Shown: one piece after another, positions 1 through 64,000 of the stretch
How positions within the stretch are numbered: the first letter of the stretch is position 1
Layout: every line of letters starts with the position of its first letter
Assembly (NCBI RefSeq): GCF_002157685.2
Contig: NZ_AP026738.1
Coordinates: 4,960,001-5,024,000 of the forward strand
Source: Comamonas thiooxydans
GTDB taxonomy: Bacteria; Pseudomonadota; Gammaproteobacteria; Burkholderiales; Burkholderiaceae_C
Direction of reading: 5' to 3'
Length of the DNA: 64,000 nucleotides
Made by a program: the position numbers and the translations under genes
Notes under the pieces: model-generated
Told to the model about the DNA's origin: nothing
The model's database searches: none
The model's input: only the letters and a program-made list of their open reading frames with translations

Positions 1-1603
1 GCGTCTCGAAGGTGTGGAACGGAGCCGGAGAAGGCACTTCCCACTCCAGGCCTTCGGCCGCTTCCCAAGGCTTTTGCGGCGCCTTCTCGCCGTGACCGCG
101 CATCGCGGGCCAGACGACGAACAGGAAGAAATACACCTGCATCAGGCCGAAGCCAAAGCCGCCCAGGGAGGCAACCATGTTGAAGTCGGCGAACTGCATG
201 GGGTAGTCGGCATAGCGACGCGGCATGCCGGCCAGACCCAGGAAGTGCATGGGGAAAAAGGTGATGTTGAAGAAGATCAGCGAGCCCCAGAAGTGGATGC
301 GGCCGCGCGTCTCGGAATACATCACGCCCGTCCACTTGGGCGACCAGTAGTAATAGCCGGCGAACATGGAGAACAGCGAACCGGCCACCAGCACGTAGTG
401 GAAGTGGGCCACCACGTAATAGGTGTCCTGCAGCTGGATGTCGATGGGCGCCATGGACAGTATCAGCCCCGTGAAGCCGCCCATGGTGAACACGAAGATG
501 AAGCCCACGGCGAACAGCATCGGGGTTTCAAAGCTCATGGAGCCGCGCCACATGGTGGCCGTCCAGTTGAACACCTTCACGGCCGTGGGCACGGAGATCA
601 GCATGGTCGCGTACATGAAGAACAGCTGACCCGTGACCGGCATGCCGGTGGTGAACATGTGGTGCGCCCAGACGATGAAGGACAGGATGGCAATCGCCGC
701 CACGGCATAGACCATGGAGGTGTAGCCAAACAGCTTCTTGCGGCTGAAGGCGGGCACGATCTGGCTGACGATGCCGAAGGCCGGCAAGATCATGATGTAG
801 ACCTCGGGGTGGCCGAAGAACCAGAAGATGTGCTGGTACATCACCGGATCGCCACCGCCTGCAGGATTGAAGAAGCTGGTGCCGAAGTGACGATCGGTCA
901 GCGTCATGGTGATGGCGCCGGCCAGCACGGGCATCACGGCGATCAGCAGATAGGCGGTGATCAGCCATGTCCAGGCAAACAGCGGCATCTTCATCAGCGT
1001 CATGCCGGGCGCGCGCATGTTCAGGATGGTGACGATGATGTTGATCGCACCCATGATGGAGCTGGCACCCATGATGTGCATGGCAAAGATGCTGGTGTCC
1101 ATGGACGGGCCCATCTGCAGCGTCAGCGGCGCATACAGCGTCCAGCCGGCCGCAGGCGCACCGCCGGGCATGAAGAACGAGCCCACCAGCATGATGCCGG
1201 CGGGAATCAGCAGCCAGAAGCTGAAGTTGTTCATGCGCGCAAACGCCATGTCGGAAGCACCGATCTGCAGCGGCAGCATCCAGTTCGCGAAGCCCACGAA
1301 GGCCGGCATGATGGCGCCGAACACCATGATCAGGCCGTGCATGGTGGTGAGCTGGTTGAACAGCTCGGGATTGACGATCTGCAGGCCGGGTTCGAACAGC
1401 TCGGCACGGATCAGCATGGCCAGAATGCCTCCCACCATCAGCATGGTGAAGGAGAACAGCAGGTACATCGTGCCGATGTCCTTGTGATTGGTGGCAAACA
1501 GCCAGCGGCGCCAGCCCGAGGGCATGGCGTGGTGATGGTCATCGTGCCCATGGTCGTGACCATGGCCCTCATGGGTGTGGACGGGAGGAACTACGGCGCT
1601 CAT
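1..1603 (-). CDS. ctaD: Cytochrome c oxidase subunit I, C-terminus cut by window edge
   Basis: Catalytic heme-copper subunit of the aa3-type terminal oxidase in the inner membrane; it reduces O2 to water and pumps protons. The reverse-strand translation stays open from the ATG at 1603 to the window edge, giving about 534 residues. Visible family motifs are the helix with [11 protein letters not shown] (CuB His and the His-Tyr crosslink region), the paired CuB histidines in [10 protein letters not shown], and VVAHFHYVL carrying the heme ligands. The N-terminus is a short His-rich cytoplasmic tail ([17 protein letters not shown]) before the conserved [26 protein letters not shown] precedes the start. 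It lies 34 bp downstream of ctaC and is probably cotranscribed with it. The last residues and the stop codon are outside the window. Confidence 0.97.
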
Positions 1604-1637
1604 ATTCTTTTCTCCAATCGGTCTCTATACCCGGGGC

Positions 1638-3212
1638 TTACTTCGCGGCCGTGATGTCAACACGGCGTGCCTGCTGGTCCGAGCCTGCCGCAGCCGTGAT
1701 GGTCTCGGGCTTGCGCAGCTCGATGCGGTCTCCCGCAATACCGCTGTCCTCCAGCAGCTTGGCCACGGCCTTGGCTCGCTCCTTGGCCAGCTCCGCGTTC
1801 TTGTCGGCGTTGCCGGTGGAGTCCACAAAGCCCGACAGAGCAATCTTGCCGTCCTTGTGGGCCTTCCAGTACTCGGCCGCCTTCTTCACCGCAGCCTGAG
1901 CCTGATCGTCGAGCGCGCTCTTGCCGGTCTCGAAAAAGACCTGATAAGGGCCTGCATCGCTGGCGGCAGCGGCTGCACCTTGCGCAGGAGCAGCAGAGTC
2001 GGCAGCCGGAGCTGCGGGTGCCGCACTTCCGCCGCCTTCAGGGAACTTGCCGCCGCGCGCAGCCACAAACTGGGCGGGCTGCACCAGCTGGCCGGTCTGG
2101 TTGCTCCAGTGGTTCTTGGCAAAGGTCACCACCGCTGCCAGCTCGGTGTCGCTCAGCTGCTTCCAGGCCGGCATGGCACCGTTGGCGCGGCCTTCGAGCA
2201 CGGCATGCATCATGTCGGCCGTGGGGCCCAGCACCACGGGACTGCCGTCCAGCGGCTTGATGGGACCGGCTCCCTTGCCATTGGCCTGGTGGCAGGCAGC
2301 GCAGTTGGCGGCATAGACTTTTTCGCCACGTGCCACCAGATCGGCCAGTACCCAGACCTTGTTCGGATCATCGGCCTTGGCGGCCAGCTTCTTCTTTTCT
2401 TCGGCCACCCAGGCGCTGTAAGCCTCCGCAGACAGCACCTTCACGTGGATGGGCATGTAGGCATGTTCCTTGCCGCACAACTCGGCACACTGGCCGTAGT
2501 AGTCGCCGGTCTTCTCGGCCTTGAACCAGGTGTCGCGCACAAAGCCGGGAATCGCGTCCTGCTTGATGCCGAAGGCCGGCACCATGAAGGAGTGGATCAC
2601 ATCGTTGGCCGTGGTGATGATGCGCACCTTCTTGCCCACGGGAACGACCAGCGGGTTGTCGACTCTCAGCAGATAGTCGCTGGGCGCGTTGCTCACATCG
2701 CCGCTGTTGGACATCTGGCGCTGGGCGTTATCCAGCGTGGACACAAAGCCCAGGCCTTCGCCCTCGCCGCTCAGATAGTCATAACCCCATTTCCACTGGT
2801 AGCCGGTGGCCTTGATGGTGAGGTCGGCATTGGTCGTGTCTTTCTGTGCCACCAGCACCTTGGTGGCTGGCAGCGCCATCAGGATCACGATGATGAAGGG
2901 AGCCACCGTCCAGGCCACTTCCACCTTGACCGATTCATGGAAGTTCGCGGCCTTGGCTCCCTGGGATTTGCGGTGCTTCCAGATGGAATAGAACATCACC
3001 CCGAACACCGCGATGAAGATCACCGTGCAGATGATGAGCATCATCCAGTGCAGCCAGTGCTGCTCCACGGCAATGCGTGTCACAGGCGGATGCAGATTGA
3101 GCTGGTTGACGGCAGGGCCTCCCGGCAGATCCTGCGCCGCATAGGCCATGGAACTGCCCCACGCCGCCAAGGCCAAACTCCAGGGAACCAGCTTGGTGGA
3201 AATGTTTTTCAT
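1638..3212 (-). CDS. ctaC: Cytochrome c oxidase subunit II fused to cytochrome c and an OmpA-like domain
   Basis: Electron-entry subunit of the oxidase. Domains in order: signal peptide (about residues 1-27), two membrane helices (about 57-78 and 102-118), a periplasmic cupredoxin with CuA ligands in HSFMVPAFG and YYGQCAELCGKEHAYMP, a class I cytochrome c with CAACH near 305 and a later GAMPAWK methionine ligand, an Ala/Pro-rich linker (about 395-420), and a final 100 residues resembling the OmpA/MotB peptidoglycan-binding fold (FFETGKSALDD, LSGFVDSTG, NAELAKERAKAV). The fused cytochrome c is typical of caa3-like enzymes; the OmpA-like tail makes the protein about 524 residues, longer than usual. 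The ATG at 3212 is preferred; an in-frame GTG at 3221 sits too close to AGAGG. ctaD follows directly. Confidence 0.96.
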   Translation of the reverse strand: MKNISTKLVPWSLALAAWGSSMAYAAQDLPGGPAVNQLNLHPPVTRIAVEQHWLHWMMLIICTVIFIAVFGVMFYSIWKHRKSQGAKAANFHESVKVEVAWTVAPFIIVILMALPATKVLVAQKDTTNADLTIKATGYQWKWGYDYLSGEGEGLGFVSTLDNAQRQMSNSGDVSNAPSDYLLRVDNPLVVPVGKKVRIITTANDVIHSFMVPAFGIKQDAIPGFVRDTWFKAEKTGDYYGQCAELCGKEHAYMPIHVKVLSAEAYSAWVAEEKKKLAAKADDPNKVWVLADLVARGEKVYAANCAACHQANGKGAGPIKPLDGSPVVLGPTADMMHAVLEGRANGAMPAWKQLSDTELAAVVTFAKNHWSNQTGQLVQPAQFVAARGGKFPEGGGSAAPAAPAADSAAPAQGAAAAASDAGPYQVFFETGKSALDDQAQAAVKKAAEYWKAHKDGKIALSGFVDSTGNADKNAELAKERAKAVAKLLEDSGIAGDRIELRKPETITAAAGSDQQARRVDITAAK

Positions 3213-3791
3213 CGTTTTCACTTACCTCTAAGCCTCAGTTGTCCACTCGCTCACACCGCTTCCGCCGCTGCCGGCCGGAAGGCTGTGACACTCACACTAC
3301 CTCGCGAACTTCAACGCAGCATGCCCCAGAATTTGATAGCACTGTCTGCGCGCATTCACTAATGCATGTACCGGAAACCCATGCCAACCGGGCTTGCACA
3401 GGCAAGCCTGACCGGACTTGAAACTCGTACTGGCAAGCGCATCTCACGGCAAACGCCGGACATGGCTGAAACTGGTCTGGCAGCCAGGACAGAAAGAGGG
3501 GAGATGGGACGCTGCTGTACCGCGGCTACCGCCGGGCACAGGGATGCATCAGCGCAGCAGGAAGCTGGCTTGTGGTGATGATGAAATGCGAAAACCGGCC
3601 GCTGTCGAACCCGCTGGCCAGTCCCCTTGGCAAAGCGAAACACCCGATATCTCCCCTGGCGGCTTGGGCCGCACTGTCTGTTTTCCTTCAGGCAGGAGAG
3701 AAGCCCGAAGAACTGCTGCTATCCATGAAGTAACTAGGGGAAATTGTAGGCAGCTTTGTGTCGAATCAATGACCGGAAAACGACAGATGTG
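3213..3791. other. Intergenic region upstream of ctaC, no gene recognised
   Basis: About 580 bp between the ctaC start and the end of the BioC-like gene. Short open frames exist on both strands, but none has a ribosome-binding site plus recognisable protein character, and they overlap each other. The ctaC promoter must lie here, but I see no clear -35/-10 pair. Confidence 0.5.
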
Positions 3792-4700
3792 CTATCGCAA
3801 ACCCGTGTTGCGCGGCTGTTTGAGCATGGCCTTCATGTCTTCCAGCGACACGGCGCTATTGGCTTCCAGACGCAGCTTGGGCTGCGGTTTGTAGGCGTGA
3901 CCATAGACGATCTCGAAGGTCAGCGAGAGCTGTCCATCGGGCTGCTTGTCGGCCCAGTGCTGCTCAATTTTCTGCAACAGCCCGGCCTTCCAGCCACGGC
4001 CGCGCAGGCCGGCAAAACGCCCGGGGTGGAAATTGCGGCCCAGTTCGCGCAGCTCCTGCAGCAGACGCTGCGGCGTGGCGAAGGTCAGGGTGATGCGCTC
4101 CATGTCCATCACCGGTTCGGCAAAGCCGGAGTGCACCAGCATGTCGCCCCAGTCATGCATATCGGTAAACGTATGACCTGCCGGCCCCCAGCCCAGTTCG
4201 GCGTAGAGCCTGTGCAGCTGCTGCACCGTATCCGGCCCGAGGCAGGAGAACATGACATAGCCATCGACCTTGAGCGCCTTGTGCCAGCGCTCGATCAGGG
4301 TCTGCGGGTCGGCTGCGGTATGCAGCAGCATATTGGCCCAGAGCATGTCCATGCTGGCATCTGCGGGCGCCCCCATCTGCACGGCAGCCCCCTTCCAGCG
4401 CGAGAGCTGCCACCAGCGGCTGCCGAGCTTGTCCTGGGCCACCGCCTCGCGGCGGGCTACGGGTTCATAGATCGTGCATTCGGCCTGCGGATAACGCTCG
4501 CGCAGCAGATGGTGTGCCTGCATGCCACCGCGAACCGGCTCCCAGTGGCACCAGGTCTCGGGCGGCTTCACGATCCAGTCCAGGCGCTGCTGCATGCGGC
4601 TGGCCACCTCCTCGTGCAACCAGGGAGATTCGGCCGGAGCGGCCATTTGCCAATGGTTTGCAGCTGCAGAATCAATTGTGGGAGGCAGGACGTGGGACAT
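3792..4700 (-). CDS. BioC-like class I SAM methyltransferase
   Basis: About 302 residues with the layout of the BioC/methyltransferase-11 family: acidic mid-domain motif MDMLWANMLLHTAADPQTL, then LKVDGYVMFSCLGPDTVQQL (post-motif strand and helix), then HDWGDMLVHSGFAEPVMDME. BioC methylates malonyl-ACP to start pimelate synthesis for biotin. The usual glycine-rich motif I (DLGCGTG) is not recognisable; the matching position reads WEPVRGGMQAHHLL, so SAM binding may be altered. The ATG at 4700 is chosen because the 16 residues upstream lack family character. It is divergent from comF, with 90 bp between starts. The role in biotin synthesis is inferred from family only; no bio genes are adjacent. 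Confidence 0.75.
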   Translation of the reverse strand: MSHVLPPTIDSAAANHWQMAAPAESPWLHEEVASRMQQRLDWIVKPPETWCHWEPVRGGMQAHHLLRERYPQAECTIYEPVARREAVAQDKLGSRWWQLSRWKGAAVQMGAPADASMDMLWANMLLHTAADPQTLIERWHKALKVDGYVMFSCLGPDTVQQLHRLYAELGWGPAGHTFTDMHDWGDMLVHSGFAEPVMDMERITLTFATPQRLLQELRELGRNFHPGRFAGLRGRGWKAGLLQKIEQHWADKQPDGQLSLTFEIVYGHAYKPQPKLRLEANSAVSLEDMKAMLKQPRNTGLR

Positions 4701-4790
4701 GGGCAGACAAAAGCAGGCAGAGAGTCGAGCAAGCGAGCCGCTCACCAACTGCCGGAGTGAAGATCAATGCGGCGCGAGTATATTGATTCC

Positions 4791-5531
4791 ATGCCCGACC
4801 TTCATGCGACATGGCTTTCACACCTGCGCCGCCAGCAGCAGCGTTGGCTGGATGCCTTGCCCAGCCAGTGCGCAGTCTGTGGACGCTGGCCGGGGCCACG
4901 CATCTGCCGCGACTGCCATGCACGCTGGGCTCAGCACAAGCACCGCTGCCACAGTTGTGCCCTGCCGCTGCCCGCTCTGGTCAGCCTCTGCGGCAACTGC
5001 CTCAAGCAACCACCCCAACTCAAGCGCTGCACCGCCGCGCTGGACTATGCCTACCCCTGGCAAAACCTCATCACACGCTACAAATTTCAGGCCGATCTGG
5101 GGTTGGTGCGCAGTCTGGGCAGGCTGATGGCCAGTCACCCCGAAGTCAGGGAGCAGCTGAGGGCCTGCGATGCCTTGCTGCCCATGCCGGCCTCCGCACA
5201 GCGCGTGCGCGAGCGCGGCTTTGACCACAGCCTGCTGCTGGCACGCTCCCTCTCGGAGCAATATGGCAGGCCTTTACCCTTGCTGAGCGAGGCTGTGCAA
5301 CGCCAACATCTGGAGCTGCCCCAACATGCCTCCAGTCGGGAACAAAGACTGCGCCAGCTACGCGGCATTTTCAGCCTCGTCCCGGCTCGACAGGCTCTGG
5401 TAAAAGGGCGGGAGATTTTGCTGCTCGACGACGTGATGACCACCGGTGCCACGCTGGATGCACTGGCAGGCTGCCTGCTGTCGGCCGGCGCAGCATCGGT
5501 CAGCGCAGTCGTGCTGGCACGCACGCCTTGA
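4791..5531 (+). CDS. comF: ComF family phosphoribosyltransferase-like protein
   Basis: About 246 residues. The N-terminal zinc-ribbon has paired cysteines (CAVCGRWPGPRICRDC, CHSCALPL, LCGNC), and the C-terminal phosphoribosyltransferase fold ends in the PRPP loop LLLDDVMTTGAT. RVRERGFDHSLLLA is a strongly conserved ComF segment. ComF homologues are needed for DNA uptake in naturally competent bacteria (also called GntX/Com101A), though the biochemical step is unclear. An in-frame ATG at 4767 would add eight residues; the ATG at 4791 (MPDLHATWL) is preferred. It is followed 70 bp later by trmL. Confidence 0.92.
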   Translation: MPDLHATWLSHLRRQQQRWLDALPSQCAVCGRWPGPRICRDCHARWAQHKHRCHSCALPLPALVSLCGNCLKQPPQLKRCTAALDYAYPWQNLITRYKFQADLGLVRSLGRLMASHPEVREQLRACDALLPMPASAQRVRERGFDHSLLLARSLSEQYGRPLPLLSEAVQRQHLELPQHASSREQRLRQLRGIFSLVPARQALVKGREILLLDDVMTTGATLDALAGCLLSAGAASVSAVVLARTP

Positions 5532-5601
5532 CCCATATTCGCCAGTCTGGAACTGCGGAGGCGGCAGCGTGGGTCAAAGCCGGGCTGCACAATAGCGCCC
5601 C

Positions 5602-6096
5602 ATGTTTCATATCGTTCTTGTGGCGCCCGAGATCCCTCCCAACACGGGCAATGTCATCCGTCTGGCCGCCAATACGGGTTGCAGCCTGCATCTGATCGAG
5701 CCGCTGGGCTTTTCCATGGAAGACCGGCATATGCGCCGCGCCGGACTGGACTATCACGAGTACGCCAATGTGGCCCGCCACGCCAGCTGGGAAGCCTTCC
5801 TCGAAACCTGTCAGCCGCAGCGCGAGCGCATGTTCGCCATGACCACGCATAGCAGCAGCCCGGCCCATGCCATGGAATTCAAAGCTGGCGACTGGCTGGT
5901 CTTTGGTTCTGAAAGCAAAGGACTGCCACCCGAGGTGCGCGCCCAGTTCCCCAACGAGCAGCGACTGCGCCTGCCCATGCTGGCCTCTCAACGCAGCCTG
6001 AACTTGTCCAATGCCGTGGCCGTGACGGTGTTCGAAGCCTGGCGCCAGCAGGGTTTCGCGGGTGCTGCCCTTGCAGAGCCAAAGACTGCGCTTTAA
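5602..6096 (+). CDS. trmL: tRNA (cytidine/uridine-34-2'-O)-methyltransferase TrmL
   Basis: A 164-residue SPOUT-class enzyme that 2'-O-methylates the wobble nucleotide of tRNA-Leu isoacceptors. Characteristic motifs are the N-terminal VAPEIPPNTGNVIRLAANTG, LVFGSESKGLP (SAM-binding knot loop) and LPMLASQRSLNLSNAVAV near the C-terminus. Length equals the compact TrmL/YibK family, which lacks the extra RNA-binding domain of other SPOUT enzymes. It follows comF in the same orientation and may be cotranscribed. Confidence 0.95.
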   Translation: MFHIVLVAPEIPPNTGNVIRLAANTGCSLHLIEPLGFSMEDRHMRRAGLDYHEYANVARHASWEAFLETCQPQRERMFAMTTHSSSPAHAMEFKAGDWLVFGSESKGLPPEVRAQFPNEQRLRLPMLASQRSLNLSNAVAVTVFEAWRQQGFAGAALAEPKTAL

Positions 6097-6249
6097 GTTC
6101 CCGCCTATTGTCTCTAATTTCGGAACAATAAGTTGCGCAACAGGGGGTTTTTCTCGCAATTAGATCGTCCTAAAGTACGACTCATGGACTTGCAGCCGAC
6201 CGACGATATCCGCCAGGACTGCAGGCCCGATGTACCCAAAGGACGAATC

Positions 6250-6558
6250 ATGAAATACGCCAACCGCTTTGCCATCGTTGCCGCCCTGGCCATGTCTGCC
6301 GCCGCTGCACAGGCCGCAGGCTTTGACTTCACCGGCGACCACTACCCTCCCGAAGTTGCAGGTCAGTCCACCCTGACCCGTGCCCAGGTCAAGGCCCAGG
6401 TGCAGGACGCCATGGCCAGGGGTCAGCTGCAGCCCGTTGGCGATGCCTATCTGCCTCTGTCCCAGCAACAGCAATCCAGCAACCTCAGCCGTGAGCAAGT
6501 GCGCCAGGAAACCATTGCCGCAGGCAAGGCCGGTTTGCTGGACAACTATGGCGAATGA
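6250..6558 (+). CDS. DUF4148 domain small exported protein
   Basis: A 102-residue protein with a clear signal peptide (MKYANRFAIVAALAMSAAAAQA), then a short soluble part with two similar segments: STLTRAQVKAQVQDAMARGQL and SNLSREQVRQETIAAGKAG. This [LS]TRxQVxxEV pattern is the DUF4148 signature common in Burkholderiales; the function is unknown. An open frame extends upstream to 6133, but the ATG at 6250 is the one followed by the signal peptide. A strong terminator follows at about 6604. Confidence 0.85.
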   Translation: MKYANRFAIVAALAMSAAAAQAAGFDFTGDHYPPEVAGQSTLTRAQVKAQVQDAMARGQLQPVGDAYLPLSQQQQSSNLSREQVRQETIAAGKAGLLDNYGE

Positions 6559-6603
6559 CGGCCTCTGCGCAGCACCCTGCTGTGCAAGGTGCGGCTCAAT
6601 AAC

Positions 6604-6636
6604 AAAGCCCCAAGGCCGATGCCAAGGGGCTTTTTT
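6604..6636 (+). terminator. Rho-independent terminator after the DUF4148 gene
   Basis: Stem AAGCCCC/GGGGCTT with an inner GGC/GCC pair around CGAT, followed by six T residues. It lies 46 bp after the DUF4148 stop. Confidence 0.85.
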
Positions 6637-6661
6637 CATGGCTTGAAAACTGCGCCGCGAA

Positions 6662-7126
6662 TCAGGCCGCAGCACCAAAGCTGCGCGCCAGCGACTCAGC
6701 CACGCACACAGGCTTGTCGCTGCCCTCGCGCTCCACCGTCACCAGCCAGGTCATCTGGATGCCAGCCGGCTCGATGCGCTCCGCTGCCTGCAATGTCATG
6801 CGGGCCCGCAAGCGGCTGTTGACGGGCACCGGGGCCATGAAGCGCACACGGTTGAGCCCGTAGTTCACCCCCATCTTGGCGCCTTCGATCTTGAAAGTGC
6901 CTTCGAAAAACTGAGGCAGCAGGGACAGCGTGAGAAAGCCATGGGCAATCGGCGCGCCGAACGGCCCCTGGGCTGCACGCTCGGGATCGGTATGAATCCA
7001 TTGCTGATCGCCCGTGGCATCGGCAAACATTTGAATCTGGGCCTGTGTGATGGTGATCCAGTCGCTGACGGCGACTTCCTGCCCAATCGAGGCCAGCACT
7101 TCGGAGTAGGAGCGAAAGGTTTTCAT
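6662..7126 (-). CDS. MaoC-like (R)-enoyl-CoA hydratase
   Basis: A 154-residue single hot-dog-fold protein of the MaoC/NodN type. The hydratase-2 motif is visible as MFADATGDQQWIHTDPERA (catalytic Asp and His), followed by GPFGAPIAHGFLTLSLLP. Enzymes of this type hydrate trans-2-enoyl-CoA in fatty-acid or polyhydroxyalkanoate metabolism; the specific substrate cannot be told. The ATG at 7126 begins MKTFRSYSEVLASIG, the usual family N-terminus; the upstream in-frame extension is not family-like. It ends convergently against the DUF4148 terminator. Confidence 0.88.
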   Translation of the reverse strand: MKTFRSYSEVLASIGQEVAVSDWITITQAQIQMFADATGDQQWIHTDPERAAQGPFGAPIAHGFLTLSLLPQFFEGTFKIEGAKMGVNYGLNRVRFMAPVPVNSRLRARMTLQAAERIEPAGIQMTWLVTVEREGSDKPVCVAESLARSFGAAA

Positions 7127-7259
7127 GCCCCCCAATGTAGAAGCCCCCTGCCCTGCGCCATGTCTGACGCGGGACAAGGGGCTTACCCTAGATCATTCGA
7201 TCAAATATGCCGCTGACTCAATCTATTCATACGCTGGCAGCTATGCTTTTCAAAGCAGA

Positions 7260-7898
7260 TCAGGCTTCGCTGGAACGCTGAACAAAAAACAGGCCTGTAC
7301 CCACGGCCATCAGCAGGCCGCCGAACACGCGGTTCTGGTTGCGCATGGCGCGTGCGCTGCGCATCAGGCCGCGCAAGGCGCTGGCGCCTGCGGCATAGCT
7401 GTGCATCACCGTGGTGTCCACGGCCAGCATGGTCACGGCCAGAATCGCCAACTGAGGGGCCAGAGGACGGCTGGTGGTCATGAACTGCGGCAGCACGGCG
7501 ACCATGAAGATGATGCCCTTGGGATTGGTGGCATTGGTCAGAAAGCCCGTCAGCACGCGCTTTTTGAGACTGGCCTCGGGCACGGCCTCTTGCGCAGCCA
7601 GCGGCGAGCCGCCCGAACGCCACTGGCTGATGCCCAGATAGATGAGATAGCCGGCGCCCACGATCTTGACGGCATTGAAGGCCCACTCGGACGCCATGAG
7701 CAGCGAGCCCACGCCGGCACCTGCTATCAACAAGATGAGCAGCAGCCCGAGCTGCAGACCCATGATGGTGGCGCTGGTCTTGCGCACGCCATAGGACAGG
7801 CCATGACTCATGGACAGCACAGCCCCCGACCCCGGCGAGACCGCGATGATCCAGGAGGCCACAAAAAAAGCAAACCAGGTGTGCAGATCCATACTCAC
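7260..7898 (-). CDS. LysE/RhtB family amino-acid exporter
   Basis: A 212-residue polytopic membrane protein with the N-terminal SPGSGAVLSMSHGLSYG of the LysE/RhtB/CadD superfamily, followed by GLQLGLLLILLIAGAG, the re-entrant KIVGAGYLIYLGISQWRSG segment, and the conserved GFLTNATNPKGIIFMVAVLPQF. Family members export amino acids or homoserine lactones; the substrate here is not predictable. Start at 7898 (MSMDLHTW); the ATG at 7892 is equally possible. Divergent from the Kef-type gene. Confidence 0.9.
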   Translation of the reverse strand: MSMDLHTWFAFFVASWIIAVSPGSGAVLSMSHGLSYGVRKTSATIMGLQLGLLLILLIAGAGVGSLLMASEWAFNAVKIVGAGYLIYLGISQWRSGGSPLAAQEAVPEASLKKRVLTGFLTNATNPKGIIFMVAVLPQFMTTSRPLAPQLAILAVTMLAVDTTVMHSYAAGASALRGLMRSARAMRNQNRVFGGLLMAVGTGLFFVQRSSEA

Positions 7899-8082
7899 TC
7901 CAAACGCCGATCTAAAGCGCCCATCTTAAAAGTTGCGCTGTCAACTTGCAGACGCAGGGTTGAGCAGGCGCTATAAGCACCAGGTAAACATTCGTGCCTT
8001 TTTTCTTTCTGTCAAAAATCTGACGCTTGGCTACGGGTGCCAAAATGGAATATCTCTAGGGTTAACACCACATAACATTCCC

Positions 8083-9975
8083 ATGGAACACGGCTCTCCC
8101 ATCTGGCTGACTTACGGCTTCATCTATCTTACGGCAGCGGTTCTGGCCGTCCCCATCGCCAGAGCCCTGGGCCTGGGAGCCATCATCGGCTACCTGGGCG
8201 CCGGCATTGCCATGGGCCCCTGGGGTTTTGGCCTGGTGCGCAATGTGGACGACATCCTGCACTTTGCCGAGTTCGGCGTGGTGCTGATGCTGTTCGTGAT
8301 CGGACTTGAGCTGCAGCCCAAGCGCCTCTGGGAGCTACGCCGCCCCATCTTCGGCTGGGGCATGGCGCAAATGGCGGTCTGCACCGGTATTCTGTTCCTG
8401 GCTGCCTGGGCCTTTGGGCTGTCGTGGCGCGTCAGCCTGATTGCGGGCATGGGCCTGGCCCTGTCATCCACCGCTGTCTGCCTGCAGATCATGGCCGAGC
8501 GCAATCTGATGCGTACTCCCAGCGGACAGGCAGCCTTCTCCATCCTGCTGTTCCAGGACGTGGCAGCCATCCCCATCCTGGCGCTGATTCCGATTCTCGG
8601 CGCCTACAAGGTCGCCCATGCGAGCCACGGAGACAGCCATGTCTGGCTGGCCATTCTCAAGACCGTGGGCACGATTGGTGCCGTCATCATCGGTGGCCGA
8701 TTGCTGCTGCAACCGCTGCTGCGCTGGATTGCGCGCAGCAAGACCCCCGAGATCTTCACCGCCACCTCGCTGCTGCTGGTCGTGGGCATTGCCATGCTGA
8801 TGACGCAGGTGGGCCTGTCCATGGCGCTGGGCGCCTTCCTGGCCGGCGTGCTGCTGGCCGACAGCGAGTACCGCAGTGAGCTGGAAACCAATATCGAGCC
8901 GTTCAAAGGCCTGCTGCTGGGCCTGTTTTTCATGGCCGTGGGCATGAGCATCGACTTCGGCGTCATCCTCCAGTCCCCGTGGACCATGGCGGCCATGGTG
9001 ACGGGCTTTATTGCGCTGAAGGCCGTGATGATCTTCGGTCTGGCCAGATTCATGCAGATCCCCTGGCGCGAGCGCCCGGTGTTCACGCTGATGCTGGCGC
9101 AAGGTGGCGAATTCGCCTTTGTGGTGTTTCAGACGGCGGCGCAGTACAAGGTGTTTCGCCACAGCGTCTCGTCCATGCTGGTCGCGGCCGTGGCACTGTC
9201 CATGCTGCTGGGCCCGCTGCTGCTGGTGCTGCTGGACAAACTGCTGCTGCGCCGCTTCTCCACCATCAGTGACGAGGAATGTGGCATGGAGAAGGCCCAG
9301 GAAATCTCCGAGCCTCAGGACTCGCCCATCATCATTGCCGGCTTTGGCCGCTACGGCCAGATCGTGGCTCGCGTGTTGCTGGCCCAGGGCATACGCCCGA
9401 CCATCCTGGACCATAGCGTGGAAATGCTGGAGGCCGCGCAGATCTACGGCCACCGCGTGTTCTACGGCGATGCCACACGCATGGACCTGCTGCGCATCGC
9501 AGGCGCGGCCCAGGCCCATGTGCTGGTGATTGCCGTCGACACCACCGAGCAGTCCCTCAAGATAGCCAGTCAGGTGCGCAAGCATTTCCCCAACCTCGAA
9601 ATCGTGGCCCGCACCCGGGATCTCAATCACTGGTTCCAACTGCGCGATCTTGGAGTCGAGCATGCCCAGCGCGAAGTGTTCGAGTCCAGCCTGATCTCGG
9701 CCCAGTCGGTGCTGGAGCTGCTGGGTCAGAGTCCGGCCGAAGCCAAACGCATCACGGCACGTTTCAGGGAGCACAATCTGGCACTGGCCGAGCGCATGTA
9801 CCCGCATTACAAGGACAAGAACCAGCTGATTGCGGTGGCCAAGCAGGGCCGCCAGCAACTGGTGGAGCAGATGGCCAAGGAGCGTGCCGATCTGCTGGCC
9901 GACAACGCCGATGCACCCGATACGCCCCTGGCCAGCGAGCAAGACCACAGTCCGGCCGACGCCCGGCAGCCGTGA
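8083..9975 (+). CDS. Kef-type K+/H+ antiporter with RCK/TrkA-N domain
   Basis: About 630 residues. Residues 1-390 are a CPA2 monovalent cation:proton antiporter with about 12 helices (GLGAIIGYLGAGIAMGPWG, LFVIGLELQPKRLWELR, ALSSTAVCLQIM, FQDVAAIPILALIP, LMLAQGGEFAFVVF). Residues about 414-530 are a Rossmann RCK domain beginning IIIAGFGRYGQIVARVLLAQG with a YGDATRMDLLR segment. In KefB/KefC the RCK domain senses glutathione adducts and gates K+ efflux; no KefF/KefG-type quinone reductase gene is adjacent. The ATG at 8083 is chosen: the 50 residues upstream in the open frame lack membrane or family character. Confidence 0.92.
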   Translation: MEHGSPIWLTYGFIYLTAAVLAVPIARALGLGAIIGYLGAGIAMGPWGFGLVRNVDDILHFAEFGVVLMLFVIGLELQPKRLWELRRPIFGWGMAQMAVCTGILFLAAWAFGLSWRVSLIAGMGLALSSTAVCLQIMAERNLMRTPSGQAAFSILLFQDVAAIPILALIPILGAYKVAHASHGDSHVWLAILKTVGTIGAVIIGGRLLLQPLLRWIARSKTPEIFTATSLLLVVGIAMLMTQVGLSMALGAFLAGVLLADSEYRSELETNIEPFKGLLLGLFFMAVGMSIDFGVILQSPWTMAAMVTGFIALKAVMIFGLARFMQIPWRERPVFTLMLAQGGEFAFVVFQTAAQYKVFRHSVSSMLVAAVALSMLLGPLLLVLLDKLLLRRFSTISDEECGMEKAQEISEPQDSPIIIAGFGRYGQIVARVLLAQGIRPTILDHSVEMLEAAQIYGHRVFYGDATRMDLLRIAGAAQAHVLVIAVDTTEQSLKIASQVRKHFPNLEIVARTRDLNHWFQLRDLGVEHAQREVFESSLISAQSVLELLGQSPAEAKRITARFREHNLALAERMYPHYKDKNQLIAVAKQGRQQLVEQMAKERADLLADNADAPDTPLASEQDHSPADARQP

Positions 9976-9991
9976 TACGCTGCGCGCCATC

Positions 9992-10444
9992 ATGTTCAAC
10001 CCCAGTCAAGCCGATGTACGGCGATTTTTTTGCGGTGTGCGCGCCAAGATGATCAGCGGCGCGCCCATGGAGGCCATCGAGACGCTGGCCAGCCTGTGGA
10101 TAGACGAGCACCCCGAGTACTTCGACGAGCTCTCCGACGTGGATGCCGCGGTGGCGCGCAACTACGATGCGGAGACCGAGCGCACCAACCCGTTTCTGCA
10201 CCTGTCCATGCATCTGTCCATCAGCGAGCAGTGCAGCGTGGACTCGCCACGCGGCATACGCCAGGCCGTAGAACTGCTGACCAGAAAGCGTGATCTGCAT
10301 GATGCCCATCACGCCGCCATGGAATGCCTGGGCCAGATGCTCTGGGAAAGTCAGCGCTCGGGACGCCCGCCCGATGGCGAGGCCTATGTCGCCGGAGTGC
10401 AGCGTTTGGCCACCACCGACGGCAGTTTTAAAAGTACCCCCTGA
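9992..10444 (+). CDS. DUF1841 family protein
   Basis: A 150-residue soluble protein beginning MFNPSQADVRRFFCGV, the usual start of DUF1841 proteins, with ASLWIDEHPEYFDEL and NPFLHLSMHLSISEQ. Function unknown; the family is widespread in beta- and gammaproteobacteria. The start lies 16 bp after the Kef-type stop, so cotranscription is likely. Transcription probably ends at the perfect hairpin at 10545-10592. Confidence 0.88.
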   Translation: MFNPSQADVRRFFCGVRAKMISGAPMEAIETLASLWIDEHPEYFDELSDVDAAVARNYDAETERTNPFLHLSMHLSISEQCSVDSPRGIRQAVELLTRKRDLHDAHHAAMECLGQMLWESQRSGRPPDGEAYVAGVQRLATTDGSFKSTP

Positions 10445-10544
10445 TGCGCTGCGCAGCCTCCGGTGGGGGATGACACACTCGCGGCAGGGTGGCTCCAGCT
10501 CTGCCCCCCAAGCCCTGGGTACCGCCCCCCTGAGCTGCATCCCG

Positions 10545-10592
10545 CTCAGAAAAAGCAAAAGCCCGTCTTCACGGGCTTTTGCTTTTTCTGAG
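10545..10592. terminator. Bidirectional terminator, perfect 22-bp stem
   Basis: CTCAGAAAAAGCAAAAGCCC followed by GT, the loop CTTC, then the exact reverse complement: 22 paired bases with a tetraloop. A- and T-rich arms on both sides let it terminate both the plus-strand DUF1841 transcript and the minus-strand cytochrome c4 transcript, whose stop is at 10600. Confidence 0.92.
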
Positions 10593-10599
10593 ACAAGGT

Positions 10600-11262
10600 C
10601 TATTTCTGGCCCAGGCGGAAGTGCGGCTGCGCCACTACCTGCATCTCGCTGTCCAGGCCACCGATGTACTTGGCGAGCTGCTGCAACTCGTCGTTCTTGA
10701 ACTGCTTGGCAATACCCGCCATCACGCCATTGCTGCGCCCGACGAGCGGATTGCCATCGGTTTTGTATGACTGCAAGGCGCGGAAAACATAGTCCGAATA
10801 CTGCCCCGCTACCTTGGGATAGGACGGGTCAATGGGTTTCGAAAAGCCTTCACCGTGACAGGAGAAGCAGGCACCTTTTTGCAGCAGCGCCGTGACAGCA
10901 GAGTTCGCCTCCTTGGCCTTGCCATCCTTGGCCTTGCCATGACCTGCATAGAAGGCCGCCACATCGGCCATGTCCTGCTCGCTCAGCGAGTCGGCAATGC
11001 CACGCATGGTGGGGTGTTTTCGTTCGCCTTTTTTATAGGCATTCAGGGCCGAGACGATATAGGCCTCGTTCTGCCCGCCGATCATCGGCACTTTGTAAAC
11101 CTCAGGGAAACTGGCCTGATAGCCGGTGATGCCGTGACAGCCTATGCACATGGCGATCTTGCCTTCACCCGCCTTTGCATCGCCCTTGACAGCCTGGGCG
11201 TTTGCGATGCCGGTCACTGATGCGACAACTACTGCCAATACCGTGGTCCAAGTTTTTATCAT
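10600..11262 (-). CDS. Diheme cytochrome c4-type protein
   Basis: A 220-residue periplasmic electron carrier with a signal peptide (TWTTVLAVVVASVTGIANAQA) and two class I cytochrome c domains: the first heme motif CIGCH and the second CFSCH, with a methionine ligand region after each (HPTMRGIADSL; GRSNGVMAGIAKQFKN). Cytochrome c4 passes electrons between the bc1 complex and terminal oxidases, fitting an aerobic respiratory organism. The ATG at 11262 begins the signal peptide; upstream in-frame residues are not signal-like. Divergent from the MoxR gene over 116 bp. Confidence 0.93.
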   Translation of the reverse strand: MIKTWTTVLAVVVASVTGIANAQAVKGDAKAGEGKIAMCIGCHGITGYQASFPEVYKVPMIGGQNEAYIVSALNAYKKGERKHPTMRGIADSLSEQDMADVAAFYAGHGKAKDGKAKEANSAVTALLQKGACFSCHGEGFSKPIDPSYPKVAGQYSDYVFRALQSYKTDGNPLVGRSNGVMAGIAKQFKNDELQQLAKYIGGLDSEMQVVAQPHFRLGQK

Positions 11263-11378
11263 TTTGCGCGCACAATCCTTCAAGAGTTCAGACGGGTGCT
11301 CAAATGCCTTGCTGCAGTGCAAACGATTATGGCAGTGAGAATTTCGCACGCTTATCAATACTTACGCTGATACCGCCC

Positions 11379-12221
11379 ATGAAGTTTCAAGGTTCCGACA
11401 AATACGTGGCCACGCAAGATCTGATGCTGGCCGTCAACGCTGCCGCTACCCTGCAGCGCCCCCTGCTCATCAAGGGCGAGCCCGGCACGGGCAAGACCAT
11501 GCTGGCCGAGGAAGTGGCCCAGGCGCTGGACATGCCACTGTTGCAGTGGCATATCAAGTCCACCACCAAGGCCCAGCAAGGCCTGTATGAGTACGACGCC
11601 GTGAGCCGCCTGCGCGATTCGCAACTGGGTGACGAGCGCGTCAAGGACATTCACAACTACATCGTCAAGGGCGTGCTCTGGCAGGCCTTCACGGCGGAGC
11701 GCCCCGTGGCCCTGCTGATCGATGAGATCGACAAGGCCGACATCGAGTTCCCCAACGACTTGCTGCGCGAAATCGATCGCATGGAGTTCTATTGCTACGA
11801 GACCCACGAGATGATCCGCGCCAAACACCGCCCCCTGGTGTTCATCACCTCGAACAACGAAAAAGAGCTGCCTGACGCATTTTTGCGCCGCTGCTTCTTC
11901 CAATACATCAAGTTCCCCGATGCCGACACCATGCGCCAGATCGTGGCCGTGCACTTCCCCAAGCTGCAGGGTGAATTGCTGAACGCCGCCATGAAGGTCT
12001 TCTACGATGTGCGCAATCTGCCCGGCCTCAAGAAAAAGCCTTCGACCAGCGAGCTGATCGACTGGCTCAAGCTGCTGGTCGCCGAGGAAATTCCTGCATC
12101 GGCCCTGCAATCCGAGGAAGGCAAGGTCAGCGTACCGCCCCTGGTTGGCGCACTGCTCAAGAACGAACAGGATATGAGCCTGTTTGAAAAGCTGGTCTTC
12201 ATGAACCAGCGCAACCGCTAA
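11379..12221 (+). CDS. MoxR-family AAA+ ATPase
   Basis: A 280-residue AAA+ ATPase with Walker A GEPGTGKT, Walker B ALLIDEIDKAD, sensor 1 VFITSNNEKELP and the arginine-finger segment FLRRCFFQYIKFP. MoxR proteins act as chaperone-like ATPases, usually together with a VWA-domain partner encoded nearby. Here the VWA gene lies at 13106, separated by two small genes. The ATG at 11379 begins MKFQGSDKYVATQDL, the standard N-terminus; the longer upstream frame overlaps the cytochrome c4 promoter region and is not used. Confidence 0.95.
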   Translation: MKFQGSDKYVATQDLMLAVNAAATLQRPLLIKGEPGTGKTMLAEEVAQALDMPLLQWHIKSTTKAQQGLYEYDAVSRLRDSQLGDERVKDIHNYIVKGVLWQAFTAERPVALLIDEIDKADIEFPNDLLREIDRMEFYCYETHEMIRAKHRPLVFITSNNEKELPDAFLRRCFFQYIKFPDADTMRQIVAVHFPKLQGELLNAAMKVFYDVRNLPGLKKKPSTSELIDWLKLLVAEEIPASALQSEEGKVSVPPLVGALLKNEQDMSLFEKLVFMNQRNR

Positions 12222-12251
12222 CCTTCCTTCAGAACCGAGGAGACACAGCCC

Positions 12252-12473
12252 ATGAGCACCGCACAACAACTGCTGCTGGAAGGCGGCTCCGACGCCATCG
12301 GCTTTGTGGGTGGAGCCCTGCTGGGCTGGGGCCTGTCCCATGTGCTGGGCCTTGACCTGTTTGCCCAGGGCTATGGTGCGGGCAGCATTGCCGCCATCGC
12401 CATGGTGGGGCTGGGCGGAGGCCTGGGGCTCAAGCTGGCCCGACTCTGGCGCAGCAAGCGCAATCCACTTTGA
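12252..12473 (+). CDS. Small glycine-rich membrane protein, unknown function
   Basis: A 73-residue protein with two hydrophobic glycine-rich stretches (AIGFVGGALLGWGLSHVLGL and GAGSIAAIAMVGLGGGLGL) and a basic C-terminus (LARLWRSKRNPL). I do not recognise a named family. An ACCGAGGAGACACAGCCC leader gives a good ribosome-binding site. It sits between the MoxR and GNAT genes with tight spacing, so it is probably expressed, and its C-terminus touches the GNAT gene. Confidence 0.7.
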   Translation: MSTAQQLLLEGGSDAIGFVGGALLGWGLSHVLGLDLFAQGYGAGSIAAIAMVGLGGGLGLKLARLWRSKRNPL

Positions 12474-12484
12474 GTGAGCAAGTC

Positions 12485-13087
12485 ATGACTTTTGTAGAAC
12501 CTGTGACCTTGCGCGACCGCGGCGTGCGACTGGAGCCGCTGGATCTGAGCCATGAGCCTGGACTGGCAGCGGCCGCTGCCGATGGAGAGCTGTGGAAGAT
12601 TCGAGTGACTTCCGTGCCCGAGCCTGACGAGGTACGCAGCTATATCGAAACCGCGCTGCTAGGCCGCGACCAGGGCCACCGCTTTGCGTTCGCCGTGCTC
12701 GACGATGCCACCGGCAAGGTGCTGGGCACGACCAGTTATCACGACATCGTTCCCGCCATTCGCCGCGTGGAGATTGGCTACACCTGGTATGCCAAAAGCG
12801 TGCAGCGCACCCATGTCAACACCTCGGCCAAGCTACTGCTGCTGGCCCATGCCTTCGGTACGCTGGGCTGCCATGTGGTGGGCTGGCGCACGGACAACTT
12901 CAACTTCGCCAGCCAGCGCGCCATCGAGCGCCTGGGTGCCAAGAAAGATGGCGTGATTCGCGGCCATGCGCTGCGCCGCGACGGCACGATTCGCGACACC
13001 GTGATGTACAGCATGCGCAGTGGCGAATGGCCTGAAGCCCGTGCACAACTGCTCTATCTTCTGGAGCAGCATGCACCCGCTGCATAA
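12485..13087 (+). CDS. GNAT family N-acetyltransferase (RimJ/RimL-like)
   Basis: About 200 residues with the GCN5 fold of the RimJ/RimL branch: an N-terminal substrate segment (VTLRDRGVRLEPLDLSH), RVEIGYTWYAKSVQRTHVNT (motif A, acetyl-CoA loop) and FNFASQRAIERLGAKKDGVIRGH (motif B), the typical tail of this group. It transfers acetyl to an amine, often a protein N-terminus; the target is unknown. A TTG at 12470 overlapping the previous stop could add five residues. Its position between MoxR and VWA genes is unusual but spacing suggests one operon. Confidence 0.87.
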   Translation: MTFVEPVTLRDRGVRLEPLDLSHEPGLAAAAADGELWKIRVTSVPEPDEVRSYIETALLGRDQGHRFAFAVLDDATGKVLGTTSYHDIVPAIRRVEIGYTWYAKSVQRTHVNTSAKLLLLAHAFGTLGCHVVGWRTDNFNFASQRAIERLGAKKDGVIRGHALRRDGTIRDTVMYSMRSGEWPEARAQLLYLLEQHAPAA

Positions 13088-13105
13088 GCGCTGGAGACAT
13101 TTTTC

Positions 13106-14293
13106 ATGCTGATCGACTTCTTCTATACCCTGCGTGCCGCCAAGCTGCCTGTGTCAGTCAAGGAGTTTCTGGCCCTGCTGGAAGCACTGGACGCGGGCAT
13201 CATCGGCCCCAAGAGCGAGGATCGCTGGAGCCTGGACGATTTCTATCACCTGGGCCGAACCATTCTGGTCAAGGACGAGAAGCACTACGACAAGTACGAC
13301 CGCGCTTTTTCCGCCTATTTCAAGGGTGTGGAGATGCTGGCCGACCTGACCAAGGAAATTCCGCAGGACTGGTTGCAAAAGCTTCTGGAGCGCGAGCTCA
13401 GCCCCGAGGACAAGGCCAAGATCGAAGCCATGGGCTGGGACGAGCTGATGGAGACGCTCAAGAAGCGCCTGGAGGAGCAAAAGGAGCGCCACGAAGGCGG
13501 CAGCAAATGGATCGGGACGGGCGGCACAAGTCCCTTCGGTCATGGCGGCTACAACCCGGCGGGCATACGCATTGGCGGGCCGGGGCGCAACAAGAGCGCC
13601 GTCAAGGTCTGGGAGCAGCGAGCCTACCGCGACTATGACGACACCCAGGAACTGGGCACGCGCAACATCAAGGTCGCGCTGCGCCGCCTGCGCAAGTTTG
13701 CGCGCCAGGGCAGCGAACTGGAACTGGATCTGCCGGACACCATCCGCTCCACGGCAGCCAATGCGGGTTATCTCGACATCAAGATGATTCCCGAGCGGCA
13801 TAACAATGTGAAAGTGCTGCTGCTCATGGACGTGGGCGGCACCATGGACGAACATATCCAGCGCGTGGAGGAGCTGTTCTCCGCCGTGAAGAGCGAGCTC
13901 AAGCATCTGGAGTTCTATTACTTCCACAACTGTGTCTACGACTTCATGTGGAAGAACAACCGCCGCCGCTTTGCCGAGAAATTCCCGACCTGGGACATCA
14001 TTCGCAAGTACAACAAGGACTACAAGCTGATCTTTGTCGGCGACGCGACCATGAGCCCCTATGAAATCCTGCAGCCCGGCGGCTCGGTCGAGTACATGAA
14101 CGAGGAACCCGGTGCCGAGTGGCTGCAGCGCCTGACGAACGCCTTCCCACACTTTGCCTGGATCAATCCGGAGCCACAAGGTGTATGGCAGTACCGCCAG
14201 AGCATCAGCATCATCCAGCAGTTGATGGGGGACCGCATGTACCCTTTGTCGCTCAAAGGCTTGGAAGACGCCATGCGCATGCTGTCAAAATAG
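13106..14293 (+). CDS. VWA domain protein, CoxE-like partner of the MoxR ATPase
   Basis: A 395-residue protein. The N-terminal half is a charged helical region (LIDFFYTLRAAKLPVSVKEF, then YDKYDRAFSAYFKGVE), followed by a Gly-rich stretch GTGGTSPFGHGGYNPAG and a C-terminal von Willebrand A fold starting VKVLLLMDVGGTMDEHIQ. Family knowledge links MoxR-VWA pairs to protein complex assembly or metal insertion. The metal-ion-dependent adhesion motif normally reads DxSxS; here it is DVGGT, so metal coordination is probably altered. Good spacing from the GNAT stop (18 bp). tamA begins 4 bp after its stop. Confidence 0.9.
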   Translation: MLIDFFYTLRAAKLPVSVKEFLALLEALDAGIIGPKSEDRWSLDDFYHLGRTILVKDEKHYDKYDRAFSAYFKGVEMLADLTKEIPQDWLQKLLERELSPEDKAKIEAMGWDELMETLKKRLEEQKERHEGGSKWIGTGGTSPFGHGGYNPAGIRIGGPGRNKSAVKVWEQRAYRDYDDTQELGTRNIKVALRRLRKFARQGSELELDLPDTIRSTAANAGYLDIKMIPERHNNVKVLLLMDVGGTMDEHIQRVEELFSAVKSELKHLEFYYFHNCVYDFMWKNNRRRFAEKFPTWDIIRKYNKDYKLIFVGDATMSPYEILQPGGSVEYMNEEPGAEWLQRLTNAFPHFAWINPEPQGVWQYRQSISIIQQLMGDRMYPLSLKGLEDAMRMLSK

Positions 14294-14297
14294 GGGC

Positions 14298-16205
14298 ATG
14301 CCCCAGACCTTGCCCTTGAAAAAGCCGGCCTTGAGGCCGGCTTTGCTTTTGGGAGCCGCCTTGCTCCTCAGCGGCTGCAGCCTGCTTTCCCCCAAAGACA
14401 AAGAAGCCGAAGCCATGGGCATCGACACCAGCGGTCCCCCCGCTTTCACGCTGGAAGTCGATGCCCCAAAACAAGTCCGTGCGCTGCTGGAGCAGCATCT
14501 TGAACTCAAACGTTTTCGCCACCAGCCCGATCTGCAGCGCCGCGAGCTGACGCGCCTGCTTGGCGCAACCGATGCCAACGTACGCGAGCTGATAGGCACC
14601 CTGGGCTATTTCAGTCCCACGGTGACCGTGGAGCTGACCGATACCCCCGAGGAAGACGCACCGCGCAAAGTGGTGGTCAAGGTCGATCCGGGCCCGCCCA
14701 CCATCATTGACAAATCCGAGGTGCGGTTTACCGGCGTCAATGCCAGCGACGAGCTAGGGACTTCTCAGCGCCTGCAGATCGAGGAAACCTGGCCGCTGCA
14801 GAGCGGCGAGCAATTCTCGCAATCGGCCTGGAGCAGCGCCAAGAGCGGTGGTCTCAAGGAACTGCAAAAGCGCCGCTATCCGCTGGCCCGCATAGATACC
14901 AGTCTGGCCGATGTGGATGCCGACACCAACAAGGCCCAGGTCAGCGTGAGTTACGACCCCGGCCCGGCCTATACCTTCGGTCCGCTGCAGATTGATGGTG
15001 CCGAGCGCTACGACCCGGTGCGCACGGCACGTATTGCACGCCTTCCGGAAGGCCAGGAATATGACTTGCAAAGCATGCTCGATGCGCAGCAGCGCCTGGT
15101 CAGCAGCGGCTACTACGACTCGGTATTTCTTTCGCTGGCCGATTCGCCGCAACAGGCTGCTACCGAGGCCGAGCGCGACGAGCAGCGCAAGAATCAGGGC
15201 ACAGCCATCACCTCGCCCGTGATTGCCAAGGTGCGCGAGGCCAAGCTGCAGAAATGGGTGTTTGGTGTGGGTCTGAGCACGGACACCGGACCTCGTCTGT
15301 CCATCGATCACACTTACAACAAGGTTCCCGGTCTGAACTGGCGCGCCGTCAGCAAGCTGCAGCTGGACAGGAAGAACCCGCTGATCTCCACCCAGCTGGT
15401 CGGCCTGCCCGGTGAAGACCTCTGGCGCTGGTTTGCCAGCGGCAAGCTCGAGCGTGCGCCAGCAGGCGACTTCAACACCAATAGTGCGCAGATGCGCTTT
15501 GGCCGCTCCAAGGCAGAAGACCGCATAGAGCGCAATTTGTACCTGCAGTACGACTACGCCAAGACCCAGGGAGCAGGTGCTCCGCCCGGCGCCTCCTCGC
15601 TGCTGGCCAACTATGGCTGGACGGCCCGCTATTTCGACAACAACCTGTTGCCTACCTCGGGCTTCGGTCTGGCCCTGGAAGCCGGTGCCGGCACCACGCT
15701 GACGCCGCAGCGCTCGCCGTTCGGGCGCCTCACGGGCCGCTGGCTCAGCCTGATACCGCTGGGCGAGCGCGACGAGGAAACCAGGCGCCACAGCCGCCTG
15801 CAGCTCAAGGCGGGAGTCGGCGCCGTCATGGCCAAGAAAGATGTGGATCTGCCCACCACCATCATGTTTCTGACCGGTGGCGACAACACGGTGCGCGGCT
15901 ACGGCTATCAATCGATTGGCGCACGCACCGACAACGGCCGTGTGATTGCGGGCCGCTATCTGGCAATGGGCAGCGTGGAATGGCAGCGGCCCATCACCAT
16001 CAAGGGAAATACGCAGGACTTCGAGCACGCCGTCTTCATCGATGCCGGCACCGTGGGCGATGACATCAACCGGCTCTACACCCGCGTCGGCTTTGGCACC
16101 GGCATCCGCTGGAAAAGCCCGGTCGGTCCGATTCAAGCAGATCTCGCCTGGGGCGCTCAGGAGCAGCAGTTGCGCCTGCACCTGCGTCTGGGCTTCACGT
16201 TTTAA
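14298..16205 (+). CDS. tamA: TamA-like outer-membrane assembly protein with lipobox
   Basis: A 635-residue Omp85-superfamily protein. The N-terminus has a signal with lipobox LLLSGCSLL, then POTRA-type repeats up to about residue 330 (VKVDPGPPTIIDKSEVRFTG, VSYDPGPAYTFGPLQIDGA), then a 16-strand-type barrel with the Omp85 lid motif NTVRGYGYQSIG at about 530 and a terminal Phe strand (LRLHLRLGFTF). TamA works with TamB in outer-membrane protein insertion and lipid transport. tamB begins 2 bp after the stop, fixing the pair. A lipobox cysteine is not the textbook TamA signal peptide. Confidence 0.93.
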   Translation: MPQTLPLKKPALRPALLLGAALLLSGCSLLSPKDKEAEAMGIDTSGPPAFTLEVDAPKQVRALLEQHLELKRFRHQPDLQRRELTRLLGATDANVRELIGTLGYFSPTVTVELTDTPEEDAPRKVVVKVDPGPPTIIDKSEVRFTGVNASDELGTSQRLQIEETWPLQSGEQFSQSAWSSAKSGGLKELQKRRYPLARIDTSLADVDADTNKAQVSVSYDPGPAYTFGPLQIDGAERYDPVRTARIARLPEGQEYDLQSMLDAQQRLVSSGYYDSVFLSLADSPQQAATEAERDEQRKNQGTAITSPVIAKVREAKLQKWVFGVGLSTDTGPRLSIDHTYNKVPGLNWRAVSKLQLDRKNPLISTQLVGLPGEDLWRWFASGKLERAPAGDFNTNSAQMRFGRSKAEDRIERNLYLQYDYAKTQGAGAPPGASSLLANYGWTARYFDNNLLPTSGFGLALEAGAGTTLTPQRSPFGRLTGRWLSLIPLGERDEETRRHSRLQLKAGVGAVMAKKDVDLPTTIMFLTGGDNTVRGYGYQSIGARTDNGRVIAGRYLAMGSVEWQRPITIKGNTQDFEHAVFIDAGTVGDDINRLYTRVGFGTGIRWKSPVGPIQADLAWGAQEQQLRLHLRLGFTF

Positions 16206-16207
16206 GC

Positions 16208-19200
16208 ATGGCAGAACAAGACACAACCCCTAGCGCCAAGACCTCCTCCCCAGCCCCCAGACGGCGCCGCTGGCTGCGCGCACTGGGCTGGACTATTGCA
16301 GCGGCCCTGCTCGCCCTGGTGCTGGCACTTGGCAGCCTGCTGTGGTGGATTGGCAGGGATGACTCACTCAACCAGACACTGCAGCGCGTGGCGGGCTGGC
16401 TGCCAGCCGACCAGAGCCTGGTGGCCAAGGAGGTCACGGGCAGCGTCAAGAACGGCGGCCGTATCGGCTGGCTGAAATGGCAAAGCCCGACCATGCAGGT
16501 CGAGGTCAATGAAGCACAGATCGGCTGGCAGTTCAGACCTTTGCTGCTGTCGCGCACGCTCAAGCTGGGCGAAGTCCATATCGCCGAGTTGCGCATTGCC
16601 AGCACCCCCGACCCCGACAAACCCGCCAGCGAACCACTGCAGTCGCTGACTCTGCCCGTGAAGATAGAGCTGCCCTTCAGGATCGATCAGATCATCTGGC
16701 AAGGCCCGCCTGAAGCCGTGGTTCAGGACCTCCGCGGTCGCTATGAATACACGGGCACAGACCACGAACTCAAAGTCAGCAGCCTGCGCTTTGCCCAGGG
16801 CGCCTACCAGGCACAGCTGAAATTGCAGGGTGCCGCACCCATGTCCTTGCAGGCCGAGGCAACAGGCGATGTGCAAATGCCCAACCCGCTGGACAAAAGC
16901 GATGACGCAGTCAACACCGTTGCCGTGCAGGCCAGGGTGACAGCAGAAGGCACGCTGGCCACCGAAGCGGCCCGGCTGGAGATCAAGGCCAGTGCCAGCG
17001 CAGAGACCTCCGGCTCCGGCACAGACACTCAAGTAAAAACAGCTCTCGACCCCAAACTCAAAGGCAACCCGCAGCCCTCAGTCTCGACGTCCGGGCCAGC
17101 AGCAGATACAGCCCCCGTGCAGGCGGATGTGGAGGCCAGCATCATGCCCTGGCGCAGCCAGCCGCTGCTGGCAGCCAAGGCCAGACTCCACAATCTCGAT
17201 GTCTCGGCCTTCTGGCCTCAAGGACCCCGCACCCTGTTGACCGGCCAATTGCAGGCGGGCCCCGACGAAACGGTAGCTCCAGCTACGAACCTGGAGGCCC
17301 AGCCCTGGAATCTGAACACCAGTTTCAGCAACGCGCTGCCCGGCCCCTGGGACCGGCAGCGCCTGCCGGTGTCCGAGCTGACAGCCCGGATCGATTTCGA
17401 TGGCCAGCGATGGCAGGTCGACGACTCTCGTATCCAGATCGGCAAGGGCCATATCGCACTCGGCGGCCAGTTCACCCCGAGCACCCAGTTGTTTGAAGGC
17501 CTGGCTGTTGTGGAACAGCTCAACCCTGCCGATCTCTACAGCACTCTGGAAGCAGCCCCTCTGGAAGGCGAGATCAGCGCCAAGGCTGTGCAAGCCGAAC
17601 CTGGCAGCGGCGATGCCGCTGCCAACAAGATTGTGTTTGCCGCCAATCTGCAGGCAGCGGGCGGCAAGCGCGACAGCAAGGCGCTGCGCATTCAGACACT
17701 GACTGCCCAAGGTCAGTGGCAGGCCCCGCTGCTGCAGCTGGAAAAGCTGCAGCTGGAAGCCCTGCAGGCCAGCGTCAATGCCCAGTCCGTGGAGTTCAAT
17801 ACCGAAACCCAGCAGGCCAAGGCTCGACTCAAGGCTACGGCGCCCGGTGCGCAGCTGAACTTTGACGGGCAGATGAGTCCTGCCAGCGGCGCTGTCCAAA
17901 GCCAGCTGCAGCTCAGCTCCATGAGGACACTCACGCAATGGTTGCGCAAGCTGCCGGGCGTCAAGGATCCGCTGGGCGGTGCTCAACTCGATGGCAGCGC
18001 AGATCTACAACTGGCTCTGAAGGGCGGTTGGGAAAATCTGCTCAAGCGCTTGAGCGCCCCCCATGGTGCAGCCATTCCCGCCAGCGGCTTGCAGATTCAG
18101 GCCAAGCTGCGCGCCGAGAAAATTCGTTATCTTCCTGCCGGCACCGCAGTCGACCAGGGCGCCGTCTTGCCCGCGCTTGCACTGAACATTGACGGCAGCC
18201 CCGAAAATGCCAGGATCGGTCTGACCACACAAGCCCAGCAAGCTGGCAAGAGCATACAGATCGACACCGCTTTGCAAGCCGGCCTTACAGGCGGCAAGAC
18301 CATGGCACCGCTGGACTGGCAGGTCAGTCTGGAAAAGCTGCAGGCCCAGTTCACACCCGACAAGAACAAGCCCGGCCCCTGGGTGGCGCAGTTGCAAGCC
18401 GGTGCCCCCGTGCAGATCAAGCAGCGCACCAGCGGCAGCACGGTGCTGAGCACCGTCTATCAGTTCAGCGCCGGCAAGCTGCAGATCACGCCCCCGAAGT
18501 TGGGTATCAGACGTACCAGCAGTGAGCCGCTGGCACCTGTGCAGCTGGCATGGGATGAGGGCTCCTTCACCCGTACCGGCAGCGGCCAGTGGGGGCTGCG
18601 CAGCGCAGGGCGGGCCCTTGGAATTCCGCTGGCCTGGGTCGATGCATTCAGTCTGGGCGATGATGAGCCACCGCTGGAAGCGGCCGGCATTTCCGGCGAC
18701 CTGAGCTTCAACGCGCGCTGGAACCTGGACACATTGGGTAAGGATCTCAAGGCCGATCTCACGGTCGAGCGCGCCGCAGGCGATCTGCGGCTGGCAGTGG
18801 ACGATGGCTCCAGCACTACCGTCATCCAGACTACCGGCCCCACCGCCAAACGCGCCGGCGGGACACGTACGCGCCAGATCGGCGGCGCAGGCATGCGCTC
18901 GCGCATCAAGGACGTTCGCCTCAACGTACAGGCACTGGGTAATCAGGTCAACGCCAAGCTACTCTGGGAGAGCGAGCGTGCAGGCACGCTCAGCGCCGAC
19001 CTGCGCACCCAGCTCAGCTATCAGCAAGACGGCTGGACGCTGCCCGCCACGGCGCCTCTGTCCGGTCAGTTGCACGCAAATATGCCAGACATGGGACTGT
19101 GGGCCCTGTTTGCGCCACCGGGCTGGCGCATTCAGGGCACGCTGGCGGCGGACGCCAGCATCAGCGGCACCTTGCAGGACCCCAAGTGGCAGGGCGATAT

Positions 19201-20452
19201 CAAGGCCGATGGGCTCAATATCGTGTCTCTGCTCGATGGCGTAGACCTGCGCGACGGCATTCTGCGCGCCAAGCTGCAAGGCACCAGGCTGGACATCACC
19301 GAACTGCGCCTCAAGGGCGGAAAGGGTAGTCAGGCGCGCATTCTGGGATATAGCGGCAATCTGACCCGTGCACCCGAAGACGGCGGCCAGCTCACCGGCA
19401 CGGGATATGCCCAGTTCACACCGCCGGGTACAGGGAGCGAATCAGGCCTGAGCATGAATCTGCAGGCCAAGGCCAGCAAGCTGCAGGTGCTTGTGCGCGC
19501 CGACCGTCAGGTCAGCGTCTCCGGCGATCTGCAGGCCAGACTGGAGCAAGGCCAGTTCACGCTGCGCGGAGACCTCAGCGTCGACAGAGCTTCCATCATC
19601 CTGCCCGAAGAATCCGCACCGTCGCTGGACAAGGATGTGGTGGTGCGCTCGGCGGCATCGCGCAAGGCCGAAGAGGAAGAGCGCCAGCGCGCCGAGCAGC
19701 AGGCCCGCAAGGATCAGGCCCGAGCCACGCCGCGCAAGGTGCCCGACATTCTCGTCAAGCTCGACATGGGCCGTGACTTTGCGCTGCAAGGCTTTGGCAT
19801 CACCACGCGACTGCTGGGCCAGCTTGAAGTGCGAGGTGCCAGCTACATCGGCGGCCCGCCCAGCGTGACCGGAGAGATCCGTACCGAGCAAGGTCGCTAC
19901 CGTGCCTGGGGACAATCGCTGAATGTGGAAACCGGGCTGATCCGCTTCAATGGCCCCTACAACAACCCCTCGCTGGACATACTGGCGCTGCGCCCGAATA
20001 TTGCCGTCAAGGCCGGTGTACAGGTGCTGGGCACGGCCAGTGCGCCACGCGTGCTGCTGTACTCTGACCCGGCCCTGCCCGACGCGGAAAAGCTCTCCTG
20101 GGTAGTCATGGGCCGCGACCCCGCCTCCGGCGGGGCCAGCAGCGCACTGCTCCAGCAGGCCGCCATGGCCTTGCTGGCTGGCGGCAACAGCTCAAGCGGC
20201 AAGATCGCGGGCAGCCTGGGTCTCGATGAAGTTGGTTTCAAGGGGGGCGGGGACGGTACGGATGCAGCGGGCGCTGCGCTGACCATGGGCAAGCGCATCT
20301 CGGACAAGCTCTATCTGACCTACGAGCAGAGCCTGTCGGGAGCCATGGGCATCATCTACATCTTCTACGACCTGTCGCGCAGCGTCACCTTGCGCGCCCA
20401 GACCGGCATGACCAGCGCCATGGACATCGTCTATACCGTTCGCAAGGACTAA
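16208..20452 (+). CDS. tamB: TamB, translocation and assembly module inner-membrane protein
   Basis: A 1414-residue AsmA-like protein. A single N-terminal anchor (RALGWTIAAALLALVLALGS) is followed by a very long periplasmic beta-rich region. A charged coiled segment (KAEEEERQRAEQQARKDQ) comes before the conserved DUF490/TamB C-terminus: SYIGGPPSVTGEIRTEQGR, GLIRFNGPYNNPSLDILALR, KLSWVVMGRDP and a final TAMDIVYTVRKD-type strand. TamB spans the periplasm as a groove for phospholipid transport and supports TamA. Length is in the usual 1250-1450 range for the family. Translationally close-coupled to tamA. Confidence 0.95.
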   Translation: MAEQDTTPSAKTSSPAPRRRRWLRALGWTIAAALLALVLALGSLLWWIGRDDSLNQTLQRVAGWLPADQSLVAKEVTGSVKNGGRIGWLKWQSPTMQVEVNEAQIGWQFRPLLLSRTLKLGEVHIAELRIASTPDPDKPASEPLQSLTLPVKIELPFRIDQIIWQGPPEAVVQDLRGRYEYTGTDHELKVSSLRFAQGAYQAQLKLQGAAPMSLQAEATGDVQMPNPLDKSDDAVNTVAVQARVTAEGTLATEAARLEIKASASAETSGSGTDTQVKTALDPKLKGNPQPSVSTSGPAADTAPVQADVEASIMPWRSQPLLAAKARLHNLDVSAFWPQGPRTLLTGQLQAGPDETVAPATNLEAQPWNLNTSFSNALPGPWDRQRLPVSELTARIDFDGQRWQVDDSRIQIGKGHIALGGQFTPSTQLFEGLAVVEQLNPADLYSTLEAAPLEGEISAKAVQAEPGSGDAAANKIVFAANLQAAGGKRDSKALRIQTLTAQGQWQAPLLQLEKLQLEALQASVNAQSVEFNTETQQAKARLKATAPGAQLNFDGQMSPASGAVQSQLQLSSMRTLTQWLRKLPGVKDPLGGAQLDGSADLQLALKGGWENLLKRLSAPHGAAIPASGLQIQAKLRAEKIRYLPAGTAVDQGAVLPALALNIDGSPENARIGLTTQAQQAGKSIQIDTALQAGLTGGKTMAPLDWQVSLEKLQAQFTPDKNKPGPWVAQLQAGAPVQIKQRTSGSTVLSTVYQFSAGKLQITPPKLGIRRTSSEPLAPVQLAWDEGSFTRTGSGQWGLRSAGRALGIPLAWVDAFSLGDDEPPLEAAGISGDLSFNARWNLDTLGKDLKADLTVERAAGDLRLAVDDGSSTTVIQTTGPTAKRAGGTRTRQIGGAGMRSRIKDVRLNVQALGNQVNAKLLWESERAGTLSADLRTQLSYQQDGWTLPATAPLSGQLHANMPDMGLWALFAPPGWRIQGTLAADASISGTLQDPKWQGDIKADGLNIVSLLDGVDLRDGILRAKLQGTRLDITELRLKGGKGSQARILGYSGNLTRAPEDGGQLTGTGYAQFTPPGTGSESGLSMNLQAKASKLQVLVRADRQVSVSGDLQARLEQGQFTLRGDLSVDRASIILPEESAPSLDKDVVVRSAASRKAEEEERQRAEQQARKDQARATPRKVPDILVKLDMGRDFALQGFGITTRLLGQLEVRGASYIGGPPSVTGEIRTEQGRYRAWGQSLNVETGLIRFNGPYNNPSLDILALRPNIAVKAGVQVLGTASAPRVLLYSDPALPDAEKLSWVVMGRDPASGGASSALLQQAAMALLAGGNSSSGKIAGSLGLDEVGFKGGGDGTDAAGAALTMGKRISDKLYLTYEQSLSGAMGIIYIFYDLSRSVTLRAQTGMTSAMDIVYTVRKD

Positions 20453-20509
20453 GCATGAAATATGCCTCTATCCCTTTACTGTTAATCGATAACAGCTATC
20501 AATTCTGAA

Positions 20510-20785
20510 ATGCCACGCAGCCGCACCACGCTGGAGCAAGCCGCCGGCAAGCTCATACTTCGCATCCAGCAGGAATGGATGCAGGAGCTGGGCGAGCCCG
20601 CGGCGGAAGACAGCGAGCAAGTCATGAACCGCGCCCATGACTTGCTTGTGGCCGCATCGGCCGGCCGGCTCATCCAGGGGCTGCAGCAGCAGTCGATTGA
20701 AGAATTTCTGGGCAGGGAATGGCTACGCCGCCATCCTGAGGTGCAGCCATTCGTCAATGCCCTGGCCGAGCAACTGCAGTCCTGA
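20510..20785 (+). CDS. Small helical protein of unknown function
   Basis: A 91-residue soluble, mostly helical and charged protein (AAGKLILRIQQEWMQELG, IQGLQQQSIEEFLGREWLRR, ending FVNALAEQLQS). I do not recognise a family. It follows tamB by 57 bp in the same orientation, with a short AT-rich spacer. Codon use resembles its neighbours, so it is likely a real gene, but function cannot be assigned. Confidence 0.6.
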   Translation: MPRSRTTLEQAAGKLILRIQQEWMQELGEPAAEDSEQVMNRAHDLLVAASAGRLIQGLQQQSIEEFLGREWLRRHPEVQPFVNALAEQLQS

Positions 20786-20823
20786 TCCATCTATACAGGC
20801 CCTCAGCGGCCTGCTGCCACGCC

Positions 20824-21099
20824 TTATTTGACGTAGGAACGCAGCACCTTCACGACCAGCTCCAGGTCCTGCTCACGCTGCTCGGCCGTCGCGGCCTCGG
20901 CACCCAGATGCTCGCGCACATGGCCTTCGAGCAACTCCAGCATCAAACCATTGACGGCCCCGCGCACAGCCGCCAGTTGCTGCAGCACCACGGCACAGTC
21001 CTGCCCTTCTTCCAGAGCTCGCTCAAGGGCCTGTGTCTGTCCCTTGATACGGCGAATGCGCGCGAGCAGTGGCTTTTGATTCGAAACGGTATGCGACAT
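20824..21099 (-). CDS. dmeR: RcnR/DmeR-type nickel-cobalt responsive repressor
   Basis: A 91-residue CsoR/RcnR-family all-helical DNA-binding protein. Counting from the Met, the RcnR metal fingerprint is present exactly: His3, Cys35, His60 and His64. The conserved RIRRIKGQTQALERALEEG helix is also visible. Such proteins bind G/C-tract operators without metal and release on Ni(II)/Co(II). It is divergent from the CDF gene dmeF with 71 bp between starts, which hold an RcnR-like operator at 21135-21155. The fingerprint differs from CsoR (Cu: C-H-C) and FrmR (formaldehyde), supporting Ni/Co sensing. Confidence 0.9.
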   Translation of the reverse strand: MSHTVSNQKPLLARIRRIKGQTQALERALEEGQDCAVVLQQLAAVRGAVNGLMLELLEGHVREHLGAEAATAEQREQDLELVVKVLRSYVK

Positions 21100-21134
21100 A
21101 AGCAGGAATTGTAGTCCTCATGCCGGCATGGAAA

Positions 21135-21155
21135 ATATACTGGGGTAGAGTATAT
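21135..21155. promoter_or_regulatory. Putative DmeR/RcnR operator
   Basis: Perfect 7-bp inverted repeat ATATACT/AGTATAT around the spacer GGGGTAG. It fits the RcnR site TACT-N7-AGTA with a G-tract spacer. It sits 16 bp before the dmeF start and 36 bp upstream of the repressor start, so it can control both. Confidence 0.8.
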
Positions 21156-21170
21156 GAAAACACGCCAATC

Positions 21171-22124
21171 ATGACCTCATACACCGACTCCCCCCTGACC
21201 CGGCAGCACTCCCACAGCTTTGACCAAGGCAATCCGCTGGGTGAAAAAAATGCCAAGCTGGCCATGCTGCTGACGCTGTCCATGATGGTGCTGGAAATCA
21301 CCGCTGGCTATTACTTCAACTCCATGGCCCTGCTGGCCGATGGCTGGCATATGAGTTCACACGCGCTGGCGCTGGGTCTGTCCGTCAGCGCCTATGCCGC
21401 TGCGCGCAAGCTGGCCAATGACAGACGTTTCAGCTTCGGTACCTGGAAGATAGAAATCCTGGCGGGCTACACCAGCGCCATCTGCCTGCTGCTGGTTGCC
21501 GCCCTGATGGCTTTTGAATCCATACAACGCCTGCTCTCGCCTGCCGCCATTCACTATCAGCAGGCCATAGGCGTGGCAACTCTTGGCCTGTTGGTCAATC
21601 TGGCCTGTGCCTGGCTGCTCAAGGACGGACACCACCATCACCACGGCCATGAGCACCACAGCGATCATCACCATGGACACGACCATGCGCATGGCGACCT
21701 GAACCTGCGCTCCGCCTATCTGCACGTGATTGCAGACGCAGCCACATCGGTCATGGCCATCGCAGCGTTGCTGGGCGGCATGCTCCTGGGCTTTGCCTGG
21801 CTGGATTCGGTCATGGGCCTGGTCGGCTCCATGATGGTCGCTGCGTGGGCCTTAAGCTTGCTGCGCGATAGCAGCCGCGTGTTGCTCGATGCCGAAATGG
21901 ATGCCCCCGTCGTGGAAGAAGTGCGTGAAGCCATTGCGCAAGGTCCGCAACCCGTCACCATCACCGACCTGCATGTCTGGCGCGTAGGCAAGAACCACTA
22001 TGCCTGCATCATCGCAGTCGAGGGCGCAGCCACGGTCACCCCCGACTACATCCGCCAGTTGCTGTCGGTACACGAAGAACTCACCCACGTCTCTGTCGAA
22101 GTCAACAGTACAGAGCTGACATAA
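21171..22124 (+). CDS. dmeF: CDF-family Co(II)/Ni(II) efflux transporter DmeF
   Basis: A 317-residue cation diffusion facilitator with six predicted helices. The first metal-site segment reads ALLADGWHMSSHALALG, and the second, LHVIADAATSVMAIAAL, carries the HxxxD pattern. The loop between helices IV and V is a stretch of about 26 residues rich in His and Asp (HHHHHGHEHHSDHHHGHDH), a metal-binding feature typical of DmeF and Zn/Co/Ni exporters. A C-terminal cytoplasmic domain follows (ITDLHVWRVGKNHYACII). The ATG at 21171 (MTSYTDSPLTRQHSH) is the family start; the upstream frame would run through the operator. Regulation by the divergent dmeR is likely. Confidence 0.93.
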   Translation: MTSYTDSPLTRQHSHSFDQGNPLGEKNAKLAMLLTLSMMVLEITAGYYFNSMALLADGWHMSSHALALGLSVSAYAAARKLANDRRFSFGTWKIEILAGYTSAICLLLVAALMAFESIQRLLSPAAIHYQQAIGVATLGLLVNLACAWLLKDGHHHHHGHEHHSDHHHGHDHAHGDLNLRSAYLHVIADAATSVMAIAALLGGMLLGFAWLDSVMGLVGSMMVAAWALSLLRDSSRVLLDAEMDAPVVEEVREAIAQGPQPVTITDLHVWRVGKNHYACIIAVEGAATVTPDYIRQLLSVHEELTHVSVEVNSTELT

Positions 22125-22175
22125 ATAAGTCGGTTGGAATCCGCAGGCTGGCAACACGGGTAGAATCCAGCGTCC

Positions 22176-22250
22176 CTCCCCGTAGTTCAATGGATAGAAC
22201 GGTCGCCTCCTAAGCGACAGATACAGGTTCGATTCCTGTCGGGGGGACCA
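22176..22250 (+). tRNA. tRNA-Arg (anticodon CCU)
   Basis: A 75-nt cloverleaf with encoded CCA. The anticodon stem GTCGC/GCGAC encloses the loop CTCCTAA, anticodon CCT. The T arm ACAGG-TTCGATT-CCTGT and the D arm GTTCAATGGATAGAAC are canonical. The acceptor stem CTCCCCG/CGGGGGG has one T-G wobble. Its 3' half is a common target of integrases, and accessory-looking genes follow. Confidence 0.97.
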
Positions 22251-22255
22251 AATTC

Positions 22256-22298
22256 AAGGCCGCGAAGGTGCATAACCTTCCGGCCTTTTTCTTTTTTC
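22256..22298 (+). terminator. Rho-independent terminator after tRNA-Arg
   Basis: A long stem AAGGCCG-(C)-GAAGGT, loop GCATA, ACCTTC-CGGCCTT with one bulge, followed by a T-rich tract (TTTCTTTTTT). It starts 6 bp after the tRNA CCA. Confidence 0.9.
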
Positions 22299-22317
22299 CC
22301 TCTATAGACCTCAATTT

Positions 22318-22408
22318 GAAGTGTGCCGAAGTCCGTGGAAGTGTGCCGCAATCCGAAGGTGTCTGGGGGTACATTTGGAGGCACAAAATTTCAAACTGGG
22401 GGCACATT
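22318..22408. repeat. Cluster of short GGGGGCACA-type repeats downstream of tRNA-Arg
   Basis: Two copies of GAAGTGTGCCG[AC]A[AG]TCCG start 20 bp apart (22318, 22338). Then TGGGGGTACATT (22364), TGGAGGCACAAA (22376) and TGGGGGCACATT (22397) follow as direct repeats; the first pair carries the same GGCACA core on the opposite strand. Arrays of this kind resemble arm-type sites of tyrosine recombinases, but no integrase gene is present. The remaining bases to 22593 hold no gene I can support. Confidence 0.55.
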
Positions 22409-22593
22409 CCAACTGCCTCCAGTTCTTGCCCCCAGGCTTCATCCCCCCGTCGCCCACCCCCTGCCCGCATCGGCGTGAATATCGACCAGCCCTTGTCTGG
22501 CGGCTGGTATATGAGTCATGCTTTTCTCCCCAGGTAGCAACAGGAACGCGGGCCGCTCAATGCAAAACGCCCATACGCATGCGAACTTCGCAG

Positions 22594-23211
22594 TCAAGCC
22601 TTGGCACGCGGCTTGAAGAGATGGATGGTTTCGCTGCGGGCAAGCATCTCCACCAACTGAGCGATGCGTCTGGCGCGCGTCTCGGCTTTCGCGGCAGTCT
22701 GGATACGCCACAGTATCGCGTAGCGATTGGAGGCATTGATACTTGCAAAGAAGGTCTTGGCCGCCGGCTCGGCCTCCAGTGCAGCCTGCAGATCCTCAGG
22801 CACCGTGGACGTACGCGCACCGTCGTAGGCCCGCGCCCAGCGCCCGTCAGCCTTGGCCGCCTCTATCTGAGCCTGACCCGGAGCCTGCATACGCCCCGCT
22901 TCAATGAGTGCCTGTACCTTGTTGACATTGATTCTCGACCAAACACTTCGCGCGCGCCTCGGCGTGAAGCGCTGAAGATAGTGTTGATCATCAAGACTTT
23001 TCTTCTGTCCATCGATCCAGCCCCAACACAGCGCAATCTCCACCGCTTCGGGGTAGGTGACACTGGGCTCGTTGGAGCCTCGCTTGGCGATCTTGAGCCA
23101 GAGGCCTTCGGAAGTAGCGTGATTCTTCTTCAGCCAGGCCTCGAAGGCTTTGGCGCTCTTGAACAGGGTTGGTGCAAGTTCGAGCGGGATTATGGATTTG
23201 ACGGTAGGCAT
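22594..23211 (-). CDS. YdeI/OmpD-associated family protein
   Basis: About 205 residues with the YdeI-like pattern: the N-terminal KAFEAWLKKNHATSEGLWLK, then EAVEIALCWGWIDGQKKSLD, FTPRRARSVWSRINVNKVQ, and the C-terminal LEAEPAAKTFFASINASNRY followed by a conserved RRIAQLVEMLAR helix. Family members are linked to cationic peptide or bacteriocin tolerance in E. coli, but the mechanism is unclear. The ATG at 23211 is preferred over the GTG directly before it. It opens the segment of accessory-looking genes after tRNA-Arg. Confidence 0.87.
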   Translation of the reverse strand: MPTVKSIIPLELAPTLFKSAKAFEAWLKKNHATSEGLWLKIAKRGSNEPSVTYPEAVEIALCWGWIDGQKKSLDDQHYLQRFTPRRARSVWSRINVNKVQALIEAGRMQAPGQAQIEAAKADGRWARAYDGARTSTVPEDLQAALEAEPAAKTFFASINASNRYAILWRIQTAAKAETRARRIAQLVEMLARSETIHLFKPRAKA

Positions 23212-23367
23212 CACCTGGTCCTATGCGACATGTGCATCAGCGCGACTCATAGCATTGAGGCAGGAGCCTAGTTGATGGTGGGGTAAGACAAGTTTAACCA
23301 GAGCTCCCAGCCCATGGCAGTCGCAAAATGCCCCATGACTTCGCCCCCAGACCAGGGACTTGAGCAA

Positions 23368-24723
23368 TCACAGCAACTGCGCAAGCAATCCTGTCAGCCC
23401 TGCCGCCACAATGACGTAGATGACATTGATCTTGAAGCGGAGCAACGCGATACCGGCTGCCAGACCAATGGCAATCGACGGCCACTCTATGTGTCCTGCG
23501 AAGCCTTGGGGCCAAACTACATGGTAGGCAAAGAAGACCGCTAGATTCAGGATGACACCCACGACCGCAGCGGTGATTCCGACCAATGGCGCAGTGAATT
23601 TCAGATTGCCGTGGGTGGACTCGATAAAGGGACCACCCAGGAAAATGAAAAAGAACGACGGCAGAAAAGTGAAGAAGGTCACGATCACTGCTGCGACGAT
23701 TCCAGCGAGCAGCAGCGAATCCACACCGAAGATCGCTTTTGTCCAGCCGCCCACAAAAGCTACAAAGGACACCACCATGATGAGAGGGCCCGGAGTGGTC
23801 TCCCCCAAAGCCAGGCCATCGATCATTTGTGTTGCAGTCAACCAATGGAAGTTCTCCACCGCACCTTGGTAAACATAGGGAAGCACCGCATATGCGCCAC
23901 CAAAAGTCATCAGCGCAGCCTTGGTGAAGAACCATCCCATTTGTACCAGCGGTGATTCCAGACCAAACGCCGTGGCGAGCACGCCCATTGTGCTGCCCCA
24001 CAGCGTCAGGCAGACCAGCGACACCATCCAGAATCCTCGCCAGGAAAATTGCGCATGCGGTGGAGTGGGAGTGTCGTCATCGATCAATGCGGCCCCGACT
24101 GGCTCACGCACATTGCTTTTTTCATGGCTGGAGCCACCAAAGGCCTCGGGACGCAATTTACCGCCGATGAAGCCGATGGCTGCAGCCGCAATGACGATGA
24201 GCGGAAACGGAACATTGAGCGCGAAAATGGCGAGAAACGCAGCAGCCGCAATTCCCCAATGCCAGCTGCTCTTGAGCGACCTGGAGCCCACTCGGTAGGC
24301 TGCCTGTGCCACAAGCGCCGTCACAGCGGGCTTGATGCCATAGAAAATGCCTGCAATGACCGGCATGTCCCCGTGGGCCATATACAGCCAGGCCAGAGCA
24401 ATGATGATGAACAACGATGGCAGGACAAAAAGAACCCCTGCCAAAATGCCGCCCCATGTCCGGTGCAGCAACCATCCCAGATACGTTGCAAGTTGCTGAG
24501 CCTCGGGCCCCGGCAGCAGCATGCAATAGTTCAGGGCGTGGAGAAATCGCTTCTCGGAAATCCATCGACGGCGGTCTACAAGCTCCTCATGCATGAGTGC
24601 TATCTGACCTGCGGGGCCGCCAAAGCTGATGAATCCCAGCTTCAACCAGAAGCGCAGCGCTTCTGAAAGCGAAAGAGAGGCCGGCGCAACCGGGTCGGTG
24701 GGCCTGGGCAAAGCGGTGTCCAT
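23368..24723 (-). CDS. chrA: Chromate efflux transporter ChrA
   Basis: A 451-residue long-chain CHR protein with two homologous halves. Each begins with the CHR signature (LKLGFISFGGPAGQIALMHE in the first half; FFTKAALMTFGGAYAVLPYV in the second) and contains the PGPEAQQLATYLGW or TTPGPLIMVVSFVAFVGG segment. It exports chromate by proton-coupled antiport in the inner membrane. The start at 24723 has GGAG five bases upstream; the open frame beyond it is rejected. No chrB regulator gene is adjacent. Upstream of the start, 340 bp hold no clear gene. Confidence 0.94.
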   Translation of the reverse strand: MDTALPRPTDPVAPASLSLSEALRFWLKLGFISFGGPAGQIALMHEELVDRRRWISEKRFLHALNYCMLLPGPEAQQLATYLGWLLHRTWGGILAGVLFVLPSLFIIIALAWLYMAHGDMPVIAGIFYGIKPAVTALVAQAAYRVGSRSLKSSWHWGIAAAAFLAIFALNVPFPLIVIAAAAIGFIGGKLRPEAFGGSSHEKSNVREPVGAALIDDDTPTPPHAQFSWRGFWMVSLVCLTLWGSTMGVLATAFGLESPLVQMGWFFTKAALMTFGGAYAVLPYVYQGAVENFHWLTATQMIDGLALGETTPGPLIMVVSFVAFVGGWTKAIFGVDSLLLAGIVAAVIVTFFTFLPSFFFIFLGGPFIESTHGNLKFTAPLVGITAAVVGVILNLAVFFAYHVVWPQGFAGHIEWPSIAIGLAAGIALLRFKINVIYVIVAAGLTGLLAQLL

Positions 24724-25063
24724 AAAAACTCCATAGAGAATATCCAGCTCTTGGACGGGACACCGTCTACCCTTGCGGGACGGGAGGCTGCTTTCCCGAT
24801 GTGGAAATTCTAGCCCAGTCGCCCGAGATCTCATGCACGCCGAGGACAAAGTCTGCAGCTGCCAAGAGCAGCGCCAGCACATGGAGCAGAGCCGTACTTG
24901 CTGTGCGCCACAAGGAAATGCATCTCCGCCTCCAACGCCCAGAGCTCCTTCGCGGCAGATCTCTCGCGCAGATGAAGGCATCGAGCGCCGGAATTCCGCC
25001 CTTGAAGAACACCGTAGCTCGGATCACCAGAACCATCATCACCGATGGCGCTGCTTTCAACCT
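24724..25063. other. Intergenic region between chrA and the beta-propeller gene, no gene recognised
   Basis: 340 bp with several open but mutually overlapping frames in different phases. A minus-strand frame of 97 codons (24767-25060) has no ribosome-binding site and no family character. It may hold decayed coding DNA, since fragments of plausible protein appear in two minus-strand frames, but I could not match them to a family. Confidence 0.4.
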
Positions 25064-26347
25064 TCAGGCCGCCTTCACAATCGACGAGACATCCAGCACA
25101 TACATCTGACGCCGGCTCTCATGCACCGAGTCAATGCATACCTGCTTGCCATCACGACTCCAACGTGGATGCAGGTCACAGCGGTTTTCCTTGCTCAGCT
25201 CCGGAGTGGCATAGAAACTGCCCAGATTGCGACGCTCGCCGGTCTGCATGTCGAAAAGGAACAGAAAGCGCTCGTGCGTCCTGTCATCCGGATAGGTGTC
25301 ACTCAGCATCCAGCGGGTACTCACCGGCGAGAACGTCATATGGCCGTTTTCCACCAGTACATCGCGGCCAATCACTTTCACCTCGCCTCCTTCAACATCG
25401 TGATAGAGGTGGTAGTGAATCTCGCCGGCATGCGGCCCCCAGACAATGATGTGCTCGTTGTCCTGCCACAGAGGATGAGAGATCTGGTATTCCGACTTTT
25501 CATAGTCAAACGTGCCTACGGCATTGGGGTCGAAGTCGTCAGCCAGTTGAGGCAGCGGATGGTCAGAGCACTCCAGCAAGCGCATGTCCGAACCGTCCGG
25601 GTTCATGGTGATCAGGCGATGCAGAAAGCAGGTCTCATCCTTCACACGCTCTGTCCAACGATGCAAAAACAGGATGCGTGAAGAAGCCGGGTTGATCTCC
25701 ATATGGCTGACCCAGTGGATGGCCTTGTCCATCGACGACACATGATGGAATGCCTTGAGTTGCTCATAGCTGACCAGCAACCGGGAATCACCTGTCGCCA
25801 GCTCCATGCGCCAGATGCCGTCATCGGCGGGCGCCAGAGGCAATTCGAAAGGCTGGCCCGGCTCGCTGTAACCAATGGTCTCGTGCGTGATGTACAGGCG
25901 CCGGTAGTTGACCGACAGCGCCCAGGCACTGCTGGGTGCCACCACATACACGGGCATGGGCAAAACTCGGCGCTCTTGCGTATCCACATCCACCACCACG
26001 GCGCCAAAGCCCGGGTAACGAGCGGACATATCGCCCGTGCGATCGTTATAGATCAGCTTGCGGCCCGGTTCGCCGTCTAGCCACTGCAGCTGGCTGCCCA
26101 TCTGGAAGTTCCAGGCACCGGTCTCGCCCACTGCGTGAAAGCGGTCACCGTCCTGAGTGTCGAAATAGCCAATCGTGGCCTTGACCTCTGGCGTCAGGTA
26201 AATGTCCATCCAGGGTGTTTGTTGGGCCGCCAGCAGGCTATTGCTTCTGTCCCAGTTGGACTTGTTGTAGTAGCCAAAGAAGTGATGAAGGCTGCCGTCA
26301 CCCACGCGTCGGCAGGGAGCAAAAGAAGAATGAGAAGAGGTCGTCAT
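25064..26347 (-). CDS. Beta-propeller protein resembling oligogalacturonate lyase (PL22)
   Basis: A 427-residue cytoplasmic-looking protein without a signal peptide. The N-terminus HHFFGYYNKSNWDRSNSLLA and repeated segments such as SSRILFLHRWTERVK and SRDGKQVCIDSVHESRRQMY suggest a seven-bladed propeller of the TolB/PL22 type. PL22 lyases cleave small unsaturated oligogalacturonates inside the cell. Whether this protein is catalytic is uncertain. It is followed downstream (other side of chrA) by no pectin genes; upstream is a Bug solute receptor in the same orientation, so a shared uptake/breakdown role is possible. Confidence 0.72.
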   Translation of the reverse strand: MTTSSHSSFAPCRRVGDGSLHHFFGYYNKSNWDRSNSLLAAQQTPWMDIYLTPEVKATIGYFDTQDGDRFHAVGETGAWNFQMGSQLQWLDGEPGRKLIYNDRTGDMSARYPGFGAVVVDVDTQERRVLPMPVYVVAPSSAWALSVNYRRLYITHETIGYSEPGQPFELPLAPADDGIWRMELATGDSRLLVSYEQLKAFHHVSSMDKAIHWVSHMEINPASSRILFLHRWTERVKDETCFLHRLITMNPDGSDMRLLECSDHPLPQLADDFDPNAVGTFDYEKSEYQISHPLWQDNEHIIVWGPHAGEIHYHLYHDVEGGEVKVIGRDVLVENGHMTFSPVSTRWMLSDTYPDDRTHERFLFLFDMQTGERRNLGSFYATPELSKENRCDLHPRWSRDGKQVCIDSVHESRRQMYVLDVSSIVKAA

Positions 26348-26424
26348 TGGATATCAAGCAGTAGCGTCGCAGCCACTGGCTGCGACTCGAAAGCGATGCA
26401 GGGCATGAAGAAGCCCGGCTCTGG

Positions 26425-27423
26425 TCAGTTCGCCGTAATCTTTCCGGCAGCGATCACCTGGTCCCAACGCTGCTTTTCCCTGGCCACAAAGCTTTGCGCT
26501 TCTGCCAGAGTATTGGCTACGGCACTCATCCCTTGATCCTGCAGACCCTTGCGGAATTCGGGCGTATTGACCACCTTGCGGATATCTTCGCTGAGCTTCT
26601 GCACCACGGCCTGAGGCACCTTGGAAGACACGGCGACCGTGGTCCATGATGTGGCCACATAGTCCTTCATTCCGGCCTCGCTGGTCGTCGGCACATCCGG
26701 CAATGCCGCCAGGCGTTCATTGCCGGTCACCGCCAGCGCCTTGAGCTTGCCGCCCTTGACATGAGCCAGCACTGTCGGAGGGTTCTCGAACATCAGCTGG
26801 ATCTGGCCGCCAAGCAAATCGTTGAGCGCTGCAGAGCTTCCACGATAGGGGACATGAACAATGGGAGCGCCGGACTGGAGCTTGTACAGCTCTCCCATCA
26901 TGTGAACCGACGATCCCACGCCGGCAGAGCCAAAATTGATGCTGCCTGGATCCTTCTTGGCCAACGCGGTCAGCTCCTGCAGATTCTTGACCGGCAGATT
27001 GGGGGTTGCCACCACCACATGAGGCATTTCTGCCAGCACGGTGACAACGCGCAACTCCTTGGCAGGGTCGTAAGGCAGTTTTTTGTAGACCGCGTAAGCA
27101 GCATGCAATCCGATGGAGCCCACCATCAGCGTGTAGCCATCCGCCGGTTGATCGGACACGTATTTCCCACCCAGATGGCCGCCTGCGCCAGGCTTGTTCT
27201 CGACCACCACGGCTTGATTCCACATACGGCCGAGCCTGTCGGCAAGCATACGGGCCTGCACGTCGGAGCTGCCACCCGCAGTGAACGGCACGATGATGCG
27301 AATTTGACGAGCAGGATCGGGATATGCGGAGCTGCCTTCAGCCCAGGCCGAGCCGACGCTCGCCAACGTTGCGGCAGCCAGCACTCCCAGACACAGAGAG
27401 CGACGAGCGTTAATGCAAACCAT
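26425..27423 (-). CDS. Bug-family (TctC-like) periplasmic solute receptor
   Basis: A 332-residue exported binding protein. The signal peptide (SLCLGVLAAATLASVGSAWA) is followed by the family signature IRIIVPFTAGGSSDVQARML, GGHLGGKYVSDQPADGYTL, and later GQIQLMFENPPTVLAHVKGG and LAALPDVPTTSEAGMKDY. Bug receptors bind carboxylates such as citrate or aromatics for tripartite tricarboxylate transporters; no TctA/TctB membrane genes are present here. AAGGAG lies seven bases before the ATG. It is divergent from a LysR gene, and a LysR-type box lies between them. Confidence 0.92.
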   Translation of the reverse strand: MVCINARRSLCLGVLAAATLASVGSAWAEGSSAYPDPARQIRIIVPFTAGGSSDVQARMLADRLGRMWNQAVVVENKPGAGGHLGGKYVSDQPADGYTLMVGSIGLHAAYAVYKKLPYDPAKELRVVTVLAEMPHVVVATPNLPVKNLQELTALAKKDPGSINFGSAGVGSSVHMMGELYKLQSGAPIVHVPYRGSSAALNDLLGGQIQLMFENPPTVLAHVKGGKLKALAVTGNERLAALPDVPTTSEAGMKDYVATSWTTVAVSSKVPQAVVQKLSEDIRKVVNTPEFRKGLQDQGMSAVANTLAEAQSFVAREKQRWDQVIAAGKITAN

Positions 27424-27543
27424 CTAATGACTCCTTGGATTGATTGATGCGCCCTCAATTCCTGAAAACGCATGCACTTATTCGTATGGAAGTCAGTGTA
27501 GAAAGCCTAACTTACTCGGAAAAATTCATTTTTCAAACTCATC

Positions 27544-27560
27544 TATACGCAGTTGGTATA
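27544..27560. promoter_or_regulatory. Putative LysR-type regulator box
   Basis: TATAC-N7-GTATA with spacer GCAGTTG matches the ATAC-N7-GTAT dyad bound by CatM/BenM-like LysR regulators. It lies 32 bp upstream of the lysR start and 120 bp upstream of the Bug gene, in their shared divergent promoter region. Confidence 0.6.
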
Positions 27561-27592
27561 CCCTTTCCCCTCAGCATCAAACCGCCTGCGCC

Positions 27593-28483
27593 ATGTCACG
27601 TCCTTTGAGTTTTAAAGAAATTGAAGCATTTCGTGCCGTGATGCAAACCGGCACCACGACCGCTGCTGCGCAGCTGCTGCACACCACGCAGCCGTCCATC
27701 AGCCGTCTGCTGGCTCAGATGCAGACCGGCGCGGACCTGAAGCTGTTTGATATACATAAAGGGCGGCTGCGCCCGACTGCAGAGGCACGGGAGCTCTTTT
27801 CGACGGTGCAGCAACATTTCGTAGGTCTGGACCGCATTGAGCGTGACCTTCAGGGGCTGCGGCAGTTCGGTGCAGGCACTCTGCGCATAGGCTGCACCCC
27901 AGCACTGGGACTCTCCATCGTTCCTGCAGCCCTGCACAATTTTTTGACGCACTACCCGGGTACACACATCAGCCTGCAGACGCTAGGCACTACACATCTT
28001 CGGGAAGGACTGCTGTACGGCCAGTTTGACCTGGTCGTCAGTACCATGGCCATTGGCTCACCTGAACTCAACGCCAGCGTGCTGCATCAGACCCGGGCAG
28101 TGTGCGTCATGCATCCAGACCATCCGCTTGCGCAGCGCTCCAGCCTGCATGTCAAGGACCTGGAGAACCAGCTGCTGCTGACCTTGAATTCGGACGACAA
28201 CATCTACCTGCAGCTTCAGCGAACCATGCTCGAGCATGACGTCCGCCCCGGCTCAACCGTCGAAACCACTTACTCCTCCACCATCTGCTGCCTCGCTGCG
28301 CAAGGTACGGGCTTGGGCGTCGTGAACCCCTATGTGGCGGCAACGTTTGCCTCAAGCCTCTGCATCAAACCGTTCCTGCCCGAGTGCTCGGTAGAGGTGG
28401 TGCTGGCACTGCCCGGTCATTCGGCACCTTCGGAACGCACGCAATGCTTCGTCGAGGAGTTGCAAAAACAGCTGGCACCATAA
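27593..28483 (+). CDS. LysR-family transcriptional regulator
   Basis: A 296-residue LTTR. The N-terminal winged helix-turn-helix reads KEIEAFRAVMQTGTTTAAAQ then LLHTTQPSISRLLAQM. The effector-binding domain follows (TLRIGCTPALGLSIVPAALH, FDLVVSTMAIGSPELNASVL, AAQGTGLGVVNPYVA). The ATG at 27593 begins MSRPLSFKEIEAF; the longer upstream frame would overlap the promoter. It probably controls the divergent Bug receptor and the propeller-protein gene behind it. The effector is unknown. Confidence 0.92.
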   Translation: MSRPLSFKEIEAFRAVMQTGTTTAAAQLLHTTQPSISRLLAQMQTGADLKLFDIHKGRLRPTAEARELFSTVQQHFVGLDRIERDLQGLRQFGAGTLRIGCTPALGLSIVPAALHNFLTHYPGTHISLQTLGTTHLREGLLYGQFDLVVSTMAIGSPELNASVLHQTRAVCVMHPDHPLAQRSSLHVKDLENQLLLTLNSDDNIYLQLQRTMLEHDVRPGSTVETTYSSTICCLAAQGTGLGVVNPYVAATFASSLCIKPFLPECSVEVVLALPGHSAPSERTQCFVEELQKQLAP

Positions 28484-28623
28484 CCCTGAGGCAAAGGCCA
28501 ACCACTCAAGAAAACTCCACTGTCAGATGACGGCGAACGCCAAATGCGCCTCAAAGGTCTGCGCCTGCAACCGAGCACATGCGCATGGATGCGGTTGAAT
28601 TCCGGCGATAGTCAGAGGTTCTC

Positions 28624-28929
28624 TTACCGGGCCTTGCATTGGATCGGCACCATGCGGCCGACCTCTACCGTCAGATCCAGTCCTTTTCCTCGGATGGTAT
28701 TGGGCCCGTTGCTGTAAATAAATCCGGAGCCGCTTGGCTGCTGTGGGAGCTCTATGCCTTGACCACCGCGTATCAAGACTGCTTTGCTGTTGGCAGGCGA
28801 GAAACGCACCGAAATGGATTCTCCGTTTGCACAGGTGAATGCCACTTCACGGTCTGCATCTTGAGACGGTGCAGAACTGCAGGCACTGACGGCGATTGTG
28901 GCGAACATGGCAAGTCCGATGACTTTCAT
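28624..28929 (-). CDS. MliC-family lysozyme inhibitor-like lipoprotein
   Basis: A 101-residue lipoprotein. The signal KVIGLAMFATIAVSACSS has a lipobox ending in VSAC. The mature part has the MliC/PliC pattern: AFTCANGESISVRFSP, a central QGIELPQQPSGSGFIYS, and a short C-terminal strand with RMVPIQCK giving the second cysteine of the expected disulfide. MliC proteins block c-type lysozyme in the periplasm. GGGAGAAGTCT precedes the ATG at 28929. It lies 188 bp downstream of nothing obvious and is separated from the GGDEF gene that follows upstream at 29118. Confidence 0.83.
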   Translation of the reverse strand: MKVIGLAMFATIAVSACSSAPSQDADREVAFTCANGESISVRFSPANSKAVLIRGGQGIELPQQPSGSGFIYSNGPNTIRGKGLDLTVEVGRMVPIQCKAR

Positions 28930-29117
28930 AGACTTCTCCCGCGATATTTCAAGGCAAGACTCAAGCAGCCATGAAGAACGCTTGTGTCTGGTGGCACTTC
29001 CAACACTTGGCAGATCACCTTTGTCTCGACAGATTGGGATGTCCCAACCTGGTACAAGCTCTTGCCAGCGAGTCAGACTGCAAAGCAAAGTGGAACTTGA
29101 TTGGCGCATATCTGAGC

Positions 29118-30587
29118 TCAGGCTGAGCTCACACGCCTGTCTCGCTCCTTGTCCCGATAAAGGCGTGCTTTTTCAGCATACATGGCCTTGTCCGCCCCTT
29201 GAACAATGCTTTCTATCGGCGTGCCTTCCAGGCCACAGGCATGGCCCATGGAGACCTGGATGCTGTGACCCGGATAGAACTGATTGTTCAGCTCCAGCAA
29301 GGACAAGATGCGCTCCTGCAATGCCACGGCACCGCGTTCATCGGTTCCCGGCAATAGCACGACGAACTCATCGCCACCGATGCGGGCGGCGCAGGCCGGC
29401 GCATCCACTGCCTTGGAGAGAACTTCTCCCATACGCCTCAGCATGGCATCGCCTGCAGTATGCCCATGCTCATCGTTGACGACCTTGAGTCCATTCATAT
29501 CTATGGCAAGCATGGACAAGGGCCAGGGCCCTTTGCGCGACAGTCTGTTGAGCTCTTCGGTATAGAAAGCGCGGTTGCGCAACTGGGTCAACACATCATG
29601 CTTGCCCAGATATTCAAGATAAGCCTCAGCCTTCTTGCGAGCGGTGATATCCACGAGTGACAGCAGAACCAAGCCCCACTTTTCCGCATGGCTGCTCATG
29701 ATGGCGAACTCCATGTGAATATGGAGCACATCGCCAGCCAGCCCGTAGTTCACCACTTCCCGCTGCTGCACCAGCTTACCCTCCCAGAGGTCTATCAGCT
29801 GCTCGGCAAACGAATCGTACATTTCTCCCCTGAAGACCTTGGACAGATTCTGCAGCAGTTGCTGCTTGCTCTCGGCACCGAACATTTGCAACGTCTGGCG
29901 ATTGACATCAAGCACCTGGATTTCCTGCATGCAACGGGTCACGAATTCCGGATGCACTTTCAGAAAAGTCCGGAAATCGGTGATTCCGCGCGCTCGCACA
30001 TCGTCCATCAGGCGCTTGACCACGCTGAAGTCCTCGACCCACAGCGACACCGGAGAGTGCTCGAACAGGTCTCTGGCGTATTGCTCGCTGCGCTGAAGCT
30101 TCACCGTGCTCTGCACCTCTGCCGTCACATCCTCCAGGGAGACCAGCACCCGGCTCCAGCTTTGCTCGTAGCCCGGCAGTACACGCGCCCTCACCTGCAC
30201 ATCGAGCCGCCGTCCATCCAGGGCATAGTTGACCGAACGGGTCTCGAAACTGAGCACCCCTTCCCAGAGAGCGACCAGTTCATTCATGATGCTGTCGAGC
30301 ATGTCGCCGCGAAAGACCTCGCTGAGTCGGCTCTTCAGGGTTTCCTCATCTTCGGCCTTGAACAGGTCCAGCGTGTACTGATTGACCCGCAGCACCTTGT
30401 AGGACTGACTGCAAAGCCTGAGCCGTTCCGGATCCTCTTTGAGAAAGCTGAGCAGATCGCTCACCCCCTGCGCCCGCCATTGATCGAAAATCTGTTTCAG
30501 GCCGCTGTAATCCTCCATCCAGAGCGATACAGGTGCCAAGTTGAACATATCCTCGAAGTCCAGACCTTCTGCGAGCGAATTTTTCAC
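29118..30587 (-). CDS. Diguanylate cyclase with two tandem PAS-like domains
   Basis: A 489-residue cytoplasmic protein. Two clearly related sensor repeats occupy about residues 15-165 and 175-325: APVSLWMEDYSGLKQIFDQW versus SPVSLWVEDFSVVKRLMDDV, each followed by VFRGxM and LWEGxL motifs. The GGDEF domain has RIGGDEFVVLL at about 408, so it should synthesise c-di-GMP. The inhibitory RxxD site normally five residues before GGDEF is absent (KAVDAPACAARIGG). The start is set at the GTG at 30587, preceded by GGAGG eight bases away; a TTG at 30605 is less likely. Confidence 0.92.
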   Translation of the reverse strand: MKNSLAEGLDFEDMFNLAPVSLWMEDYSGLKQIFDQWRAQGVSDLLSFLKEDPERLRLCSQSYKVLRVNQYTLDLFKAEDEETLKSRLSEVFRGDMLDSIMNELVALWEGVLSFETRSVNYALDGRRLDVQVRARVLPGYEQSWSRVLVSLEDVTAEVQSTVKLQRSEQYARDLFEHSPVSLWVEDFSVVKRLMDDVRARGITDFRTFLKVHPEFVTRCMQEIQVLDVNRQTLQMFGAESKQQLLQNLSKVFRGEMYDSFAEQLIDLWEGKLVQQREVVNYGLAGDVLHIHMEFAIMSSHAEKWGLVLLSLVDITARKKAEAYLEYLGKHDVLTQLRNRAFYTEELNRLSRKGPWPLSMLAIDMNGLKVVNDEHGHTAGDAMLRRMGEVLSKAVDAPACAARIGGDEFVVLLPGTDERGAVALQERILSLLELNNQFYPGHSIQVSMGHACGLEGTPIESIVQGADKAMYAEKARLYRDKERDRRVSSA

Positions 30588-30679
30588 AAACGATACCTCC
30601 GCCAACGATTATTACCGAGACTTCAAGCCTGCACTCAGCCCTCTTTTGCAAGAGTCGATCGACTGTCTCTCCGCCATGA

Positions 30680-30703
30680 AAAAGACTCCCTGTGGAGTCT
30701 TTT
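30680..30703 (-). terminator. Terminator of the GAF-GGDEF gene
   Basis: Stem AAAAGACTCC/GGAGTCTTTT (10 bp) around the loop CTGT, four bases beyond the stop of the minus-strand GAF-GGDEF gene; read on the minus strand the stem ends in a T run. Confidence 0.85.
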
Positions 30704-30707
30704 CAGG

Positions 30708-31730
30708 TCAGATCACCTCAGGCAATCTCTGCCTTGCGGCTTTCACCTTGTACATTGCGGCATCGGCTTTCTGCAAAGCATCATCCACATCGGTGTCATC
30801 GGGCATCAAGCAGACCATTCCCACGCTGGCTCCTGCGTACTCGATCTCACGCCCATCGGCCAATTGCAAGCTGGCAACAGAGGCTTTGCTCAATCGCAGC
30901 TGCATCTCCCTGATCACGGCCTCAGCGTCTTCATCCAGCAAAGGCCCCCCGCCGACCATGACGAATTCATCGCCACCGAAACGAGCCAGCATGTCACTGC
31001 TGCGCAGTCCTGATCGCAGTTGTTCGGCCATGGCACGCAGCAATGCATCCCCGGCCTCATGACCGAACAGGTCATTGATCTGCTTGAAGCGGTCAAGATC
31101 CACAAAGCCCACCAGCACCCATTCACGGGTGCGGCGGCAATGAGCAATGAGTCGGTTGAGTTCCTCGGTCACGCAGCGGCGATTGGGCAATCCAGTCAGG
31201 GAATCGAGCATGGCCAACGAGGCCAGCTCCTCGTTGGCATGCTGCAGCGATCTCACCAGTTGCTCGCGCTCGGCAAAGCCTGCAATGATCTTGGCAAACA
31301 AGCGCAGCAGATCCTCGGCCTCCGCTGCCAGCGCGACGGAATGGTCGCTGGCTGCACACAAAGTGCCGAACAGCGCACCATTGGAAAAACGCACAGGCGT
31401 GCTCACATAAGTCTGGATACCCAGTTGACGCGCTGCATCCGAGTCGCCCCAGCACTCGCCAACATTGTCAGTAAAGGTACGCCCTTCGTCGAGCGACCGT
31501 TTGCACAAGGTGTCGTGCCAGGGCACCTCCAGCCCTTCGGGGATCTTCATCCCTCCCGTATTGAGGGAATACAGAACATTCTGAATACCGCGAGCCTCAT
31601 CCACGGTGGTGAGATAGGCCGACTCCAGATCAGTCACTTCCACCATGATTTCCAGAAGAGGTCGCGTGAAGCTGGGCAGATTCTGAGATGCGGAGACGGT
31701 CTGGGAAAGGCGTTGAATAATTGATGGCAT
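30708..31730 (-). CDS. GAF-GGDEF diguanylate cyclase
   Basis: A 340-residue soluble protein. The N-terminal GAF domain covers about residues 15-160 (LLEIMVEVTDLESAYLTTV, WHDTLCKRSLDEGRTFTDNV, YVSTPVRFSNGALFGTLCAA). The GGDEF domain starts at SLTGLPNRRCVTEELNRL and has RFGGDEFVMVG near 253. The RSSD segment five residues before the signature is an intact inhibitory I-site, so product feedback is expected. It synthesises c-di-GMP in response to an unknown ligand. The Met at 31730 is the first within family sequence; 15 upstream codons are excluded. Its partner GGDEF gene lies just beyond the terminator. Confidence 0.92.
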   Translation of the reverse strand: MPSIIQRLSQTVSASQNLPSFTRPLLEIMVEVTDLESAYLTTVDEARGIQNVLYSLNTGGMKIPEGLEVPWHDTLCKRSLDEGRTFTDNVGECWGDSDAARQLGIQTYVSTPVRFSNGALFGTLCAASDHSVALAAEAEDLLRLFAKIIAGFAEREQLVRSLQHANEELASLAMLDSLTGLPNRRCVTEELNRLIAHCRRTREWVLVGFVDLDRFKQINDLFGHEAGDALLRAMAEQLRSGLRSSDMLARFGGDEFVMVGGGPLLDEDAEAVIREMQLRLSKASVASLQLADGREIEYAGASVGMVCLMPDDTDVDDALQKADAAMYKVKAARQRLPEVI

Positions 31731-31886
31731 GGTGCAATTTGGGGGTACGGCCGCACGACAAATGCGGCAGCTCAAGCAAAGCCTAAAGCCTAGGCATCAT
31801 CACTTTCATTCGACTGAGACTATCGTTCAATCATGCAATGAAAGCCAGATCCCAGCGCTTGTATTTTCAAGCAATCGACTGTCAGA

Positions 31887-33254
31887 CTAGGACTGAGGCC
31901 ACAGGAGCCTGACACGCAGACCGCCCAGTTGCGGCGACTCGTCAAGCCACAGCTGGGCACCGCTGCTTTGCGCAATGCTTTGCGCAATGGCCAGCCCCAG
32001 GCCACTGCCGCCAGCCATGCCACCAGCCCCCTGACCGCGAACAAAGCGCTGCAGGACGCGCTGGCGCTCGGCCGGTGCAATGCCTGGACCCGAATCTTCC
32101 ACCACCAGTGCACATCCGTGCTCGTCCTGCAACCAGCCCACATCAACCCGCCCCCCGGTGGGCACGTATTTGATGGCGTTGTCCAGCAGATTGCGCAGCA
32201 GCACCGCCAGTGCCTCGGCGTCTGCGGCCACGCTGAATGCGGACTGCTGCTGCGGGTCTTCACTAAGACCCATGTCCAGCCCCTTGGCCTGGGCAGCCGG
32301 CGCGGCATCAGCCAGGGCCTGCTCGACCAGCACGCGCAAGTCAGCCAGCGGCGCATCTTCAGTCTGCGGCCTGGCTTCCTGCCTGGCCAATGCAAGCAAC
32401 TGCTCCACCAGTCGCCTGGCGCGCTCGATGCCTTGCGCCAGACGGGCCTGCGCTGACTCGCGCTCGGAGCTGTCCGTTGCTTTGCGCAGCAGCTGCAATT
32501 GCAGCTGCAACGCGGCCAGCGGCGAGCGCAGCTCATGCGCAGCATCTGCCACGAAATTCTGCTGTGCCTCAAAAGCCTGCCGTACGCGCTGCAGCAGGCT
32601 GTTGAGCTCCTCTACCAGCGGGCGCATCTCATCCGGCAGATCATGCTCCGCCACGGGTGCCAGATCCTGAGGCTGACGCAGGGCCAACTCCCTGCGCACC
32701 CGCTGCACGGGAGTCAGTGAACGACGAATCACCCACCACACGGCCAGCGCCAGCAGCGGCAACAACAACACCACAGGCAACAAGCTGCGCCAGGCGGCTT
32801 CGCGCGCGAGGATCTGACGCACGCGCATGTCCTGTGCAATCTGAATCACCTGAGAGCGTGTCTGCAGTGAAAACACACGGTAGGTCGTGCCACGCGCAGG
32901 CACATCGGCAAAGCCCAGCACCGCCATCTGGGGCAAGGCATCACCCAGAGCCGACTCGAAGATTCTCAGTCCCTCATTGGTCCAGACCTGGACGATGAAC
33001 TCGTTGTTTTCATCTTCGGGAGGCGTTCCCTGCGGTCTGCCTTTGGCATCGACCGGCAGACCCGCCCGCAGTGCAAACGCCGTCTGCTGCATCTGGTAGT
33101 CGAACAAGGTATCGGTCTGCGCCAGTGCATTGCGATAGGCAAATACCCCTTGCAGCACGGCCACCAGCAAAATCGCCATACCGATGAAAAGCAGCAGACG
33201 CCCGCCCAGCGAGCCGGGCAGCTTCAACCACTGCAATGCCTGGTTTTTGCTCAT
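31887..33254 (-). CDS. Sensor histidine kinase (TctE/QseC type)
   Basis: A 455-residue inner-membrane kinase. Two membrane helices (about 19-38 and 162-180) bracket a periplasmic sensor region. A HAMP-like linker precedes the phosphoacceptor segment ADAAHELRSPLAALQLQ with His near 239, followed by the N box LRNLLDNAIKYVPTGG and the G boxes VEDSGPGI and GSGLGLAIAQSIAQ. It overlaps the response regulator gene by four bases (ATGA), so the two are translationally coupled. Family relatives sense carboxylates or metals; the signal here is not predictable. Confidence 0.93.
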   Translation of the reverse strand: MSKNQALQWLKLPGSLGGRLLLFIGMAILLVAVLQGVFAYRNALAQTDTLFDYQMQQTAFALRAGLPVDAKGRPQGTPPEDENNEFIVQVWTNEGLRIFESALGDALPQMAVLGFADVPARGTTYRVFSLQTRSQVIQIAQDMRVRQILAREAAWRSLLPVVLLLPLLALAVWWVIRRSLTPVQRVRRELALRQPQDLAPVAEHDLPDEMRPLVEELNSLLQRVRQAFEAQQNFVADAAHELRSPLAALQLQLQLLRKATDSSERESAQARLAQGIERARRLVEQLLALARQEARPQTEDAPLADLRVLVEQALADAAPAAQAKGLDMGLSEDPQQQSAFSVAADAEALAVLLRNLLDNAIKYVPTGGRVDVGWLQDEHGCALVVEDSGPGIAPAERQRVLQRFVRGQGAGGMAGGSGLGLAIAQSIAQSSGAQLWLDESPQLGGLRVRLLWPQS

Positions 33255-33910
33255 GGCCTGGGCACCATATAACCAAGGCCGCGCACATTGAGCACTGCGG
33301 CAGCGCCGAGCTTTTTACGCAACCCATGGATATAGACCTCCACCGCATTGCTGCTGACCTCATCGCCCCAGCCATAGAGCTTGTCTTCGATTTGCTGACG
33401 TGACAGCGTGGCCCCCGGCCTTGCCAGCAATGCCTGCAGCACTGCCCATTCACGGCCAGACAACGTGACCGGCTGGCCATTCACGCTGGCCTCGCGAGTA
33501 TTGGGGTTCAGCATGACGCCGCCATGTTCGTACACCGCCTCCAGGTGTCCGGCCGCACGACGCGCAAGCGCACGCATACGCGCCAGCAACTCATCCATGT
33601 CATAGGGCTTGACGACATAGTCATCGGCCCCGGCATCCAGACCGGCGATGCGATCACGTACAGCATCACGTGCAGTGGCAACCAGCACTGGCGTGGCATC
33701 CTTTCGGGCCCGCAACTGACGCAGCACCTGCAGGCCATCCAGCTTTGGCAGCCCAAGATCAAGCAAAACCAGATCGTACTGATGCCCCCGCAAAGCCATA
33801 TCGGCCTGGGCTCCATCCTGAACCCAGTCCACCACATAGCCTTCACGGCGCAGCAGCGCCAGCACGGCCTGGCCGATCATGGTGTCATCTTCAACGAGCA
33901 GTAAACGCAT
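33251..33910 (-). CDS. OmpR/PhoB-family response regulator
   Basis: A 219-residue DNA-binding regulator. The receiver domain carries the acidic pair VEDD, phosphoacceptor Asp51 (LLDLGLPKLDG) and KPYDMDELLARM. The C-terminal winged helix reads LSGREWAVLQALLARPGATL and NAVEVYIHGLRKKLG. QseB/PmrA-like. The Met at 33910 is used because upstream in-frame residues are not receiver-like. Upstream gene of the pair; the kinase follows with a four-base overlap. Confidence 0.94.
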   Translation of the reverse strand: MRLLLVEDDTMIGQAVLALLRREGYVVDWVQDGAQADMALRGHQYDLVLLDLGLPKLDGLQVLRQLRARKDATPVLVATARDAVRDRIAGLDAGADDYVVKPYDMDELLARMRALARRAAGHLEAVYEHGGVMLNPNTREASVNGQPVTLSGREWAVLQALLARPGATLSRQQIEDKLYGWGDEVSSNAVEVYIHGLRKKLGAAAVLNVRGLGYMVPRP

Positions 33911-33954
33911 GGTAGAAGGATAGCGCCGCTGCGGCCGGAACGCCCAGCACCAAA

Positions 33955-33995
33955 AAACAAAGGGCGCACCGCAAAAAGCCGGCACGCCCTAAAAG
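33955..33995 (-). terminator. Terminator after the roadblock-like gene
   Basis: AGGGCG/CGCCCT stem around an 18-nt internal segment. Read on the minus strand it is followed by the T-rich TTTGTTTTTTGG. It is 79 bp past the stop of the minus-strand gene at 34075. Confidence 0.6.
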
Positions 33996-34074
33996 CAAGG
34001 GAAACAAACAAGAGGCAACAGACAAGCGCCGCCGTGCAGCGAAGCTATCGCGCCCTCGGGGAAACTGCCGTCGA

Positions 34075-34479
34075 TTACACCGCAGCCTCAATTCCCGGCA
34101 TCGCCATGCGTGCCTTGGTCAATGCCATGCCCAGGTTGGCAGTACGGCGGCAGACGAAGACGGCGACGTAATCCGGCATCACCTTGCTGCGCAGAAAGAC
34201 GTGAATCAGGTTGTCACTGTTGATGATGATTTCCTGAAAGTAGTGGTGACCATCATCGCTTATACCGCGCGAACGCTTAAACAAGGTCTCGATCATGGAA
34301 ACATTGGGGCCGTTGAACAGGTCGGCCGTAGCCGCCGCCACCAGATCAATCACGTCACGCGGATGGGAGTCCACGGTGCGAATCGAAAGCAACATGCCCG
34401 AAGCAGCATCCACATAACCTGCAGCCAGACATTCAGGCACCGAAGCCACGGCCTGCGTCAACACAGCATCCAAACTCAT
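34075..34479 (-). CDS. Roadblock/LC7-like small protein
   Basis: A 134-residue soluble protein. The pattern of an early Ala-Gly strand (VPECLAAGYVDAASGMLLSI), a central helix (DVIDLVAAATADLF) and a final strand-helix (DYVAVFVCRRTANLGMALTK) resembles the roadblock/LC7 fold, used by MglB-type proteins to regulate GTPases or to dimerise. This is a fold-level guess. It is the gene 87 bp downstream of the ABC-phosphatase fusion, same strand, so the two probably form an operon and may be partners. Confidence 0.6.
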   Translation of the reverse strand: MSLDAVLTQAVASVPECLAAGYVDAASGMLLSIRTVDSHPRDVIDLVAAATADLFNGPNVSMIETLFKRSRGISDDGHHYFQEIIINSDNLIHVFLRSKVMPDYVAVFVCRRTANLGMALTKARMAMPGIEAAV

Positions 34480-34566
34480 TAGGTTCTCACTTTCTTATTG
34501 CTTAGCTTTTGTTTCATGAACCCCTTTCAAGTCGACAGGGAACATGTCATAACGGTCTTGAAAACA

Positions 34567-36126
34567 TCACGCCATCTTTTGCAGCAATGCGTTTTCGAAT
34601 TCATAAAGAAGCGCTTCCTGCGCCCCGGATTGCACATACTGAGCATCAATCAATCGCACACGGCGCAGCGCCTCTTCGGCAGTCAGGCCCTCGCGCACCA
34701 GCCAGGCGGCCAGCACGGTTCCGGTGCGGCCCAATCCGGCAAGGCAGTGCACGGCAAGCACCTCTCCACGGCGTAGGGCGACCGACATACGTGCCAGCAA
34801 CATCTGCATCTGTGCCACTGTCGGTGGCTCGTGGTCATAGACCGGTAGGTGAAAGTTCTTGAGCCCATTGCGGGCCAAGGCTTCCTGCGGGAAGTCCCTC
34901 TCCGTCAGCGTGATCAGCATGGTGACGCCGCAGCGGCTCAAGGCCTTGAGGTCGGCGTCCATGTCGTGCACCACGCCCGGCCAGGGAGTACCGGCCAGCC
35001 GCCCTGGCACCAGCCAGGAAAATCCGCTCGGACCACGGCTGGCTGGCACGGCGTTCTCGGCGGCCAGCAATGGCTGCATTTCCATCAGCACGGCCGCATT
35101 GACGGGGCGAGGCTGGTGGCGGTTTGCAAAGGACAGGCCAGATACCGCGACCGCTGCTGGTTGTGACAGTGCAGGTTCAGGCGCAGAGACCGACGTTGGT
35201 ACAGGCAGCACGGGTTCCAATTTGAAGGGAGCTGCGACCTCACGCACCGCTGCCGAAGATGCTGGCAGGTCGGAAAATTCGGCAATGGCCTCCAAGGCTG
35301 CGGCAGGCAAGGGAGGTGGCGGCAGCACATCGTCGGCAAGCTCATTCACAGGCGTTCCCGGCATGGGGACGGCACAGCTGCCGCTGCGCACAAACTGCTG
35401 ACCGGCAGCGCTGAGCGGATGCTGGATGAACTCCGCCATTACCGCCGCTTCCTGGATACGTCCGCCTGCGAGCAACAACATCTGCTGGGCAGCAGCCTGG
35501 GCATGCTGCTGATGGTGCGTGACCAGCAGCACACTGCACTGCTGGCCGATCTGCTTGATCAAGTCCAGCAGCAAAAATGCCTCATAGCCTTCCAGATCGG
35601 CCGTGGGCTCATCGATCATCAACACCGCAGGCCGGGCCCAGGCCTCGCGCAAAATGGCTACAGCGCGTTGCTGCACCGCGCTCAACAGCATGGTGGACTT
35701 GTCCAGAGCCTGAGCCAGCTCGGCAAAGCCATAGCGCTGCAGCTGTTCAGTCACCCACCGACGCCACTCCAGTGGCGCACGCTGCTCGGTCTGACGTGCT
35801 TTCTCGATCAGAGCATCCAGGGTACTGGCGCGCATAAGCCGGGCATGCTGCTGTACCAGGCGTGGCAAGGCCTGCACGCCGTCGGCGCTCAAAGGCATAC
35901 GCAATGGCTGAGCGGCATAGACCACCTGCCCCCAGCTGCGAAAACGCGGATTGACCGCGTTCAGTCCGGCCAGCGTGCGCAGCAGCGTGGATTTTCCTGT
36001 ACCCGCAGGGCCCAGCAATGCGGTTACGCCTGATTGCGGCAGTGTGAAATCCACTTCGGCCAAAACCACGCGTGGACCATATGAAGCACCCAGGCCTTGC
36101 ACCTGCAGACTGTATTGCTGATCCAA
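34567..36126 (-). CDS. ABC-type ATPase fused to a tyrosine/dual-specificity phosphatase
   Basis: A 519-residue two-domain protein with no membrane segments. Residues 1-225 are an ABC nucleotide-binding domain: Walker A GPAGTGKST (39-47), Walker B VLMIDEP (168-174), H-loop His204. The signature motif is degenerate, LLSAVQQ in place of LSGGQ. Residues 255-340 are a low-complexity Ala/Pro linker. Residues 365-515 are a protein phosphatase: VHCLAGLGRTG gives the CX5R loop (Cys461, Arg467), and Asp431 in VYDHEPP is a likely general acid. The start is a TTG at 36126 with a strong GGGGAGGA ribosome-binding site. No permease gene is nearby. I know no assigned function for this fusion. Confidence 0.88.
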   Translation of the reverse strand: MDQQYSLQVQGLGASYGPRVVLAEVDFTLPQSGVTALLGPAGTGKSTLLRTLAGLNAVNPRFRSWGQVVYAAQPLRMPLSADGVQALPRLVQQHARLMRASTLDALIEKARQTEQRAPLEWRRWVTEQLQRYGFAELAQALDKSTMLLSAVQQRAVAILREAWARPAVLMIDEPTADLEGYEAFLLLDLIKQIGQQCSVLLVTHHQQHAQAAAQQMLLLAGGRIQEAAVMAEFIQHPLSAAGQQFVRSGSCAVPMPGTPVNELADDVLPPPPLPAAALEAIAEFSDLPASSAAVREVAAPFKLEPVLPVPTSVSAPEPALSQPAAVAVSGLSFANRHQPRPVNAAVLMEMQPLLAAENAVPASRGPSGFSWLVPGRLAGTPWPGVVHDMDADLKALSRCGVTMLITLTERDFPQEALARNGLKNFHLPVYDHEPPTVAQMQMLLARMSVALRRGEVLAVHCLAGLGRTGTVLAAWLVREGLTAEEALRRVRLIDAQYVQSGAQEALLYEFENALLQKMA

Positions 36127-36349
36127 GAAATCCTCCCCTCGCAGCGCCTGCTCCGAGGGCCGTCACGATGTATTTGCGGTCACGCCGAATCGCCACCACA
36201 CGGCGTCAAAAAGACGAATGAATGCTTTGGCCCGGCAGTCTATGGCATTACATCTCCAGCAACTCGTTACCTCTGGAAACATGACAACATCATGTGGAAA
36301 TCCCCCGAATATTCATTTATTCAGATATTTTTTGTTTTAAATCAATAAA

Positions 36350-36384
36350 AGCAAAGAAGAAAACCGCACCCATCAGGATGCGGT
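36350..36384 (-). terminator. Terminator after the Do-family protease gene
   Basis: ACCGCA/TGCGGT stem with CCCATCAGGA between; on the minus strand it is followed by TTTTCTTCTTTGC. It lies 24 bp beyond the protease stop and separates it from the fusion gene. Confidence 0.75.
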
Positions 36385-36407
36385 CTTTCATATGGCTGGG
36401 GATCAAC

Positions 36408-37949
36408 TCAACCCAAGCGCACCGGCACAAAGATTTTGTTGCCATCGCGCCAGATCAGCACGGCCACGGTCTTGTCCGCTTTGGCGACTGCGGCCCGCAC
36501 CTCATCGATATTTCCGGCAGGTGCGCCATTGATGGACAGCAGCACGTCACCCTGGCTGATACCTGCTGCTGCTGCCGGACCGCTGGCCTGAGCTACCAGC
36601 AGACCGGAGTCCACGCCAATCTGCTTTTTTTCCTCAGGCTGCAGGGGGCGCAAAGCCAGCCCCAGCTTTCCCTTGTCAGCGTCCGGAGAGGACTTGGCCA
36701 CCTTCGCAGTCTTGTCACTGGCATCGCCAAGGGTCGCACTCAGAGTCTTGGATTCACCTTTGCGCCAGACTTCCAGCGTCACTTTCTGCCCCGGCAAGGC
36801 CTGGCCGATAAAGGCCGGCAGATCGCCCGAACCAACAATGGGTTTGCCATCCACCTTGCGCACCACATCGCCTGGTTCCAGTCCGGCCTTGGCAGCAGGG
36901 CCATTCTTTTCGACACTGGCCACCAATGCACCTTCGGGCCTATCCAGCTTGAAGGAATCGGCAAAGGCCTGATTGACCTCCTGCACACTCACGCCCAGCT
37001 TGGCATGCTGGGCCTTGCCCGTTGCCTGAATCTGCTGTTGCACACGGGTTGCCAGTTCGATGGGAATCGCAAACGACACCCCTTGATACCCGCCCGAGCG
37101 GGTATAGATCTGGCTGTTGATCCCCACGACCTCTCCCTGTGCGTTGAACAGCGGGCCACCAGAGTTGCCGGGGTTGATCGCCACATCCGTCTGCAGGAAG
37201 GGAACAAAGGAATCATCGGGAAGAGAACGCCCCTTGGCACTCACCACGCCAGCCGTCACGCTGTTCTCAAAGCCGAAGGGCGAGCCGATCGCCAGCACCC
37301 AGTCGCCCACACGCAGCTGGCTGGTCTGGCCCAGCTTGACCGTGGGCAACCCGGCAGCGTCAATCTTGAGTACCGCCACATCGGTCTTGGGATCGGCTCC
37401 CAGCACCTTGGCCCTGAACTCGCGGCGGTCGTTGAGCTTGACCGTCACTTCCTTGGCGCCATGCACCACATGGGCATTGGTCAGAATCACGCCGTCGCTG
37501 GAGACGATAAAGCCCGAGCCCTGGCCGCGCATGGGTGTATCGGGCTGCTGCGCACGTGGCCCCATGCCCTGCCCGCCAGGCATGCCCGGAATGCCGAACT
37601 GGCGGAAGAATTCAAAGAAGGGATCGTCAGGGCTGATGCCCGGGCCCTGTTGCTGATGTTCGCTGGCCTGGTCGCCTTCATCGTCGCTCATGGCACGAGA
37701 GGAACCCACCACGCTGATATTGACCACGGCCGCGCCGTTACGCGCCGTGATATCCGCAAAATTGGGAGCATTTACCGCAGGCAGGTTAAGGGCTGCGGGC
37801 TGCGCAGCCACTGTAGATTGCGTCACCTGCGCCTGGGCAGCGCTGCGAGTTCCCACCAGGCCGGCGCCGGTTGCGCCCAGTGCGCCAATCGCACCTGCAG
37901 CCACCAGAGCCATTACCAGTCGGCGGGGTGTGGACAGAATTGTGTTCAT
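36408..37949 (-). CDS. Do-family periplasmic serine protease (DegP/MucD-like)
   Basis: A 513-residue exported protease-chaperone. Signal peptide at the N-terminus, then a trypsin-like domain with the catalytic triad visible: His in ILTNAHVVHGA (about 159), Asp in ADPKTDVAVLKID (about 190), Ser in INPGNSGGPLFNA (about 262). Two PDZ domains follow (GALVASVEKNGPAAKAGLEP and LVAQASGPAAAAGISQGDV). A long Q-rich loop near 100 resembles the LA loop. It degrades misfolded envelope proteins. The ATG at 37949 is preferred since AAAGGA stands at the right distance; the ATG at 37955 is too close to it. Confidence 0.93.
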   Translation of the reverse strand: MNTILSTPRRLVMALVAAGAIGALGATGAGLVGTRSAAQAQVTQSTVAAQPAALNLPAVNAPNFADITARNGAAVVNISVVGSSRAMSDDEGDQASEHQQQGPGISPDDPFFEFFRQFGIPGMPGGQGMGPRAQQPDTPMRGQGSGFIVSSDGVILTNAHVVHGAKEVTVKLNDRREFRAKVLGADPKTDVAVLKIDAAGLPTVKLGQTSQLRVGDWVLAIGSPFGFENSVTAGVVSAKGRSLPDDSFVPFLQTDVAINPGNSGGPLFNAQGEVVGINSQIYTRSGGYQGVSFAIPIELATRVQQQIQATGKAQHAKLGVSVQEVNQAFADSFKLDRPEGALVASVEKNGPAAKAGLEPGDVVRKVDGKPIVGSGDLPAFIGQALPGQKVTLEVWRKGESKTLSATLGDASDKTAKVAKSSPDADKGKLGLALRPLQPEEKKQIGVDSGLLVAQASGPAAAAGISQGDVLLSINGAPAGNIDEVRAAVAKADKTVAVLIWRDGNKIFVPVRLG

Positions 37950-38120
37950 GGTCATCCTTTCAAAAAAGCACCGGATCGGTGTCGTTGAAAGGAAGTTTGA
38001 ACGTCCACACTTAGGCGAGACTTAGGCGTTTGCGGTATTCACCAATGCACCTGGACCAGAAGCTGCTTGCCTCTGCAGCTCAATGAGTTCAGGCCATTTT
38101 CAATCTGAAACCCACCTCGC

Positions 38121-38501
38121 TCAGATCAGCTCCAGCACCAGTTCCGGCGGGCGACAAAGCTTGGCCCCCTTGGGAGTGACCACAATGGGTCGATTGAGCA
38201 GCACCGGATTCGCAGCCACGGCCTGAATCAGCTGGACATCGCTGACCGCTGCGTTATCCAGACCCAGTTCCTTGAACTGAGCTTCCTTGGTACGCAGCAA
38301 GTCACGCACCGAAACGCCCAGGTGTGCAACCAGCTCTGCCAACTCTGGCGCCGTCAGCGGCGTGGCGATGTAATCGACGATATTGGGTTCGATGCCATGC
38401 TCACGCAGCAGCGCCAGCGCGCCGCGCGAATTGCTGCAGCGGCTGTTGTGAAAAATGGTGATGTCTGGGCGATTCACGGGGGTGTCTGTACTTGTAGTCA
38501 T
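38121..38501 (-). CDS. arsC: ArsC-like glutaredoxin-dependent reductase
   Basis: A 126-residue thioredoxin-fold protein. The catalytic Cys is in IFHNSRCSNSRGALALL (about residue 22), and arginines at LLRTKE, LLNRPIVV and LCRPPE match the three anion-binding arginines of ArsC. It would reduce arsenate with glutaredoxin. No other ars gene is nearby, so it may be a YfgD-like paralogue rather than a dedicated arsenate-resistance enzyme. Confidence 0.86.
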   Translation of the reverse strand: MTTSTDTPVNRPDITIFHNSRCSNSRGALALLREHGIEPNIVDYIATPLTAPELAELVAHLGVSVRDLLRTKEAQFKELGLDNAAVSDVQLIQAVAANPVLLNRPIVVTPKGAKLCRPPELVLELI

Positions 38502-38634
38502 GACTGCAGTGTAGCGAGCCTGTGCCTGTCCAAGGCTTGGCAGGCAGTCACTGCATAGCAGCTATGCCGGCTGCGCCAGAGCCAGGCAGAGCGCCATCTC
38601 ATAGACTGTCTGCAAAATATCATGAGGAGACAAT

Positions 38635-39645
38635 ATGCCCGCTTTCACCGCACGTGAATCCTTCACCCTGAACCGTCGCCAATGGAGCCAATGGGCTGCG
38701 GCCACCACCTTGGGCAGTCTGACCGGTACTGCTCTGGCACAGGACTCGAGGTACCCCAGCAAGGCCATACGCATGGTCATTCCGTTCACGCCCGGCGGCT
38801 CCGCCGACATTCTGGGTCGCGCCATAGGTCATGAGCTGACGACCGCCTGGGGCCAGAGCGTGGTGCCGGAAAACGTCGCCGGCGCAGGCGGCAGCATTGG
38901 CGCGGACCGCGTGGCGAAGGCCAGTGCCGATGGCTACACCCTGCTCATGGGCCATGTCGGCACGCTGGCCGTTACACCCACTCTCTACCCCAAGCTGCCT
39001 TACGACCCTATCAAGAGCTTTACGCCTCTGGCCTGGGTGGCGCGCGTGCCCAACGTGCTGGTCGTGCATCCATCGCTGCCGGTCAATGATCTGGCATCGT
39101 TCATCAGCTACGCCAAGGCCAACCCGGGCGCGGTGAATTTCAGCTCGGGGGGCAACGGCAGTGCCGCGCATATGACCATGGCCTATCTGAGCCTGCAAGC
39201 CGGGCTGAAGATGCAGCATGTGCCCTACAAAGGCACGGCACCGGCCGTCAATGACCTGGTGGCAGGTCAGGTTCAGGCCTTGTTCACCGGCATCCCTGCC
39301 GTGCTGGCCCAAATTCGCTCCGGCCAGATCAAGGCGATCGCCGTTTCATCACCTCAACGCATCCCTGCACTACCCAATGTGCCTACCGTGGCCGAAGCAG
39401 GCTTGCCCGGCTTTGAGGCCGACCAATGGTATGGCGTGGTCGGCCCTGCCAATATGCCCGCCGACGTGGTCGCCAAGATCAATCAGCAGATCAATGCCTC
39501 ACTCCGAAGCCCCGCCATCCTCGAGCGTCTGCAAAGCGAAGGCGCCCAGCCCATGCCCAGCACGCCCAAGGTCTTTGCCGATCTCATCGTCAAGGACCTT
39601 GCGCGCTGGCGCAAGGTCATCATCGACAGCAAGATGACGCTCTAA
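38635..39645 (+). CDS. Bug-family (TctC-like) periplasmic solute receptor
   Basis: A 336-residue binding protein. The signal carries a twin-arginine-like LNRRQWSQWAAATTLGSL and a cleavage region TGTALAQ. Family motifs follow: IRMVIPFTPGGSADILGRAI, GAGGSIGADRVAKASADGY, QVQALFTGIPAVLAQIRSG and IPALPNVPTVAEAGLPGF. It probably captures a carboxylate for a transporter whose membrane parts are encoded elsewhere. A GAGGAGA ribosome-binding site precedes the start. It is convergent with the broken purine permease at 39664, leaving 18 bp. Confidence 0.92.
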   Translation: MPAFTARESFTLNRRQWSQWAAATTLGSLTGTALAQDSRYPSKAIRMVIPFTPGGSADILGRAIGHELTTAWGQSVVPENVAGAGGSIGADRVAKASADGYTLLMGHVGTLAVTPTLYPKLPYDPIKSFTPLAWVARVPNVLVVHPSLPVNDLASFISYAKANPGAVNFSSGGNGSAAHMTMAYLSLQAGLKMQHVPYKGTAPAVNDLVAGQVQALFTGIPAVLAQIRSGQIKAIAVSSPQRIPALPNVPTVAEAGLPGFEADQWYGVVGPANMPADVVAKINQQINASLRSPAILERLQSEGAQPMPSTPKVFADLIVKDLARWRKVIIDSKMTL

Positions 39646-39663
39646 GCGCCCAGGGCCTGCGCT

Positions 39664-41011
39664 TCAGGCGGCGGCGGAACTGGTTGCAACCGGGGCTGCC
39701 GTTGCGGACTCCAGCTCTTCCTCGTGGGCATCGAACTCGCGCCCCGGCAGCAGCAGGTTCAGGCCCACGGCCACCAGCGCACCCACGGTAATACCCGAGC
39801 CGAACACCTCGCGCACAAAGGCAGGCATCTTGGAGAGCAGATCGGGACGCACCGTCACGGCCAGACCGCAGCCCAGCGAGACTGCAATGATCAGGCCGCT
39901 GCGACGCGTCTGCTCTGCGCCGCTGAGCATGCGGATGCCCGCCAGGATGATCATGGCAAACATCATCAGGCCCGCACCGCCGAGCACTGGCTGGGGAATC
40001 GAGCGCTCCCAGCACCGGAAACAGACCGGCCAGCAACAGCATCACACCGGTCAGCATCACCACATGGCGGCTGGCCACGCCGGTGAGCGAAACCACGCCC
40101 ACGTTCTGCGCAAAGGTGGAAACCGGCGGGCTCGACATCACGGCGGCAAAGGCCGATCCCACGCCGTCGCACAACATGCCGCTGGCCAGGCGCTTGCCAC
40201 GGATCGGCGTCTGCGTTGCCGCTCCCAGGGCCATGAATGTTCCGGTGGTCTCGACAATCGTCACGAGAAAGGCGATGGACATGGCAACGATGCCCGATAC
40301 CGGAAAGCTCATGCCGAAATGCAGCGGCTGAGGAATCGCGAAGATCGGCGCCTCGCGCACCTGGGTGAAGTCGATCAGTCCCAGGGCCAGGCACAGCAGA
40401 TAACCACAGGCAATTCCCAGCACCACGGCCGATGCCGAAATCACGCCCTTGCCCCATTGCACAAAGCCGATCACCAGCGCCAGCACAAAGCCGGCGATCG
40501 CCAGATTGCCCACGGCGCCGTAGCTGCCGCTGCCCACACCGCCTGCGGCCCAGTCCACGGCGACGGGCGTGAGCGACAGCCCGATCATGGTCACGACCAC
40601 GCTGGTTACGGTATGCGGAAAGAAGCGACGGATCACTGGCATGAAGAAGCTGCCGACGATCATCACCAGCGAGCCCACCAGCGAGGAGCCCAGGATGCCA
40701 GGCACGCCATGCTCCAGCCCCACGCTGATGCCCGCGCCGACAAAGGCAAAGCTTGTACCCATCACGCAAGGCAGGCGTATGCCGACAGGCCCCACGCCGC
40801 GGCACTGGATGATGGTGACCACGCCCGAGCCCAGCAAAGCCGCATTGACCAGGGCCACGATCTGGTCGGCCGGCAGCTTGAGCGCACCGCCGAACACCAG
40901 CGGCACGGCGATGATGCCGCCCAGCGCGGCGAGCAGATGCTGCAGCGAAAGCAGCGTGGTGGTGATGAGGCTGGGCGGACGGTCTTCCACCCCGTAAAGC
41001 AGTTTTTCCAT
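39664..41011 (-). pseudogene. NCS2 uracil/xanthine permease, frameshifted
   Basis: Nucleobase:cation symporter-2 with a clear N-terminal two thirds (GGIIAVPLVFGGALKLPADQ, LPCVMGTSFAFVGAGISVGL, MALGAATQTPIRGKRLASG, SSPPVSTFAQNVGVVSLTG). At about 40000-40008 the reading frame changes: LLAGLFPVLGALDSPAS departs from the family, while the expected SIPQPVLGGAGLMMFAMIIL continues in another frame down to the stop at 39664. Comparison with the normal LGALxASIPQPV suggests about 8 missing bases. As given, the protein would lose its last two helices and gain a foreign tail. AACAGGAGA precedes the ATG. Could be a true mutation or a sequence error. Confidence 0.88.
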
Positions 41012-41297
41012 GGTCTTGTCTCCTGTTTTTTAGGTATGCAATCGCCGGGGAATAGGCTTCCCCGCGAAGGCCACAAGACTAAGCACGCAACCGGGAGTTC
41101 TCATATGCCATTGCCGATACAGCCCATGCGCGGCGCCGTATAGCCCGGCCGGCATCGAGAAAAAACTTCTGGCACTCCAAGTCACCTGACACCAGTCCCG
41201 AGCCCACTTTTCTTCCAGCGCCACAAAGGCTTGGAATCTCTCTCACACCGATGTCCGGCCATCGCAATGGACCAGCGATGGCCGTCACCGAAAAGTC

Positions 41298-42686
41298 TCA
41301 ATGCCCTGCTGCGGCTCGCTCGAACAGGCTGCGCGCAAGACTGCGGTGCTGGCCCAGCACCACGGGCAGGTCGGCGGTCAGCAGACGCCCGTCCTCGACC
41401 ACCACACGCCCGTTGATGACGCTGCTGGACACATTGGCCGGCGTGCAGAACACCAGCGCCGCCACGGGGTCGTGGCCGGCACCCGCATAGCCGACAGCCT
41501 CCATGTCGAAGGCCACGAAGTCGGCAGACATGCCGGGAGCCAGTGCGCCGATGTCGTCGCGGTTGAGCACGCGCGCACCGCCCAGCGTGGCGATCTCCAG
41601 CGCCTCTCGGGCACTCATGGCCGCCGGGCCGTAGCCCACGCGCTGCAGAAGCATGGCCTGGCGCGCCTCGCCCAGCATGTGGGCACCGTCGTTCGATGCG
41701 CTACCGTCCACACCCAGGGCCACAGGCACGCCTGCATCGCGCATGCTGCGGATGGGTGCGATGCCCGATGCCAGGCGCATGTTGGAGCATGGACAGTGCG
41801 CCACACCGGTGCCGGTGCGCGCAAACAGCGCAATGCCTTCGGGATCGAGCTTGACGCAATGCGCATGCCAGACGTCGCGCCCCACCCAGCCCAGATCCTC
41901 GGCGTATTGCGCCGGGGTCAGGCCGAACTTCTCGCGCGAGAAGGCCACGTCGTTGTCGTTCTCGGCCAGATGGGTGTGCAGCGAGACACCGTGCGCACGC
42001 GCCAGCACCGCCGATTCGCGCATCAGATCACGCGTCACCGAGAACGGCGAACAAGGGGCCAGAACCACGCGCAGCATGGAGTGGCGCGAGCCGTCGTGGT
42101 ATTGCTGGATCAGGCGCAGGCTGTCGCGCAAAATGGCCTCTTCCTCCTCCACCACCACATCGGGCGGCAGGCCGCCCTTGCTGCGGCCCAGGCTCATGGA
42201 GCCGCGCGCGGCGTGAAAGCGCATGCCCATCTGCTGCGCTGCCGCAATGGAATCATCCAGGCGCGAGCCATTGGGGAACAGATAGAGATGGTCGCTGGTG
42301 GTGGTGCAACCCGACAGCATGAGTTCGGCCATGGCGGTCTGGGTCGAGACATGGATCATCTCGGGCGTCAGGTGCGACCACAGCATGTAGAGGTTCTGCA
42401 GCCACGAGAACAGCTCGGCATCCTGGGCGGCCGGCACGGCACGCGTCAGGCTCTGGTACATGTGGTGGTGGGTGTTGACCAAGCCCGGCGTCACAACCTT
42501 GCCGCGCATGTCCAGCACGCGCGCCTGGCCCTCGTCGGCCATGCGGCGGTATTGCGCCGGCAGCTCGGCCGTTGCGCCCACCCACAGCAGGGCCGGGCCG
42601 TCCGCCACCAGCGCACCGTCCTTGATCTCGCGGCGTTGTGCATCCATGGTGACCAGTACGTCGGCATTCAGGGCAATCAGGGTCAT
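41298..42686 (-). CDS. 8-oxoguanine deaminase (amidohydrolase superfamily)
   Basis: A 462-residue metal-dependent deaminase. Zn ligands appear as VNTHHHMYQSLTRAVPA (HxH), LHTHLAEND, DVWHAHCVKL and a catalytic Asp in LGVDGSASND. The sequence from AELFSWLQNLYMLWSHLTPE to SGCTTTSDHLYLFPNG is typical of the 8-oxoguanine deaminase/AtzA-TrzN group. It converts 8-oxoguanine (or related purines) to urate-type products. It stands between a LysR gene and a purine permease on the same strand, a natural purine-salvage unit. Confidence 0.9.
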   Translation of the reverse strand: MTLIALNADVLVTMDAQRREIKDGALVADGPALLWVGATAELPAQYRRMADEGQARVLDMRGKVVTPGLVNTHHHMYQSLTRAVPAAQDAELFSWLQNLYMLWSHLTPEMIHVSTQTAMAELMLSGCTTTSDHLYLFPNGSRLDDSIAAAQQMGMRFHAARGSMSLGRSKGGLPPDVVVEEEEAILRDSLRLIQQYHDGSRHSMLRVVLAPCSPFSVTRDLMRESAVLARAHGVSLHTHLAENDNDVAFSREKFGLTPAQYAEDLGWVGRDVWHAHCVKLDPEGIALFARTGTGVAHCPCSNMRLASGIAPIRSMRDAGVPVALGVDGSASNDGAHMLGEARQAMLLQRVGYGPAAMSAREALEIATLGGARVLNRDDIGALAPGMSADFVAFDMEAVGYAGAGHDPVAALVFCTPANVSSSVINGRVVVEDGRLLTADLPVVLGQHRSLARSLFERAAAGH

Positions 42687-42789
42687 GGGTTTCTTCCTCT
42701 CTAAACAAGAAGCGCAAGTCTAGAGAGGCACCCAAGCGCGCGATAGCGCTGAATTCAGCCAAGCATGTCCACAAAATGTGGACAGCGAA

Positions 42790-43698
42790 TCAGTGTTTTC
42801 TGGCGTAGAGCCGCGCCAGCGCGGATTCGATGCTTGCCGCCATGAGTGCAGCAGCCGCGCTCAGCTCGGCCCCCTTGCGCACGAACAGCATCAAGGTCTG
42901 ACGCTGCAGGTGCGCGTCGCGCAGAGGCACGAAACTGAGGGATCCGCGATCCAGCTCCTCCAGCACATCCAGAGCGTTGAGCAGGGCAATGCCCTCGCCC
43001 AGCATGACCAGGCGCTGTATCAAGGCCATGGAGGTGGACTCGGCCACCGGTGTCACCTCGATGGCACTGCTCGCAAAGGCTTCGTTGAGCAGACTGCGTA
43101 TGGTCAGGGCCGGTGCCGGCAGAATCAGCGGATGGCCCACGCATTCACTGAGCAGCAGCGACGAATGATGGGCCAGCGGGTGCTTGATCGGCAGGACGGC
43201 TCCGATCTGCCATTCGCTGGCCGCCAGCATGCGCAAACCGGGTCTGGGCGCGAGATCGTAGGCAAGGCCCAGGTCCACCTCCCCGGCTTCCACGGCAGAC
43301 ACAATGGCCTGGGTGGGCAAGTCGATGACACGCACGACCATCCCCGGATGGCTGCTGCGAAAGTCATGCACCAGCGATGGCAGCAAGGAGCCCGCCAGGC
43401 CCGACGTCGCCGCCACCGTGATCTCGCCACGCCGCATGCCCTTGAAGTCGGCAATGCGCTCGCGCAGCGCTGCATGTTCGCGCAAGGTGCTGCGTACATG
43501 GGTCAGCACCATTTCGCCCAGCGGCGTAAGACGCAGACGGTTGTGGATGCGGTCGAACAGCGGCGCTCCCAGCTCGGCCTCCAGATCGAGAATCTGCCGG
43601 TTCACGGCTGTGGGAGCCACATGCAGATACTCGGCCGCCTTGCGGATGGAGCCGCGGCGAACCACTTCATCGAGATAGCGCAAAACTCTGGCGTGCAT
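42790..43698 (-). CDS. LysR-family transcriptional regulator
   Basis: A 302-residue LTTR. The winged helix is LRYLDEVVRRGSIRKAAEYL then HVAPTAVNRQILDLE. The ligand-binding part contains GEITVAATSGLAGSLLPSLV, GEVDLGLAYDLAPRPGLRML and LVMLGEGIALLNAL. It is codirectional with and upstream of the 8-oxoguanine deaminase gene (103 bp gap), so it probably regulates purine use. No inducer can be predicted. The ATG at 43698 lies next to other weak starts. Confidence 0.9.
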   Translation of the reverse strand: MHARVLRYLDEVVRRGSIRKAAEYLHVAPTAVNRQILDLEAELGAPLFDRIHNRLRLTPLGEMVLTHVRSTLREHAALRERIADFKGMRRGEITVAATSGLAGSLLPSLVHDFRSSHPGMVVRVIDLPTQAIVSAVEAGEVDLGLAYDLAPRPGLRMLAASEWQIGAVLPIKHPLAHHSSLLLSECVGHPLILPAPALTIRSLLNEAFASSAIEVTPVAESTSMALIQRLVMLGEGIALLNALDVLEELDRGSLSFVPLRDAHLQRQTLMLFVRKGAELSAAAALMAASIESALARLYARKH

Positions 43699-43749
43699 GC
43701 GCGCAGCCTACACGGGTTTGACCGGCTGCGGAAAGCGCCGGCAGAGCGC

Positions 43750-44511
43750 CTAGCTCTGGCGCAACCTGTCCACCTCGGTGTGCAGGTCCTTGGCCCAGGC
43801 GCGGCGGTCGCGCCCTTGTGCGCTCTGCGCCTCGCCATAGTGCACCACGGCGATCAGCTGGTCCGAGCAAAGCACGCGCCAGATGGAACCCAGCAGGGTC
43901 TCGTCGCCCACATAGGTGGCGGCATAGCTGGTGCTGCCTGTCTTGCCATCGACAAAGCGCAGCCCCACGGGCTGTACCGGTGCATCGCATTGCACGGCGG
44001 CTTCGAGCAGATTGGAGTGAAACGAGAGCAGGCTGCGACCATCGCCCGTCGTTCCTTCGGGAAATACGGCGAGGATTTCGCCGCGCTTGAAGGCCTCTTC
44101 CATGGCACCCACCATGCGCACCGCATCGCGGCGCGAGCTGCGCTGGATGTAGAGCGTGCCTGCAGCCGTCGCCAGCGTGCCGATGATGGGCCAGCCCTTG
44201 ACGTCTGATTTGGAGATGAAGCGGCAATGGCGCGCCGCATGCAGCAGGGGAATATCGAGCCAGGAGATATGGTTGCTGACCATCAGCACCGGCCCTTTGG
44301 CCGGTGGCTGCCCCTTGACCTGCAGTTGCACCCCGGCCCGCAGCAGCAGCGTTGCGGCCCAGGCCTGCACATGCTCGTGCTGCTGCAGGTAGTGCAGCTG
44401 TGGAAAGCGAAACGCCACGATCCAGGCGCCCTTGGCCACATGGGCCAGCAGACGCAGTCCGCGCCATACCGCACGCGAGCCGGTTTTGATTTTTTGCAAG
44501 CCGTTTGCCAT
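43750..44511 (-). CDS. plsC: Lysophospholipid/1-acylglycerol-3-phosphate acyltransferase
   Basis: A 253-residue membrane-associated acyltransferase with motif I NHISWLDIP (HX4D), motif II-like RFISKSDVKGWPIIG, and motif III FPEGTTGDGRSLLSFHSNL. It acylates lysophosphatidate or a related lysophospholipid. The N-terminus KGAWIVAFRFPQLHYLQQ forms one short hydrophobic segment. The ATG at 44511 is used; 15 upstream codons do not look like family sequence. It lies 187 bp downstream of pyrC' on the same strand, with a structured repeat in between. Confidence 0.9.
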   Translation of the reverse strand: MANGLQKIKTGSRAVWRGLRLLAHVAKGAWIVAFRFPQLHYLQQHEHVQAWAATLLLRAGVQLQVKGQPPAKGPVLMVSNHISWLDIPLLHAARHCRFISKSDVKGWPIIGTLATAAGTLYIQRSSRRDAVRMVGAMEEAFKRGEILAVFPEGTTGDGRSLLSFHSNLLEAAVQCDAPVQPVGLRFVDGKTGSTSYAATYVGDETLLGSIWRVLCSDQLIAVVHYGEAQSAQGRDRRAWAKDLHTEVDRLRQS

Positions 44512-44610
44512 GATTCTCAAACAGTGTAGCGGCTCGTTGTGACTCAGTTGCTGCAACTTGAAACCGGCAAGCGCCTAAGTCTGGCGCAATGCAAAGTCAG
44601 AGGCACCGAG

Positions 44611-44695
44611 GAAGCGCCGCCGCGCACCGAGGGTGTCGTCCCCCTCCCGATGCAACGCATCAAGAGAGGGGGAAGCGGCAAAGCCGCTCAGGGAG
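44611..44695 (-). repeat. Structured repeat copy A, double hairpin, just 3' of pyrC'
   Basis: Hairpin 1 is CCCCCTC/GAGGGGG with an inner GATGC-AAC-GCATC stem; hairpin 2 is AGCGGC-AAA-GCCGCT, then CAGGGAG. The element ends 4 bases from the pyrC' stop. Compared with copy B, the stems differ by compensating changes. Confidence 0.8.
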
Positions 44696-44698
44696 AGC

Positions 44699-45991
44699 CT
44701 ATCGTTGATAAGCGACAGCGCCGTCAACGATAGTCGTTACCACGCGCGCAGGCAACTCGTAACCGTTGAATGGCGTGCTCTTGCCCTGACTTTGCAGCGC
44801 CTTGGGATCAACCGTCCACTCAGCCTCGGGGTCGACGATGCACAGATCGGCCACGCCGCCCACGTTGAGCTGCCCCAGCAGGGACTGCTGCTCGCCCAGG
44901 GCGCTGCCCAGCACGGCCACGGGTGCCGAAGTCACGACAGCCAGTGCGCGGTTCAGCGGCACCTTGTAGTCGCGGCTCCACTTCACGGCAATGGACAGCA
45001 GCAGCTCCACGCCGGTCGCACCGGGTTCGGCTTCGGCAAAAGGCAGCACCTTGGCGTCTTCGTCCACCGGGCAGTGATCGGAAACCAGCGCATCGATGGT
45101 GCCGTCAGCCAGCGCGGCAGACAGCGCATCGCGGTCGCGCTGCTGACGCAGCACGGGCACCACACGGGCGCTGCTGTCGAAGTAGCCGATGTCGTTCTCG
45201 GTCAGCAGCAGCGAGTTGATGGACACGTCGGCGGTCACATTCAGGCCTTCGGCCTTGGCTCGGCGCACCAGCTCCACACCGGCGGCGCTGGAGATGCGGC
45301 ACAGGTGAACCCGGGTCTGCGAGCCACGGATCAGCTCGAAGATGGTGTGCAGCGCAATCGTCTCTGCCGCCACGGACACCCCGGCCAGACCCATGCGGGT
45401 GGCCAGCGCGCCGCTGGCGGCCACGCCCCTGCCCAGATCCTTGTCCTGCGGGCGCAGCCACACGGCATAGCCAAAGGTGTTGGCGTAGCTCAGCGCACGG
45501 CTCAGCGTGGTGATGCTGGACAGCGGCACATCCGCCTGGCCGAAGGCCACGCAACCGGACTCGGTCAGCTCGGCCATCTCGGTCAGCGTTTCACCCTTGA
45601 GTCCCACGGTCAGCGCACCCATGGGGAACAGACGCGACTTGTGCTGCTTCTCGGCACGGAACTTGAGCATTTCCACCAGGCCCTGCTCGTCGAGCACGGG
45701 TTCGGTATCGGGCGGGCAGACCAGGCTGGTCACGCCACCGGCCACGGCAGCCGCCATCTCGGACTGCAGCATGCCTTCATGCTCGTGACCGGGCTCGCGC
45801 AGGCGTACGGCCAGATCCACCAGACCGGGCAGCACCCACTGGCCGGAGGCGTCGATTTCACGCTCGGCCACAAAACCATCGGGCACCGTGCCGATCGCGG
45901 CGATCACGCTGCCATCGATGGCGATATCGGCCTGCTGGTCAAAACCTCGTGCCGGGTCCATCACCCGGCCATTGCGAATCAGAATCTTCAT
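44699..45991 (-). CDS. pyrC': Inactive dihydroorotase homologue pairing with PyrB
   Basis: A 430-residue dihydroorotase-like protein. In active enzymes the barrel starts with a metal-binding HxH (PGLVDLHVHLREPG); here it reads PGLVDLAVRLREPGHEHEG, so both histidines are replaced. Other family segments remain (VTSLVCPPDTEPVLDE, TRVHLCRISSAAG, LVSDHCPVDEDAK). This is the pyrC'/PyrX type known from Pseudomonas, a structural partner required for aspartate carbamoyltransferase assembly but without DHOase activity. The upstream neighbour is pyrB, separated by 223 bp that hold the copy B repeat, which fits this role. A real DHOase must be elsewhere in the genome. Confidence 0.93.
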   Translation of the reverse strand: MKILIRNGRVMDPARGFDQQADIAIDGSVIAAIGTVPDGFVAEREIDASGQWVLPGLVDLAVRLREPGHEHEGMLQSEMAAAVAGGVTSLVCPPDTEPVLDEQGLVEMLKFRAEKQHKSRLFPMGALTVGLKGETLTEMAELTESGCVAFGQADVPLSSITTLSRALSYANTFGYAVWLRPQDKDLGRGVAASGALATRMGLAGVSVAAETIALHTIFELIRGSQTRVHLCRISSAAGVELVRRAKAEGLNVTADVSINSLLLTENDIGYFDSSARVVPVLRQQRDRDALSAALADGTIDALVSDHCPVDEDAKVLPFAEAEPGATGVELLLSIAVKWSRDYKVPLNRALAVVTSAPVAVLGSALGEQQSLLGQLNVGGVADLCIVDPEAEWTVDPKALQSQGKSTPFNGYELPARVVTTIVDGAVAYQR

Positions 45992-46106
45992 GGTTTGGCA
46001 CCAAATTGGCTTCCAGCCCTTATTTCATAAGCGCTAGCAGCTACAAAAAACATATTGAACCCAATGCCACCCAGCCCTGTGCTCCAGCCCGCTGTAGCGA
46101 GAGACG

Positions 46107-46199
46107 CCGAGCAAGAGCCGCCTCGCGGCGAGGGCGTCGTCCCCCTTCCCGCAGCAGCGCTGCGAGAGAAGGGGGAAGCGGCGCAGCCGCTCAGGGGGA
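46107..46199 (-). repeat. Structured repeat copy B, double hairpin, between pyrB and pyrC'
   Basis: Hairpin 1 is CCCCCTT/AAGGGGG with inner CGCAG/CTGCG; hairpin 2 is AGCGGC-GCA-GCCGCT, then CAGGGGGA. It lies 15 bases from the pyrB stop in the same orientation as copy A. Confidence 0.82.
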
Positions 46200-46214
46200 T
46201 GGCCTGATGTTCCA

Positions 46215-47177
46215 TCAGGCTTCGTTACCAGCGACGATCGACATGACAGCCATGCGCACGGCGATACCGAAGGTCACCTGCGACAGGATCACGGCCTGCG
46301 GGCCGTCCACCACGGCGGAGTCGATCTCCACACCGCGGTTGATGGGGCCGGGGTGCATGACGATGGCATCGGGCTTGGCCAGTTCCAGGCGCTTTTCGGT
46401 CAGACCGAAGCTCTTGAAGTATTCCTGGCTCGAGGGCAGCAGCGCTCCGCTCATACGCTCGTTCTGCAGGCGCAGCATGATGATGACGTCGCAGTCCTTG
46501 ATGCCCTCCTCCAGATTGTGGAAGACGCGCACGCCCATGCTGGCCATGTCCGAGGGCACCAGGGTACGCGGGCCGACCACGCGCACCTCGGCTGCGCCGA
46601 GGGTCGTCAGGGCATGGATGTCCGAGCGCGCCACGCGCGAGTGCAGCACGTCGCCCACGATGGCCACGCGCAGATTGGAGAAATCCTGCTTGTAGTGGCG
46701 GATGGTGTACATGTCCAGCAGGCCCTGGGTGGGGTGGGCATGGCGGCCGTCGCCGGCATTGACCACATGCACATGGGGCGCCACATGCTTGGCGATCAGA
46801 TAAGGAGCACCGGACTCGCTGTGGCGCACGACAAAGATGTCGGCCGCCATGGCCGAGAGGTTGTCGATGGTGTCCAGCAAGGTCTCGCCCTTGCTGGCCG
46901 AGCTGCGCGCGATGTCCAGGTTGAACACGTCGGCCGACAGGCGCTTGGCCGCAATCTCGAAGGTGGTGCGGGTACGCGTGCTGTTCTCGAAGAACAGATT
47001 GAACACGCTCTTGCCGCGCAGCAGAGGCACCTTCTTGACTTCACGGTCGTTGACGCTGACGAAGTTGCTGGCTGTGTCGAGAATCTGGGTCAGGATGTCC
47101 TTGGACAGGCCTTCGGTGGAGAGCAGGTGGATCAGCTCGCCGTTCTTGTTGAGTTGGGGGTTGCGCTTGTACAGCAC
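46215..47177 (-). CDS. pyrB: Aspartate carbamoyltransferase catalytic subunit
   Basis: A 320-residue transcarbamylase. The carbamoyl-phosphate loop is [20 protein letters not shown], followed by [19 protein letters not shown], the [14 protein letters not shown] segment and [16 protein letters not shown] near the C-terminus. It forms carbamoyl-aspartate in de novo pyrimidine synthesis. It starts 2 bp after the pyrR stop on the same strand, so the two are coexpressed; pyrC' follows downstream. Confidence 0.97.
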
Positions 47178-47179
47178 GA

Positions 47180-47698
47180 TCAGGCCTCTTGAATGCGGAA
47201 GTGGAAAACACCGCCCTCGTCGCGCGCCAGCGCCAGGGAACGGTCGGCCGGCAGCGCCACGCGCGCTGCGGCAAAGTCGGCCTGGATGGGCAGCTCGCGC
47301 CCTCCCCGGTCCACCAGAACGGCCAGTCGCACGCTGGCGGGACGGCCGTAGTCATAGAGTTCGTTGAGCACGGCACGCACTGTGCGGCCGGTGTAGAGCA
47401 CATCGTCCAGTACCAGCACATCGGCGCCGTTCACATCGAAGGCGATCTGGGTCTGGGCGCTGGAAGCCATGCCGCGCTGGGCAAAATCGTCGCGGTGCAG
47501 CGAGGAAGACAGCACGCTGGGCTTGCCCTTGAGGTTCAGATCCTTGTGCAGGCGCTCGACCAGCCAGGCACCGCCCGAGGTGATGCCCGCCAGACGGGTA
47601 TTGGGGCCCATGATGCGCTGCACGCCGCGCAGCATCTCGCTATACAGGGCTTCGGCGTCCAGGATCAGGCTGCCCTGACCCGCAATGGTTTCACTCAT
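47180..47698 (-). CDS. pyrR: PyrR bifunctional regulator / uracil phosphoribosyltransferase
   Basis: A 172-residue phosphoribosyltransferase-fold protein with the PRPP loop [18 protein letters not shown], the N-terminal [18 protein letters not shown] and [12 protein letters not shown]. In Gram-positives PyrR controls pyr mRNA attenuation; in proteobacteria the regulatory role is less clear and it may mainly make UMP from uracil. It is linked to ruvX by a four-base ATGA overlap and to pyrB by a two-base gap. Confidence 0.95.
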
Positions 47699-48207
47699 GG
47701 GAGACTCCTCAAAAACTGTTCAAGAATGATGCAGGCCGAAGCCGCGTCGGCGTCGCGTGCGCCACCCGCCAGGGCTTCGGTCGTGCTGTAGCGTTCGTCC
47801 ACCTCGTACACCGGCAGCTTGAAGCGGCTTCTGAGCTGGCGGCCGAATTTCAGGGCCCGGGCGGTGTTCTCGTGCGCCGCGCCATCGGGGTGGTAGGGCA
47901 CGCCTATCACCAGGGCATTGGGCTGCCACTCGCGGATCAGCTTCTCCACTGCGGCCAGGCGTGCATCGGCCGCTTCGGCCTTGATGGTGGGCAGCGGGTT
48001 GGCGCCGCCCAGCACACGGTTGCCCGAGGCGCAGCCCGTGCGCTTGATGCCGAAGTCAAAGCCCAGGAACTGCTGGAAATGGGCCGGCACCTCGGGCTTT
48101 TGCGGTGCGGGCGCCGCCGCAGGCCTCGCAGCCGTATTTTCGGCCGAGGAAAAAGTCGAGGAAAAGGCCGCATCGGCGGCCTTGTTGGAAGAGGAAATAT
48201 CGTTCAT
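47695..48207 (-). CDS. ruvX: Holliday junction resolvase RuvX (YqgF)
   Basis: A 170-residue RNase H-fold nuclease. The first acidic residue is in FLGFDFGIKRTGCASGN, then ALVIGVPYHPDGAAHENT, YEVDERYSTTEA and DADAASACIILEQFL. YqgF acts in 16S rRNA 5' maturation and/or recombination. The first 45 residues are an Ala/Ser/Pro-rich extension absent from short homologues, so a later start is possible, though the encoded ATG sits in a four-base overlap with yqgE. Confidence 0.92.
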   Translation of the reverse strand: MNDISSSNKAADAAFSSTFSSAENTAARPAAAPAPQKPEVPAHFQQFLGFDFGIKRTGCASGNRVLGGANPLPTIKAEAADARLAAVEKLIREWQPNALVIGVPYHPDGAAHENTARALKFGRQLRSRFKLPVYEVDERYSTTEALAGGARDADAASACIILEQFLRSLP

Positions 48208-48803
48208 GCGCGACCCGACTCTGGGGACAACATCCAGCGCTGCAGACCCAGCAGGCCCAGGGCGCGGTCATAGCGCTCGTCCACCGGGGTGCTGAAGATC
48301 ACCTCGGGGTCGGCTTCCACGGTCAGCCAGGCGTTCTCGCCGATTTCGGATTCGAGCTGGCCTTCATCCCAGGAGGAATAGCCCAGCGTGACCAGCACGC
48401 GCTTGGGACCGGCTCCGTCCGACAGGGCTTCGAGCACATCCTTGGACGTGGTCATCTCCAGGCCGCCTGGAATGGTCATGGTTGAGGCATAGGCCGATTC
48501 GTTCTCGGGTGCGCCTTCGATGACCATGGGCTCATGCAGCACAAAGCCGCGATCAGTCTGCACCGGGCCACCGGTAAAGACCTGCTGATCGCGCAAATCA
48601 TCGCGCTTGAGACCCAAATCCACTTTTTGCAGCAGGCCTTGGAGGCTGAGCTTGGAGGGCTTGTTGATAATCAGACCGAGCGCGCCACGCTCGCTATGCT
48701 CGCACAGGTAGACAACGCTGCGCGAAAACGACTCATCTTCCAGGCCGGGCATGGCAATCAGGAAGTGGTGCGTCAAGTTGATAGGCGCAGATTCTGCAGA
48801 CAT
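48204..48803 (-). CDS. yqgE: YqgE/AlgH family protein
   Basis: A 199-residue conserved soluble protein with the family N-terminus INLTHHFLIAMPGLEDESFS, YLCEHSERGALGLIINKPSK, VFTGGPVQTDRGFVLH and a C-terminal LGYSSWDEGQLESEIGENAW. Function unknown; the yqgE-ruvX pair is conserved across proteobacteria. It opens the operon yqgE-ruvX-pyrR-pyrB and is divergent from the photolyase gene over 22 bp. Confidence 0.94.
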   Translation of the reverse strand: MSAESAPINLTHHFLIAMPGLEDESFSRSVVYLCEHSERGALGLIINKPSKLSLQGLLQKVDLGLKRDDLRDQQVFTGGPVQTDRGFVLHEPMVIEGAPENESAYASTMTIPGGLEMTTSKDVLEALSDGAGPKRVLVTLGYSSWDEGQLESEIGENAWLTVEADPEVIFSTPVDERYDRALGLLGLQRWMLSPESGRA

Positions 48804-48825
48804 GCAGCGATTTTAATGGCGATCC

Positions 48826-50316
<1,491 letters not shown>

Positions 50317-50400
50317 GCGCTCCTGGCTCAAGGCCCTGTGGAGGTCCATCTCCCCGAGCGCTCGGCTGCCAACCGTCCAAAAGGCTGCCAATCAAAAAAG

Positions 50401-50478
50401 AAGCGGCTTACGCACGGCCTTCATGTATTTCAGATCAATATCAATCTGAAATGCAATGCTGACCAGCGCAAGCCGCTT
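50401..50478. terminator. Long hairpin between photolyase and chpA genes
   Basis: An outer stem AAGCGGCTT/AAGCCGCTT encloses an inner stem ATTTCAGA/TCTGAAAT. It lies between the convergent ends of phrB and chpA (stops at 50316 and 50497), so it may terminate both. Confidence 0.6.
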
Positions 50479-50496
50479 TGTTATAAGGAGCAAACC

Positions 50497-53400
50497 TTAT
50501 TCGACAGCCACTCCCGACTCCTCGGCCGCAAGCCCGCTGAGCGGGCTGCGCTCAGGCGCGGGGCCGCTGCGCTGCAATGCGTAATGCTGGATCAGCCCCA
50601 GCAGCTCCTCATCGGAATAGGGCTTGCCCAGATAGTGATTGGCTCCCAGGTCGCGCGCCATTTCGCGATGCTTCTGGGCAATGCGCGAAGTGATCATGAC
50701 CACGGGCATGCCTTCGAGCTTCTGATCGGCGCGAATATTGCGCAGCAGATCAAAGCCGTCCATGCGCGGCATTTCGATGTCGGACAGCACCAGGGTCGGG
50801 CGCTCGTCCTGCAAACGTTCCATGGCTTGCAGGCCGTCAGCGGCCAGCGTGACACGGTAGCCTTCGCGCTGCAGCAGACGCTGGGTGACGCGGCGCACGG
50901 TGATGGAGTCATCCACCACCAGCACCAGTGGCACCGTGGTCTGCGCAGCTTCGGCGCCCAGCAGATCGGCACCGCCTGAGTGGGCCTGCAGTTCGCCATC
51001 GGCTGCGGCCTGCTCGGCCCTGGCCAGCATGGCTCGCACCTGCTCGCCATGGACGTTGGCCAGCGCCACCGGGTTGTAGATCTGCACCACGGCCCCCGAG
51101 GGCAGCACGGACATGCCGGTAAGACCTGGCAGACGCGACAACTGCGGGCCCAGGTTCTTGATCACCACTTCCTGGTTGCCCAGCACTTCGTCCACATGCA
51201 GCGCCACACGCTGCGAGGCACTGCGAGCTATCACCACGGGGCGCGTGCGCCCGAGGTTTTCCTCGCTGCGCAAAGAGGTCTGCCACAGCGCGCCAGCCCA
51301 GTAGAAAGGCATGACTTCGCTGCCGTCCTGGAACTCCTGCTTGCGATAGCTTTCCTCCAGCACATTGACGGGCACGCGACGCACGATTTCCACCAGGTTG
51401 GCGGGCACTCCCATGGACACGGCGCCCATGCGCAGCATCACCACCTGGGTCACGGCCGTGGTCAACGGCACAACCAGACGGAAGGCGCTGCCACGGCCTG
51501 GCTCGGTATGGGTTTCGATACGACCGCCCAGAGCATTCACTTCGGAACGCACCACATCCATGCCGATGCCGCGGCCGGCAACACCCGTCACCTCGGTGGC
51601 CGTGGTGAAGCCCGGCTCGAAGATCAGGCGCCCCGCGTCTTCCAGCGTCATAGGACGCTCGTCAGTCCAAAGCTTGAGGCTGATGGCCTTGGCGCGAATC
51701 CGTTCCAGGTCCAGACCAGCCCCGTCGTCTTCCACGGACAGAGCCACGTCGTTGCGCTCCTGACTCAGCACGATCTCGATGGTGCCCACGGGCGGCTTGC
51801 CCAGTTCCTGGCGCCGCTCGGGCGATTCGATGCCGTGAGCCACGCAGTTGCGCAGCAGATGCTCGAAGGCCGGCATCATGCGCTCCAGCATTCCGCGGTC
51901 CATTTCGATGGTGCCGCCCAGAATGTTCAGGCGCACCTGCTTGCCCATCTCCTTGGAGGTCTGGCGCACCACGGCATACAGTCGCTCGGCAAAGGAGTCG
52001 AACTCCACCATGCGCGTGCGCAGCAGATCGCGCTGCAGATCGCGCGCCTGCCGGCCCTGGGCCACCAGATCGTCTTCGGCTGCCGCCAGATCCCGCTGCA
52101 GATTGCGCTGCACCGTGGCCACGTCGTTGACCGATTCGGCCATCATGCGCGTGAGCTCCTGCACGCGGGTGAAGCGGTCGAACTCCAGAGGGTCAAAACC
52201 GGCCGCTGTGTCCTTGGACAGGGCCAGACGCGACTGCATCTGGCTTTCGGCCTGCACCTCGATGTCGCGCAGCTGCGTGCGCAGACGCTCCAGGTTGCCC
52301 GTCAGATCATGGAGTGCCGAACGGGCCTGCGACAGACGCGCATCGACACGCGAGCGCGCAATCAGCACTTCGCCGGTCTGGGAAATCAGGCGGTCCAGCA
52401 ACTGGGCTCTCACGCGCACCGTCTGCTGCGATGCGGCGCGCGGCACCACCGGTGCCGGCAGCTCAATGGCCTGCGCAGGCTCTGCGGCAGTCTTTTCACC
52501 GGCTTGAGCTTCCGCTGCTGCTTGCTCTGCATCAGACTCCGCCGCGCTCAGATGCAGAGGCGCCTGAGCAAGAAGATCGTCCAGTTGAGCCAGCGGCTGC
52601 TCGGGCTCCTGCTCACCGGCCATGCGCAGCACATCGAAGCTGGCCTGCAAAGCGTCAAAGCTGCTCAACAGCGGCTCGATCGCTTCGGCTGCGGGACGCT
52701 CCTGGTCGATACGCTCCACCGCCGACTCCAGGCGGTGGGCCATCTCCCCCATGCGCATGGCACCCGCCAGGCGGGCACTGCCCTTGATGGTGTGCAACGC
52801 GCGCAGGGCTTCGTTGCGAGCCTCATCCAGCGTCGGGCGCCCATGCCAGCGGCGCAGTGCAGCACCGAGCTTGGGCAGCAGGTCGATGGCCTCTTCCTCG
52901 AAAATGGGAAACAGGTCGGCATCGACCTGATCGAGCACATCGATGTCGTCTTCGTCGTCACCGGCATGCACCGCCAGCGCGATGGCTTCATCGATGCGGC
53001 GCTGCAGCTCGGCCTCATGCTCCACGCTGCTTGCGGCAGGCACCATGGAATACGGTGCCTGATCCGCGGCTTTTACCGCGGCATCCAGCAACGGGTCGGC
53101 TATCGATGCCCCCGCTTCTTCCTCGGCCACATCCTTGAGTCCATCACCCGCAAGCTCGGGCAAGACCCCATCCTGCGAAAGCTCGGCAGCAAAGTCCAGC
53201 GGCAAATCCTTGGGATCTGCAGGCGGCTGCAGCGCCTGCACCTCGGGCCACTCTGCCTCATCCAGCTCGGACAGCTCAAGGTCGACAGTTTCAGCTGCTG
53301 CACCGACATCGATCGGAGTATTCAGGATTTCACGCAGCGCGTCTTCGACAGCGGGTAAGGCGTCCTTGAGGAAACCTGCCGCAAACTGATGCAGCAAGCG

Positions 53401-56400
53401 GCGCACTTCATCGGATGCGGTCACGCATTGCTGAATCTGCAGCGCACCGGCATAGCCCTGAGGCTGGAGATGCAACAGCGCATGTTCGAGCAAACGCGCC
53501 AGCTCCGACAAGGCCTTGAAGCCCACGGTACCGGAGCTGCCCGCCAGGGAATGCGCAAGCGCGATCGCGTCGTCGGGAATGACGGCAGCCGGCTCTTGCG
53601 ACCACTGCTGCAACACCTCACCCAGTCGTTCTGACCACTCGTCTGCTTCGTTGAGATAGACGTTGTACAGCGCTGCGCTGATGCGCAGCCCATCAATATT
53701 GCGATAGCCGTCGTCCGGCTCGGCCGTCTGCTCCAGCACCGGCTCAATCGCCGAGACTTCGGGCTCCGGCACCTGAGCGGGTTCTTCGGCCACGACTGGA
53801 TCGGGCACGCCATCCAGCAAGGCTTCAATGGCCTCCAGCTCGATCGCTGCCTCTGCAGACGGCAGCTCGAGCGCCATCTCCACAGCGGCCGGCGCCCCGG
53901 TAGCTGCGTCCATGGCGGGAGGCTCCACGGCAGTCTGCATGTCTATGGCTGCCTGCTCGCTTTCACGCATGGCCGCTTCGAAGGCGGCAAAATCCAGCTC
54001 CTGCACCTCTTCTGCCGCAGTGCTTTCCTGCAGCAAAGACTGAACCTCCCCGGCGCCCTCTGGCCACTCGGGCTCTGCCGCTGACTCCAGGGCTGGCAGC
54101 GCGGACACGTCAAGCGCATCGGGTGCTTGAAGCTGATGCAGCAGATCGTCAGGAATATCCAGTTCCGGCAAGGCAAAGTCGACTGCTGCCGCCTCCAGCT
54201 CAGCCACCTGTTCCTGATCTGGCTGCGCAGAAAGCTCTTCTTGCGGGAACTCCAGCTCCGGCATCGCAAATACGGGCTCTGCGGCCACGGTCTGTGGCTC
54301 CAGTGGCCACTGCAGCTCGGCGATCGGCTCCGGCGCTACAGGTAGCTCCAGCGCGGAGGCATCCGCAGCAGCTGCCGCCTCGGCCGACTCCAGGCGCTGG
54401 GCGCGCTCGCCACGACGCGGAACCAGGGCCACCTCGGCACGCTCGCCTTGCAGGCGCATGGCGTCGGCGGCGGCACGGAAGGCCGTGGCCGACCAGTTCT
54501 GCGCCTGCTGGTTCTCGATATCCTGTGCCCAGACGGCAAAGGCCTTCAGGGCATCCTGAGCCAGCTGCTGCATGGCCTGAGGCATGGGCCGCTGCTCTGC
54601 CAGCCATGCATTGAGCATCTGCTCCATGGCCCAGCCGGCTTCACCAAACTCATCCAGCCCCACCATGCGCGAGCTGCCTTTGAGCGTGTGGAATGCACGG
54701 CGCAGCGTGGTCTGCTCGCTCAGATTGCCGGGCTCGTCCGCCAAAACCTTGAGGGCCTGCAAGCCGTTATCCACGACTTCGCGGGCTTCCTCCAGGAAGA
54801 TGGACAGCAGCTCATCGTCGCCATCCAGATCTACGGTGTTCAGTTCGGCTGGCGGCACCATAGCCGCCGCAGGCACGACCGCCGGAACTGCAACTACCGC
54901 TGCCGGATCCCGAGCGACATCCGCCTCGTCAGTTGCCTGCTTGCCCGACTGCATGCCCGCAAACACCTGAGCCATGGCATCGGCCAGGGCATCGGAGCCC
55001 ACGGCAGCCGACTCTGCCACGGCTGGTGCGGGTGTCGCCTCAAACTCGGGCAAGGCACCTGGCTCGGTCACTGCCCACGGCGGAGTGTCCTCGTCCTCGA
55101 TGTGCCTGACTTGCAGCGGCTCTGGCTGCGCCACAGCAGCAGGAACTGGCCTCACTTCGGCGGGCGGTGGCGGAGCGGCAACAGAGGGCTCCACTGCCGG
55201 AGCAGCAATCACGGCAGCCGAAGCGACCGGAGTCTGTCCAGACTGCACGCCATCCATGGGAATATCCACGGTGGGACGGAAGGCTTCGGGGCCGCGACTG
55301 CGGCTATGACCCATGACGATGCGCAGTTCGTCCTTTTCCTCGTCATAGACGAACAGCTTGCGCGCCATATTGCGCTGGTAGCTGAGCATGTCGATGAGAA
55401 AGCCCATGGCGCCGAGACTGCTGCCCAGCTTCTCGAAGATACGCGGCTGATTCTCGACCGTCACCTCGCCGAGCATCAGATGCTCGACGGTGTCACGCAT
55501 GCGCTGCATGGCGGTCGCGGCCTGCTCGAAGCCCAGCACCGACAGCACGCCGCGCATTTGCGCCATCTGGCCCGGCACCGAGGCCAGCACCGAGGTATCC
55601 GCGGGATTGCGAAAGAACAGATCCAGCTGCTTCTCTGCCTCGCCCAGGGTGATGCGCAACTCGCCAACCACCGATCCCATGGTCTGCTGGTCGCTGGCCT
55701 GACGGTAGAGCTCCTCCATCCAGATTTCCAGCGGCTCGGACTGCGCGCCATGCAAAGCCGCATCCAGACGCTGGACCAGCACGCTGGACTGGGCGGCCTG
55801 TATTTCGTCGTCATGCCCGGCGGTCATGAAGCTGGCCTGCAGATACAGCACCGCGGTCGCCACCTCCATGGCCAGCTCGGCCGGTGGCGGCTCGCCGATA
55901 CGCTCCACCGTCTCGGCCACACGAATCAGCGCGCGCGCCAGCCCGTGACTGGCAGGCTGCAGCTTGACCAGCGACTCGGACACCAGCCCGAACTGCTCGG
56001 CCATGGACCTGATCTTGCTGCGGTCGCCGCCGGCTACGGCGGACCAGGTTTCGGCGGCGGCGGCAATGCGCTTGCGCGCCTGCACCAGCACCGAGGGATC
56101 GAAACGGCCATAGCGTGCCACATGGTAGTCCACCACCGGCATGTGCTCCATGGCATAGGCCTCGTGCACGGCCTTCAGGCTCTCGCCGGCCTGCTCGCGG
56201 GGCCTGGCCTGCGCGCAGAAGAACATCAAATCCTGCAACAGGCGGGCGGGCGGCAGGCTGTCGCCCTTGGCCATGCTGGCGTACTGCATGAGCACGCGCG
56301 AAGCCATGCGCTTGACGTAGATGTCGGCGGTGATGAGTCCGCGTGCCAGGCCGTCGAAGAAGGCCGCGGCAATCTTCCAGAAACTGCGCGCCGCCACATC

Positions 56401-57072
56401 TTCGGGCTGAGCGGCCGCAAAGCGCCGGCAAAGCTCGCACATCTGGGCTGCCGCCTCGCGGTCGTCGCTCTTGACCATGCGCAGCACCACACCGTCCAGC
56501 ATGGCACGTGCATGTGGGCCATAGGCCAGCGGCTCGGGCATGGTCCCGGTCCAGCGAGGCTCGCGCGCACGGCGCTCGGCAGGCCATAAGTCAGCCGGGT
56601 GGGCCTTGTCATTGCCGGCCAGCACCTGGGTCTCACGGTATTGAGGGAACAGGGCTACAGCAGAGACCTGCTGACCGGCCAGAACTGCCTCCAGAAACTC
56701 CATCAGCGCAAAATGCGTGCGCTCCAGCGTGCTCGCGGCTTCCTGCGTGCAGTATTCGGGACGCTGTACAAAGCGGTTGACCGCAGCCTCCATGCTGCGC
56801 AGCACCTGAGCCGGAGCGGTGACACCCACCATCTCCAGGGCGCCACAGGCCTGATGCAGCTGCTGGCGTGCAATGCGCAGTGCCGATGTATCCAACTCCT
56901 CTAGGTCAGACAAACGGGCCGCATCCGCATCGCGCATGAAACGGCTCACAGCCTTGGTCGCCGCCTCCAGCGACTTGCGCACTTCATCGAGCACCCAGGC
57001 CAGCGGGCCCAGATCCTGCTCTGCAGTTGCAGACATGGCTGTACGTATTGGCGAGTCGTCAACCACTGACAT
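50497..57072 (-). CDS. chpA: ChpA/PilL hybrid CheA-type histidine kinase with three Hpt domains and receiver
   Basis: A 2191-residue cytoplasmic kinase of the twitching-motility chemosensory system. After a long N-terminal helical region, three Hpt domains with phosphorylatable His are visible: AFHTLKGSS (about 794), LAHSLAGSS (about 1174) and ALHTIKGSA (about 1427), separated by long acidic Ala/Glu/Pro linkers. A CheA dimerisation domain (about 1547), ATPase with LLRNCVAHGIESPE (about 1742) and a CheW-like adaptor follow. A C-terminal receiver has VVDDS and LVLSDIEMPRMDG (about 2054-2100). The ATPase N box has Ala where Asp is standard (VDHGIE). Downstream gene of the pil cluster. The start is the ATG at 57072. 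Confidence 0.94.
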   Translation of the reverse strand: MSVVDDSPIRTAMSATAEQDLGPLAWVLDEVRKSLEAATKAVSRFMRDADAARLSDLEELDTSALRIARQQLHQACGALEMVGVTAPAQVLRSMEAAVNRFVQRPEYCTQEAASTLERTHFALMEFLEAVLAGQQVSAVALFPQYRETQVLAGNDKAHPADLWPAERRAREPRWTGTMPEPLAYGPHARAMLDGVVLRMVKSDDREAAAQMCELCRRFAAAQPEDVAARSFWKIAAAFFDGLARGLITADIYVKRMASRVLMQYASMAKGDSLPPARLLQDLMFFCAQARPREQAGESLKAVHEAYAMEHMPVVDYHVARYGRFDPSVLVQARKRIAAAAETWSAVAGGDRSKIRSMAEQFGLVSESLVKLQPASHGLARALIRVAETVERIGEPPPAELAMEVATAVLYLQASFMTAGHDDEIQAAQSSVLVQRLDAALHGAQSEPLEIWMEELYRQASDQQTMGSVVGELRITLGEAEKQLDLFFRNPADTSVLASVPGQMAQMRGVLSVLGFEQAATAMQRMRDTVEHLMLGEVTVENQPRIFEKLGSSLGAMGFLIDMLSYQRNMARKLFVYDEEKDELRIVMGHSRSRGPEAFRPTVDIPMDGVQSGQTPVASAAVIAAPAVEPSVAAPPPPAEVRPVPAAVAQPEPLQVRHIEDEDTPPWAVTEPGALPEFEATPAPAVAESAAVGSDALADAMAQVFAGMQSGKQATDEADVARDPAAVVAVPAVVPAAAMVPPAELNTVDLDGDDELLSIFLEEAREVVDNGLQALKVLADEPGNLSEQTTLRRAFHTLKGSSRMVGLDEFGEAGWAMEQMLNAWLAEQRPMPQAMQQLAQDALKAFAVWAQDIENQQAQNWSATAFRAAADAMRLQGERAEVALVPRRGERAQRLESAEAAAAADASALELPVAPEPIAELQWPLEPQTVAAEPVFAMPELEFPQEELSAQPDQEQVAELEAAAVDFALPELDIPDDLLHQLQAPDALDVSALPALESAAEPEWPEGAGEVQSLLQESTAAEEVQELDFAAFEAAMRESEQAAIDMQTAVEPPAMDAATGAPAAVEMALELPSAEAAIELEAIEALLDGVPDPVVAEEPAQVPEPEVSAIEPVLEQTAEPDDGYRNIDGLRISAALYNVYLNEADEWSERLGEVLQQWSQEPAAVIPDDAIALAHSLAGSSGTVGFKALSELARLLEHALLHLQPQGYAGALQIQQCVTASDEVRRLLHQFAAGFLKDALPAVEDALREILNTPIDVGAAAETVDLELSELDEAEWPEVQALQPPADPKDLPLDFAAELSQDGVLPELAGDGLKDVAEEEAGASIADPLLDAAVKAADQAPYSMVPAASSVEHEAELQRRIDEAIALAVHAGDDEDDIDVLDQVDADLFPIFEEEAIDLLPKLGAALRRWHGRPTLDEARNEALRALHTIKGSARLAGAMRMGEMAHRLESAVERIDQERPAAEAIEPLLSSFDALQASFDVLRMAGEQEPEQPLAQLDDLLAQAPLHLSAAESDAEQAAAEAQAGEKTAAEPAQAIELPAPVVPRAASQQTVRVRAQLLDRLISQTGEVLIARSRVDARLSQARSALHDLTGNLERLRTQLRDIEVQAESQMQSRLALSKDTAAGFDPLEFDRFTRVQELTRMMAESVNDVATVQRNLQRDLAAAEDDLVAQGRQARDLQRDLLRTRMVEFDSFAERLYAVVRQTSKEMGKQVRLNILGGTIEMDRGMLERMMPAFEHLLRNCVAHGIESPERRQELGKPPVGTIEIVLSQERNDVALSVEDDGAGLDLERIRAKAISLKLWTDERPMTLEDAGRLIFEPGFTTATEVTGVAGRGIGMDVVRSEVNALGGRIETHTEPGRGSAFRLVVPLTTAVTQVVMLRMGAVSMGVPANLVEIVRRVPVNVLEESYRKQEFQDGSEVMPFYWAGALWQTSLRSEENLGRTRPVVIARSASQRVALHVDEVLGNQEVVIKNLGPQLSRLPGLTGMSVLPSGAVVQIYNPVALANVHGEQVRAMLARAEQAAADGELQAHSGGADLLGAEAAQTTVPLVLVVDDSITVRRVTQRLLQREGYRVTLAADGLQAMERLQDERPTLVLSDIEMPRMDGFDLLRNIRADQKLEGMPVVMITSRIAQKHREMARDLGANHYLGKPYSDEELLGLIQHYALQRSGPAPERSPLSGLAAEESGVAVE

Positions 57073-57131
57073 GCTCTAGTTCCTTAACCCTCAAGGGTCG
57101 TGCATTTTTATGAGACAAAGAGCCAGTCAAA

Positions 57132-59375
57132 TCAGGCAATCTTGAATCGGGAAACAGACTGACGCAGCTCTTCAGCCATGTGGGAGAGCTCTCGCACCTG
57201 CTGCGCAGTGGTGCGGGTTCCCTCACCGGTTTGCTCGGTCACTGCAAAAATGTGCTGAATGTTTTCCGCCACGCCGTTGGCCATGTTGGCTTCGCGTGAT
57301 GTGGAATTGGAAATCTGCTCAATCAGCTCGGCCAGCCGGCGCGACACGCTGTCGATTTCAGACAGGGCAGTACCAGCAGAGTCGGACAGACGAGCCCCCT
57401 CCACCACACCCTGGGTGGAGCGCTCCATCGCGGCCACGGCATCCTGGGTATCGGTCTGAATGGCCTTCACCAGCGCGGCAATCTGTCGCGTGGCGTCTGC
57501 GGAACGTTCCGCCAGGCGCTGCACTTCTTCCGCCACCACCGAGAAGCCGCGACCGGCTTCACCGGCGGACGCGGCCTGAATGGCGGCGTTCAGCGCCAGC
57601 ACGTTGGTCTGCTCGGTAATGTCCGAAATCAGTTCGGTAATTTCACCGATCTCCTGGGACGATTCGCCGAGGCGCTTGATTCGCTTGGAGGTATCCTGAA
57701 TCTGATCGCGGATGGAGTTCATGCCGCCGATGGCGTTCTGCACGGCCTTGAGACCCGAATCCGCAGCCTGCAGCGATTGACGGGCCACCTGGGCCGATTC
57801 CTGCGCCTGAGCAGAGACGTTGTTGATACGGCCGGCCATGTCCAGAATCGACTTGCCGGTTTCGCGAATTTCATGCAGCTGCTCGTTCGATGCAGCCAGC
57901 AGCTCGGTCGAGGTGACGTCCACCTGCTCGGTGGTCTGGGCCACGCGGGTCACCGTGTTCTGCACCGACCCCACCAGAGCACGAAGCTCTTCCACCGTGT
58001 AGTTCACCGAGTCGGCAATCGCGCCGGTGATGTCCTCGGTCACGGTGGCTTCCTGCGTCAGATCGCCCTCGGCCACCGATTGCAGCTCGTTCATCAAACG
58101 CAAAATAGCCGCCTGGTTGGCGTCGTTGATGCGCTTGGCTTCCTGCTCCTGCAAACGGGCATCGACCTGGTGACGCTCGGCTTCCTGCTGGCGCGCCCGG
58201 CTGTCCAGCAGTTGCACGCGCGAGATGCCGATACCGCTCAGAACCGCGGTCAAAATGGCGATGCTCAGCAGCGCCAGCTGCAGCATGCTGGCCCCGCCCA
58301 GCCCCTGCAGCGCCGTCTGCAGCTGCTCCAGCTGCTGGCGTAGCGGTTCGCTGTCATTGTTGATGCTGGTCTGTGCTTCACGGGCCGACACCAGCCCTTG
58401 CAGATTGCCCAGGATGGCGCTGGCCTGGGTACGCGTATCGTCGTACTGCTTGATCAGCGTCTCCAGCTGTTCACGCACCTGGGGATCGCGTGCCGCGGAC
58501 AGCCGCATTTCGGCACTGCCGTTGAGCAGGCCTTCGGAGATTTCCTTGAAGGAGTTCAAGTCCTTGCCCAGCAGGAAAACGGCCTCGGGACTCACGCCCT
58601 CCAGGGTCTGGAATTCGTTGGCAGATTTGGCAATACGCTGGGTCAGCATCACCAGCTGACCGGCAGCAGAGATCTCGGCCGCGCCGGCGCCCTGCTGCAG
58701 CTTCAGCGAAGAAATGGTTTCCGCGGTTTCCAGCAGATCGGAGGACTGGCGGTTGATGGTGCGCAGCGCGTCGCCCACTTGAGTCAGAGTCTTTTGCTGT
58801 CCGAGAATCAGCCCGGCGCTCTTTTCCGCTCGCTCCATCAGGGTGCTAATGGAGCTGAGCTCGTCCTGCAAACCGCCACCCAGCGCGTTCACGCCCAGAT
58901 CGGAATCGCCGGCAGCCAGCGCTCGCACGTTGCGCGCCAAAACACCGGCGCTGTCCTTGACGTCGGCAAACGCAGGAGCAGCTCCCGTCATGGCGATGGA
59001 GACCGACTTGGCCAGACGTTGGGACTGCATCAATGCCTGGCCGGTCGCCGCCAGTTGCTGGTTGGAGTTGCCTGCTTCGCGCAGCATCCATGCCGACAGC
59101 ACCACCAGCACCAGCACCGAGCCACCCAGCAAGGTAAACAAGGTGCGCTGATGCTTGGCAGTCGTGGCCGTACCAAGAATAGGCAGGCTCACCTGTTCGT
59201 CCGCGCGGCTGGACTCCTCGACGCCGAAGACGGAAGGTGCCCCCTGCACGCTATTGAGCGATCCGTCGTACATATCCTGCACGACCGTGTCTCCCATCAT
59301 GCCGCTATCACTACTGACGGCAGCCGCGATGGGCTTGCGTCGGAACAACTGATTTATTTTCTGTGCAAAGGACAT
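57132..59375 (-). CDS. pilJ: PilJ-like methyl-accepting chemotaxis protein
   Basis: A 747-residue transducer that likely senses surface or pilus signals for the Chp kinase. A first helix (about 78-98, [18 protein letters not shown]), a periplasmic part with PilJ-type repeats, a second helix near 360-385, and a cytoplasmic coiled coil with the signalling tip [20 protein letters not shown] near 590. The ATG at 59375 ([11 protein letters not shown]) is chosen; a GTG at 59402 overlapping pilI is a possible alternative. It lies 59 bp upstream of chpA. Confidence 0.92.
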
Positions 59376-59394
59376 AGCGCTGAATCCAGGAACC

Positions 59395-59922
59395 TCAAGC
59401 ACGAATGCTCAAAAATTTGGCGGTTTGAGACAGGGACTGCAATTTCAGCTCCTGCCAGCGGCGGCCGCTCGCATCGATATGGACGGCTCCGAAGAAACTC
59501 GGGGAACGCTCAGGCGCAGGCTCGGCCTTGGAAAACGCGTCTGCGGCACGCAGGCCCAGCAGACGATCGGCCAGCAGGGCCGCGTTGACCTCCAAGGCAG
59601 GGTTGAAGGCCAGCAGGCTGCAGTCCATCAGTTCCTGCTCATTGCGGACACTTCCGTGACCCAGCAATTGAGCCAGGTCCACCACCCCCATCAAAGCACC
59701 GCGCAGATTGGCGATGCCCAGAAACCAGGCCTGTGTGTATGGGACGGGCTGAACGCCGGTCCAGGGAAAGATTTCTCCCGCCTGATTCAGCGGCAGCAAA
59801 TAATCCCGTCCGCCAGCTTGCACTGCCAGCCAGGCAGCAACGCTGACGCCTTCGCTGCGTGCTGCCTGCAGGCGCCCGGCCAGACGGGATTGAAGATCTC
59901 GGAGGGCTTCACGGTTCGCCAT
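59395..59922 (-). CDS. pilI: PilI, CheW-like adaptor
   Basis: A 175-residue CheW-domain protein ([54 protein letters not shown]). It should link PilJ to the ChpA kinase. It follows pilH and precedes pilJ in the same direction. Confidence 0.93.
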
Positions 59923-59937
59923 AAGCAGCGCAGCTCG

Positions 59938-60303
59938 TTATAGCGCTGCGATCTTGGCTTGGAGCTCGGCGGCATCCACGGGCTTGGTGATATAGCCACG
60001 TGCGCCCTGACGCATGCCCCAGACCCGATCGGTTTCCTGATTCTTGCTGGTGCACATGATGATGGGCACATCGGCATACAGGGGATCGCGAGAAATGGCG
60101 CGGGTCAGCTGAAAGCCGTTCTGTCCAGGCATGACCACATCCATCAGGATCAGGTCGGGCTTGTCTTCGGCCAGGCGCTTCATGGCTTCCTCGCCATTTT
60201 CCGCGGTACGCACCTGCATGCCCTGCTTTTGCAAAATATCGCTCAGAGCCATCAGCTCCGTCTTGGAATCGTCAACGACCAGAACTTTTTGAATTGTCAT
60301 CAT
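59938..60303 (-). CDS. pilH: PilH, single-domain response regulator
   Basis: A 121-residue receiver without output domain: VVDDSKTELMALSDILQ, phosphoacceptor Asp55 in LILMDVVMPGQNGF, and YITKPVDAAEL. PilH modulates pilus retraction and signal decay in the Chp system. The tandem ATGs at 60303 and 60300 both follow GGGAG; the second has the better spacing. The start overlaps the pilG stop. Confidence 0.93.
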   Translation of the reverse strand: MMTIQKVLVVDDSKTELMALSDILQKQGMQVRTAENGEEAMKRLAEDKPDLILMDVVMPGQNGFQLTRAISRDPLYADVPIIMCTSKNQETDRVWGMRQGARGYITKPVDAAELQAKIAAL

Positions 60304-60704
60304 GCAGCTCCCACATCTGCAGCTTGCAGCGCGAATTGTTGTACGGCTTGCAGCAATTGATCTTTGGTAAATGGTTTGGTCAGATAGTCTTGGCAGCCCA
60401 CCATGCGGCCGCGAGCCTTGTCGAATACACCGTCCTTGGATGACAGCATCACGACGGGCGTATTGGCAAAGCGAGCATTGCGCTTGATGATGGCGCAGGT
60501 CTGATAGCCATCGAGTTTGGGCATCAGAATGTCGCAGAAGATGAGCTGGGGCTGGTAGTCATTGACCTTGGACAGGGCATCGAAGCCATCGTCGGCAAGA
60601 AGAACTTCGTGACCACCTTGCTTGAGGAAAATTTCAGCGCTGCGGCGGATGGTGTTGCTGTCATCCACGACCAGAACGCGCAAAGGCGCACCAGATGCTG
60701 TCAC
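60300..60704 (-). CDS. pilG: PilG, single-domain response regulator
   Basis: A 134-residue receiver: VVDDSNTIRRSAEIFLKQGG, phosphoacceptor Asp58 in LIFCDILMPKLDGYQ, YLTKPFTKDQLLQAV. PilG promotes pilus extension in Pseudomonas. Starts with GTG at 60704, with GGGAGGAATTT upstream at good spacing. First gene of pilG-pilH-pilI-pilJ-chpA. Confidence 0.94.
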   Translation of the reverse strand: MTASGAPLRVLVVDDSNTIRRSAEIFLKQGGHEVLLADDGFDALSKVNDYQPQLIFCDILMPKLDGYQTCAIIKRNARFANTPVVMLSSKDGVFDKARGRMVGCQDYLTKPFTKDQLLQAVQQFALQAADVGAA

Positions 60705-60754
60705 GGTGAAATTCCTCCCAATTCGGTCGTTGATGGAGTGAGCGACTCTTGCAC

Positions 60755-60928
60755 TCAGATTTCCACCATTTCAAAATCTTCTTTGCGTGCACCGCATTCC
60801 GGGCATGTCCAGTTCATGGGCACATCTTCCCAGCGGGTGTTTGGAGCAATTCCATGTTCGGGGCAGCCTTGGGCTTCGTCATAAAGCCAGCCACAGGTCA
60901 AACACATCCAGGTTTTAGGGTCAGTCAC
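60755..60928 (-). CDS. Rubredoxin
   Basis: A 57-residue iron protein, below the length of usual ORF listings. Reading from the GTG at 60928: the first CxxC pair is MCLTCGWLYDEAQG and the second WTCPECGARKEDFEM, with ligand spacing typical of rubredoxin [Fe(SCys)4]. The segment GIAPNTRWEDVP is the conserved middle. Rubredoxins pass electrons to alkane hydroxylases or oxygen-detoxifying enzymes; no partner gene is adjacent. It lies 51 bp upstream of pilG on the same strand, so the two may share a transcript. thiD is divergent. Confidence 0.95.
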   Translation of the reverse strand: MTDPKTWMCLTCGWLYDEAQGCPEHGIAPNTRWEDVPMNWTCPECGARKEDFEMVEI

Positions 60929-61022
60929 AGCTTAAAGGGGCTTCACATAGAATGCAACGATTGTATCTAGTCACAACCCCGGCTCCCACCCTTGCATTCC
61001 CGGGTGCAAACTGGGGTGCGCC

Positions 61023-61991
61023 ATGGCATTGAACCCCATCTCCTCCACTCCCCCTCGCCGCACCCGCCAGGAAGAAGCGACGGAATCAGCACCCGTCTGC
61101 GTGCTGTCTTTCAACAGCAGTGACCCCAGCGGAGCCAGCGGGCTCTCGGCCGACATCGCCACCATCTCCTCCATCGGCGGTCATGCACTGCCCGTGGCCT
61201 GCGGCGCCTACGCCAGAGACACGGCCCGCATCTACGAGCACTTTGCACTCGACGATGACGCGGTGACCGAGCAGGCGCGCATGGTGCTGGAGGACATTGC
61301 CGTCACCGCCATCAAGGTCGGCTTTGTAGGCAGCCCTGCCAACCTGGCCGCCATTGCCACTATCTCATCGGACTACCCCGACATTCCCATCATCAGCTAC
61401 ATGCCGGACCTGTCCTGGTGGGAGGACGACAAGCAGGATCAGTACCTTGACGCGTTCAAGGAGCTTGTCCTGCCTCAAACCTCGGTGTTGGTTGGAAACC
61501 ACAACACGCTGTGGCGCTGGCTGCTGCCTGAATGGGAAAACAGCCGTGCGCCCACGGCGCGCGACATCGCCATGGCCGCCGAGGCGCTGGAAGTGCCCTA
61601 TGTGCTGGTGACCGGCATCCCCCTGCCCGACCAGTTCGTGGACAACGTGCTGACCACGGCCCAGTCCGTATTGGGCAACAGCAAGTACGAGATGTTTGAC
61701 GCCACGTTCACAGGTGCCGGTGATACGCTGTCCGCTGCGATTACGGCCCTGCTGGCCACCGGCAACGACCTAGGCGCAGCAACCCTGGAGGCGCTGGAAT
61801 ACCTGGACCACAGCCTGGATGCAGGCTTTCGCCCCGGCATGGGCCACTATCTGCCCGATCGTCTTTTCTGGGCCCAGCCCACCGAGGACGAGGAGTCCGA
61901 AGACGAGCAGGCCGAAGACTCCACCGATGACGAACCCGACGCCAAGCCGATTGAAGGCTTTGTGATTCCCTCTCATGACACAAAACACTGA
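61023..61991 (+). CDS. thiD: Hydroxymethylpyrimidine / phosphomethylpyrimidine kinase
   Basis: A 322-residue ribokinase-family enzyme for thiamine synthesis. The substrate-binding region is [20 protein letters not shown], and the ATP/anion-hole segment is [18 protein letters not shown]. The C-terminal tail of about 35 residues is highly acidic ([18 protein letters not shown]), an unusual addition. hemL starts inside its last codons, 17 bp before the stop. Confidence 0.88.
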
Positions 61992-63279
61992 TCTGAATAC
62001 TGCACTGTTCGAGCGCGCCAAGGGCGTGATCCCCGGCGGCGTGAACTCGCCCGTGCGCGCCTTCGCCGCCGTGGGCGGCACGCCGCGCTTTGTGAAACGC
62101 GCCCAGGGCGCCTATTTCTGGGACCAGAACGATCAGCAGTTCACCGACTACATCGGCAGCTGGGGCCCCATGATCCTGGGCCACGGCCACCCCGAAGTGG
62201 TCGAGGCCGTGCAGGCCGCCGTGCTTGAAGGCTTCAGCTTCGGCGCCCCCACCGAGCGGGAAGTCGTGCTGGCCGAGAAGATCCGCGCCCTGATGCCCAG
62301 CATGGACATGGTGCGCCTGGTCAGCTCCGGCACCGAAGCCGGCATGAGCGCGCTGCGCCTGGCGCGCGGCTACACCGGCCGCAACAAGATCATCAAGTTC
62401 AACGGCTGCTACCACGGCCATGCGGATGCGCTGCTGGTCAAGGCCGGCTCGGGTCTGGCCACCTTCGGCGCCTCGTCCTCGGCCGGCGTGCCTGCCGATG
62501 TGGCCAAGGACACCATCGTGCTGGAGTACAACGACGTTGCTCAGCTCGAAGAGGCCTTTGCCAAGATGGGCAGCGACATTGCCTGCGTCATCATGGAGCC
62601 GATTGCTGGCAATATGAACTTTGTGCGCGCCTCGGTGGACTTCACCCGTCGCATCAGCGAACTGACCCGCGAGCATGGCGCGCTGCTGATCTATGACGAA
62701 GTCATGACGGGCTTTCGCGTTGCCCTGGGCAGCGCACAAAGCCTGTATGCCAAGGAAATCGAAGGCTTTGCACCCGACATCACCGTGATGGGCAAGGTCA
62801 TCGGCGGCGGCATGCCCATGGCGGCCTTCGGCGCACGCCGCGAGATCATGGAAAAGCTCTCGCCGCTGGGCCCCGTCTACCAGGCCGGCACGCTGTCGGG
62901 CAACCCGATTGCCACGGCCTGCGGACTGAAGACGCTGGAGCTGATCAGCCGCCCCGGCTTCCACGCCGAGCTGCACCTCAAGACCGGCCACCTGATGCAA
63001 GGCCTGAAGGCCGAAGCCAATGCTGCCGGCATTCCCTTCAGCGTGGACTGGCAAGGCGGGCTGTTCGGCTTCTATTTCCTGCCCGAGCTGCCCACGCACT
63101 ACGCCCAGGTCATGAAGACCGACGGCAAGGTCTTCAACAAGTTCTACCACGGCATGCTGGAGCGCGGCCACTACTTTGCTCCGGCGCTGTACGAAGCAGG
63201 CTTTGTCAGCGCCGCGCACAGCGACGAAGACATCGACCGCACCATTGAAGCGGCACGCGAAGTGTTCAAGACACTGTAA
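61975..63279 (+). CDS. hemL: Glutamate-1-semialdehyde 2,1-aminomutase
   Basis: A 434-residue PLP-dependent enzyme making 5-aminolevulinate for heme by the C5 pathway. N-terminal [19 protein letters not shown], glycine-rich [19 protein letters not shown], Asp in [16 protein letters not shown], and the PLP lysine in [16 protein letters not shown] (about 273) are all present. It overlaps the 3' end of thiD by 17 bp, suggesting coupling. A terminator follows. Confidence 0.97.
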
Positions 63280-63298
63280 ATCCCCGCCCGCCCACCAG

Positions 63299-63328
63299 GC
63301 CCTGCAGCCCATGTCTGCAGGGCTTTTT
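63299..63328 (+). terminator. Rho-independent terminator after hemL
   Basis: A 9-bp stem GCCCTGCAG/CTGCAGGGC around CCCATGT, followed by five T residues, 20 bp beyond the hemL stop. Confidence 0.88.
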
Positions 63329-63441
63329 CATTGGTGGCGGCAGACTGCGCCAGCACCGGCTTCAGCCGCAGCGGTTCGGCATTTCACAGCCGCGTCATGG
63401 ACGCTTGCCACGCTCGCGTTTTTGTCAGCAATGAAAGCACC

Positions 63442-64000
63442 ATGACCGACGAATCCAGCAAGCCGACGCTGCACAACCTGCTCAAGGGCACCACCGACCA
63501 GGCCAGTGAACTGAACCGCCGCCGCTTTGTGCGCCAGATGGCCTGGAGCGCCGGCGCCATGTCCGTTCTGCCGCTCGCGGCCTGCGGCGGCGGCGATGAC
63601 AGCCAGACAGAGGCCAAGCCGGCCGATCCCGAAGTCCGCTTCGCCCATGGCCTGGCCAGCGGCGACCCGCTGTCCGACCGCGTGATGCTCTGGACCCGCA
63701 TCACCCCGCCCGCCGGCCACCAGGCAGACATCCCCGTGCAATGGGAGCTTGCCAGCGACGCAGCGTTCGCCACCATCGTGGCGCGCGGCGAGAGCAGCGC
63801 CACCGCTGCCAGGGACTTCACGGTCAAGATCGATGCAGCCGGCCTCAGGCCAGCCACGGCCTACCACTTCCGCTTCCGCGCCTATGGCGTGACTTCGGGC
63901 ACGGCACGCACGCGCACCCTGCCCACCGGCTCGGTGGCCCAGGTCAGACTGGCCGTCTTCTCCTGCGCCAACTACCCGGCCGGCTACTTCAATGTATACG
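63442..64000 (+). CDS. PhoD-like alkaline phosphatase, C-terminus cut by window edge
   Basis: The first 186 residues of a secreted phosphatase/phosphodiesterase. The N-terminus carries a twin-arginine signal, RRRFVRQMAWSAGAM, followed by LPLAACGGG, which could be a lipobox. Then the PhoD N-terminal domain: VRFAHGLASGDPLSDRVMLW, TRITPP, and a start of the metallophosphatase core RLAVFSCANYPAGYFNVY. The cytoplasmic-to-periplasm export and family are clear; the catalytic centre is not in the window. Confidence 0.9.
   Translation, partial: MTDESSKPTLHNLLKGTTDQASELNRRRFVRQMAWSAGAMSVLPLAACGGGDDSQTEAKPADPEVRFAHGLASGDPLSDRVMLWTRITPPAGHQADIPVQWELASDAAFATIVARGESSATAARDFTVKIDAAGLRPATAYHFRFRAYGVTSGTARTRTLPTGSVAQVRLAVFSCANYPAGYFNVY

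Follow-up and report, generated by a model that had tools for sequence, protein, structure and literature searches.

A minus-strand gene pair of Comamonas thiooxydans encoding an ABC-type ATPase–phosphatase fusion and a predicted roadblock/LC7-fold partner

Gene organization and domain structure of F1

The window, by which we mean the whole stretch of 64,000 nucleotides analysed here (Comamonas thiooxydans contig NZ_AP026738.1, positions 4,960,001 to 5,024,000), carries two adjoining minus-strand genes, referred to as F1 and F0. Their features, in plus-strand numbering of the window, are as follows.

34567..36126, minus strand: F1, ABC-type ATPase domain, linker and predicted atypical dual-specificity phosphatase (DSP); 519 residues, TTG start
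36131..36138, element on the minus strand: Shine-Dalgarno-like GGGGAGGA, 4 nt 5′ of the F1 TTG
35377..36126, minus strand: ABC nucleotide-binding domain of F1, residues 1–250
35986..36012, minus strand: Walker A, GPAGTGKST, residues 39–47
35665..35685, minus strand: degenerate ABC signature LSAVQQR (region LLSAVQQR), residues 148–154
35605..35625, minus strand: Walker B, residues 168–174
35515..35517, minus strand: H-loop His204
35032..35376, minus strand: Pro/Ala-rich variable linker, residues 251–365, with a disordered core at 290–349
34570..35031, minus strand: DSP phosphatase domain, residues 366–519
34834..34836, minus strand: candidate general acid Asp431
34723..34749, minus strand: phosphatase loop HCLAGLGRT, residues 460–468
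34075..34479, minus strand: F0, a cryptic protein of predicted roadblock/LC7 fold and conserved partner of F1; 134 residues, the next gene downstream of F1

The reading frame of F1 runs through its 519 residues without an internal stop. A preliminary description of this DNA had recognized an ABC ATPase fused to a CX5R phosphatase without giving the strand, and this assignment stands: the fusion is a single frame, on which Pfam and both predicted folds agree, and the positions given for Walker A, Walker B, His204, the LLSAVQQR region and HCLAGLGRTG with Cys461 and Arg467 were all correct. The Pfam matches are ABC_tran (3.7e-17), PTP-SAK (9.8e-21) and DSPc (6.6e-11), with an additional match to Tc-R-P. 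AlphaFold2 predicts both folds with confidence, and the phosphatase half has a PTP-type fold that matches DUSP23. The linker between them is predicted to be disordered (pLDDT below 50 for the core residues 290–349), and its length differs among the aligned homologues.

In the structural comparison, the ATPase half matches PstB, which is the top match but level with others among the matches listed, and the phosphatase half matches DUSP23; the ATPase accounts for most of the rows listed and the phosphatase for two (2img and 4erc). PstB is also the best NCBIfam match of F1 (112.8 bits; the second-best model reaches 77.5), at a score far under the PstB cut-off of 343. PADLOC models matched the ATPase half (mad3, 3.7e-12; mad8, 3.9e-9; AriA, 9e-5). 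No polymorphic-toxin delivery module precedes the phosphatase, the N-terminal half of F1 being the ABC ATPase domain.

A database search returned 1,670 F1 homologues at E ≤ 1e-3; the 120 of them listed all contain both domains, and the named proteins among the matches listed are from Comamonas or Delftia. Their labels include ‘ATP-binding cassette domain-containing protein’, ‘atypical dual specificity phosphatase’ and ‘phosphatase domain-containing putative toxin’. Against six orthologues, dN/dS is 0.09–0.21 for the ATPase half and 0.025–0.15 for the phosphatase half; for the linker it is 0.14–0.30 in the five orthologues where it was computable.

TTG is found at the aligned start position in 12 of the 14 closest orthologues (L002–L015, script-assigned), and ATG or GTG serves as the start codon in several relatives. 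Given these alternative starts and the strong ribosome-binding site, the suggestion that the TTG codon reflects deliberate low-level translation does not follow.

Active-site conservation in F1

Residue conservation was counted in F1 proteins selected on score and length alone; there were 89, and 84 remained once duplicates of identical sequence had been dropped. Eight more open reading frames above 90 bits, which are split, cut or under the score limit and include L241, lie outside this count. ABC ATPases divide the labour at the ATP site between subunits: Walker A, Walker B, the Q-loop and the H-loop act on the ATP of their own subunit, and the signature and D-loop are offered to the partner. 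The first group is nearly invariant in F1. Gly39, Pro40, Gly44, Lys45 and Ser46 of Walker A are present in 82 of 84 proteins; the two gaps belong to L091, where the frame is split, and to L124, where the alignment is trimmed and the frame itself passes the motif test. Gln93 of the Q-loop is found in 82 (one gap, one Leu), His204 in 83, and Asp172, Glu173 and Pro174 of Walker B in all 84. The second group is degenerate. The Gly-Gly pair of the signature occurs in none of the 84 proteins and a single Gly in 10, and only 15 proteins retain the Asp of the D-loop at position 179. As a control, a pattern search of eight loci (L023–L030) found LSGG[QE] and SALD or ASLD in all five ABC reading frames detected there.

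The degenerate signature noticed in the preliminary description is thus a property of the whole family: judged from these alignments, the within-subunit ATP elements are kept and the cross-dimer elements have degenerated family-wide, not by local decay. F1 therefore probably does not work as a closed dimer of the canonical ABC kind. That Glu173, Gln93 and His204 are conserved argues that ATP turnover by F1 matters. An ordinary ABC transporter subunit was considered and rejected, given the degenerate signature and D-loop and the lack of a visible adjoining permease; a Pfam scan of the five open reading frames next to F1 in this locus found no ABC permease, as had been noted before.

In the phosphatase half, His460, Cys461, Gly464, Gly466, Arg467 and Thr468 are present in 84 of 84 proteins and Asp431 in 83. 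By its CX5R loop, candidate Asp acid and modelled DSP fold, the C-terminal half of F1 is an atypical dual-specificity phosphatase, with predicted activity. One relative of F1 (L079:6858-8030, genome G126) has Tyr at the position of Asp431 and is missing a portion of the linker; no F0 is present in the 15 kb fetched around it.

F0, a cryptic roadblock/LC7 protein

F0 matches no Pfam family at E ≤ 10, the Robl_LC7 profile included, nor any model in NCBIfam, PHROGs or PADLOC, and none was found in phage records. Its predicted fold has the order α-β-β-α-β-β-β-α, which is that of the roadblock/LC7 superfamily, and structural comparison matches it to LAMTOR proteins and to the chains of Rag GTPases. 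In sequence, F0 is tied to the roadblock family only through intermediate roadblock proteins. Direct hhalign comparison with roadblock is weak (probability 1.4% and 3.3%), a profile of F0 gave only chance matches against PDB sequences, and in its own genome this profile matched F0 itself without picking up the other roadblock genes. By its modelled fold, F0 belongs to the roadblock/LC7 superfamily, outside the Pfam Robl_LC7 family. By analogy, it is probably a dimer.

F0 is better conserved than F1, with a mean column identity of 78% (30 rows) compared with 47% (27 rows). Its dN/dS is 0.02–0.10 and its average identity 69% over 71 loci.

Tandem copies of F0 occur in L157, L162, L222, L223, L235, L236 and L238, and in L101 copies flank F1, arrangements that would suit heterodimers. 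A further roadblock-like family of about 119 residues, likewise unseen by Pfam, was encountered at L143:70-348 (92 residues as called), L242:2494-2853 and L171:8768-9124, the last of which adjoins a GTPase and a Robl_LC7 gene.

Linkage and distribution of the pair

Contigs of 84,980 species were searched with F0 as the only query. This confirmed 174 stretches, and the analysis went on with the 80 that scored best, which make up 79 loci; the linkage figures therefore describe the closer relatives only. Among these best 79 of 174, F1 or part of it adjoins F0 in 76, always on the same strand, with the order F1-F0 in 61 and F0-F1 in 15. By motif, F1 is whole and in one frame in 70 of the 79, F1 having played no part as a query. 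The others include partial genes cut by the contig end (L113, L115, L132 and L158), two loci with almost no sequence upstream of F0 (L096 and L156) and two in which F1 is split over two frames (L091 and L162). Since the one-frame fusion recurs in loci found without F1 as query, a frameshift or assembly artefact is rejected, and so is the possibility of two separate genes; both domains also occur in every one of the 120 homologues listed.

F0 without F1 was seen in L159 among the best 79 of 174 and in three of 20 hand-picked loci (L074, L076 and L081). The converse, an F1 with no F0, was seen in L079, where Asp431 is absent too. As each is also found alone, neither strictly requires the other. 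The distances of F0 and F1 are correlated (r 0.84 over 71 loci, phylogeny ignored).

Conservation of the fusion with its neighbour across Comamonadaceae had been named as possible support; the linkage extends past that family, through beta- and gammaproteobacteria. Genera among the best 79 of 174 loci include Comamonas, Delftia, Acidovorax, Hydrogenophaga, Methylotenera and Gallionella, and further Thiobacillus, Derxia, Stenotrophomonas, Frateuria, Alcanivorax and Wenzhouxiangella. The distribution is patchy: in its own bacterial family, F0 is present in 14 of the 150 genomes drawn, 13 of which have a match to the F1-type phosphatase (threshold 1e-10; the exception is G181).

In the window (31887-37955), the pair lies between a gene for an HtrA-like protease and a response regulator/histidine kinase pair, all on the same strand. 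These flanks are common to the Comamonas relatives and the neighbourhood is otherwise variable; the HtrA/response regulator order was not seen in the outside-lineage gene maps inspected by eye. One lone F0 (L076:7399-7800, genome G078) sits amid phage genes identified with PHROGs as terminase large subunit, portal and primase/helicase; the same genome has a second F0, linked to F1, at L075.

GTPase, roadblock and redox neighbours

A Ras-like GTPase gene preceded by a gene ‘A’ (216–387 residues in the scanned examples) accompanies the pair in 19 of the best 79 of 174 loci, as judged by BLAST to representatives. In 18 of them the gene immediately upstream of F1 is the GTPase; in the other, L156, the GTPase and gene ‘A’ are downstream of F0 and the contig ends where F1 would be. 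The remaining 60 loci show no GTPase, some of their contigs being short. The same procedure identified a roadblock gene in 13 of the 79, a Fer2-type protein in 24 (either strand) and a CxxCxxCC protein in 10. All three Fer2-type proteins scanned contain Fer2 and bacterial-globin domains, to which the one from L141 adds FAD- and NAD-binding domains; these 2Fe-2S/globin proteins adjoin F0-F1 pairs at L141:6994-8604, L127:6430-7632 and L078:8890-9996. Such a neighbour may hint at oxygen or NO as an input. The GTPase is present as well at two of the 20 hand-picked family loci (L078 and L082).

In the window, no GTPase gene adjoins F0-F1, and the cluster includes no Ras-like GTPase. The sole GTPase of that type found in the same genome, a single contig of 5.9 Mb, lies about 4.5 Mb away in contig coordinates and is 28% identical; at 433.7–435.1 kb it is accompanied by a Robl_LC7 protein and by another, third protein that is roadblock-like. 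Across the 150 family genomes, the GTPase (E 1e-15) is found in 8 of 14 with F0 compared with 8 of 136 without (Fisher 5e-6, relatedness ignored).

Divergent F0 relatives

Divergent F0s, with E values of about 1e-13 to 1e-21, were met in the rest of Gammaproteobacteria, where 23 of 369 genomes have any F0, and in another class of the phylum (35 of 398). Twenty such stretches were fetched (L222–L241). One, L241, has a divergent F1; the other 19 contain a GTPase gene in 12 cases and a metallophosphatase gene in 13. The product of this metallophosphatase gene (for example L226:6116-7630 and L234:6036-7613) bears a kinase-like N-terminal half in which, by eye and in the 7 aligned of 13 found, Lys54, Asp145-x4-Asn150 and Asp163 are invariant. 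A PDB profile search matched its phosphatase half and gave no match for the N-terminal half. From these motifs, the gene possibly joins a kinase and a phosphatase in one chain.

Five Ruegeria plasmids carry an F0 of 38–40% identity. On the two megaplasmids inspected (L243:2901-14209 and L244), the F0 relative lies in a cluster that also comprises four genes of the dynamin family, a protein kinase and two unknown genes.

From these neighbours across lineages it follows that F0s accompany P-loop NTPases and, repeatedly, phosphatases or kinases. A single query collected 890 matches in the set of hypothetical proteins to which F0 belongs.

Comparison with known systems

Roadblock proteins are known to partner small GTPases in processes as different as bacterial polarity and eukaryotic nutrient signalling. 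Compared with MglA/MglB of Myxococcus and Thermus, and with MglC, the adjacent NTPase here is of the ABC type and carries a fused phosphatase instead of being a small GTPase, and F0 is unmatched by Robl_LC7. Rag/Ragulator is an NTPase-roadblock complex that controls phospho-signalling. F0 resembles it in its predicted fold, which matches LAMTOR proteins and Rag GTPase chains, but the NTPase is of a different class and the output of F1 would be a phosphatase, not a kinase, in the same chain. F1 shares with PstB and other ABC ATPases the ABC fold, Walker A and B and the Q- and H-loops; unlike them, it has no intact signature or D-loop, no permease among the five neighbouring reading frames scanned, and a fused phosphatase. 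A permease-free ABC ATPase is known in PhnK of C-P lyase. Unlike DUSP23/VHZ and the PTP-SAK atypical DSPs, the phosphatase of F1 sits behind an ABC ATPase, separated from it by a long, predicted disordered linker.

In the part of the source drawn on here, the actinobacterial conservons and the mfp operon are small clusters in which the gene of a roadblock protein occurs together with that of a Ras-like GTPase (PMC4316618). The F0 clusters are similarly small and include a roadblock protein, with a Ras-like GTPase in 19 of the best 79 of 174 loci. They differ from conservons, as portrayed in that part, in that the ABC-phosphatase and the Fer2/globin protein appear to replace the histidine kinase, none of that kind having been recognised. 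Methylacidiphilum HGbRL is, in the portion of its description used here, a single chain in which a globin is fused to Roadblock/LC7 (PMC4476040). A globin module is thus linked to a roadblock module in both cases, except that a separate Fer2/globin gene adjoins the roadblock genes in our loci, in other genomes and not in the window.

No description of an ABC ATPase-DSP fusion or of the F0-F1 pair was found in the literature searched, which covered few subscription journals; the earlier statement that no described system of this architecture was known to its author holds within the same bounds. The parts all come from known superfamilies, and the combination is new to the literature searched.

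Proposed mechanism and alternatives

The preliminary description was right about the fusion enzyme and missed the cryptic roadblock/LC7 neighbour, which changes the reading from an odd fusion enzyme to a two-gene switch akin to GTPase/roadblock systems. Building on the modelled folds of F1 and F0, the active-site conservation, the linkage and the GTPase/roadblock clusters, we propose that F0-F1 is a cytosolic, ATP-dependent switch in a pathway of this type, with F0 setting the state and the F1 phosphatase as output; we put its probability at about one half. F1 would bind ATP in its ABC-type domain with the whole within-subunit machinery, probably without a canonical closed dimer. F0 would dock on this domain, much as MglB does on the GTPase MglA, and set its nucleotide state; the flexible linker would relay this state to the cysteine phosphatase at the C-terminus. 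The output may be the dephosphorylation of a protein, on tyrosine or Ser/Thr. A Ras-like GTPase, a second roadblock protein and a 2Fe-2S/globin protein would be connected to the pair in some lineages, where the input may be oxygen, NO or redox state. For the switch speak the conserved Glu173, Gln93 and His204, the lost signature and D-loop, and the predicted fold of the fixed partner F0, which is that of the proteins that control MglA. Against it stand the missing GTPase neighbour in the window and in 60 of the best 79 of 174 loci (some contigs are short), the occurrence of F0 and F1 apart from each other, and the weak direct sequence ties between F0 and roadblock proteins.

A further-reaching version is tentative, and we would sooner doubt it than adopt it: the F0 dimer would supply in trans what the lost signature and D-loop would provide, completing or blocking the ABC ATP site, and the phosphatase would read the resulting state. 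A roadblock protein would thereby control ATP hydrolysis in an ABC fold in the way that MglB controls GTP hydrolysis in MglA. F0-type proteins would then be a general class of cryptic roadblock adaptors for unrelated P-loop NTPases (ABC, Ras-like and dynamin) that drive bacterial kinase/phosphatase signalling.

The main rival to the switch has F0 partnering a GTPase encoded elsewhere, as MglB or MglC do, and F1 acting as effector, the ABC domain scaffolding or recruiting the phosphatase with ATP in a structural role and no switching. It would account for the GTPase genes that flank the pair in 19 of the best 79 of 174 loci and the roadblock genes in 13, for the GTPase/roadblock set that the C. 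thiooxydans genome retains in trans and for the over-representation of the GTPase in F0-positive genomes; the degenerate signature and D-loop would also fit a non-cycling ATPase. However, no GTPase adjoins the pair in 60 of the 79 (some contigs are short), 6 of the 14 F0-positive family genomes lack one at E 1e-15, and the near-strict conservation of Glu173, Gln93 and His204 would be unexpected in a mere scaffold. We regard this arrangement as rather unlikely.

The resemblance to PstB, the best NCBIfam match (112.8 against 77.5 bits) and a tied top structural match, raises the idea of a PstB-derived sensor whose ATPase detects phosphate or ATP status and whose phosphatase acts on a neighbouring two-component or other regulator, such as the response regulator/kinase pair that, with the HtrA-like gene, encloses the Comamonas genes. 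We consider this improbable: the score is far under the PstB cut-off of 343, and such neighbours were not seen in the outside-lineage maps inspected by eye. We give similarly little credence to a role in defence or as a toxin, in which F0 would be the regulator or antitoxin. Strong purifying selection on F0 (dN/dS 0.02–0.1, with 69% average identity over 71 loci) argues against it, as do companions that include GTPase, roadblock and redox genes. The PADLOC matches to mad3, mad8 and AriA that would speak for defence are confined to the ABC half and common to many unrelated ATPases, and neither F0 nor the GTPase has one. The patchy occurrence (14 of 150 family genomes) in a variable neighbourhood, the lone F0 amid phage genes and the public label ‘phosphatase domain-containing putative toxin’ are the points on its side.

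If the switch reading is true, roadblock control would extend to another class of NTPase, and the ABC domain of F1 would serve to switch a phosphatase in the same chain rather than to move a solute. The large set of hypothetical proteins to which F0 belongs would become open to direct tests, and F1-F0 gives a clear prediction for an ABC site with intact cis and missing trans elements.
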